40,902 nucleotides of DNA from NCBI GenBank assembly GCA_947497065.1, contig CANMEQ010000010.1, positions 1 to 40,902 of the forward strand, given 5' to 3'. The position numbers and the translations under genes are program-made. The number at the start of each line of letters is the position of its first letter. Within the stretch, counting starts at the first letter, position 1. The notes under the pieces were generated by a model, which was given only the letters and a program-made list of their open reading frames with translations, did no database searches and had not been told where the DNA came from. Shown here piece after piece: positions 1-40,902 of the stretch. The DNA comes from an uncultured Paracoccaceae bacterium (GTDB lineage Bacteria; Pseudomonadota; Alphaproteobacteria; Rhodobacterales; Rhodobacteraceae).

Positions 1-1555
1 TGCCGTCTAGGGTATTTGCATCGGAGGAACCGACGATCACGTCGTCTTCTGTTCCCCCTTGAACATTTTCGATACCGATTAGGGTGTCGGTATCACCGAA
101 GCCATCTTGTGCGATGCCGGCAGCAAGATTCACAAAAACCGCGCTATCACCCGATGCGCGCCACGTATCAACGCCGCCGCCTCCATCGATGCTGTCCTCG
201 CCGGCGTTTCCATCGAGCGTGTCATCGCCTGTCAGCCCTTCAAGTCGGTCGTTTGCGCTTGTCCCAATCAATGTATTGTTCTGTGAATCGCCGGAAATAA
301 CGACCTGAGTTTCAACGATTTCAAAATTCGCCGCCTGCAAAGCTTCGTCACTTTGACTGTCGTGGAATACCAATACACTTGTTCCATCGCTGAAGGTCAG
401 TTCGGACGCATTGGAAAATGGTTGCGTTAAAGCCGCTTCTGCGTCCTCCGGTGTTTGGAAGTTTGACCCCTCAAGGCTTAGCTTTTCTGTTGCTAGGTCA
501 AATCCTGAAATTGTGACTGCACCGCCACCAGCTTGGATGATGTATTGGTCGATGCCGCCCTGCCCGAACAGGAGATCTTCTCCAAAACCAGCAAAAAATG
601 TATCATCGCCATCGCCGCCTTGAAGAAGGTCCGCGCCGGACCCGGCAAACAGCGTATCCGCACCGCCGCCTCCGAAAATCGTGTCGTCGCCGTCGCCACC
701 AAACAGAAGATCATCCCCATCGTCACCTGAGATCTGGTCATCGCCACCAAAACCATCAATGGTGTCGTCCAATAATGTGCCGAAAACAAACGCATCATCG
801 TCTTCTGTCGTGATGGGAAGAGTTTCACCTTGCGCTACAAACCCGTCAATTTCGTAGCCAATATCTGCCAATAAGGCGAGATCGAACCGGCCCGGTAACA
901 AACGAGTGCCGACGGTCAGGAAAGGATCTAGCAATACGGTATTGTTGTCAAAGCCGCTGGCCACATGACCTAAGCCGCTTTGCAATGGAATCGGGTCGCC
1001 GTCATTCAGAGCCATGGCATTGACCCCCTCGAACGCACCCGACGCCCCGATTTCGCGAAAAATTGGCGACGTCCCTATACCTAAGATATGAGCCATTTCA
1101 TGCAGAGCGACACTGATGAAATCAGAAGCGCCGGATGTGCCTTCGTCTAGATCAAAACTCCAATTTGAGGTGGTGTTGAACGTGATCGTGCCCACCCACG
1201 GTTCGAAATCAGTGACTGTTTCACCGCGAAAGCTGCTACTAATGCGATTAGTGTAGATATCCCCAGCAACGTTTACCGCATCATAGCCGGCATACCCAAG
1301 CGCACCATCTAGATCTGTAGCGCCCACAAATATCAAAAGGTCATCAATCGCTTCATCAAGGGTGAGCGTGACTGTGGTCGTGAGGTTTGTAGGGTTATCA
1401 AATGTTATAGTTGTTCCCGCAGGAACATCGTCAAACTCATCTTGGATTAAATCGCTCCAGATAGCGGCGGCGGCTTCTAAAGCGGCACGCCGTTCAGGGT
1501 CGTCGAAGAATCCTTCTGTGTCATACCGGAAATCTAGTGTGATATCAAAAGACAT
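1..1555 (-). CDS. RTX-repeat zinc metalloprotease, leishmanolysin-like (5' part, runs off the window)
   Basis: An open frame runs from an ATG at 1553-1555 to the window edge (518 codons, no stop). The start has a GGAG ribosome site six bases upstream and no signal peptide, as expected for a type I secreted protein. Residues 152-156 read HEMAH, the zinc-binding HExxH motif. The usual metzincin third histidine at +11 is a threonine, but His197 in a GHVASG context, followed by a LALLADIGYE segment, fits the leishmanolysin-like (M8) layout in which the third ligand lies further downstream. Glycine/aspartate-rich calcium-binding nonapeptides (GGxGxDxxx) occur at about 255-331 and again from about 420 to the edge. 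It is probably a secreted protease. Its substrate is unknown and its secretion signal lies outside the window. Confidence 0.85.
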   Translation of the reverse strand, partial: MSFDITLDFRYDTEGFFDDPERRAALEAAAAIWSDLIQDEFDDVPAGTTITFDNPTNLTTTVTLTLDEAIDDLLIFVGATDLDGALGYAGYDAVNVAGDIYTNRISSSFRGETVTDFEPWVGTITFNTTSNWSFDLDEGTSGASDFISVALHEMAHILGIGTSPIFREIGASGAFEGVNAMALNDGDPIPLQSGLGHVASGFDNNTVLLDPFLTVGTRLLPGRFDLALLADIGYEIDGFVAQGETLPITTEDDDAFVFGTLLDDTIDGFGGDDQISGDDGDDLLFGGDGDDTIFGGGGADTLFAGSGADLLQGGDGDDTFFAGFGEDLLFGQGGIDQYIIQAGGGAVTISGFDLATEKLSLEGSNFQTPEDAEAALTQPFSNASELTFSDGTSVLVFHDSQSDEALQAANFEIVETQVVISGDSQNNTLIGTSANDRLEGLTGDDTLDGNAGEDSIDGGGGVDTWRASGDSAVFVNLAAGIAQDGFGDTDTLIGIENVQGGTEDDVIVGSSDANTLDG

Positions 1556-1626
1556 AGAAAGCTCCAATTCCAAACGTTCGGCACGAGGTACACATATATC
1601 GCACGTGCGCGCGGTTTAGCCAACGA

Positions 1627-3165
1627 TCATGTGTCTCCAAAGCGTGTTGTTGCGATGATTTTGTGTGAAGCCGCGTTGCTAACCTGGTATGCTACCACTG
1701 CATTTTTGGTGTCAGATAACCCCATTATCTGAGCAAGTTCGACTGCTCGGTGATCAAAAGTGTGGGCTTCTAACACGATTTTTCTCGCGCGTGCGGCACG
1801 CGCGAGCCATGCGTCCGGATTTTGCAGGCAATCGTTGATTTTGCTGGTAAAGTCCTCGGCCTCGTTTGCTTGTGAAATGGTGTCACCGAAGACGTCTTCC
1901 AACCCGGCAACTGGATCGGTCAAAATCGGAGTTCCCGTTGCAGACCCGTCAAACAACCGGTTGGACAAAAATCCATTGCCTCTCATGCTGTCCCAATGGT
2001 CGTTCAACAATAACAGATGTTTTCCATAATATTCTGCAAGGTCTGTATTTGCGACGGACTGTGCACGTACCGATCCATGAGGCAGAATTCCCTCCCAGCC
2101 GCCACCGTATAACTCAAGCGGGACGTTTTTTTGAATGCACCACTTCACCATCGTACGGTACTCGCGCCGAGAATTACCAACAAACAGGCAGGCGTGCATA
2201 CGCGCATCATTCTGTACGTGCGCCCCGAACAAGCGGGCATCTGTAGCCTGATGCAATACACGGGCCTCCGCAAGCCCAGCCTCGCGGAGGGCTCGGGCAT
2301 AGATATCAGACGCGACGGCGACATGGTCGTATCCGGAAAATTCCGCATCCGGAATGCGATCAGGATGGGAAATCATCCACATCATATTGATTTTGCCAGG
2401 ATCAAGTTTTAGCCGGTGCCGCCCGCGAATTGTTAGGTCGATGTCTGAATTATTACTTGCAGAATACCAGCTGTCTTGCGTGTCGACACGGGCCTGTAGC
2501 CCGATTTTGGCAAAGGATGCGGCTAGAGAATTTGCGAAATGATAGTCGCCCCAAAGCGGAGCCTCTTTGAGGTTCGGCGTTGAAATTTTAATCGCAATAA
2601 GTGGCTCTGATCGCGACATATGCTGCACGTGTGCAGGGGCCGGCCAGCCTAGTCCAGCACCAACAGAAACGCGCCCTTCTTGCAAAACGAAGTCGCTCCC
2701 CGAGATCACAACAAACAATCGTTCAACACGCACTGCATGGCTATAGCTTGCAGGTAGTTTCAAGGTAAACAGCTCTGGCGTAGACGTATCGGGTTGTGTG
2801 ACTGCGCAACCGACTATCGTGCCATCAGTTGAAAGGGCAACCACTGTAACAGGGCTGTCAGGGCTCAGGTCATCCCGCGCCCAGCCAACTATTTGCCCGC
2901 TGTTATACGATGTGACCCGCCCAGCCCAATTTCCGAGCCGGACTGCGGACCAAGATGTCTGATCATCAGCGCGTAGTTCAATTTCCTCACCCGCTTGTGG
3001 CAGATCATCAAGGTCCTGCCAACCGGTTTCACGCCTTGTTATGGAATGAACGCAGCCATCTTTTCCGCGGACATCTCGGACGGAAGGCGCCAGCTGTCCG
3101 TCGAGCAGAATTGCTGGACAGCACGATACATATTTTACGATATTTCCTGCGTCCTTAAGCACCAT
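1627..3165 (-). CDS. Glycosyltransferase, CgeB/PF13524-like GT-B, with N-terminal beta-sandwich module
   Basis: A 512-residue protein. Residues about 80-170 form a beta-rich module with the motif GQIVGWARD, which resembles the N-terminus of the next gene upstream. Residues about 190-480 look like a GT-B glycosyltransferase. The segment at about 380-428 (GNGFLSNRLFDGSATGTPIL, then GLEDVFG) is typical of the Glyco_trans_1_2 (PF13524, CgeB/YkvP) C-terminal half that binds the sugar nucleotide. Its ATG overlaps the end of the upstream gene by 11 bases and has a GAGGA ribosome site, so the two are translationally coupled. It probably adds a sugar to the surface polysaccharide or to a protein. Donor and acceptor cannot be told from sequence. 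Confidence 0.82.
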   Translation of the reverse strand: MVLKDAGNIVKYVSCCPAILLDGQLAPSVRDVRGKDGCVHSITRRETGWQDLDDLPQAGEEIELRADDQTSWSAVRLGNWAGRVTSYNSGQIVGWARDDLSPDSPVTVVALSTDGTIVGCAVTQPDTSTPELFTLKLPASYSHAVRVERLFVVISGSDFVLQEGRVSVGAGLGWPAPAHVQHMSRSEPLIAIKISTPNLKEAPLWGDYHFANSLAASFAKIGLQARVDTQDSWYSASNNSDIDLTIRGRHRLKLDPGKINMMWMISHPDRIPDAEFSGYDHVAVASDIYARALREAGLAEARVLHQATDARLFGAHVQNDARMHACLFVGNSRREYRTMVKWCIQKNVPLELYGGGWEGILPHGSVRAQSVANTDLAEYYGKHLLLLNDHWDSMRGNGFLSNRLFDGSATGTPILTDPVAGLEDVFGDTISQANEAEDFTSKINDCLQNPDAWLARAARARKIVLEAHTFDHRAVELAQIMGLSDTKNAVVAYQVSNAASHKIIATTRFGDT

Positions 3166-6100
3166 TTAGATCCTCAGTCTTTGGTGGTGCAAATTGCTGA
3201 CACCACGCAAAGTGGACCATCCGCTGGCCTGTCAATTCAGGTGCCAAGGCAATTCGGTGCACCAAATGGGCCCGCTCTGACAGTTGTGTCATTTTCTTTG
3301 CGTCTTTGAACAGTTTTGGAATTTTGTCAAAAATCCATTCTGGAGCGTTTGATGTTAAGCCATAGGCCGCCCGAGCGTCGACCCATTGGTTTGCGAAGCT
3401 TTCCGGATCTTTGTCTGTAGGAATTGCCACTGGTACGGCATTGCCCATAGAAGTATTTAGCAAGGCAAATTGCCATGGAGAAATTTCATCAAGCGAGCGG
3501 CCCATGACCAAAACGAGTGAGACATCGGAGATCTCTGCGGGCAAATGGGGCATGTCCGTTTCTATTTCGTTTGTGCCGGACGCAGTGACATGGGTCCATC
3601 CTGGCTGATTATGGGAAGGTGGGACCAAAGCTTCAAAACCTGCATCTCTGAGCGGCGTAACCCAACGTGTATCTTGAGCGTCAATATTGTGGCCCAAAAT
3701 CAAAATGGGGCCGTCGGTTTTATGAGGCATTGGGTGCGTTGCGACCTGGGCAGGGTCAAGTGTCAAAGCTCCTAAAGGAAACGCTGCTTTTGGTCCGCTA
3801 AGTGGCTCCAGCCAAGTTCCAGTCGAGCGACTGGTCGCTCTAAAAGTGCGGTTTGGGTCTAAGTTGTGCAATTGCCGTATTGTCCGATCGTCTAAGCCGG
3901 ACACCAAAACCGGCGCGGCTCCGAAATCTAACAATTCTGTATCCAACGCGCGCACGTCTGTTACGCGTCGATAACGATCAATACCGGGCATGTTGTGTGC
4001 AATATCTGGCCCGCCAATCTGAACCAGATCAATGGTTCCAAGTTCAGTAGTCATGTGGGCAAGCGCAGTCGACGTCGCAATGGCTTCGGCACTTGCGCCG
4101 CATATCATGGTAACACGTGACGGTGCGGGCCACTCCACGTTCAGTACCTCATGTGCGCCTGCAAGGCGGGCTTGAGTTTTCCCATTTACAGTATCTTGCG
4201 CCCCAGACCCCTGTTGCGTGTGCGTCACCTGTCCCCATGCCAAATTACGCCGGTAAAAAACGCCTATCCGATTTACAAATTTGGCGCCAAAAATAGAGGT
4301 GTATCGCAACACCAAATCCCAGTCTTGCAAACGTGGCAAAGCACCGTCAAATCCGCCAAGCCAATCTAAAACTCGCCGGTGGTGAACAATGGTGTTTAAA
4401 TCCATAAAGTTCTTATTGGACAATTGGATTGGACGAAAACCGGGGGCTGAAATACCGCTCAATTTCACGGTTGCGCCCTGTGTTTCGGTATCAAGGTATG
4501 CCGAATATGCTATTGGAACGCCTGGCGTTCCAATTAATTGCCGCAACATCACATCGAGGAACAAGGGGTGCCACATGTTGTCGCTGTCCAGATAGGCAAT
4601 GTACTCACCCTGTGCCTGACGGAGCCCGTGGTTGCGGGCCCCTGCCCCGTTCGATTTCTGAAACCGCATATATTTGATACGGCTGTCGTTAAACCCGCGC
4701 ACAACATCTGCGGTTCGATCCTCGCTTGCGTCATCACAGATCAAAAGTTCCCAATTGGGATAGCTCTGTTCAATCACACTTTGGATGGCTTCCCCGATTG
4801 TAAACGCGCGGTTCCAGCTGGGCATGATAATGCTGACCAACGGTTGACGCGTCATCACAACTTGAGAAACCTCTTGTCGTGATGCCCGTTCATCATTGTC
4901 TAGTTTTGCCAGCTCCTTGGGCGCCAATTTAAGGCGCGCTAACCATGCTGCAAAAATGCTTTCCGATGGGTCGCACCAAAGTGAAACCGGTGGCAAGTTA
5001 GTCGTCGCTAAGGGGGGCGACGTCGAGCGGCCGGTGGGTATTGCACGACCGCTCATCGACCCCAAAGCACCAGCACCCAACACTAGTTCTAACGCGAAGG
5101 CGCATGGCAATTGGCCGCGCGCTACCGCATCTGCGACACCGGGGTTCAAAGCGCAGGCTGCGGCATTGTCGAAGGTTGGTCCGGGTGCGATACCAGCAGC
5201 AGCGCCCCGATCACACCACGCGTCAAACACGTTTTCAGATTCGTTTAGATTTAGCTGTGCAGCGACCCATTGTGGCTCAAACCGGTCATCTGGTGACGTA
5301 GTGAAGGCGTCAAATGCAGTTCGGGCCCGTGCAAGCAGGTCCGGCGCAAGTGGTATCGTGTCCAACTCCAGGTGAGACACTTCGGCAGACCAGTCTGTAG
5401 GTGTTCCATCAGCCGCAATCGCGAACCGCCCCAAAACGTATCCTGTGTCCAGCTGCGTTGGTCGCGTTGATACGGTGAGATAGCGGGCGTCCTCAGGTAA
5501 CTGTACTAAAAATGCGCCGACCGCACCTGGCGTGGAAGTTTCATGGATGACCGCCTTGCCGTTGATTTCAATCGACAAGGAGCTTGGATCGGGTTCTCCA
5601 GAGCGATTCCGGACCAATACGTTTAACCTTCTCGGGCCGTCCAAATTTACATACAAACGCGGGCGGACTGCTTGTAAGCAAACGGAAAGCGGGTTGCCAT
5701 CTAACCCTAAATTGTCCGCCCAATGGCCCGCTCGTACATCGATGGTGTGCGTGTCATCTCCAATTAAGGCATCCGGTAAAATGTATTCAAACCCTTGCCT
5801 GTTCCCTGCACCAAACCCCGGAACTTCGCGGTTTAAAGGGATTTGAGTTGGGGTCTGCCCATTTACCGAAAGCGTGACGAAAGAGCTGCCCGTAGCCCAA
5901 CCAGATATCGCCCCTTTGCTGCGGTCAAACCATGTTACACCTTCGACCAGCGCTCCAGACAGCCCGGTAGCGGAACCACGCCCTGCAGTGCCTGCTGGAA
6001 TGTTCATGCGCCCATTGCGCAATCGCTGGCCATGTTCACCCAAGTGAACATCAACCCGATGCGCATTCCCGTCTCGCAGTCGCTTTGGTAAGGCAATATC

Positions 6101-6337
6101 AAAACCGCACCGCAGTGGCGCCCGGCGTGTTTGCGCAACGTCATCTCGTGGTAATTCCGCAGCGACATTCATCACATGCTTACCATCAATAAAAAGACCG
6201 ACGACCGCGGGCTCTCCGGATCCGCTTGGGTCAACCGCCCAACCTGCAACGCGGTCCATGTCGAAATGATCAACGTAGCCTGCACGCTCAGGCACGAATT
6301 TTGAGGCTAATTTCCGCAGCAGCGCCAAGCCTCTCAT
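3155..6337 (-). CDS. Large multidomain family 2 glycosyltransferase
   Basis: 1060 residues. The N-terminus carries at least two beta-sandwich modules (about 20-100 with VAGWAVDPSGSG, and about 130-205 with AISGWATG), then a third weaker one to about 310. A family 2 GT-A domain occupies about 499-700: it opens with VSIIMPSWNRAF, has the DDASEDRT nucleotide-binding loop, and the metal-binding DSD at 584-586. Residues about 740-1040 are reminiscent of a GT-B fold but have no motif I can name. It is the first gene of a two-gene minus-strand operon with the CgeB-like glycosyltransferase. The ribosome site is weak, and the start is chosen because the frame opens there and the N-terminal region is basic. 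It is a likely cytoplasmic polymerising or chain-extending enzyme for the polysaccharide made by this cluster. Confidence 0.85.
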   Translation of the reverse strand: MRGLALLRKLASKFVPERAGYVDHFDMDRVAGWAVDPSGSGEPAVVGLFIDGKHVMNVAAELPRDDVAQTRRAPLRCGFDIALPKRLRDGNAHRVDVHLGEHGQRLRNGRMNIPAGTAGRGSATGLSGALVEGVTWFDRSKGAISGWATGSSFVTLSVNGQTPTQIPLNREVPGFGAGNRQGFEYILPDALIGDDTHTIDVRAGHWADNLGLDGNPLSVCLQAVRPRLYVNLDGPRRLNVLVRNRSGEPDPSSLSIEINGKAVIHETSTPGAVGAFLVQLPEDARYLTVSTRPTQLDTGYVLGRFAIAADGTPTDWSAEVSHLELDTIPLAPDLLARARTAFDAFTTSPDDRFEPQWVAAQLNLNESENVFDAWCDRGAAAGIAPGPTFDNAAACALNPGVADAVARGQLPCAFALELVLGAGALGSMSGRAIPTGRSTSPPLATTNLPPVSLWCDPSESIFAAWLARLKLAPKELAKLDNDERASRQEVSQVVMTRQPLVSIIMPSWNRAFTIGEAIQSVIEQSYPNWELLICDDASEDRTADVVRGFNDSRIKYMRFQKSNGAGARNHGLRQAQGEYIAYLDSDNMWHPLFLDVMLRQLIGTPGVPIAYSAYLDTETQGATVKLSGISAPGFRPIQLSNKNFMDLNTIVHHRRVLDWLGGFDGALPRLQDWDLVLRYTSIFGAKFVNRIGVFYRRNLAWGQVTHTQQGSGAQDTVNGKTQARLAGAHEVLNVEWPAPSRVTMICGASAEAIATSTALAHMTTELGTIDLVQIGGPDIAHNMPGIDRYRRVTDVRALDTELLDFGAAPVLVSGLDDRTIRQLHNLDPNRTFRATSRSTGTWLEPLSGPKAAFPLGALTLDPAQVATHPMPHKTDGPILILGHNIDAQDTRWVTPLRDAGFEALVPPSHNQPGWTHVTASGTNEIETDMPHLPAEISDVSLVLVMGRSLDEISPWQFALLNTSMGNAVPVAIPTDKDPESFANQWVDARAAYGLTSNAPEWIFDKIPKLFKDAKKMTQLSERAHLVHRIALAPELTGQRMVHFAWCQQFAPPKTEDLNGA

Positions 6338-6724
6338 TTGATTGCGCCAATCGTTTGTTTAGCCGACATCGCGAAGCAATCAAAGGAGTTATTCATATAT
6401 CCAAGTCTCATTTATAAAGGCATTGTTCAAAGCCCCAACAAATGGGACATGTTGCACTGTAAAGCAATCGTTTACTCGTTGGGCGGATACGAAACAAGCT
6501 AGTCTGCAAACCTGACAGCGTCATTCATCTGAGGATGTTTCGAAGGTAGATTATATATTTGCGTTGAAGAAACCCGATACTGAGTTGAGGTGAAAATAGA
6601 ACCGTTTGCCGCTATGCCAAACTGTCAGCGCAATTTTTGAGGACTGTTTTTGTTAAGAGAAAATGACCAAACCGATTGCCAAGGAAACGGGTTGAGCGCT
6701 AAAGTTGCGTCGGAAGGTAAACAC
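6338..6724. other. Intergenic region between divergent glycosyltransferase operons
   Basis: About 390 bases between the minus-strand glycosyltransferase start and the plus-strand small ORF. It must hold promoters for both directions. It is moderately AT-rich, with a run such as tagattatatatttg near 6547-6561. I see no convincing operator, RNA gene or terminator. Confidence 0.4.
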
Positions 6725-6847
6725 ATGATAAACGTCTTGAAGAGTAAAAATGCCTTTCCTGCCTGCTTGTCTCGGTCCGCGGACGACGATCCTGATTTTG
6801 CTGCCTTTCTGACAGATTACGTCCTTTCTGAAGTGGACCTCAAATAG
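6725..6847 (+). CDS. Possible 40-residue small protein ahead of a glycosyltransferase
   Basis: An ATG at 6725 is preceded by a good ribosome site (GGAAGG, seven bases upstream). It opens a 40-codon frame ending in TAG at 6845-6847, four bases before the ATG of the next glycosyltransferase. The product begins MINVLKSKNAFPA and has an acidic second half (DDDPDF, EVDLK). The position and spacing suggest translational coupling, or a leader for the downstream gene. No family is recognised. It could be a chance frame; the good ribosome site and the near-abutting stop are the only evidence. Confidence 0.4.
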   Translation: MINVLKSKNAFPACLSRSADDDPDFAAFLTDYVLSEVDLK

Positions 6848-6851
6848 AGCG

Positions 6852-9383
6852 ATGTTGGTGATTTTTCGTCGCATTAAAGGTCTCTATGACCGATACGTCT
6901 TTGCAAACAGCGGTGTTGCTGGCGCGACAGGCCGCATTCGTACGGCAAGCGGCCAATCGGTTGGTGAAGTCACCAGCCTTGACCGTGATCAAATGCGCGT
7001 GCGCGTCGCAGGTTCTATATCCGCAAAATCTGTGAAACTTGTCTGCGGAGCACATAGCGTGCTTGCATCTCGCCCGCCAGGAATGGATGTATCAATCCCA
7101 CTTTCATTTGACATGGTTGTCCCGACCGACGGCAATGCTCGGCCTGAGTTGCGCTGGTCGACCTACGCCGCTGAGCAAACGAAGCCTCTGCTGTTTCCGG
7201 GCCCCTTGCGGAGACAGATTGCAGACATAACAAGCTTTGCGTGGTCTTGCATAAAGCTCGTTCCCGCATTCTGGGGCTGGCGGCGCACGCATGATCCAAA
7301 ATATCGTGGTATCGTAAAGCGGGGCCTTGGTTTGGACCGCGATGGCGATGCACATCCCCTGGTTCGCCAGTGCTTACCACTGGAAACACCATCATTGGCA
7401 AATAACAGCCCGCAACCAGCCGAAATTACCATCATTCTTCCTGTCCACAATGGTTTTGACGTTCTTAACCTTTGCCTCCAACGTGTCGCTAAGAATACAG
7501 ATTTGCCGTGGCACCTTATTGCAATCGATGACGCTTCTACAGACAGCAGGATCAGACCCCACCTGGAAACCTTTGCCACTCAAATTGGAACCGATGATGC
7601 TGTGAATGGCCGTTTGACGCTTCTTTACTCTGACACCAATCTTGGCTTCATTGGCGCAGTAAACAAGGGGTTAGAAACCGCAGGCATCACCCCTGGTCAC
7701 GCACCTGGCGTTCCCGTCATATTATTGAACACTGATGCATTCGTACCTGCGCGTTGGGCCAGCCGATTGACTGCCCCACTCGCCGACCCAACAGTCGCAT
7801 CTGTCACGCCGATGTCTAATGATGCAGAAATTACCACTGCCCCTGTGATCTGCCAACGCACGCCTCTCGCCATCGGCGCCGCTGACCACCTCGATGCGAT
7901 TGCCCAACAACTCACCACAGAATGGGCGACTGCCGATATGCCCACGGGCGTCGGGTTCTGCATGGCCCTATCGCCAATATTTCTAGCACAAATTCCCCGC
8001 ATCGATACCGCATTTGGTCGCGGGTACGGTGAGGAAGTAGATTGGTGTCAAAAAGCGCGCACTTTGGGCGGACGTCACGTGGGTTTGGGGTCGCTTTTCG
8101 TCGAACACAGAGGGGGCGCAAGCTTTGGTTCCGCGGCGAAAGCAAGACTTATCGCTCAAAACGGCGCTTTGATTTCGCAGCGATATCCCTCCTATGACCT
8201 CGATGTTGCACGCTTCATCGCGACCGACCCCTTAGCCACGCCCCGTCTCGCACTTGCTCTCGCTTGGGCTGGAATAACGCGCGAAGACGTTCCTGTCTAT
8301 TTGGCCCACGATATGGGCGGCGGCGCCGAACACTGGTTGAAACAGCGTATTCAAATCGATGCGTCAAACGGCTTGGCGTCGGTTGTCTTGCGCGTCGGGG
8401 GCTCCTTTCGATGGCAACTAGAAGTGCACGCGCAGGATCGAACAACCGAAAAACCCGCCACTACCGCTGTAGGCACAATGGACATTGACGCGATCGCATG
8501 GCTACTCAGTCTGTTGCCCTCACGAATCCTGATTTACTCTTGCGGCGTCGGCGACCCTGATCCGGCCACGCTACCAGATACGCTTTTGTCGCTATTGTCG
8601 TCAAATGACCGGCTCGAAGTTCTTTTTCACGATTGGTTTCCCATCTCACCGTCCTACACCTTGCTCGACGATGATGGTGTGTACCGTGGTCCTGTCACGG
8701 CAGCACGCACCAACTCAGCGCACCAAACCCGAAGAGCCGATGGCAAGCCGGTTTCCCTTATGGACTGGCAGGAAAGCTGGGGTCGTCTTTTGGAACGCGC
8801 TGAAAAAATTCGCGTGTTCTCCGCCGATGGACTTACCCAAGTGACGACAACTTGGCCCCACATCACACCCGATAGAATTCATGTGGCAAGCCACGATATC
8901 AGCAACCTTACCTCGCTCGCTGCTAGCCCAAAGCCTTTGAACAATTCATCTATTGTTATCGGCGTGCTCGGCAACTTAAACGAGCACAAAGGCGTAAAAG
9001 TCGTAGCTGATCTTTCGCGCAAACTTTATAAATGCAAGAGCAGTGCCAAAATTGTTGTAATCGGAAACGTTGATCCAGCACACCCCTTGCCCACACATGT
9101 CCAAGTTCACGGGGCATATTCAGTTCCCGAAATTCCGAACCTTATAGCCACCTATGGTATTTCGCATTGGCTAATCCCGTCGATCTGGCCTGAAACGTTT
9201 TCATATACTACACAAGAGGCGCTTGCGACGGGCTTGCCAGTCTATGCATTTGACCTAGGCGCCCAAGGCGCCGCTGTGGAGGCGGCACAAAATGGGCAAA
9301 CGTTGCATTTCTCGCCTGACACTGACCCAAGCACATCGATCTTCAAAGTGATCGAAACTTTAACCGCGGTGGCTAGCCATTAG
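6852..9383 (+). CDS. Bifunctional glycosyltransferase: family 2 (GT-A) plus family 4 (GT-B) domains
   Basis: 843 residues. After a short beta-rich N-terminus, residues about 191-420 form a family 2 domain: ITIILPVHNG at its start, the DDASTDS loop, LNTDAF (292-297) in place of a strict DxD, and GYGEEVDW (391-398) as the acceptor-side acidic motif. Residues about 480-840 are a family 4 domain with VIGVLGNLNEHKG at about 702-714 and the donor-binding segment WPETFSYTTQEALATGLP at about 779-796. Two transferase domains in one chain are typical of enzymes that add two sugars in succession or alternately. It heads the plus-strand run leading into the kps export genes 71 bases downstream, so it probably builds the same polymer. 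Confidence 0.88.
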   Translation: MLVIFRRIKGLYDRYVFANSGVAGATGRIRTASGQSVGEVTSLDRDQMRVRVAGSISAKSVKLVCGAHSVLASRPPGMDVSIPLSFDMVVPTDGNARPELRWSTYAAEQTKPLLFPGPLRRQIADITSFAWSCIKLVPAFWGWRRTHDPKYRGIVKRGLGLDRDGDAHPLVRQCLPLETPSLANNSPQPAEITIILPVHNGFDVLNLCLQRVAKNTDLPWHLIAIDDASTDSRIRPHLETFATQIGTDDAVNGRLTLLYSDTNLGFIGAVNKGLETAGITPGHAPGVPVILLNTDAFVPARWASRLTAPLADPTVASVTPMSNDAEITTAPVICQRTPLAIGAADHLDAIAQQLTTEWATADMPTGVGFCMALSPIFLAQIPRIDTAFGRGYGEEVDWCQKARTLGGRHVGLGSLFVEHRGGASFGSAAKARLIAQNGALISQRYPSYDLDVARFIATDPLATPRLALALAWAGITREDVPVYLAHDMGGGAEHWLKQRIQIDASNGLASVVLRVGGSFRWQLEVHAQDRTTEKPATTAVGTMDIDAIAWLLSLLPSRILIYSCGVGDPDPATLPDTLLSLLSSNDRLEVLFHDWFPISPSYTLLDDDGVYRGPVTAARTNSAHQTRRADGKPVSLMDWQESWGRLLERAEKIRVFSADGLTQVTTTWPHITPDRIHVASHDISNLTSLAASPKPLNNSSIVIGVLGNLNEHKGVKVVADLSRKLYKCKSSAKIVVIGNVDPAHPLPTHVQVHGAYSVPEIPNLIATYGISHWLIPSIWPETFSYTTQEALATGLPVYAFDLGAQGAAVEAAQNGQTLHFSPDTDPSTSIFKVIETLTAVASH

Positions 9384-9454
9384 ATCCCGAATTTGTTAGC
9401 ACAGAAAAGCCTTTTAGCCCCTAAATTGGGGGGCCCAATCTCCCGGACACCCGT

Positions 9455-10633
9455 ATGACCGATAACACACCAGCAGAATTATCAGCCGCAGCCCCCGCCC
9501 GGCCGCGCGGCCGGCACTGGATGATTTTGCTGACGTTTCTCATTTTTGTTGTCGGCCCTACGGCTCTGACCGCTTGGTACATGTGGGAGCGCGCCGCGGA
9601 CAGGTATGTGTCAATCGCCGGCTTTTCCGTCAGAACCGAGGAAAGTAGCTCGGCAATTGAAAGCCTCGTGGGGCTCAGTGGATTGTCGGGCTCATCCTCC
9701 TCTGACACCGATATTTTGTACGATTTCATCCAAAGCCAAGAACTTGTCCGCGAAGTCGACGCCGAACTGGACCTGCGCAGCATTTGGAGCTCCGCTGATC
9801 CAGACCTTGATCCAATCTTTGCCTATCATCCTCCGGGCACGATTGAGGATCTCACAAAGTACTGGCGTAGAATGGTCAAGGTTTACAACGTTGGTTCAAC
9901 CGGATTGCTAGAACTTCGCGTGCAGGCCTTCACGCCACAAGAGGCGCAAAGAATTGCGCAGATGGCTTACGATCAAAGTTCAGAAATGATAAACGAACTC
10001 TCTGCAATTGCCCGCGAAGATTCCACGCGCTATGCGCGTGACGAACTTGACGCTGCAGTAGAGCGTCTCAAAACCGCTCGGGAAGCGATCACACAATTTC
10101 GAAACCGCACTCAAATCGTAAACCCCGAAGCATCTATCCAAAGTCAGATGGGCATCTTGTCCTCGTTGCAGAGTGATCTCGCCAACACCCTGATAGATCT
10201 TGATCTTTTGCTCCAAACGTCACGTGAAAGCGACCCGCGTGTCATTCAGGCGCAACAACGGATCGAAGCGATCGAGACGCGTATTGCTGATGAACGCACT
10301 AAACTTGGGCTGGGGTCGACCAATGGCGTTGCGACCGAAGCACAAGACAATGACACAGATGCTTTTGCCGACTTAATCGGCGAATATGAACGATTGATTG
10401 TTGACCAAACATTTGCGGAACAATCCTATACCGCGGCGCTCGCCGCTTACGACAGCAGTCTGGCCCAAGGTCGCAGACAAAGCAGATATTTGGCTGCCCA
10501 TGTAAGACCTACGCTCGCCGAATCCTCCGTCCATCCGGAGCGGATTAAGATAACATCCCTCGTTGCATTATTTGCATTCCTAAGCTGGGGTATTTTGACG
10601 CTGGCGGCTTACGCCCTACGCGATCGTCGCTAA
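9455..10633 (+). CDS. kpsE: Capsule export inner-membrane/periplasmic adaptor, KpsE/CtrB/BexC family
   Basis: 392 residues, close to the usual KpsE length. A cytoplasmic N-terminus is followed by a membrane helix (about 21-44), a long periplasmic region rich in predicted coiled coil (about 160-350, with heptad-like runs around 185-225 and 240-290), and a C-terminal membrane helix (about 366-388) ending in RDRR. Two terminal helices flanking a periplasmic coiled coil are the family's hallmark. These proteins link the KpsM/KpsT ABC transporter to the outer-membrane export channel. The stop lies 14 bases before the KpsT-like ATPase gene, so the two are co-transcribed. The ribosome site is weak. 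The symbol is given by family and gene context. Confidence 0.88.
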   Translation: MTDNTPAELSAAAPARPRGRHWMILLTFLIFVVGPTALTAWYMWERAADRYVSIAGFSVRTEESSSAIESLVGLSGLSGSSSSDTDILYDFIQSQELVREVDAELDLRSIWSSADPDLDPIFAYHPPGTIEDLTKYWRRMVKVYNVGSTGLLELRVQAFTPQEAQRIAQMAYDQSSEMINELSAIAREDSTRYARDELDAAVERLKTAREAITQFRNRTQIVNPEASIQSQMGILSSLQSDLANTLIDLDLLLQTSRESDPRVIQAQQRIEAIETRIADERTKLGLGSTNGVATEAQDNDTDAFADLIGEYERLIVDQTFAEQSYTAALAAYDSSLAQGRRQSRYLAAHVRPTLAESSVHPERIKITSLVALFAFLSWGILTLAAYALRDRR

Positions 10634-10647
10634 ATCGAGCCATCGAT

Positions 10648-12306
10648 ATGATCGTTTTGCGCAATCTCACCAAAACATTTACCATAAACGGGCGCAGTAA
10701 CACTGTCGCCGACAACCTTAACGCTGTGTTTCCTACCGGGCGTTCTGTGGGCCTTTTGGGCCGAAACGGCGCTGGAAAATCAACGCTGCTAAAATTGATC
10801 GCGGGCACATCGACCCCCAACTGGGGTGAAGTTTTGTCCACCGGGTCAATTTCGTTTCCTGTTGGTTTAGCCTCTTCAATGCACGGTGATCTGACTGGCG
10901 CCCAAAACACTCGTTTCGTTGCGCGCATCTATGGGGCTGATACTCAATCTTTGATGGACTGGGTCGAAGATTTTGCAGAACTCGGCGAACATTTCCACCT
11001 CCCCGTACGGTCATATTCGTCCGGCATGAAAGGGCGCCTTTCGTTTGGTATTAATATGGGGCTCGCCTTTGACACCTATCTCGTCGATGAAGTCACTGCC
11101 GTTGGTGACGCCTCATTTCGCCGCAAATCGAGTGAGGTTTTTCAAGCGCGCATGAAAACATCTGGCGCGATTTTTGTCAGTCATTCCATGGGTCAACTGC
11201 AAGACCTGTGCGAAGCGGGAGCCTTGTTAGAAAATGGCAAGCTGGCATACTACGAGGACATCAATGAGGCGATCGACCGCTATCTTTTCAGCCTCGACCC
11301 GGATCGTACAAAAGCCTCCGCAACCCCCGCACGAGATGACAACATGGTGCGCCTCCCAGACGGAGTGCGTCTTCTTTATGGATTAGGTCTCCCGAACACG
11401 CGCGCAAATTGGATTTTCAATTGTATGCGCCGCCACCCTCAATGCCTAACTGCAGGAGTGCCTGAAACGCACTACTTCGACATCAGGTCGGGACGAAACC
11501 GCAAAATACTGTCTCAACGCCGCAATAAGCTGACCGAATTGGCCGCTAAACAAAAAACATCCAAGTCGAAATCGGACCAAACGAAGATTCTCACACAGAT
11601 CAGCGATGCAACAGCGCTCTTGCAAGTCCATTCGGCCCCGGGCGAAGGCGACATGCGGCATGAGGCATACATTGATTACATGCTCAGACGTCGTCGCAAA
11701 CAACCGGTTCTTTGCGATCTCACACCAGATTACGCGCGCCTGCGCCAATTGGATTTTTCAGATATGGCAGGCCTGGGCAACGGGATGTTCGTGGTCGTTC
11801 TCAGGGATCCGGTAGATCGGTATTGGGAAGAGCTATGTTTGGACATACCAGAAGATAAACGGACGATCGAAACATGCGCCGAACAATTGCATAATATCCT
11901 CAGCCTAGATGGAGCTGAAGTCGTGGGTTTGCGACCAATTTCAGATTACGCACGCATGTTATCGCGCCTGTTACCCGCGGTCCCCAGGGACCAATTGACA
12001 GTTTTATTCCACGAAGACATCGAAGATGAAACCACACGGCTGGCTGTGCTTGAAAAGCTGACAGATGCGTTGGAAATTGATAATCTTTCTGTCGAGAAAC
12101 GACCTGATTTCGAACAGGCACCAGGCATTCCTCAATTACCAAAGGAACTTGGTCGCAAATTGTGTGAGGCCCTCATGCCTCAATATGAGGCTGCATACGC
12201 AGCCTTCGGCGTAGACGTCCCGACACAGTGGCGGTGGCGTCCTGAAAACTTGGACGTTCCTGAAGCCAGCGTGGCCCTCCTACCCGAAATCTCAACCGCG
12301 TCGTGA
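10648..12306 (+). CDS. kpsT: KpsT-type ABC transporter ATPase fused to a degenerate sulfotransferase-like domain
   Basis: 552 residues, about 330 longer than ordinary KpsT. Residues 1-220 are a complete polysaccharide-export ATPase: Walker A GRNGAGKS (38-45), signature SYSSGMKGR (122-130), Walker B YLVDE (144-148) and switch His179. Residues about 240-530 resemble a PAPS-dependent sulfotransferase. LPNTRANW (248-255) sits where the 5' phosphosulfate loop (usually KxGTT/S) should be, followed by RRHP and PETHYFD. VVVLRDPVDRYWEEL (382-396) matches the 3' phosphate motif, although the usual serine is missing. The loop lysine is replaced by Asn250, so catalysis is doubtful; the domain may bind the polymer or act as a regulator. 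The gene ends 25 bases before a strong terminator. The ATPase call is firm and the tail call is moderate. Confidence 0.88.
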   Translation: MIVLRNLTKTFTINGRSNTVADNLNAVFPTGRSVGLLGRNGAGKSTLLKLIAGTSTPNWGEVLSTGSISFPVGLASSMHGDLTGAQNTRFVARIYGADTQSLMDWVEDFAELGEHFHLPVRSYSSGMKGRLSFGINMGLAFDTYLVDEVTAVGDASFRRKSSEVFQARMKTSGAIFVSHSMGQLQDLCEAGALLENGKLAYYEDINEAIDRYLFSLDPDRTKASATPARDDNMVRLPDGVRLLYGLGLPNTRANWIFNCMRRHPQCLTAGVPETHYFDIRSGRNRKILSQRRNKLTELAAKQKTSKSKSDQTKILTQISDATALLQVHSAPGEGDMRHEAYIDYMLRRRRKQPVLCDLTPDYARLRQLDFSDMAGLGNGMFVVVLRDPVDRYWEELCLDIPEDKRTIETCAEQLHNILSLDGAEVVGLRPISDYARMLSRLLPAVPRDQLTVLFHEDIEDETTRLAVLEKLTDALEIDNLSVEKRPDFEQAPGIPQLPKELGRKLCEALMPQYEAAYAAFGVDVPTQWRWRPENLDVPEASVALLPEISTAS

Positions 12307-12331
12307 GACGGAAAACGCTCAAAAGATTTGT

Positions 12332-12366
12332 AAGCCCGCCCCTGCGGCATCTGCAGGGGCGGGCTT
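12332..12366 (+). terminator. Rho-independent terminator between convergent genes
   Basis: A perfect 14-base-pair stem (12332-12345 with 12353-12366), GC-rich with a 7-base loop, is followed on the plus strand by a T-rich run (TTTTTC, overlapping the end of the stem). It ends the kpsE-kpsT transcript. The same hairpin lies just past the stop of the minus-strand RTX gene and could also act in that direction, but the minus-strand T run is poor. Confidence 0.9.
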
Positions 12367-12370
12367 TTTC

Positions 12371-15300
12371 TTAAACCAGTAAGAAGTCGCTTTCTGACAA
12401 AGATGTCGATGGATCAAATGTCGCAATCAAAGACATACCGCCAGAACCTGTTGTGTTTAAATCAACCCACAACTCTCCAGTTGGCTGATTATAGATGAGG
12501 TAATCGTTGCCGTCTTGCGCTTCGGTTCCTTGATGCAAAATCCCACGGGGCAATGCACCGGTCGGGAAAATACCGTCAGGAACATCAATCCAAATGCGGT
12601 CAACACCAGCTTCAAAATCGGTGATCACATCCGTACCGAGCTGCGCGTTACCGGGCACTTCAAAGACGAAGCTATCCGCACCTGCGCCGCCAGTCAGAAT
12701 GTCTGCACCAGCGCCACCAGCGATGATATCATTGCCCGCCCCGCCCTCGATCGTGTCGGCTTGATCGCCACCGACAACAGTATCATCGCCATCGCCACCA
12801 GCGACGTTGCCACCGACGCGGTCACCTAGTGTTATTTTGTTTCCGCTGTCGGACAGGTTGATCAAACGTGCCCCATCCACGATCAAATCAGCAGCGTCAG
12901 AAATTGTGCTGCTGTTCAACCGCATATCACCTGTGTCGCCAATGTTGACTGTGATCTGGCCTGCGTCAGACTGGTTAATTACGCCTTGCCGCACCTCAAG
13001 CGCCAAATTGCCTTGGGTCGAAATTGAGAAATCGAAAATATCAACGCCAGACAAGGCCCCAATATTATCGACAACTTCTGACACGTTCCCAACTTCTACA
13101 ATGAGCGTATCTGTGCCCGTTCCCATGATTGCTTCAAAATCAGATGCATCTACGTGCTGACGGCTAATCGTGAATACGTCGTCACTTTGTGTACCGAGGA
13201 TAAAGCGCTCGTCCGCATTTGCACTGTCAACAATACCTGGCAAGGACGTGTCAGTTACAAACTCAACATTGCTTGGCCGCGCATTGCCAGCACCGGTTGC
13301 GTCACGCAAACGGATTGAAGCATCTAGGCCCATGTCGACGACCAAATCTGCGCCATCAAAACTGAACCTCAGATCACTGATACTGCTGTAAGCTGTCCCT
13401 TCAAGAACCAGCACATCGCCACTGCTTCCAAATTCAAAGTCGCGAATTTGATCGTTTCCATCCCCAATTCGGTAGATAAAACGGTCACTGCTGCCGCCGC
13501 CAGTCATGTCGTCATCATTCAGACCGCCACGCAACGTATCAGCACCGCTGCCGCCAAACAGTTGGTCACTGCCGATCCCAGTGTTCAACGTCCCACCACG
13601 CTCATCGGCGGTTACGATGTCTGGGCGTTCACCGCTTTCAAGATACAAGAACGTGACATCGTTCGCATCAATCGTTGAATCTGGGTGCTCAATTGGCACG
13701 CCAGGGTTCACGGCTTGCCACTGTGGGAACACGTTCAATGGATAATCCTGCGTCGACGATTCTACTCGGACAATATTATCCGCATCGGGGCTACCGTGGA
13801 AGTTGATGTCGCGGTTCGTCTGCGTGACATAGATTTCGTTGTAGTGTTCCGCATGGAAAGACGAGAACAAAACAGAGTGGCGCGCATCGACCGATGTCGC
13901 ATCGTTGACCACTGTCTTAAACGATTCTACGAAATAGTAGTGATACCCGTTCGACGGCCCTTTGTTATGCGCACCTTCTGCATAGAGATCATCACCCGTC
14001 ACCTCATACGTCCGCTGGAAGCGGAACGCGTGAGAGGCCGCATCAATAACACTCACGTTTGAAATTGAAGAATTCTCAACGGCATCCAGTTCAATCGCAG
14101 CGATCGAAACCCAAGCATCATCCAACGTATTGGTAAAGTTGAACGGGTCCTCGGTTTCGCCCCATTGCCCTGACACAGTGAAATCTGACAACACAACGTT
14201 TTTCAGATACGTCGACTGGCGGACAGATGCGATGTCTGCTTCAAATGTAAATGGCAACGCCTCTTGTAGGGTGATCATATTGCCGTCAATCTCGGTAATA
14301 CGCGAGCGGAATTCACGCAGATACGTGTCTTCTGCACGATCGAGCTCCGGTTCAGCCCAATCAGAGTTTCCAGTCTCCGCTAGCCACGTCTCGTCGTTTT
14401 CCTGATGAATAAACAACAGGTCGCCCACACCAAGCTCGTGATCTTCTGACAGCGTGATCTGATATGTTCCCTGCGCAGCATCAACAGCAATGGTGGACAG
14501 GTTTTCAAACAGCTCCTGGCCGTCCGGCTGCACTAAGATTGCTTCACCTGCATTTTCATTTGTCTGCGCCATGCGCAAAATAGTCTGCCCTTCGCCCGCA
14601 CCTTTCAACGTAATGTCTGACCGATCAATCCGCAGTGTTTCAGTGATGTCATATGTGCCAGCGGCCAAATTAATGGTCGAACCACTTGGTGCGCCATTTA
14701 GAAGGTTCTGCAGTTCTTCTAGCGGTGTTGTGCTATCTACGTTGAAAACACGTGCATCCTGTCCGGGTAGCACCGCATCACGCAGGTCCAAATTCGGGCC
14801 AGCTGCCCCTTCAAGTGTCACATCCAAACCATCTGCCGTGAGCCGCACGTCTCTTCCGGAAATAGAGACATTGATATCACGTGCACTCGTGATGGTGTCG
14901 ATCGCTGACAAATCGATACGTTCAAGAAAGCTCAGCGTATCCAAATCCGTAATTACGACTGGTCCGGCGCCCTTTTCGATCACGAACAGGTCATCACCAT
15001 CGCCGCCAGTCATCGTCGTGGCACCAGAGTCAGCTGTTGCAAACAGCTCGTCCTCTCCGTCACCACCGTTCAGGGTGTCGCTTCCTTCACCACCAAACAG
15101 TGTGTCGTTGCCTCCATCGCCATTCACCGTGTCGTCACCCGCGCCGCCGAACAACGTGTCATCCAAAAGACCACCGTTGATTTGATCGTCACGTGCGCCG
15201 CCAATGATTTTATCTGACCGCGATCCGCCAGTTACGAAGCCCGCATAGTCATCCGAAATGGTCACATTCTGGCCGGTGACATTGCGCAGCGTCACCTCAC

Positions 15301-17581
15301 CGGTGCCCTCCAGCGTCACAACACCATCGTCAAAAGCCGCATCAACAATCAAAGAATTGGCGCCGTTTTTGATCAACAAGGTCCCATCGTCAGACTGCGC
15401 AACCATCCGTGGGTCAACACGCACAGCCAAATCTCCGGTGGTCGCCGTCATGTCGATTACGTCGATACCTTGCATGCCTTGCAGCAATTCATACGACAAC
15501 TCGCGGTCTTCACCGGTGATCCGAAAGACGTCTTCACCTGCGCCGCCATCGAACACATCACTGCCCGACAGGTTGGCAAACTGACCTGACACTTCAAAAA
15601 TCTGGCCCTCGTCTCCGGCAACAAAATTATCGTTTTCCGCAGTGAACACAAAATCTGCAGGGGTCGACAGCTGCTCAGCAAACGTCACAAAATCCCCCGC
15701 CGTCGGCAAAACAAAATTATTTTCCGTCAGCAACGCAGCAACCGCTTCTGGAACACGCAATGTCGTGCCCTGCCCCAGATCGAAAACACCAAAACCCGCG
15801 TCAACTGTATACGATAGGTCGAGAGTAAAATCGGCGCCCATTGCGCGAAGGTCGATCCGCTCATAGGTGTCCGTCACGTCAAAGTCAGTAAGGGTCAAGT
15901 CTTCGCCGACAGATACAACAAACGTGTCAGAGCCCGTTCCACCAGCAACCGTATTTGCGCCTGCGCCACCTGTCAGAACATCACTGCCAACGCCCCCATC
16001 AAGCGCGTCATCGCCCGTACCACCATCTAGCCGGTCGTGGCTTGCATCACCGCTTAGGGAGTCATTGCCAGCACCACCGTTGATGATATCACGATCGTCT
16101 CCGCCAGACAGAACATCTGCGCCCTCGTTCCCCAAGATCGTGTCGGCACCATCGTTGCCTGAAATGCTGTCCGCTTTCGCGCCCCCAATAATTTTGTCAG
16201 CTTGCGACCCACCGACAATCGTTCCTGAATACTGATCTGATACCGTGATGTTTTGACCATCGGCATTGCGCAACGTGATTTGGCCGGTGCCTTCTAGCGT
16301 TACGACACCGTCGCCAAACGCCGCATCTACGATCATGTCATTTTCGCCGTTCTTAACCAGCAACGCACCGTCATCAGATTGGCTCACCATCGCATCACTG
16401 ATGCTCATCCCCAGGCTGCCCGTAGCGCCCGACATGTCGATAACGTCGATGCCGCTCATCCCAACAACAAGCGCTTCAGACAATGATCGATCGCTGCCTG
16501 AAATTCGCAAAGTGTCTAAGTCAGCGCCGCCTATGAAAACATCGTCACCCGAGAGCTTAGAAAAGACACCTGAAATACCAAAAATCTGCTTACCAGTACC
16601 GCCAACAAACGTGTCGGTTGCATCCGTGAATTGAAAATCTGCGATCTGGGAAAGCCCTTGCGCGCGTGATGTGAACGCACCGTCATCTGGCAAAATAAAA
16701 CTATCACGGGTTACTTGTGCTGCGGCGGCCGACGTCAAACGCAGCGTTGTCCCACCACCAAGATTAAGCGTGGCATATGTACCGTCATCGATGAAGTTCA
16801 GATTGAAATTTAGGTTCGTGCCCAAGCCGCGCAGATCGATGAATTCATACGCGTTGGTCACTTCAAAGTCTTCAATCGTAAGCGTCTCACCCAGTGCAAC
16901 CACAAACGTATCTGCGCCGAACCCACCGTCAGATGTGTTCGTGCCAGCACCACCCGTTAGAACATCACCCTCAGATCCACCATCCAGCGCATCGTCACCA
17001 GCACCACCGTTCAGAATATCATAGCCGGCATTTCCCGTCAGACTATCGTTACCTGCCCCACCAGATAGGCTATCGTTGTTTGCACCACCGCGCAGCACGT
17101 CGGCACCATTACCACCAGCCAAAACATCTATTCCGCTGCCCCCATCAACACGCCCAGAAACACCATCGGCCACCGTTACCCACTGCAGGTCACCGTCGGA
17201 TAGACTGACCTGCCCTGTTCCTTCTATTACAAATCCTTCACGGCCACCTGCCTCGCGCAAATCAAGCGTCAAGGGATCACCATCAAACTTGATCGTAAAT
17301 GTTCCATCGTCCGACTGGTCCAACAAGAACTCCAGCGCCTTCAATGTCACATCGGGCGCGCTAGACACATCGACCACATCCAACCCGGTAAAGCCGGCCA
17401 GCCGATCCGTCCCAAGACCTAACGAAGATGTGCGCTCTGCCAGCAACGTGTCGATACCTGCACCTAATTCCACGCTATCTCCGGCCTCAACGTTCGCAAC
17501 GTTAGACGGGAACTCGACAATATCACTGTCTGCTGTTCCTACGATCGTATCTAAGCCCGTGGTCAATCGAAAGTTTGTCAT
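12371..17581 (-). CDS. Giant modular RTX protein with beta-helix domain, type I secreted
   Basis: 1736 residues from the chosen start. I prefer the ATG at 17579-17581 (MTNFRLTTGLDTIVG) over an in-frame ATG at 17638, because a GGGG ribosome site precedes it and similar RTX proteins start this way. Three tandem modules of about 310-328 residues each contain a QSDDG motif, a VTLEGTG-like strand, RTX calcium-binding nonapeptides (about 140-230, 457-560, 782-853) and a DTFVV-type closing segment. Residues about 945-1310 look like a right-handed parallel beta-helix (opening STINLAAGTYDITETLRI, as in pectate-lyase-like proteins). Two more RTX blocks follow (about 1328-1373 and 1587-1638). The tail GELWVDLN...DFLLV is a typical type I signal. 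It may bind or modify the capsule. No catalytic residues can be named. Confidence 0.9.
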   Translation of the reverse strand: MTNFRLTTGLDTIVGTADSDIVEFPSNVANVEAGDSVELGAGIDTLLAERTSSLGLGTDRLAGFTGLDVVDVSSAPDVTLKALEFLLDQSDDGTFTIKFDGDPLTLDLREAGGREGFVIEGTGQVSLSDGDLQWVTVADGVSGRVDGGSGIDVLAGGNGADVLRGGANNDSLSGGAGNDSLTGNAGYDILNGGAGDDALDGGSEGDVLTGGAGTNTSDGGFGADTFVVALGETLTIEDFEVTNAYEFIDLRGLGTNLNFNLNFIDDGTYATLNLGGGTTLRLTSAAAAQVTRDSFILPDDGAFTSRAQGLSQIADFQFTDATDTFVGGTGKQIFGISGVFSKLSGDDVFIGGADLDTLRISGSDRSLSEALVVGMSGIDVIDMSGATGSLGMSISDAMVSQSDDGALLVKNGENDMIVDAAFGDGVVTLEGTGQITLRNADGQNITVSDQYSGTIVGGSQADKIIGGAKADSISGNDGADTILGNEGADVLSGGDDRDIINGGAGNDSLSGDASHDRLDGGTGDDALDGGVGSDVLTGGAGANTVAGGTGSDTFVVSVGEDLTLTDFDVTDTYERIDLRAMGADFTLDLSYTVDAGFGVFDLGQGTTLRVPEAVAALLTENNFVLPTAGDFVTFAEQLSTPADFVFTAENDNFVAGDEGQIFEVSGQFANLSGSDVFDGGAGEDVFRITGEDRELSYELLQGMQGIDVIDMTATTGDLAVRVDPRMVAQSDDGTLLIKNGANSLIVDAAFDDGVVTLEGTGEVTLRNVTGQNVTISDDYAGFVTGGSRSDKIIGGARDDQINGGLLDDTLFGGAGDDTVNGDGGNDTLFGGEGSDTLNGGDGEDELFATADSGATTMTGGDGDDLFVIEKGAGPVVITDLDTLSFLERIDLSAIDTITSARDINVSISGRDVRLTADGLDVTLEGAAGPNLDLRDAVLPGQDARVFNVDSTTPLEELQNLLNGAPSGSTINLAAGTYDITETLRIDRSDITLKGAGEGQTILRMAQTNENAGEAILVQPDGQELFENLSTIAVDAAQGTYQITLSEDHELGVGDLLFIHQENDETWLAETGNSDWAEPELDRAEDTYLREFRSRITEIDGNMITLQEALPFTFEADIASVRQSTYLKNVVLSDFTVSGQWGETEDPFNFTNTLDDAWVSIAAIELDAVENSSISNVSVIDAASHAFRFQRTYEVTGDDLYAEGAHNKGPSNGYHYYFVESFKTVVNDATSVDARHSVLFSSFHAEHYNEIYVTQTNRDINFHGSPDADNIVRVESSTQDYPLNVFPQWQAVNPGVPIEHPDSTIDANDVTFLYLESGERPDIVTADERGGTLNTGIGSDQLFGGSGADTLRGGLNDDDMTGGGSSDRFIYRIGDGNDQIRDFEFGSSGDVLVLEGTAYSSISDLRFSFDGADLVVDMGLDASIRLRDATGAGNARPSNVEFVTDTSLPGIVDSANADERFILGTQSDDVFTISRQHVDASDFEAIMGTGTDTLIVEVGNVSEVVDNIGALSGVDIFDFSISTQGNLALEVRQGVINQSDAGQITVNIGDTGDMRLNSSTISDAADLIVDGARLINLSDSGNKITLGDRVGGNVAGGDGDDTVVGGDQADTIEGGAGNDIIAGGAGADILTGGAGADSFVFEVPGNAQLGTDVITDFEAGVDRIWIDVPDGIFPTGALPRGILHQGTEAQDGNDYLIYNQPTGELWVDLNTTGSGGMSLIATFDPSTSLSESDFLLV

Positions 17582-17907
17582 AAACACCCCAAAGTTTTTT
17601 CCGGTAGTCAGCCCCTGACCCCGTCCCTGTATTTCCATTCACATCCGCGCACCAAAACGACACGTTGTTCGACCGTACTGTCGCGAAAAATTTATTAAAG
17701 AACTTTAAAAATTTTACTGAAAAACACTAACGTGTTTACTTAGGGTAACTTTTTTTACAAGAATTTTAATTCTTATCATGTCGAGCATTGCTTTTTAACA
17801 ACCTCAAAACCGTTGCTGGCGAGCAAGAAAAAAATATGCAATCTATCGGGCATATCGACTTGGCTCGAAAAAAACTGATATTAAAAGAAAAAATTTGGAG
17901 ACACCTA
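17582..17907. promoter_or_regulatory. AT-rich divergent promoter region between RTX gene and ugd
   Basis: 326 bases separate the two divergent starts. The section 17690-17790 is strongly AT-rich. A 6-base inverted repeat, AAACAC-4-GTGTTT, at 17722-17737 could be an operator or chance. The ugd frame is open upstream to 17788, but the extension lacks conservation with known Ugd proteins. No promoter boxes can be assigned with confidence. Confidence 0.35.
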
Positions 17908-19074
17908 ATGAAAATCGCTGTTGCAGGCATTGGATACGTAGGTTTGGCGAATGCAGTTCTGCTCGCTCAAAATCACGAAGTTGTAGCGATTGATCTTGAT
18001 GAACAACGTGTGGCCATGGTCAATAATGGTCAAAGCCCTATCGTTGACCCCGATATTGAAGAATACCTTGCGAACAAGGACCTCAACCTACGGGCAACGA
18101 CAGATCACAAAGAGGCCTATATGGATGCACAATTTATAATTGTAGCAACCCCTACGAATTACGACTCCGTAACCAATCACTTCGATACCAGTTCCGTCGA
18201 AGCGGTCATCCGCCAAGCAACAGCTGTGCAACCCGGGGCAACGATCGTTGTTAAATCCACCATTCCGGTCGGGTTTATTAACGGCGTCCGTGCATCACAA
18301 AATCTTTCCAACGTGCTGTTCAGTCCAGAATTTTTGCGCGAAGGCCGTGCGCTCTACGATAATTTACACCCATCACGTATCGTCATCGGCGAGCAATCGG
18401 ATCGCGCTCAAGTGTTTGCAAACCTTCTCATCGAAGGCGCGATAACCAAAGACGTACCGGTTTTGCTTACCGATCCATCAGAAGCCGAGGCGATCAAACT
18501 GTTCGCGAACACTTACCTCGCGATGCGAGTTGCGTATTTTAACGAACTTGACAGCTACGCACTCACACACGGTATGGATTGCCGCCAAATCATCGAAGGC
18601 GTTGGCTTGGATCCACGCATTGGATCCCACTACAATAACCCTTCGTTCGGATATGGCGGTTACTGCTTGCCTAAAGACACCAAGCAGCTTTTGGCAAATT
18701 ACTCAGAAGTCCCTCAGAGCCTCATCGCAGCCATCGTCGATGCGAACAAAACCCGCAAATCCTTTATCGCCGACCGCATTTTAGCGCGTGGACCGAAAAC
18801 AGTCGGCATTTACCGCCTCGTCATGAAGGCCGGATCTGACAACTTTAGACAAAGCTCGATCCAAGGCATCATGAAACGCCTTAAAGCAAAAGGGATAGAG
18901 GTTCTCGTGTATGAACCCGCCCTAGATGCGCCTGATTTCTTCAATTCTCCAGTTTTGTCAGACTTGGAAGACTTTAAATCCCGGTCAGATGTTATCGTCG
19001 CCAACCGCATGACCGATGATATCGCTGATGTAGAGGAAAAGGTATTCACGCGCGATCTGTTTGGCAGCGACTAG
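17908..19074 (+). CDS. ugd: UDP-glucose 6-dehydrogenase
   Basis: 388 residues from the ATG at 17908, which has a GGAG ribosome site; this is the same length as Escherichia coli Ugd, which it resembles along its whole length. It oxidises UDP-glucose to UDP-glucuronate with two NAD+. Visible signatures are the Rossmann loop GIGYVG (7-12), the [20 protein letters not shown] block (about 138-157), the active-site segment [12 protein letters not shown] with nucleophile Cys253, and the C-terminal [11 protein letters not shown]-glucuronate is a common acidic building block of capsules exported by KpsMT systems. The next gene, a KpsM-like permease, starts one base after the stop. An upstream in-frame extension to 17788 is rejected because it has no family counterpart. 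Confidence 0.97.
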
Positions 19075-19075
19075 C

Positions 19076-19927
19076 ATGAGCGGAGTGCCTTCCTCATCAG
19101 TCGATCAAGTACAGCCCCCACCGGAGCCGCCAAAAAAATTGCGCCCCGTACATAAAACACTTCGCCTCAGCGGCCTCCGCACAGTCGCCGCTCTCATACT
19201 GCGAGAAATGACATCCAGCTACGGCCGCTCTCCGGGTGGATATCTTTGGATGGTTGCGGAGCCTGTTTTGGGAATATTGTTCATTACAGGTATCTTTGCA
19301 GCTTTAGGGTTACGGACTCCTCAGCTTGGCACTAATTTTGCGTTCTTTTTTGCAACCGGCATTTTACCATTCACAATGTATACGGATGTAAGCGGTAAAA
19401 CGTCTCAGTCAATTAACTTCTCTAAGGCGCTTTTATCTTACCCTCGAGTTACATACGTCGACGCCCTCGTGGCACGTTCAGCCCTTGCTTTGCTTACTCA
19501 ACTATTAATTGGTTTCCTAATTCTCTACACTATCCGAGCTATATATGACACTCGGACAATTGTTCAGATCGAATTGGTCTTGTTGTCATACAGCATGGCC
19601 GCCGCTCTCGGCTTAGGTATCGGTATTTTCAATTGTTTTTTAGTTTCACAATTTCAGATTTGGGGGCAAGTTTGGTCGATCTTGAATCGGCCTCTATTCT
19701 TTTTATCGGGCATCTTCATTATTCCTGAAAGTCTACCAGACCAATATCAAGACTGGTTTTTGTGGAACCCACTCATTCACACGACAGCACAAATGAGGAG
19801 TGCATTTTACGTCGGCTATGACGCACCTTACGTCAATCCGACTTATGTATTTGGCTTAGCACTTTCATTTGGCCTCTTAGGAACGATCTTCCTGCACAGA
19901 TATCACCGAGACCTACTAGAAAAATAA
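19076..19927 (+). CDS. kpsM: Polysaccharide ABC transporter permease, KpsM family (ABC-2 type)
   Basis: 283 residues from the ATG at 19076; a TTG at 19061, inside ugd, would add five residues. A proline-rich cytoplasmic N-terminus (about 1-30) is followed by LREMTSSYGRSPGGYLW, the amphipathic entry segment typical of the family, then about six membrane helices (around 55-75, 90-110, 125-150, 165-185, 205-225 and 255-275). The segment NRPLFFLSGIFIIPESLP and the following WNPLIHTTAQMRSAFY motif are characteristic of KpsM/Wzm permeases. It forms the membrane channel with the KpsT-like ATPase, from which it is separated here by the RTX gene and ugd. It is co-transcribed with ugd and converges on manC. 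Confidence 0.93.
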   Translation: MSGVPSSSVDQVQPPPEPPKKLRPVHKTLRLSGLRTVAALILREMTSSYGRSPGGYLWMVAEPVLGILFITGIFAALGLRTPQLGTNFAFFFATGILPFTMYTDVSGKTSQSINFSKALLSYPRVTYVDALVARSALALLTQLLIGFLILYTIRAIYDTRTIVQIELVLLSYSMAAALGLGIGIFNCFLVSQFQIWGQVWSILNRPLFFLSGIFIIPESLPDQYQDWFLWNPLIHTTAQMRSAFYVGYDAPYVNPTYVFGLALSFGLLGTIFLHRYHRDLLEK

Positions 19928-20030
19928 TTTTCGCAGTTAGCCCGATATGCTTTGGTAATTAACGTTGGGGTCAACACACTATTCTATCCAGAATCTACCT
20001 TCGAAAATCAATCAAATCCGTCGCCCTCTC

Positions 20031-21479
20031 CTAACCTTTCGCACCATCTTTTCGTGCATAGACGTCTTCGTAACGTATGATGTCGTCTTCCCCGAGGTAG
20101 CGGCCTGTTTGGACCTCGATTAGGACCATAGGAATTTTACCCGGATTTTCCATGCGGTGCACAGCGCCAAGCGGAATATAGACGGACTGGTTTTCGGTCA
20201 GCAGTGTAACATCATCGTCGACCGTGACGCGGGCTGTGCCTTCGACGACAATCCAATGTTCGGATCTGTGGTGGTGACTTTGCAGGGATAGTGATGCGCC
20301 TGGGGCGACGTGAATGCGTTTGACCTGAAACCGGTCACGCACGATGAGACTTTCATACCACCCCCAGGGCCGATAGTCGCGCGGTAGTGTGTCGGCTTGG
20401 GTGATGGTTTGTTTGCGAAGCAAATTTACGGCTTTGCCAACATCTTGGGAGCGGGTCTTGTCGGCGACCAAAACCGCATCAGGCATCGCGATCGCGATCA
20501 GGTTTTCCAAACCAATTCCGACGATGTGTTGGCTTTCACTTTCAGATCGTAACAGAACGTTGTTGCATTCGATTGCTGTGGCAGGGCCTTGCAGGACGGT
20601 GTCGTTTTCATCCGGTGCCCCTTCCCGCCAAATCGCGTTCCAGTCCCCCAAATCGGACCAAGCGCCAGTGTAAGGGAGAACCGACAAGTTGTCAGCCTTT
20701 TCCATTACGGCGTAATCGATGGATATGTCTTCCAGCTGCGACCATGCCTCTGGGTCGAGGCGCGTGAAGCTGAGGTCAAGAGTTGCATTGTCGACCGCAG
20801 TTTGGGTTTGGGCCAACATTGCCAGGTTGTGCAGTTTAAAGGCATCAATGAACACTTGCGCTGTGAACAAAAAGATACCGGCGTTCCAAAGGTAGCGACC
20901 TTCGTGAAACAGCCGCTCAGCTGTTTTTGCATCTGGCTTTTCGACAAAGCTGGAGAGAGAGACAGGCACATCTGTTTGTGCCATTTCTGCTGTCTTTAAC
21001 TCCAACCAGCCGTATCCCGTTTCGGGACGGTCTGGGGTGATGCCGAATGTAACGATTTGACCGTTTTGGGCGGTAGTGATGGCGCGATGGATCGTATCGC
21101 GGAAGGCTGCATCATCGCAGATAAGGTGGTCTGACGGTGCGACAAGCATCAGCGCGTCAGGGTCAGTTTTAGCCAAGGTGAGCGCTGCCGAGAGGATTGC
21201 TGGTGCTGTGTTGCGGCCTTCTGGTTCAATAAGCACGCTATGTGGTGACAATTGGACAGCTGCCATTTGTTCGATCACAACGAAGCGAAAATCGCTGCCT
21301 GTCACAACCACAGGTGCCGCGAAGCCATCGCCTGTGGTCCGTTTAACGGCGGCTTGAAACAGACTTTCATCGCCTAGAAGTTTGGTAAATTGCTTGGGAT
21401 AGCTTTTGCGGGAGACCGGCCACAGCCGCGTTCCAGAGCCGCCGCACAGAATAACCGGGTGAATAGATGGATGTGACAT
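20031..21479 (-). CDS. manC: Mannose-1-phosphate guanylyltransferase / mannose-6-phosphate isomerase
   Basis: 482 residues from the ATG at 21477-21479. The frame is open to an ATG at 21536 (501 residues), but the shorter form starts MSHPSIHPVILCGGSGTR, as family members do. The N-terminal nucleotidyltransferase has CGGSGTRLWP (12-21), KQF (29-31) and FVEKPD. The C-terminal cupin (about 366-482) has GASLSLQSHHHRSEHW, the metal site of the type II phosphomannose isomerase. The enzyme makes GDP-mannose from mannose-1-phosphate and can supply mannose-6-phosphate from fructose-6-phosphate. It is convergent with kpsM and divergent from rmlC. No phosphomannomutase gene is seen in the window. Confidence 0.95.
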   Translation of the reverse strand: MSHPSIHPVILCGGSGTRLWPVSRKSYPKQFTKLLGDESLFQAAVKRTTGDGFAAPVVVTGSDFRFVVIEQMAAVQLSPHSVLIEPEGRNTAPAILSAALTLAKTDPDALMLVAPSDHLICDDAAFRDTIHRAITTAQNGQIVTFGITPDRPETGYGWLELKTAEMAQTDVPVSLSSFVEKPDAKTAERLFHEGRYLWNAGIFLFTAQVFIDAFKLHNLAMLAQTQTAVDNATLDLSFTRLDPEAWSQLEDISIDYAVMEKADNLSVLPYTGAWSDLGDWNAIWREGAPDENDTVLQGPATAIECNNVLLRSESESQHIVGIGLENLIAIAMPDAVLVADKTRSQDVGKAVNLLRKQTITQADTLPRDYRPWGWYESLIVRDRFQVKRIHVAPGASLSLQSHHHRSEHWIVVEGTARVTVDDDVTLLTENQSVYIPLGAVHRMENPGKIPMVLIEVQTGRYLGEDDIIRYEDVYARKDGAKG

Positions 21480-21741
21480 CTCGCGCAATCTTTCGAATAA
21501 ATTTTTTTGTACCATATAACAGGTTTTTTCAATCAAACAGGGCAGAACATCACCCTCTATTCAGTGCTTTCCAAGAAACGCTTAAAAAGAATGGACCGTT
21601 GTTCTCCATAGCCTCGTTGTAGATGCCGCTATTTAAATCTACCCGTGTTATTCACCCATCTTGCAGAGTTCTTTGCAATCGGTATTGGATTAGCTATAAC
21701 TCTCCAATCTTCATATTTTCATATAATTTGAGCGGTTTACT

Positions 21742-22311
21742 TTGAAACTATCACCTACTGCTTTGCAGGATGTTTTCGTCATCGAGCCTAATCGGTTCGA
21801 AGACCCACGTGGCTTTTTTAGCGAAAGCTGGAATTTAAGAACAATGCAAAACGTAGGGCTTGATTACAATTTTGTTCAAGACAACCATTCGTTTTCCAAA
21901 CAAACTGGAACAGTGCGAGGTTTGCATTTTCAATCCCCACCAGATGAGCAGGCGAAGCTGGTTCGGTGCGGGCGAGGCGCGCTTTTCGATGTCGCGGTCG
22001 ATATCCGCAAGGGGTCACCTTCATACGGCAAATGGTTTGGTGTTGAGTTGAGCTTTGAAAACGGCAAGCAGCTTTTGATACCCGCGGGTTTTTTACATGG
22101 CTTCGTGACCCTCTTGCCTGACACAGAAATTGTTTACAAATGTTCTGATTATTACTCTCCCGCATGCGACGGAGCCGTTCGATTTGATGACCCTACGATT
22201 GGGATCGATTGGCAGTTAGGGGAGCAAGATCCGATTTTGTCCGAGAAAGACGCAAATGCGGGCTCTCTCCTCGATTTAGACAATCCATTTACATACGACG
22301 GTAACTCATGA
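21742..22311 (+). CDS. rmlC: dTDP-4-dehydrorhamnose 3,5-epimerase
   Basis: 189 residues, normal for RmlC. It starts with TTG at 21742 ([16 protein letters not shown]); no in-frame ATG lies near the expected N-terminus, and a weak GAGCGG precedes it. It epimerises C3 and C5 of dTDP-4-keto-6-deoxyglucose. Visible marks: PRGFFSESW (22-30), GTVRGLHFQ with His62 as the family's catalytic base, Lys72, and Tyr132 in [12 protein letters not shown] as the proton donor. The cupin core includes IPAGFLHGF. Its stop overlaps the start of rmlB by four bases (ATGA), so the two are coupled. It is the first gene of the dTDP-rhamnose run. Confidence 0.96.
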
Positions 22312-23354
22312 AACTTCTTATAACTGGTGGCGCAGGCTTTATTGGGTCTGCGGTTGTGCGTTTGGCTATGTCGCGCGGACACGAGGTTGTTAACCTTGAC
22401 GTGCTGACTTACGCGGCGTGCTTGGACAACGTGGCCGGCGTCGCGGATATGCCGGAATATGCATTCGAACAGGCCGACATTTGCGACCGGGCGCGGCTTG
22501 ATCAGATTTTCAAGACACACAAACCAGATGCTGTGATGCACCTCGCTGCAGAAAGTCATGTCGATAGATCTATCGATAGCCCAGGGTCGTTTATCGAAAC
22601 CAATATCACGGGTACCTATAATTTGCTTGAAGCAGCACGGTCATATTGGGTGTCTGAAGGTCGCCCCGAGGCTTTCCGGTTTCACCATATTTCAACGGAT
22701 GAGGTTTTTGGATCCTTGCCCGCGGACCCAAGCATTCAATTTACTGAAACCACGCCGTACGATCCGCGGTCGCCCTATTCCGCGTCTAAAGCTGCGAGCG
22801 ACCATTTGGTGCGCGCTTGGCATGAAACCTATGATTTGCCTGTGGTCTTGACCAACTGTTCTAACAACTATGGCCCCTTCCACTTCCCTGAAAAGCTGGT
22901 GCCTGTAATTATTTTAAACGCGCTTGCTGGCAAACCTCTGCCTATCTACGGTGATGGCTCCAACGTGCGCGATTGGCTGTACGTGGAAGATCACGCAGAT
23001 GCTCTGCTGCTCGTGCTGGAAAAAGGCGTGCTTGGCGAGAGCTATAACATTGGCGGTGAGAACGAGCTGTCAAACCTGGAATTGGTGAAAACGCTTTGCG
23101 GTATCCTGGATGAAATCCGTCCCAAGGCATCAGGCGCCTATGCCGATCAGATTACATTTGTAACCGATCGACCCGGCCACGATGCGCGCTATGCTATCGA
23201 CCCTACACGCATTCGCAACGACCTAGGATGGCGGCCCAGTGTCACCGTTGAAGAAGGGTTGCGCAAAACCGTTCAATGGTACCTCGACAACGAGAATTGG
23301 TGGCGCAAACTGCAAGACCGCGATGGTGTTGGGAAGCGGTTGGGGACAGGATAA
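22308..23354 (+). CDS. rmlB: dTDP-glucose 4,6-dehydratase
   Basis: 348 residues. It is an extended short-chain dehydrogenase converting dTDP-glucose to dTDP-4-keto-6-deoxyglucose. GGAGFIG (7-13) binds NAD+. ISTDEVFG carries the Thr130-Asp131-Glu132 dehydration triad, and YSASK gives Tyr157 and Lys161. [15 protein letters not shown] and RDWLYVEDH are diagnostic of RmlB. It is translationally coupled to rmlC by the ATGA overlap. Unlike the rest of the run, it is followed by a 285-base gap before rmlD. Confidence 0.97.
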
Positions 23355-23524
23355 GACCCGTATTCCCAGATTGTGTCATCAATTTGTTGCGCTTTAGGAC
23401 GAAACATTTCCATCGATACGGCAGTCTACGCGATATCAATGAAAACAGAGGCCCAACGCATCTTGCGTGGTTCTGAGCTCGGGAGAAATCGACAGCATTC
23501 TTTCTAATGTTAAAAATTTGTATA

Positions 23525-23540
23525 ACGACAATATTGTCGT
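23525..23540. promoter_or_regulatory. 16-base perfect palindrome in the rmlB-rmlD gap
   Basis: ACGACAATATTGTCGT reads the same on both strands and sits about 100 bases upstream of the rmlD start, in an AT-rich stretch. Its position and symmetry suit a dimeric regulator, perhaps with a promoter that lets rmlDA be expressed apart from rmlCB. The rest of the 285-base gap shows nothing else. No second copy was noticed elsewhere, so the role is speculative. Confidence 0.35.
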
Positions 23541-23639
23541 GAAAGTTCGGCCTGCATATCAATATCATGTTGCGGACCGCAGGAAAACATCATTGCGGGC
23601 GGACCTCTGTTTCCGGACCATAACTAAGGTATACTTTCA

Positions 23640-24488
23640 ATGACCAATATTCTCGTTTTTGGACAATCAGGGCAAGTTGCAACTGAGTTGCAACACTGCA
23701 CTAAAGTTGTTGCGTTGGGGCGGAGTCAAGCTGATTTAACTGATCCGCAGGCCTGCGCAGATGCCATCAAGTTCTACAGCCCAGATGTCGTGATCAACGC
23801 GGCTGCCTACACTGCTGTCGATCAAGCTGAAGATGAAGAAGCAATTGCTACTGTTATCAACGGGGATGCGCCCAGTGTTATGGCCCGGACTTGTGCCGGT
23901 TTGGATATTCCATTTGTTCATATTTCGACCGACTACGTATTTAGTGGCGAGGGCGACAAGCCTTGGAAACCCCACGATTCAACCGCACCATTGGGAGCCT
24001 ATGGTCGTTCAAAGCTTGAAGGGGAGGCCGGTATTCAAGCGGCTGGCGGCAACCACGCGATTTTGCGTACTTCTTGGGTCTTTTCTTCCCATGGCAATAA
24101 CTTTGTTAAAACAATGCTGCGCCTCGCCGAAACGCGACAGGACCTAACAATTGTTGCCGACCAAATCGGCGGACCAACGGAAGCCAAGGACATCGCAGAG
24201 GCCTGTCTTGCGCTCGCGCATGGTCTGTTGGCTGGCAAAGAGGGGGGGATCTATCACTTCTCTGGTGCTCCAGATGTCAGCTGGGCTGAATTTGCACGGG
24301 AAATATTTTCCCAAGCCAACCAAGCTGTAACAGTCGAAGATATTCCTACATCATCATTTCCAACAAAAGCCGCCCGGCCTAGCAACTCTCGTATGAATTG
24401 CGATAAGACAAAAACAGATTTTAACATCGAACGCCCAGATTGGCGTATGAGCCTTGCTCGTGTGCTTAAAGAATTGAAAGATAAGTGA
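23640..24488 (+). CDS. rmlD: dTDP-4-dehydrorhamnose reductase
   Basis: 282 residues, usual for RmlD. It reduces dTDP-4-keto-L-rhamnose to dTDP-L-rhamnose with NAD(P)H. The cofactor loop is GQSGQVA (8-14). The catalytic set is STDYVFSG (Thr97, with the diagnostic DYVF) and YGRSK (Tyr121, Lys125). The segment GGNHAILRTSWVFSSHGNNF is characteristic. The stop is three bases before the rmlA start, so both are on one transcript. Confidence 0.96.
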   Translation: MTNILVFGQSGQVATELQHCTKVVALGRSQADLTDPQACADAIKFYSPDVVINAAAYTAVDQAEDEEAIATVINGDAPSVMARTCAGLDIPFVHISTDYVFSGEGDKPWKPHDSTAPLGAYGRSKLEGEAGIQAAGGNHAILRTSWVFSSHGNNFVKTMLRLAETRQDLTIVADQIGGPTEAKDIAEACLALAHGLLAGKEGGIYHFSGAPDVSWAEFAREIFSQANQAVTVEDIPTSSFPTKAARPSNSRMNCDKTKTDFNIERPDWRMSLARVLKELKDK

Positions 24489-24491
24489 TTT

Positions 24492-25367
24492 ATGAAACAG
24501 CGCAAAGGCATTATTCTAGCGGGCGGCTCCGGCACGCGGCTTTACCCAATCACAATCGGCGTCTCTAAGCAGCTGCTGCCGGTTTACGACAAACCGATGA
24601 TCTATTATCCGCTCAGCGTTTTGATGCTTGCGAATATTCGCGAGATTGCGATCATTACGACTCCGCAAGATCAAGAACAGTTCAAACGAACGTTGGGCGA
24701 CGGAAGCCAGTGGGGCGTATCATTTACCTATATTGTCCAAGAAAGCCCCGACGGGTTGGCGCAAGCCTATCTCCTTGCTGAAGAGTTTTTGGATGGGGCG
24801 CCTTCAACCCTACTTTTGGGAGATAACATTTTCTTTGGTCATGGCTTGCCGAAATTGCTCAAAGCTGCTGATGAAAAACCTGAAGGTGGCACAGTATTTG
24901 GGTACCGCGTTTCAGATCCTGAACGGTACGGCGTTGTCGGCTTTGATGACGACGGCAATGTGACGACAATCATCGAAAAGCCCGAAGTTCCACCCTCACA
25001 TTTTGCCGTAACCGGTCTCTACTTTTTGGACGGCGATGCCCCCAAACGCGCACGAGAAGTAAAACCTTCAGACCGCGGGGAACTGGAGATTACAACATTG
25101 CTCGAAATGTACTTGGACGATGGTTTGTTGAATGTTGAACGCATGGGTCGCGGCTATGCTTGGCTCGATACCGGCACCCACGGCTCGCTTTTGGATGCAG
25201 GAAACTTCGTCAGGACGTTGGAGAAGCGGCAAGGTTTGCAGACGGGCTGTCCCGACGAGATTGCTCATGGTCAGGGCTGGATTACCTCCGAGAACTTAGC
25301 AAGACGCGCGGAGCTTTTTTCTAAAAATGCATATGGGCAATACTTGCATAGTATCGTCAGGGGGTAA
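24492..25367 (+). CDS. rmlA: Glucose-1-phosphate thymidylyltransferase
   Basis: 291 residues, matching RmlA. It makes dTDP-glucose from dTTP and glucose-1-phosphate, the first step of dTDP-rhamnose synthesis. GIILAGGSGTRLYPIT (6-21) and SKQLLPVYDKPMIYYPLS are the nucleotide-binding signature. ESPDGLAQA, LLGDNIFFGH, IIEKPEVPPS and YAWLDTGTH complete the family pattern. It ends the rml run. The 354 bases after it hold no gene, and base composition falls toward AT beyond this point. Confidence 0.97.
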   Translation: MKQRKGIILAGGSGTRLYPITIGVSKQLLPVYDKPMIYYPLSVLMLANIREIAIITTPQDQEQFKRTLGDGSQWGVSFTYIVQESPDGLAQAYLLAEEFLDGAPSTLLLGDNIFFGHGLPKLLKAADEKPEGGTVFGYRVSDPERYGVVGFDDDGNVTTIIEKPEVPPSHFAVTGLYFLDGDAPKRAREVKPSDRGELEITTLLEMYLDDGLLNVERMGRGYAWLDTGTHGSLLDAGNFVRTLEKRQGLQTGCPDEIAHGQGWITSENLARRAELFSKNAYGQYLHSIVRG

Positions 25368-25721
25368 TCGTTAATTTGCAGTGATAACTCTTGTCTTGTG
25401 GGTGGGTCGGCCAAATTGCGACGCCCCAGAACCCAATCGGACCAAGTCAGCCAACCAATTGAGATCATGTCACTTATTCAGTACCATTCAGAAGCCTGAG
25501 AGCAGATTCGACGGAGAACTGTTTAAATTTCTCCTGCAATGCTGTTTCAGTGTTTTTCATGATTTTCTTTGTTTGATTAAACAGATAAATTGGTTAGTGA
25601 TAAAAACATTCTCATTCCGTTTGAAAACAACACTTAAAACACTGATTGATAAACTCGCCTTTTGATAATTTTAAATCCCATTTCAAATTACGGGCGTTGT
25701 TGCTAAATACGTAGGACCCCA
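25368..25721. other. Intergenic region at the edge of the AT-rich accessory block
   Basis: 354 bases with no supported gene. A GTG-started 94-codon frame (25381-25665) has no ribosome site and unnatural composition. The sequence becomes AT-rich from about 25500. A stretch at 25692-25710 (GGGCGTTGTTGCTAAATAC) loosely recalls the termini of IS5-type elements, but no partner end or transposase is present. The promoter of the following large gene must be here; no boxes can be assigned. Confidence 0.35.
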
Positions 25722-28700
25722 ATGATGTCTCAATTTTCGAACAAGTTTCTCGCTCGTATTTCAGAATACCCGATCGCAGTGCAGGAAGCTCTGTGCTCTG
25801 AAACCTCGAGAGAGCTTGTCATGAGCGCGACAGCAGTGTTCCATGGAAAAGCACTTACGAATGAAGAGAAGATCCTTGATGCGATCGAAAAATTTCCCAT
25901 TTTTGATAGTCTGCTCGGGAACCTGGTCGCTTCGAAAAAATTCCAAAGCCAATTCAAGTCGGCCGTGTCTGATTTGGAAAGTGGCGATGGGATGCGTGCA
26001 GACCGCGCTATTTCCGGCCTAATTCGAGATTTGAGCGATGAAAATTCTCCTTACTTTTACAAACTTCTAGAAGTAGCGAAGCTAGAAGAGTTCTCCTTCC
26101 TCTCGATTGTTTTTCCACTTATTGACTTCTACCGCAGTGTCGAACTTGGAAAAGGGGATACCGAAACTGTTTTGTCGCAGATGATTGCGAGTGGAAGGTC
26201 GCCTTTCTTATCTGGCCTTGCTCATTCGTATGGGATCGACGGGTTGCAGATTTTAGGGGGGGAGTTCCCTTCCTTTCTAACCGGAGTAGCCACGCGCAGT
26301 TTTGCAAAGGGTTTCTCTAGTTCGCAGCGTCTTTCTGATCCCTCGAGTTCCACAAAGGCTGATCTTTCAAGGTTGGCTGTATTCCTAGGAGAGCTGACAA
26401 ATTCTGACAGCATTTTACCAAATGCAGAGCCATTCGGCGTTTTACTCCCGTCAGATGCCAGCGATGATTGCCTTAGTTGGTGGGTTGCGCATCTAGAATC
26501 TGGCTTGATTTGCGATGTAAGTAAAGATGAAGAAGACGCGAAAAGTTGGGAGCGCAAATTAACGCTTAGTTCTCTGGCCCGTCCTTCACCAATAATGATT
26601 GCCGCGCTTTCTAGGGTCGATCTTTCCGGTAATCTGACTGTCGAGATAGCAGGGCAAATAAACGATAGCACGAACTGGGCAAGTCAAGTTGTAGGCTACC
26701 CCGAACCGATCATGCAACTAGTGTCTTTGGGAGAGTTCCAGGGGGCAGGTGATGAGAGTCCGGCAACAAAGGTACGACTTGTATGGGGTCTAGATCTAGA
26801 AGATACTGAAGCTCAGATTGGCTCCACGACCGTTTCTTTAGATGACAGTTTCGCGGTTTTGGTACGAATGGATGATGGTTGCGATGCCGCATCCTACTTA
26901 AACAATTCGTCGTGTTTGGTTGTCAACGGCCTGCAAGGATTAGCATCTTTGCTGAAAGATTGCGAAAAGTCGGTTCATCTACAGAAGAAGCCCACACTCT
27001 TTTTATCACGCTGTACTCCAGCAGAACCTGACTACGTCATTTCCGCTGTTCAAGCCTTTTGGCGCTATGGTGGTCAATTTACCACCGCAGGCGCGCTTGT
27101 AACTATTAAGGCTGACAATACAGGTAATCAGAAATTAGACACCGATTCAGATATTGGACTTGGTCACGTCGCACCTTTGGGATTGACCTGCATGTCAGTA
27201 CAACGCGCCATGAAGATATCCGAAGGTTTTCTGAACACTGATGTAGATATCGTTGGTGATTTATATATTCAAAAAGATGAGTTGATTTTACGGAAAAACA
27301 ATTGGTCTAACGCGCAACTTGCCGATTTTGTACCTAGAATTGAAAGAGTTTTGAACGACCTCCCATTGACAGATTTTGAACGTGATGAAGCGTTTTTGTG
27401 GGCGCTGCAGGATACAGCGCTGGCAGACTCTTTTGTTTCCCTTAAACAAAGATCAGCTTTACCTCGTGAAATTACTATGAAGCTTCGAGAGTTTCAGGGA
27501 CTTCGCAGGAAGTTAAAGCAGGTTATTATGCGACCGGAATTGAAGAGCGTAGGTGAACTTATTGTTCTTATTGCTAAAAGCGACCGTTCCGTGCTCACAA
27601 GCAGTGATTTTGATCAATTTGCAGATGCCGTTACGCGTGATGTCTCTTTAATTAGGAAGTTAAGCGACAATCAAATTTTCGACTTTTTTGCACTCTTAAA
27701 ACAGTCTTCAGCAATTGATATCGCCGCAAGAAATTTAGCTACATTCGCGCAAGAAATTTGCCAGCATAGCTCAGCTTTGATTATTGATTTATTTAGTGTT
27801 CTCGCGATGGGCCTTCCCGAAGACGAATTAAATATAGTAATCGCAGAATGTTCTGCGGTAACACAGGGTCGAGCAAGAACCTTTTACCGATTAGCCGAAG
27901 TACAATCTCGTTACGGATCCCCTAGAACCCTCCTTCATTATTTGAAGCGGATTCTGGCTACACATCCCGATTTGGCTAAGGAAGATGGCTTTTTGAAAGC
28001 TTTCTCTTCACTACTTGTAAGCTACGATCGCAATTATCTGAACCAAGTGGTCGGAACGTCTGTCGTTAAACGGATTCACAAAAGCATCAAGTTTGAAAAC
28101 GCGTTCCGTCAAGCGGTTAGGATGCAGAACAAAACTGACGTGCAAAATCTATTAGAGCGCGATGGTGATGTCGGGTCAGTTAATCTTGTTCATCTTTCAA
28201 ACGGTTTGCGCGCATTTTCAAACGAACTGAGGTCTCTTGAAGTAAAGGTGAATGATTTTCAACATACTGACACTTACAATCAGCATGTCCGTCAAATTTT
28301 GGCAGCCACACTATTTGATATCGACACACTAAGCGAGCTTAAGGCGCACGATCTATTATTCCGAGGTACGGACCTTGATATCATTTGCAATAATATCTTG
28401 GGCGATAATCAACCTTTGAACGATTACCTGTCGGAAATGTTTTCGGAAACAAACATACCCTCCCTTAAGGTGCTTGGTTCAAGCGTAAGTGAAGTCTTCG
28501 AAAACGCAGCTATCGAAACAAAGTCAGCGAGAAAAACAAGGATATCGAAGTCATCGCCCCTAGTAACTGTGGTCATTTCAGCCTTTGATCCAGATATCGA
28601 CCTTCTGCGAAAGTCCATCGCCTCTATGGTCAATCAAACCCACACGAAAGTGGAGATTATAGTTGTCGATGATAGAAGTCAGGCCGATTTTTCTCGAGCT

Positions 28701-29363
28701 ATAAACGCCGTGGTCGATGAATTCGATGACACTGTGCGTGTTATTCAAATGGTCGAAAACAGCGGTCCATATGTTGGTCGAAATCGCGTTATTCAAGAAG
28801 CCAAAGGCGAGTTCATCGCTATTCAGGATGCCGACGACTGGTCACATCCGAACCGGCTAGAACTTCAATTGAACGCTTTTAAAGAAAGCCCTTTATTGAA
28901 GCTGGTTACTGCTCCACATATTCGAATTGACCATGGTGGCTTCATTCAAATGGAAGCGGGTTTTTCTATTCTAGGCGACGGCCCCATGACATCACTTTTC
29001 CGCAAATCAGTATTTGATGATATCGGGATGTTCGCTTCAGTTCGGTCTCGTGGGGATGTTGAAATGCGAGAACGTATTCGCAGTTATTTCGGACCTCACG
29101 CATTATTAGAATTAGAAACTCCAATGATGCTTTGTTTAGCCGCATCGCAGACGCTTTCTCAACAGACAAACGCCAAAAAATCCGAACAATTACAAATGTT
29201 TAGAACAAATATCAGTCAACGCAGAGAGCTACGTTTGTTGCGAAGACGTGATGAAGTTCTGACTAGCTCAGATGCAATCCAAATTCCTTTCGCTCTTCGG
29301 CCGCCGAAATTGAAGGAAAGCAATCTTGCTTCAGAAACTTTGAATGGGTCAAAGGAAAACTAG
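25722..29363 (+). CDS. Very large protein with C-terminal family 2 glycosyltransferase domain
   Basis: 1213 residues. The ATG at 25722 has AGGA five bases upstream; a second ATG follows at once. The C-terminus (about 944-1150) is a clear GT-A family 2 domain: PLVTVVISAFDPD, the VVDDRSQ loop, GPYVGRNRVIQEAKGEFIA and the metal motif DADD (1036-1039). The first 940 residues match nothing I recognise. Residues about 330-530 read like a worn glycosyltransferase domain (for example EPDYVISAVQAFWRYG and MSVQRAMKISEGF), and about 560-940 is largely helical, TPR-like in texture. Codon use is more AT-rich than in the rml genes. One base separates its stop from the next glycosyltransferase start. It probably acts on the cluster's polymer. 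Confidence 0.82.
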   Translation: MMSQFSNKFLARISEYPIAVQEALCSETSRELVMSATAVFHGKALTNEEKILDAIEKFPIFDSLLGNLVASKKFQSQFKSAVSDLESGDGMRADRAISGLIRDLSDENSPYFYKLLEVAKLEEFSFLSIVFPLIDFYRSVELGKGDTETVLSQMIASGRSPFLSGLAHSYGIDGLQILGGEFPSFLTGVATRSFAKGFSSSQRLSDPSSSTKADLSRLAVFLGELTNSDSILPNAEPFGVLLPSDASDDCLSWWVAHLESGLICDVSKDEEDAKSWERKLTLSSLARPSPIMIAALSRVDLSGNLTVEIAGQINDSTNWASQVVGYPEPIMQLVSLGEFQGAGDESPATKVRLVWGLDLEDTEAQIGSTTVSLDDSFAVLVRMDDGCDAASYLNNSSCLVVNGLQGLASLLKDCEKSVHLQKKPTLFLSRCTPAEPDYVISAVQAFWRYGGQFTTAGALVTIKADNTGNQKLDTDSDIGLGHVAPLGLTCMSVQRAMKISEGFLNTDVDIVGDLYIQKDELILRKNNWSNAQLADFVPRIERVLNDLPLTDFERDEAFLWALQDTALADSFVSLKQRSALPREITMKLREFQGLRRKLKQVIMRPELKSVGELIVLIAKSDRSVLTSSDFDQFADAVTRDVSLIRKLSDNQIFDFFALLKQSSAIDIAARNLATFAQEICQHSSALIIDLFSVLAMGLPEDELNIVIAECSAVTQGRARTFYRLAEVQSRYGSPRTLLHYLKRILATHPDLAKEDGFLKAFSSLLVSYDRNYLNQVVGTSVVKRIHKSIKFENAFRQAVRMQNKTDVQNLLERDGDVGSVNLVHLSNGLRAFSNELRSLEVKVNDFQHTDTYNQHVRQILAATLFDIDTLSELKAHDLLFRGTDLDIICNNILGDNQPLNDYLSEMFSETNIPSLKVLGSSVSEVFENAAIETKSARKTRISKSSPLVTVVISAFDPDIDLLRKSIASMVNQTHTKVEIIVVDDRSQADFSRAINAVVDEFDDTVRVIQMVENSGPYVGRNRVIQEAKGEFIAIQDADDWSHPNRLELQLNAFKESPLLKLVTAPHIRIDHGGFIQMEAGFSILGDGPMTSLFRKSVFDDIGMFASVRSRGDVEMRERIRSYFGPHALLELETPMMLCLAASQTLSQQTNAKKSEQLQMFRTNISQRRELRLLRRRDEVLTSSDAIQIPFALRPPKLKESNLASETLNGSKEN

Positions 29364-29364
29364 A

Positions 29365-30153
29365 ATGAAAAATTACGGCACCATTGACATCTCTCTGACA
29401 TCAATTTCTTCTCGAATAAGTACGCTTCCGCAAACTATTCGGTCTCTCTTGAACCAAAATTATTCAGATATCCGTATTAACCTCTACTTGTCTAAAGAAG
29501 GCCACCTGCTCGATGAAGGGGTGCCGGATCTCACGGAAGAGATGACAAATCTTCAAGCAGAAGCCGGGGAAAGACTGCGTATTTCCTACGTCAGAAACAC
29601 CGGACCATATAGGAAATTGCTGCCATATTTGTGGGAGAACTGGGGGCTATCTAAGCTCGTAGTAACCGTTGATGACGATACAATTTACCCCGCTGATTGG
29701 TTAGTGGGGCTGCTTGACGCCTATGATAAATATGGCTGCGTCGTTGGATACAGGGGCCACCAAGTCAAATTAAATAGAAGAGGCATTGCACCATATCGCG
29801 AATGGATGCGAGCTGGGGTATCCCTCAATCCAAGCCCTCTCATATTGCCGACGGGCAAAGATGGAGTGTTGTACAATACAGCTTTCTTTCCAAGCTCTGT
29901 TTTGAATTTGGAAGCTGCTCTACAAATCGCACCAACAGTGGACGATTTGTGGTTTAAATGGAACTTAGCCTTGAACGGGATAAGTACCTATCTACTCAAT
30001 ACAGATTACAAATCTGAAACCTTCGAAGAAACAGATTACTCAAGCAGCTTGTATTTGAACTTCAACCGTAAGGGCGGTAACGATGTTGCCGTTAAAAACT
30101 TGGAGACATACTTTCAGAAAAACCACGACTTCAAGGTTTCCAACTCATCGTAG
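29365..30153 (+). CDS. Small GT-A glycosyltransferase
   Basis: 262 residues from the ATG at 29365, which has AAGGA upstream and begins one base after the previous stop; a longer frame from 29344 overlaps that gene and is rejected. The pattern IDISLTSISSRISTLPQTIR resembles family 2 N-termini. VVTVDDDTIYPADW, with Asp103-Asp104-Asp105, is the metal/nucleotide site. The later VDDLWFKWNLALNGI may be the acceptor-side acidic motif. It is not a close match to any named enzyme I know. Co-transcription with the 1213-residue protein suggests it acts on the same glycan. A large hairpin overlaps its stop codon. Confidence 0.75.
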   Translation: MKNYGTIDISLTSISSRISTLPQTIRSLLNQNYSDIRINLYLSKEGHLLDEGVPDLTEEMTNLQAEAGERLRISYVRNTGPYRKLLPYLWENWGLSKLVVTVDDDTIYPADWLVGLLDAYDKYGCVVGYRGHQVKLNRRGIAPYREWMRAGVSLNPSPLILPTGKDGVLYNTAFFPSSVLNLEAALQIAPTVDDLWFKWNLALNGISTYLLNTDYKSETFEETDYSSSLYLNFNRKGGNDVAVKNLETYFQKNHDFKVSNSS

Positions 30154-30183
30154 TCGACCGAAGATTATCCGGTCGACTACGAT
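30147..30183 (+). terminator. Long perfect hairpin overlapping the glycosyltransferase stop codon
   Basis: A 14-base perfect inverted repeat (30147-30160 and 30170-30183) flanks a 9-base loop, with the TAG stop inside the left arm. No T run follows, so it is not a standard intrinsic terminator. It may protect the 3' end of the message or aid Rho-dependent ending. An alternative is a scar or target of the insertion elements just downstream. Confidence 0.5.
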
Positions 30184-30359
30184 CCGAGAAGCGTATCACG
30201 ATTTTTCCGACCCTGCTCCTAATTGTAGCATTCGCTTACACACGATTCGCATATTTCGCTTGCGCCATAAGAAATGAGTATAGAACGCACACAGTATTGT
30301 TTGAAATGATTGCGCCCTATACTCCCATAAGTTTCACTTGGCTTGGTCGAAAAATGGCT

Positions 30360-30574
30360 GTGGACCTGTCACGTTCTTGTGCCGGCCTAGGTTATCGTTC
30401 AAACCGCGTTCCGTTTGAAAGCAACCGGGCTTCTCCAGCCCAAGTATTAGTAGCACCATTGCGGACTGTATAAGTCATAAATCTACTCGAAGACTGCCTA
30501 TCGCGGCATCGCGGTCTGTCTACCACGACCTTTCGCCAGATCAGCCCTGCCTTGATGGTCTTAAAGAATGGCTC
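30360..30574 (-). pseudogene. IS3-family transposase C-terminal remnant (minus)
   Basis: Reading minus from about 30574, FFKTIKAGLIWR matches the FFKTIKAELIWR block near the end of IS3-family OrfB. A frameshift follows. Another frame continues with an RSW..RDA-like stretch and then a stop-interrupted GLEKPGCFQTE, a worn form of the terminal LGWKSPVAFE. A trace of GTRT-stop-QVH extends to about 30360. At least one frameshift and several stops show it is dead. Only the last third of the integrase domain remains. Confidence 0.65.
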
Positions 30575-30641
30575 AACGGCTTCTACATTCCGCGCCGATG
30601 CCACTCAGCTACTGGGCTGGAAAAGCCCCGTAGCTTTCAAC
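30412..30641. repeat. Imperfect inverted repeat from two IS3 fragments
   Basis: The segment 30412-30445, read on minus, and the segment 30610-30641, read on plus, both contain GGGCTGGA-AAGCCC-GT-GCTTTCAA with a few mismatches. Both correspond to the transposase end LGWKSPVAF, so the repeat arises from two copies in opposite orientation rather than from a designed stem. Confidence 0.6.
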
Positions 30642-30655
30642 ATCAAGTATTCCAA
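30569..30655 (+). pseudogene. IS3-family transposase C-terminal remnant (plus)
   Basis: From 30569 on plus the frame reads WLNGFYIPRRCHSAT, close to the (Y)INGFYNPRRRHSALG block of IS3-family OrfB. After a one-base frameshift the next frame reads LGWKSPVAFNIKYS, the usual C-terminus. It abuts the minus-strand remnant head-on near 30570, so the two come from an inversion or from two nested insertions. Confidence 0.65.
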
Positions 30656-30715
30656 AACATTTCCGGTCAGCCGATACCGTAATCTCTTATCATAACATGC
30701 TGCAAAACTTACATT

Positions 30716-32122
30716 CTACTTGCTGGTCATGAAATCCTTAACTTCAGACAGTTCTTTAGAAACCGCCGTTCTGATATGAAGTTCATTAGAACGAAGAAAT
30801 TTTATAAACTTTCGGTAACGAGAACCACCATTATAGTGTTCTCCCCGCTCAATTTGCTCCTGATATCTAGCCATGGCGTTTGGCGTAAACTTATAATGTA
30901 ACAATCTCAATGTCATATCAGAAACGCGACCGGGTGTTGTAGTGTGGTTAGCGTTCAAAAACTTGACGGCACCACCGCCTCTGAAAACAGGCGATTTTGT
31001 CAAGTAGGTTCTCACGCCGAAAAGCCGCTCCCGAAAACCACCACGGTGCAATATATACGGTGGATAGTAGTCGGGTTCACACCGTATTGTATCGTCGTAA
31101 AACGTGCATGAGGAGATTATATCAATGTCGTCAACAACATCCGGGAAAGACAAATCATCCGGATACATGTCCAACAAAATTGCTGTAGCGATATCAACTT
31201 CACTATCATTTAGTCGAGACAGCAAAGCCTCGAGTGGCTCTTGACGCATAGTATCGTAAGAAAGGAACTCATCAGCATCAACACGGACACACAACTCACC
31301 ATCCGATGTTATCTGAGAAACCAGTTCGTTTATCCATACGGAGCCAAAATGAGACTCTGAAAAACTACCATCATTTCTCCAAAGGATCACATCCTCTTGT
31401 TGGGCCAAAAATTCCGCGGTTCCATCGGTGGAACTATTATCAACGATACAAAATTGAATGTCCCCTAACTTGCGATAATACTCTAAAAATGCGCCTATGA
31501 GCTCCATTTCATTGTATGTAGTTGTAAACAGCTTAACACTTTCTTTCCGAACCAAGCGTGCTTGAACTAAATTAGAATTGGCGACCTGAGTCGATAGGGC
31601 CTTTATGTGTTTTGCGTTTGATCTGTCAAAGTGTTTCACAGCTAATTCTTGGTCACCTTTTTTCATGTGATACCAAGATATCAAAGCTTCAAAGGCCCCA
31701 TTTGTTTCGCTTAAAGACCAATTGTGTGTCGAAATAATTGAAATCGCCGATTCAATTTTGCCCTGCTTTATGAGTGTCTGACATTCCAATATTCTTGCTT
31801 TATCAATCAATTCAGCGTCAAATTCGCCGTGCGAGGTAAGAAAATTACACAGCTTGAGAGCAATTTCTGGACTCCGCCTTCTCGAAAGCAGCTCTAATTG
31901 CAAGGAAATCATTTCCTGGCTTGAGATTTCCTTGTCAGTTATCGCTTCAATCGCCCCCTCTACTAAGAAACCCGAATCCGGATTTGCGAGAACATTCTTA
32001 ATAAAGTTCTTGCGCTCTTTAATTTTCAGAGTTTTATCAATGGGAAAAGATATGACTTGCTCTAAATATCCCGCTCTATCAACAGTAGACAGGGTTGATA
32101 GGGTTAATTTCCCATATTCCAT
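30716..32122 (-). CDS. Glycosyltransferase, PF13704-like (Glyco_tranf_2_4), with helical N-terminus
   Basis: 468 residues. The N-terminal half (about 30-185) is helical and TPR-like, with repeats of the LISWYHMKKGDQELAVKHF type. The C-terminal half has a GT-A domain: LFTTTYNEMELIGAFLEYY (about 198-216), the DNSSTDGT loop (228-235) and the metal motif DADEF (282-286). RGGFRERLFG and LLHYKF are typical of this family, which often occurs in surface-glycan clusters of Rhodobacterales. Its ATG lies 11 bases after the stop of the sulfotransferase gene, so it is the second gene of that operon. AT-rich codon use matches the rest of the accessory block. Confidence 0.83.
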   Translation of the reverse strand: MEYGKLTLSTLSTVDRAGYLEQVISFPIDKTLKIKERKNFIKNVLANPDSGFLVEGAIEAITDKEISSQEMISLQLELLSRRRSPEIALKLCNFLTSHGEFDAELIDKARILECQTLIKQGKIESAISIISTHNWSLSETNGAFEALISWYHMKKGDQELAVKHFDRSNAKHIKALSTQVANSNLVQARLVRKESVKLFTTTYNEMELIGAFLEYYRKLGDIQFCIVDNSSTDGTAEFLAQQEDVILWRNDGSFSESHFGSVWINELVSQITSDGELCVRVDADEFLSYDTMRQEPLEALLSRLNDSEVDIATAILLDMYPDDLSFPDVVDDIDIISSCTFYDDTIRCEPDYYPPYILHRGGFRERLFGVRTYLTKSPVFRGGGAVKFLNANHTTTPGRVSDMTLRLLHYKFTPNAMARYQEQIERGEHYNGGSRYRKFIKFLRSNELHIRTAVSKELSEVKDFMTSK

Positions 32123-32133
32123 AGATGCGTCTC

Positions 32134-32910
32134 TTATTCTGCCAAGAATTTTTCGTAGGGCGTTCCTGAGAGCGCGCTACGGCAATCATCATAGTTTATA
32201 ATCGTATCTCTGAGCGCACCTTTGAGGTTCTTTTTCACATCGGATACTAGCCCACTTTGCTTCGGAACCCCAATATGTTGCAAAATTTTGTTCATTTCTG
32301 CTTCAGTATTTTGGACCATGTCTTCATATAAAACCATGTGCTCTTGGAAATCATTCTGGCTCAAGAACATTTCAAAATTTCTGTTATCGACTTCAAATTC
32401 CTCTGTTTTTTGTATCAGCTTCTGAGGGTCGATTTCAAAAGAACCAACAGGTTTTGAATTCCCGGTCACATTGTAACTTCCATTAATTTTCTTAGACTCA
32501 AACCCTCCAAAATAAGAAACTGCTTGCTTAAGAATATTCTCTCTTTTCAGATAAATAATTTTACAATCTGTATCATGCACGAAGGATACGAAATCATCTT
32601 TGTCTAGAATCTGTCGATACTTTAACAAAAAGCCAGATGCGATTTCATCACCGGTTGGCTCAACGTCTTTAAAAAATTTGTTTGTTTTTGGCGTAGTGGC
32701 ACGTTCAAGAAAAGCGCTTTGCAATGACTTGTAACGCTCTTTTTCCGCATCTGTTTGAGCAACAGGAACAACATCATTCTTTCCTGAAAGATTACGACAA
32801 ACCCCACCAAAAACTTCGTTTTGCATGTAAACTTGGGGAGCATTGCGCAATAGGCTAGACAACCACGTTCCGCCACATCGACCAACGAACAAGACTATAA
32901 ATTTTTGCAT
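32134..32910 (-). CDS. Sulfotransferase, Stf0-like
   Basis: 258 residues; the ATG has AAGGA eight bases upstream. The N-terminal FVGRCGGTWLSSLL (8-21) is the phosphosulfate-binding loop in its bacterial GRxGxTxL form. CKIIYLKRENILKQAVSY, further on, matches the 3'-phosphate motif with its arginine and serine (KREN...AVS). It should move sulfate from PAPS to a sugar hydroxyl in the cytoplasm. First gene of a two-gene operon with the PF13704-type glycosyltransferase, which suggests sulfation of that enzyme's product. The local base composition is very AT-rich: 20 of 60 bases are G or C in 32341-32400. The acceptor is unknown. Confidence 0.82.
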   Translation of the reverse strand: MQKFIVLFVGRCGGTWLSSLLRNAPQVYMQNEVFGGVCRNLSGKNDVVPVAQTDAEKERYKSLQSAFLERATTPKTNKFFKDVEPTGDEIASGFLLKYRQILDKDDFVSFVHDTDCKIIYLKRENILKQAVSYFGGFESKKINGSYNVTGNSKPVGSFEIDPQKLIQKTEEFEVDNRNFEMFLSQNDFQEHMVLYEDMVQNTEAEMNKILQHIGVPKQSGLVSDVKKNLKGALRDTIINYDDCRSALSGTPYEKFLAE

Positions 32911-33398
32911 TACAATATTCCTTAAGAGTTCCGTGCGCTCCTATATTAAGGGCGCTTAATTCTTACTTCATTTGGATCAGTAGATCTCGTCTATAAATGC
33001 TTGTATGGGTGGTTTTACCTGAAAATAAAAGTGGCTTTTTTAGCGACAGACGGCTTCGCAGATAACCAAATATGCCGCTTCACCCCCACCCTCCCGCCGG
33101 CTCGTGGCTATGTCCGAGTTTGTGTCGTGGTCTACTGGAGGTTTGCTTTACCTTGAATGGATCGAACGCAACTTGACGTCGCTCCATATTCTGTTGACCA
33201 ACTCACTCAGCACAACGTCAATAAAGCTTAAGCAGCTTTAGAGCGTTTCTGTCTTGATTTTAACGGACTCAACAGAAATAACAGGGCGTTGCAATCTAAA
33301 TTATTTTTCAACCGGTACTCTTCATATCGTAGGAAAGAGATATCGGGACGGTCCAAACTACGCCGATATAACAACAGAGCATTGAGGTTTAGAACTAA
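32911..33398. other. Intergenic region between divergent sulfotransferase genes
   Basis: 488 bases with no supported gene. The middle part (about 33050-33200) is richer in GC than its flanks and may be a leftover from another element, but its translations match nothing I recognise. Promoters for both neighbours must lie here; none can be placed with confidence. Confidence 0.35.
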
Positions 33399-34406
33399 GT
33401 GTCAAGAATTATACTTCACATCGGTACACATAAAACCGCCACGACATCTATTCAAAAGTTTCTCGCAAGTAACCGTGACGAACTCAAAAAACGAGGAATT
33501 TTTTACCCTGATTATTCCTTGGTAAAGAGAGCTCCGCACTATGCCCACCTTGGAATGGTAAATGCATTGTCCGGGCGGCATCCGAAATATTCACAACCGA
33601 TGGCTGAACGGTTTTTCAAGCGTGTTGTTGAACGGTCGAAAGACTACGATACAACAATAATAAGCGGTGAACCTTTCTACCGACATATCGATGTCGATCC
33701 ATCGGATAACAAAAAGCATCCCGCAGAAACATATTGGCCTCTTAGAGAAGCTTACATCAAAAAAATTCGCCGTATTTTTGGGGATGTAGAGGTAGTAGTC
33801 GTTTTTAGACGCCAAACAGAATATGCTCAGTCTCTCTATCAAGAACACATAAAGGCAACCACTTACTCTCGAAACTTCCAGCGGTTCCTAGATGACTTTT
33901 GGTTTCATTTTGCATTCAATGACCAAGCTCTTCGCTGGAAAGCTGAATTTCCGAAGTTTAAAGCTTTCTCCTTCGAGGGGCTCGCGAAAAAGAAAGATAT
34001 TGTGCATGAATTTTGTAGCCAATTAGGTCTCGATCTGGATGATTTGGCCCTGCCAGAGAGATCCAACGAAGGGCTACCAGTGGATTTGGTTATTCTAAAA
34101 CGGATGATTCATCGTGGCTCAGTCATAAACAGCGAATTGCGTCCTATGCTACAGGAACTCGTCAACAAATTTCCCGAAACACTTTGGCAAGATTCTAAAA
34201 ACCGTAGTTTTTTCGGTTCAAACGCTGCGCAAATCGATTTCCAAAAGAAATTTGATGACGACAATGAACGTCTAAAAACACTTATCTCAGGTCCGTTCGC
34301 CGAAGAAGAAAAATTGTTCCCTGAAAGTTCAAAAGAAATGATTTACGGTGATCATATGAATGAGCGGTTTTTGATGGCTGTCGTACAAAAACTACTTGAT
34401 GCATAA
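33399..34406 (+). CDS. Sulfotransferase-like protein
   Basis: 335 residues from a GTG at 33399, with GAGG 11 bases upstream; the motif so close to the start rules out a later start. HIGTHKTATTSIQKFL (7-22) is a classical phosphosulfate loop with Lys12. VEVVVVFRRQTEYAQSLYQEHIK carries the 3' phosphate-binding arginine and serine. The rest resembles the sulfotransferase-like proteins common next to bacterial glycosyltransferases. It probably sulfates a sugar of the surface polymer. It stands alone on plus, divergent from the other sulfotransferase gene. Codon use is AT-rich. Confidence 0.82.
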   Translation: MSRIILHIGTHKTATTSIQKFLASNRDELKKRGIFYPDYSLVKRAPHYAHLGMVNALSGRHPKYSQPMAERFFKRVVERSKDYDTTIISGEPFYRHIDVDPSDNKKHPAETYWPLREAYIKKIRRIFGDVEVVVVFRRQTEYAQSLYQEHIKATTYSRNFQRFLDDFWFHFAFNDQALRWKAEFPKFKAFSFEGLAKKKDIVHEFCSQLGLDLDDLALPERSNEGLPVDLVILKRMIHRGSVINSELRPMLQELVNKFPETLWQDSKNRSFFGSNAAQIDFQKKFDDDNERLKTLISGPFAEEEKLFPESSKEMIYGDHMNERFLMAVVQKLLDA

Positions 34407-34736
34407 GGGAAATTATTTCTGGCTAAAGGCCAAAGAAACGGGATTGTCCGAGATAAAGATAAATTGTCTGCGTCTGATCGAATAGGGAACTGAGTTAAAA
34501 AGATTTGCCTGTTCATCAACGGTTTCATGCGGAAATTCTCTGTCTCAATGTTTGAAAACACCGTTAAACCGTTTCCATGCGGTCGACGTTTTTCGAGAAA
34601 GCTGCATGCTTTCTAGGTCCCGAACGTCCTACTCTCATCTGCAATAAGCGAGCGGACACTACGTAAATTCAACCAGTAGCGGGGAGCATCATAAAATGCA
34701 CCCCGAACCGCCTTGTTATGTCTTTAGGCGCATTGT
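34407..34736. other. Intergenic region between convergent genes, with two hairpins
   Basis: 330 bases between the ends of the sulfotransferase and the RTX gene. A 7-base-pair hairpin lies at 34596-34614. A 10-base-pair hairpin with one mismatch lies at 34680-34705, about 30 bases past the RTX stop. Neither has a T run, so termination by them is only possible. No gene is seen. Confidence 0.4.
34680..34705 (-). terminator. Possible terminator hairpin downstream of the RTX gene
   Basis: CGGGG-T-GCAT pairs with ATGC-T-CCCCG around a 6-base loop (minus strand). It lies 32 bases past the stop. The lack of a T run makes it a weak candidate. Confidence 0.35.
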
Positions 34737-37082
34737 TTAAAATAGTAAGAAATCGTCGAGACCCAAACGTCCACCACCTTCGATGATTGCAATCAGTTCA
34801 GCCTCAGCTGGCCCGCCTCGACCGTCAATGTCGATAAACATCTCACCCGTCCGGCTGTCATAAATTGCCGTTTCTGTGCGCAATGCATTGTTGAACTGAA
34901 CTTGCGTAACTCCGCGTACGTCAATTGATCCATCGCCCAAGTTAAAATACCGGTCATCCAACGCAATTTGATCATTGCCGCCGAAATCAGTGATGCGCGT
35001 CGTGCCTTCTGCATCCGAAACCAAAAACGCGAAATAGTCGGTGCCATCACCCCCGGTGATAACATCGCCACCGCCACCACCGATCAAGATATTGCTGCCG
35101 CCGTTCCCGTTAATCTCGGTGCCAAACCCATTTCCGTTCACGCGAAGATTGGCTGTCCCTTCCAATGAAACGCGTTCAACTTCAGCCGATCCCAAAGTCA
35201 CCTCTGCGGAAGAAACAATCGTATCAAAACCATCTCCAACCAACTCAGTAGCGCGGTCGCCCCTGTTGTCGAAAAGGAAGACATCATCGCCCAGCCCACC
35301 AAAGAATTGATCCGCACCGGCACCACCGTCCAACTGATCGTCGCCCGCGTCACCGAACAAAACATCATCTCCGGCCAAGCCGAAAATCGAGTTGTCAGCC
35401 AAATTCCCTGCAAGCGGTGAATCATCCCCATCAGTGCCCGTAATCACAATATCCGGGAACAGATCACTGGTCGAAAGCACTTCATTGTCGTCTTCATTCA
35501 AATAGAACTCGAACTCTTCAACGTTTTCGAACCGGCCCAAGACCTCGCCCGTTTCAATGAAGATCATCGAGATCGAACCGTCACTTTCATCCTCTTCAAG
35601 TGTGAAGAATTCGGAAAACGCTTCGTACGTCGGTTCATCCAAGACAACGTAATCGAATGTTTCAACACCGTTTGCAAACTCATACGTCTGGAAGAAGGCA
35701 TAGAGGTTGTCGAACTTCACACGGTCCGTCCCTGCCCCGCCATCAATCTCCATATAATCGGTAAGTCGTTGCACATCCAAAAGGTTGTCTTCTTCGCCCC
35801 CAATCACGTAGAGTTCGCCGCCTTGATAGAAATCCAAATCGGCATTCTCAAAATTCTGGAAATCAATATCAATGAACAGGCGGGCCTGACTGGGGTCATA
35901 AAACTCCGACGGGCTCACAAATCGCTGTTCATCATAGGAATACGTCTCGTACAACGCAGCTGGATCAGCCGTTGCTTTGAACGTCCCCTCCACAAAATCC
36001 AGCTCATAAATTCCATAGATGCCAGACGTGAAATCCAACTCGTCTTCGCCGTCACCGCCATCCAATGTAATGTCGCGCGGATCAGCACCAGCAAATAGAT
36101 CTACGGGAAACGAATAATCGACTTCTATTTCCAGCTCATCGTCCCCATCATCAAGGTCAACGAAGGAGTCTTCCGCAGCAAGAATTACAATGTCGTCCAA
36201 CAGTACGTTTCTATCATCATCTTCAGTGCCAAGCAAAGTCGCGGTCTCAATGGCAAAATCATCTTCCGTCTCAAGTGCGCCGGAAATATTCAAAAGCTCG
36301 GTCCCATCCGCGCCCGTCATAACGAATGACGTCAATGCAAATTCCGGGATATCTGACAGGTCCAATTCTGGCCCGCTCGCGACTATGGTATTCACCAACG
36401 AAATAATCTCGCCTACGGTCTCGAAATCAAACGTCCCATTCAACTCTGCAGAAAGTCCTGCAACATTCAGCGTCACCGCCGTTGGAAAAAGAGAAAACGT
36501 ACCAATCGTTTCGTCGCCATCGAACACGGTTAAACCAGAGAACTGTAGTTCGTCTAACTCGGGCAGATCAGAATACGTCTCATCTTCACTCTCACCGGAG
36601 ACAACAAGCGCCAAAGCAGAAATAACATCAAAAATGTCTTGAAATTCAGTCGGGAACTGACCGTCAATTTCAATTCTTTGCGCACCAGAAGAAAATGCAA
36701 ACTTTTCTGTCGATGCTTCAATGCTCAAAATTTCGACACTATCAACAATCACATCAATCGATGAAAATGCCCCCTCGGCAAGCCCCTCGGACAATTGCAC
36801 CGCCAAATCGTCTAGAGATGAAATCTGTTCCAGCTCAAGACCATTCAACACGATGCCATTTTCAGCATCTCCCCACACGATTTGATCGCTGGTGATCCGT
36901 GTTGGCGCTTCATCCAGACTGTCAGTCGCGGCGTTTCCGTCGCCCAAATTTTCAAGTTGTTCTGCGAAATCCAATGCAAAACCATCTAATATACTGAAAT
37001 CAATGAGAGAATCCAGCCGTTCACTCACCTCGTCATCTTCGGTATCCGCGTTCAACAAAGTAGAAAATTTAAAATCAAGCAT
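34737..37082 (-). CDS. Acidic RTX calcium-binding protein, type I secreted
   Basis: 781 residues; the ATG has AAGGA eight bases upstream and no signal peptide. Residues 1 to about 545 are highly acidic and beta-rich and match no family I can name. They include several short repeats of the GxxELxISG type and a DDGDDELEIEVD stretch. RTX nonapeptides occupy about 549-690 (GLAGDDVLFGDAGDDQLDGG and following). The end, TGEMFIDIDGRGGPAEAEL then DDFLLF, aligns with the end of the giant RTX protein and is the probable type I secretion signal. Divergent from the beta-barrel gene, 88 bases away. It is likely an extracellular structural or binding protein. Confidence 0.85.
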   Translation of the reverse strand: MLDFKFSTLLNADTEDDEVSERLDSLIDFSILDGFALDFAEQLENLGDGNAATDSLDEAPTRITSDQIVWGDAENGIVLNGLELEQISSLDDLAVQLSEGLAEGAFSSIDVIVDSVEILSIEASTEKFAFSSGAQRIEIDGQFPTEFQDIFDVISALALVVSGESEDETYSDLPELDELQFSGLTVFDGDETIGTFSLFPTAVTLNVAGLSAELNGTFDFETVGEIISLVNTIVASGPELDLSDIPEFALTSFVMTGADGTELLNISGALETEDDFAIETATLLGTEDDDRNVLLDDIVILAAEDSFVDLDDGDDELEIEVDYSFPVDLFAGADPRDITLDGGDGEDELDFTSGIYGIYELDFVEGTFKATADPAALYETYSYDEQRFVSPSEFYDPSQARLFIDIDFQNFENADLDFYQGGELYVIGGEEDNLLDVQRLTDYMEIDGGAGTDRVKFDNLYAFFQTYEFANGVETFDYVVLDEPTYEAFSEFFTLEEDESDGSISMIFIETGEVLGRFENVEEFEFYLNEDDNEVLSTSDLFPDIVITGTDGDDSPLAGNLADNSIFGLAGDDVLFGDAGDDQLDGGAGADQFFGGLGDDVFLFDNRGDRATELVGDGFDTIVSSAEVTLGSAEVERVSLEGTANLRVNGNGFGTEINGNGGSNILIGGGGGDVITGGDGTDYFAFLVSDAEGTTRITDFGGNDQIALDDRYFNLGDGSIDVRGVTQVQFNNALRTETAIYDSRTGEMFIDIDGRGGPAEAELIAIIEGGGRLGLDDFLLF

Positions 37083-37170
37083 TTAACATATCCTTCTGAA
37101 ACGCGGAGAGTTAACTTAAATTTGAATTTTTCGTCAATCGCTTACTTTCGCTAAACACGAGTTCTTCCTG

Positions 37171-37857
37171 ATGTTTCAATCCTTCGGTGTTATTGCAGTT
37201 TCATGCGTGGCGTCACTTTGGGCCGTGCCCACAATTGCACAAGAGCCGCTAGACCTCCGGTTCAATGCTGGGATCGGTCCGGGCCTCTCGTTGCCCGACG
37301 CGCTGGAAGACTTAGTTCTAACTTTCATTGGTCCATCGCCTGACACCACTTTTTTCAGGCGCTCGACAGGTCCCGTGTTTGGCGAAATCGGAAACATTCC
37401 AGTTTCTAATAGTAGGTCCTTGGCCGTCTCATTTGAAGTTTCACAGGTTCTAGCACGGCGATCAGACTGGACGTTGTCTTGGGACCTGACAGGTGCGCTC
37501 GGCAATTCAAGTTTTACATTGCCTCAGGGCGTCGGACCCTTTTCAGACCCAGCCCAAATAAAGATGAGATATGCTGCAGTCACCCCTCGGGTTTTCGGTC
37601 AACTTCCACCGTTTTCAACACATTACGGAACGTGGGGCGCGCGTTTTGGCGCGGGGTCCGAAATCATACTCGTCGATACCAACGTCACATCAGACCTTTT
37701 AGACATCGACCATCAGGGTTGGTATCATACCAACTTCGTTTTCTCAGACCTGTCCCTTCGCTTTGGCCCAAACGAGCGCAACGACATTACGGCGGGCATT
37801 CAGGTCGGTGACAACGAAACCTTAGCGCTCATGCTGACATCTGGGATTTCTTTCTAA
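37171..37857 (+). CDS. Putative outer-membrane beta-barrel protein
   Basis: 228 residues. The N-terminus is a signal peptide (hydrophobic MFQSFGVIAVSCVASLWAV, likely cleaved near TIAQ). The mature part alternates polar and non-polar residues in short strands and ends LMLTSGISF, with the C-terminal phenylalanine needed for outer-membrane assembly. About eight strands could be drawn, as in small barrels. No named family is recognised. It sits between an RTX gene and the Wza-like export gene, so a role at the outer membrane in the same system is possible. The ribosome site is weak. Confidence 0.65.
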   Translation: MFQSFGVIAVSCVASLWAVPTIAQEPLDLRFNAGIGPGLSLPDALEDLVLTFIGPSPDTTFFRRSTGPVFGEIGNIPVSNSRSLAVSFEVSQVLARRSDWTLSWDLTGALGNSSFTLPQGVGPFSDPAQIKMRYAAVTPRVFGQLPPFSTHYGTWGARFGAGSEIILVDTNVTSDLLDIDHQGWYHTNFVFSDLSLRFGPNERNDITAGIQVGDNETLALMLTSGISF

Positions 37858-37899
37858 CATTCTCGGCCTATGCAACAAATAGCACTCAGTTTAGCCCGC

Positions 37900-39003
37900 T
37901 TAGTTTGTCAGACTCAGCGTGGCTGCGAAAATACCAAAGAAAGAATTGATCGCGGTCACAGGACTTTCACTGACGTAAATCAAATCACCGGATTGAATTT
38001 CAAATTGATCTGCCGAAAACAACCCATCGGCGCTGGTCAGATCAATTGTGAAGATCGTGCGGGGATGATCGGGCCCAGATCTGTCCGCCGTGACATCCGA
38101 AACACTGTAGCGGCGCAAAATCAATATGCCCTGTGCATCAGCCCGATCTTCGGCCAAACCACCAATCATAGACATAGCATCAATCGCCGAAACATGATCG
38201 GACGTAAACGGATGAATGGCTTGCGTCCCAGCCGCCCCTAGCGACGCGAACGTCCGCTGGTCGTCTTCAACGAAAACACGGTCGCCGCCCACCAAGGTCG
38301 TGTTGAAACCTGGATTGTCCAAAACCCGGTCAGCAGACATGCCGTACAACCGGCCGTTCCGCTGAAGTCGGATCTGCGGGTTGACGAGTGCACCCGAAAC
38401 GCCCCCTCCATCCGCGATTAACTGCAACAGCGTGTAATCGCGGTCTGGCAACGGAAACGTGCCAGGTTGAGCGACACCACCTACCAAACTTACCGTTTGC
38501 TGGCTTCCCTCAATCATCGAAAGCTGGATTTGCACCGAAGGGATCGTCTCGACATAACCCTCTTCAATACGCTCACGCGCACGCTCCGGGCTCATCCCAG
38601 CCACGCGCACATCGCCAAGATATGGCAAGAAAATAGACCCCGAAGAAGAGACACGGTTGTCATTTAATACAACATTACGTTGCCCTGGTGCAGTTAAAAG
38701 GCCGCCATTCGCTTCCGTCGTCCATGCGGTGATATTTATAGTATCCCCAGCCTTGATGATGCGGTTGTTAGGCTGATCAACTCGGTTGATCCACCCCAAA
38801 TCAGAGGCGCCAACTTGCGGCCAATGCAAGAACGTGACCAAATTTTCTCGGGTCACCGCTTCGACCGCAAAGTCACGAACTAGCTCATTCTCATCGGTCC
38901 GGCTCGAGGCCAATACCTCCGATTGCAGCCCCGCGCCACGCGGAAACAAATCGCAGCCAGAAAGCCCAGTCACAGCACACAGCAGAAGTATAAATCTACG
39001 CAT
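37900..39003 (-). CDS. Polysaccharide export lipoprotein, Wza/KpsD-like
   Basis: 367 residues; the ATG has GGGGGA six bases upstream. A lipoprotein signal, LSGC with Cys17, starts the mature protein; the residue after the cysteine is Asp. Residues about 75-165 are the Poly_export domain (IIKAGDTINITAWTTEANG, then GSIFLPYLGDVRVAGMSPER). Two SLBB-type domains follow (about 168-250, TVSLVGGVAQPGTFPLPDRD, and about 260-345). It should form the periplasm and outer-membrane part of the export channel, working with the KpsE/M/T set about 20 kb away. It is convergent with the beta-barrel gene and divergent from the last RTX gene. Confidence 0.92.
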   Translation of the reverse strand: MRRFILLLCAVTGLSGCDLFPRGAGLQSEVLASSRTDENELVRDFAVEAVTRENLVTFLHWPQVGASDLGWINRVDQPNNRIIKAGDTINITAWTTEANGGLLTAPGQRNVVLNDNRVSSSGSIFLPYLGDVRVAGMSPERARERIEEGYVETIPSVQIQLSMIEGSQQTVSLVGGVAQPGTFPLPDRDYTLLQLIADGGGVSGALVNPQIRLQRNGRLYGMSADRVLDNPGFNTTLVGGDRVFVEDDQRTFASLGAAGTQAIHPFTSDHVSAIDAMSMIGGLAEDRADAQGILILRRYSVSDVTADRSGPDHPRTIFTIDLTSADGLFSADQFEIQSGDLIYVSESPVTAINSFFGIFAATLSLTN

Positions 39004-39239
39004 TTTAGTCCCCCGTGAAAAACACCTAGTCGAATGAATATTTAAGGAAAAGGAATTTCCTCCGGCTAGCTATAAATAATTGCCCTACCCCCTCTATGTG
39101 TCGCGCCCGACGGCTGCTTTCACCCGAACACGCAAAACATTTGAACTAAAGTCTCTTGAAGGTCCGCATTTCTGCCCGGGTTTTAGCCGACAATCGCCCG
39201 CTCCATCCACGATCCGGTTCCCGTTGGGTGGAGAAACAG

Positions 39240-40902
<1,663 letters not shown>

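Follow-up and report, generated by a model that had tools for sequence, protein, structure and literature searches.

A KpsT-type capsule export ATPase fused to a sulfotransferase-fold domain without its PAPS site: a candidate cargo-recognition module in Rhodobacterales

By what means an ABC exporter senses the completion of a capsule chain is an open question, to which the C-terminal domain of Wzt provides the answer for O-antigens. KpsT is described without a cargo-recognition domain in the excerpted text of PMC11041684 and PMC12220298. The DNA analysed here (the window; 40,902 nucleotides of contig CANMEQ010000010.1, assembly GCA_947497065.1, from an uncultured Paracoccaceae bacterium) encodes a kpsT gene that continues in frame into about 300 extra codons, which raises the question of what a second domain does at the end of a capsule export ATPase. 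A first-pass annotation, made from the sequence alone, described this extra part as a sulfotransferase-like domain with a broken PAPS loop, and suggested that it recognises the (sulfated) glycan or couples decoration to export rather than sulfating the polymer. The fusion gene and its parts are as follows.

10648..12306, forward strand: kpsT-pseudo-sulfotransferase fusion gene, 552 aa in a single frame without stop
10648..11307, forward strand: KpsT nucleotide-binding domain, approximately residues 1-220 (ABC_tran and PDB 8tsi match)
10759..10782, forward strand: GRNGAGKS, residues 38-45, which we take to be Walker A (read from the sequence; invariant in all eight fusions except at position 39)
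11014..11028, forward strand: YSSGM, residues 123-127, which we take to be an ABC signature-like motif (read from the sequence; invariant in all eight fusions)
11077..11091, forward strand: YLVDE, residues 144-148, which we take to be Walker B (read from the sequence; Y144, L145, D147 and E148 invariant in all eight fusions)
11308..11361, forward strand: variable linker, approximately residues 221-238, poorly conserved in the fusion alignment
11362..12237, forward strand: sulfotransferase-fold domain, approximately residues 239-530 (AlphaFold2 and Foldseek)

The N-terminal part encodes a complete KpsT ATPase, as had been annotated, with both Walker motifs in place. Pfam ABC_tran is matched over residues 22-151 with 48.2 bits against a cut-off of 25, and the stretch 1-227 aligns with PDB 8tsi (E 1e-61), an entry titled only "ABC transporter ATP-binding protein" that is one of the KpsMT-KpsE structures from Schlegelella thermodepolymerans according to the excerpted text of PMC11041684. 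The fusion contains both the ATPase motifs and the similarity to a solved KpsT that characterise this family, and its 552 aa depart from the stand-alone protein of about 220 residues in the make of the whole protein, not in the ATPase half. Whereas all 31 unfused kpsT rows compared (two of which represent one gene) end 1-16 residues past the modelled ATPase stretch, the window's fusion and the seven further ones described below extend 314-333 aa beyond it. Since the next ABC ATPase in the window's genome shares only 33% identity with the fusion, the latter is probably the working capsule export ATPase.

For the remaining 324 residues, Sulfotransfer_3 scored E 0.018 and 15.7 bits, below the Pfam cut-off of 27, and the domains of four out of four other fusions tested had no Pfam sulfotransferase match at E 1; Pfam-based annotation would thus miss the domain. 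A search of PDB sequences with the single protein retrieved no sulfotransferase (best E 0.014, unrelated chains), and a 15-sequence profile of fusions and unfused relatives retrieved 3rnl (8.5e-15) and 3-OST-3 (5e-9). The AlphaFold2 model, built from an alignment of the window's extra domain with those of the seven other fusions, had a mean pLDDT of 85.9 and a pTM of 0.81. Foldseek matched this model to 208 PDB entries at E ≤10 and 21 at E ≤0.001, the first being 3rnl (E 3e-6), followed by heparan 3-O-sulfotransferase 3, TPST2 and NDST1. According to their descriptions, 49 of the best 50 of these 208 matches are sulfotransferases or contain a sulfotransferase domain; the remaining one, Teg12, is a sulfotransferase as well. 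TM-scores by query length range from 0.30 to 0.54 among these 50, so the likeness is one of fold. The prediction bears out the sulfotransferase-like layout proposed for the extra residues and rules out a domain unrelated to sulfotransferases.

To locate what the domain has kept and lost, the following stretches were compared with unfused relatives.

11389..11412, forward strand: degenerate PAPS loop LPNTRANW, residues 248-255, with no Lys and no GT[TS]
11461..11481, forward strand: PETHYFD, residues 272-278, with Glu273 at the place of the 3-O-sulfotransferase Glu kept and the preceding Lys lost
11716..11733, forward strand: DLTPDY, residues 357-362, a kept DxTPxY with D, T, P and Y invariant in all eight fusions
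11803..11829, forward strand: RDPVDRYWE, residues 386-394, with the Arg kept and the 3'-phosphate Ser replaced by Glu394

The comparison table comprised 74 rows, of which eight are fusions and, once seven short-span rows were dropped, 59 are unfused full-length relatives; the unfused set consists of relatives whose loci were fetched (the best family- and order-sample matches and some others), not of all matches. The annotated replacement of a KxGTT-type loop by LPNTRANW is borne out and recurs in every fusion. At position 250, 57 of the 59 unfused relatives have Lys and two Arg, and 58 each have Gly252 and Thr253; no fusion has Lys or Arg at 250, Gly at 252 or Thr at 253. Similarly, all eight fusions lack Lys272 (directly before Glu273; 59/59 unfused), Arg431 (59/59) and Gly491 (55/59). 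The statement that RDPVDR is kept was only half right: the motif is present at residues 386-391 with its Arg in 8/8 fusions, but the Ser eight residues after this Arg (Ser394, 59/59 unfused) has become Glu in five fusions and Ala in three. Kept in all eight are Asp357, Thr359, Pro360, Tyr362, Arg386, Asp387, Pro388, Arg391, Trp393 and Glu456. Glu273 aligns with the Glu of the 3-OST motif EPHFFD and is present in six fusions, with Met in Jannaschia seohaensis and J. formosa. Judging from 3-OST, we take DxTPxY and this base Glu to lie on the acceptor side. Fusion-specific invariant residues occupy positions 241, 248, 251, 259, 261, 328, 401, 430 and 455 (including Thr251, Cys259, Arg261, His328 and His455).

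Cys259, Cys356, His328 and His455 are invariant in the eight fusions. Cys259 and His455 are rare at these places in the unfused relatives, His328 occurs in 7 of 59 and Cys356 in 11 of 59, among the 14 nearest relatives in 10. These residues could conceivably form a metal site or a ligand pocket.

The usual definition of a sulfotransferase combines a loop Lys/Arg, a Ser and a sheet, as worded in excerpts of PMC11625862, and simulations of NDST1 describe roles of loop Lys614 and a conserved Ser (PMC3733922, in excerpt). In the fusions the fold is present by prediction, and the PAPS-loop Lys/Arg and the 3'-phosphate-helix Ser are absent from all eight. They share the fold, TPxY, the RDP Arg and, in 6/8, the Glu with 3rnl, heparan 3-O-sulfotransferase 3 (1t8t, 6xl8) and NDST1 (1nst), and differ from these by the absence of the PSB Lys/Arg and the PB Ser. 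Judged by its residues, the fused domain should not be expected to handle PAPS in the canonical manner and is a probable pseudoenzyme.

A scan of genome_contigs with the single window protein identified no relative. In a second scan, conducted with an alignment of four fusions and two peptide patterns, 41 stretches matched a pattern and seven encoded a relative, each of them a full KpsT fusion. They derive from Jannaschia pagri, J. seohaensis, J. formosa, Wenxinia marina, Pseudooceanicola atlanticus, Oceaniglobus trochenteri and Paracoccus fontiphilus; with two peptide patterns as its basis, the scan may have overlooked distant fusions. Taxonomy, checked for five of these species, places all five in the Rhodobacterales (Roseobacteraceae and Paracoccaceae), and the other two are also members of the genus Jannaschia. 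By computed kinship, the window's genome falls into the same family as one of the other fusion genomes. The same fusion in seven other assemblies rules out a frame artefact, a local rearrangement or chance as the source of the window's gene, and loss of the PAPS-site residues is a property of every fusion found.

The architecture is rare. By open frame, it was identified in 2 of 295 genomes of the family, 3 of 390 of the order (E 1e-20) and 2 of 20 in one genus (E cut-off within 1e-20 to 1e-30), and among 385 genomes of the class (E 1e-20) in the window only, these samples overlapping one another; a fusion common in the family is ruled out by this rarity. Among the other 18 genomes from the window's genus, 12 encode a KpsT (E ≤1e-40), in no case fused, so the fusion locus may have moved between genera. 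None of 72,556 known plasmid records has a place covering 80% of the fusion (four match the extra domain alone), and viral contigs searched with the two patterns contained no relative; carriage on known plasmids or viruses is ruled out by these scans. Literature searches found no report of a KpsT of this make or of a pseudo-sulfotransferase, and a 2019 Glycobiology survey of glycan-ABC-transporter domains might mention the architecture. What appears to be new is a KpsT of this make, with every part of a known kind.

The fusions form one clade both among 72 extra domains (support 100; stem of 1.14 changes per column; no resolved unfused sister group) and among 39 KpsT domains, two rows of which represent the same gene (support 95). 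All supports come from a quick tree method and are less reliable than those of bootstrap trees. The branching within the clade is compatible between the two trees. Nine unfused kpsT rows group with the fusions in the KpsT tree (support 93). In five of these (L081, L083, L084, L085 and L014) kpsT lies directly before a separate, intact sulfotransferase gene with loop Lys and Ser, and among the unfused relatives of the extra domain these five neighbours score best; those of L085 and L114 (paired with L081) pass Sulfotransfer_3 with 51.1 and 44.1 bits against 27. The sulfotransferase ATG follows the kpsT stop by 24 bases in the same frame in L083 and L085, and the two frames differ in L081, L084, L014 and L011. 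Among the other four rows, L041 and L042 have no sulfotransferase directly behind kpsT, their relative being a hydrolase fusion beyond kpsE, and L049 and L050 have no relative in the stretch examined; in the fuller locus of the L050 genome (L113), kpsM follows kpsT. A hydrolase-sulfotransferase gene lies behind kpsT in L011/L047, and a Sulfitobacter sp. W027 plasmid contains kpsT followed by a gene annotated as sulfotransferase.

Such kpsT-sulfotransferase gene pairs are the likely pre-fusion state, and the simplest account of these sequence relationships is that the gene probably originated by a single fusion of kpsT with a neighbouring sulfotransferase gene. PAPS chemistry was probably lost after the fusion, with the domain retained under purifying selection. 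Between J. seohaensis and J. formosa, dN/dS is ~0.26 for the extra domain (dN 0.182, dS 0.697) and 0.14 for the ATPase half. The Pseudooceanicola-Oceaniglobus pair gives a dN of 0.324 and a dS of 2.726 for the domain and a dN of 0.188 and a dS of 1.576 for the ATPase; saturation of dS (3.621 or no value) affects the three pairs that include the window. Conservation is lowest at third codon positions in five of five pairs. Identity in the three pairs with the window is 35-61% for the extra domain vs 72-90% for the ATPase half. Given the dN/dS values and the variable third positions, the extra domain is constrained at the sequence level, more loosely than the ATPase. The fusion is in these respects more than the first-pass annotation had claimed, as it occurs in eight species, has lost several donor-site elements together and has a likely before-state in the gene pairs. 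It plainly exemplifies an enzyme that has probably become a pseudoenzyme, with one clade and the states before and after at hand.

The window encodes further components of capsule export and two candidate active sulfotransferases.

9455..10633, forward strand: kpsE (BexC/CtrB/KpsE family), directly upstream of the fusion (TIGR01010 E 2.6e-59, below the curated cut-off)
19061..19927, forward strand: kpsM (Pfam ABC2_membrane; gene name inferred)
32134..32910, reverse strand: separate sulfotransferase with Arg-type loop GRCGGTW (Sulfotransfer_1, 34.1 bits vs 22)
33399..34406, forward strand: possible second intact sulfotransferase, 335 aa (by motif reading only: HKTATTS loop, R plus Ser at +8)
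37900..39003, reverse strand: outer-membrane export protein (Pfam Poly_export, SLBB; KpsD-like, gene name inferred)

A kpsE relative lies directly before the fusion in the window and in all seven other loci, and kpsM is present in the window and in five of the seven other stretches, the stretches of J. pagri and W. marina containing none. Apart from the fusion itself, KpsE is the only one of the compared window proteins with a relative in all seven other loci (stretches of at most 16.9 kb each). The sulfotransferase at 32134-32910, the only window gene above a Pfam sulfotransferase cut-off, has no relative in the 14 loci compared. The protein at 33399-34406 has no Pfam match at E 0.001 and no Pfam sulfotransferase match; J. 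pagri, J. seohaensis and W. marina encode relatives of it close to the fusion (E ≤1e-72), and matches in the Pseudooceanicola, Oceaniglobus and Paracoccus genomes are weak or missing. Comparison with the window's proteins revealed no intact sulfotransferase gene near the fusion in four of the loci (Pseudooceanicola, Oceaniglobus, Paracoccus and J. formosa). Whole-genome searches covered seven fusion genomes, including that of the window and leaving out J. formosa. Capsule_synth proteins (KpsC/KpsS family), encoded elsewhere in the window's genome, were present in 7/7 fusion genomes vs 2/14 controls. APS kinase was found in 7/7 fusion genomes and also in 11/14 controls, and for that reason says only that PAPS can be made. 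The sulfated-capsule locus of Cobetia marina likewise comprises a kps exporter and sulfotransferase genes in one cluster, but as separate genes and with no mention of a fusion in the excerpted text of PMC11766843.

An RTX protein of 1755 aa with ten calcium-repeat stretches is encoded at 12371-17638 (reverse strand), convergent with the fusion gene, and has relatives in five of the seven other fusion loci. A second RTX protein is encoded in the window at 34737-37082.

From the sequence comparisons, a polysaccharide sulfotransferase gene would have been located directly behind kpsT and its product would have acted on the same capsule; loss of the intervening stop would then have joined the sulfotransferase to the exporter, and the PAPS site would have decayed, with the fold, DxTPxY and, in six of the eight, the base Glu being kept. 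Going beyond these comparisons, we infer that the domain, present at each KpsT of a KpsMT pair, could bind the capsule chain or its modified end, such that mature polymer would be captured and its export timed, as the Wzt jelly-roll checks the O-antigen cap. As in the fusion, the extra domain of Wzt is C-terminal to the ATPase of a related glycan exporter; it is a jelly-roll (PMC9445017, in excerpt) vs the sulfotransferase fold of the KpsT fusion, and binds the end of the glycan chain and is required for export according to excerpts of PMC9445017 and PMC11231755.

We tentatively favour a Wzt-like cargo-recognition or maturation check as the function of the fused domain, because it is situated at the glycan-binding place of Wzt and KpsMT is described with limited specificity for CPS and as recognising the lipid end (excerpted text of PMC11041684 and PMC12220298). 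The same description means that KpsMT does not require a cargo reader. The context (a capsule locus, relatives beside kpsT and the Wzt-like position) agrees with the suggested recognition of the polymer or coupling of decoration to export, although only some of the loci were found to have an intact sulfotransferase gene near the fusion. The net charge of the aligned domain ranges from -1 to -9 in the eight fusions, and the 59 unfused relatives average +3.3 and span -7 to +14. Such a charge argues against plain binding of a sulfated polymer, for which basic charge would more naturally be kept or raised; the argument does not bear on a domain that reads a chain without sulfate or with some other modification.

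The main rival of the cargo check is a protein-docking scaffold, considered less likely, in which the inactive domain would make no glycan contact and would hold active sulfotransferases, glycosyltransferases or its own copy at the exporter, thereby co-locating synthesis, decoration and export. The domain's relatives encoded beside kpsT in capsule loci, its less basic charge and fusion-specific invariant residues, and the separate sulfotransferase gene within the window would all suit such a role. It is harder to reconcile with a set of window proteins of which only KpsE and the fusion recur across the other loci, and with an invariant DxTPxY, though this motif may be structural.

A dead sulfotransferase tolerated because its loss would harm the folding or expression of KpsT is improbable. 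Such a remnant would explain why the domain evolves faster than the ATPase half and why the stem after the fusion is long, but all eight fusions have retained their full 314-333 aa, dN/dS is ~0.26 in the sole pair with dS well below saturation, and new invariant residues (T251, C259, R261, H328, H455) have appeared. Still less probable is a domain that remains an enzyme, with another donor or another transferred group; the Glu in six fusions and the RDP Arg and DxTPxY in all eight would fit such an enzyme, but every fusion lacks the loop Lys, Gly and Thr, the Lys preceding the Glu, the 3'-phosphate Ser, Arg431 and Gly491, and the Glu itself has become Met in J. seohaensis and J. formosa. A nucleotide sensor reporting sulfation supply to the exporter through weak PAP/PAPS binding, in keeping with the fold of PAPS-binding enzymes and with APS kinase in all seven genomes (though in most controls too), is very improbable given that phosphate-contact residues are replaced, one of them by Glu in five of eight fusions.

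Under the favoured cargo check, a KpsMT-type exporter would have gained its own checkpoint in one lineage, the enzyme that wrote a mark having been captured and turned into the reader of that mark, in parallel to and independently of the cap-binding domain of Wzt; this wider reading is possible but doubtful. A KpsT with a built-in sulfotransferase fold devoid of a donor site makes the question of chain completion testable by deletion.

Several long frames initially considered as KpsT fusions proved to be of other make. L011, L012, L013, L069, L082 and L087 are hydrolase-sulfotransferase fusions (L011/L047 by Pfam, the others by eye), and L039, L043-L046 and L048 have no KpsT match in a profile search. 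Proteins of ~800-900 aa with hydrolase and sulfotransferase parts are encoded in L012, L013, L069 and L082 (also L041, L042, L113 and L115); their layout, read by eye, consists of an alpha/beta-hydrolase, a PAPS-loop sulfotransferase and a second sulfotransferase-like stretch, and they are located in capsule loci where inspected. The Sulfitobacter guttiformis plasmid pSD118 encodes a large protein of the same type (L109:9221-11737), annotated as alpha/beta hydrolase, and a shorter one (L047:3974-5656) contains Abhydrolase_3 and Sulfotransfer_3 by Pfam. These proteins perhaps combine decoration and its removal in one chain. Furthermore, stand-alone relatives of the extra domain (L044:4368-5645, L045:1904-3190 and L046:2622-4010) are encoded beside a gene read by eye as NuoD, a reading based on FNINFGPQHPAAHG in L044 and L045; in some genomes a sulfotransferase gene thus seemingly lies inside the gene cluster of respiratory complex I.
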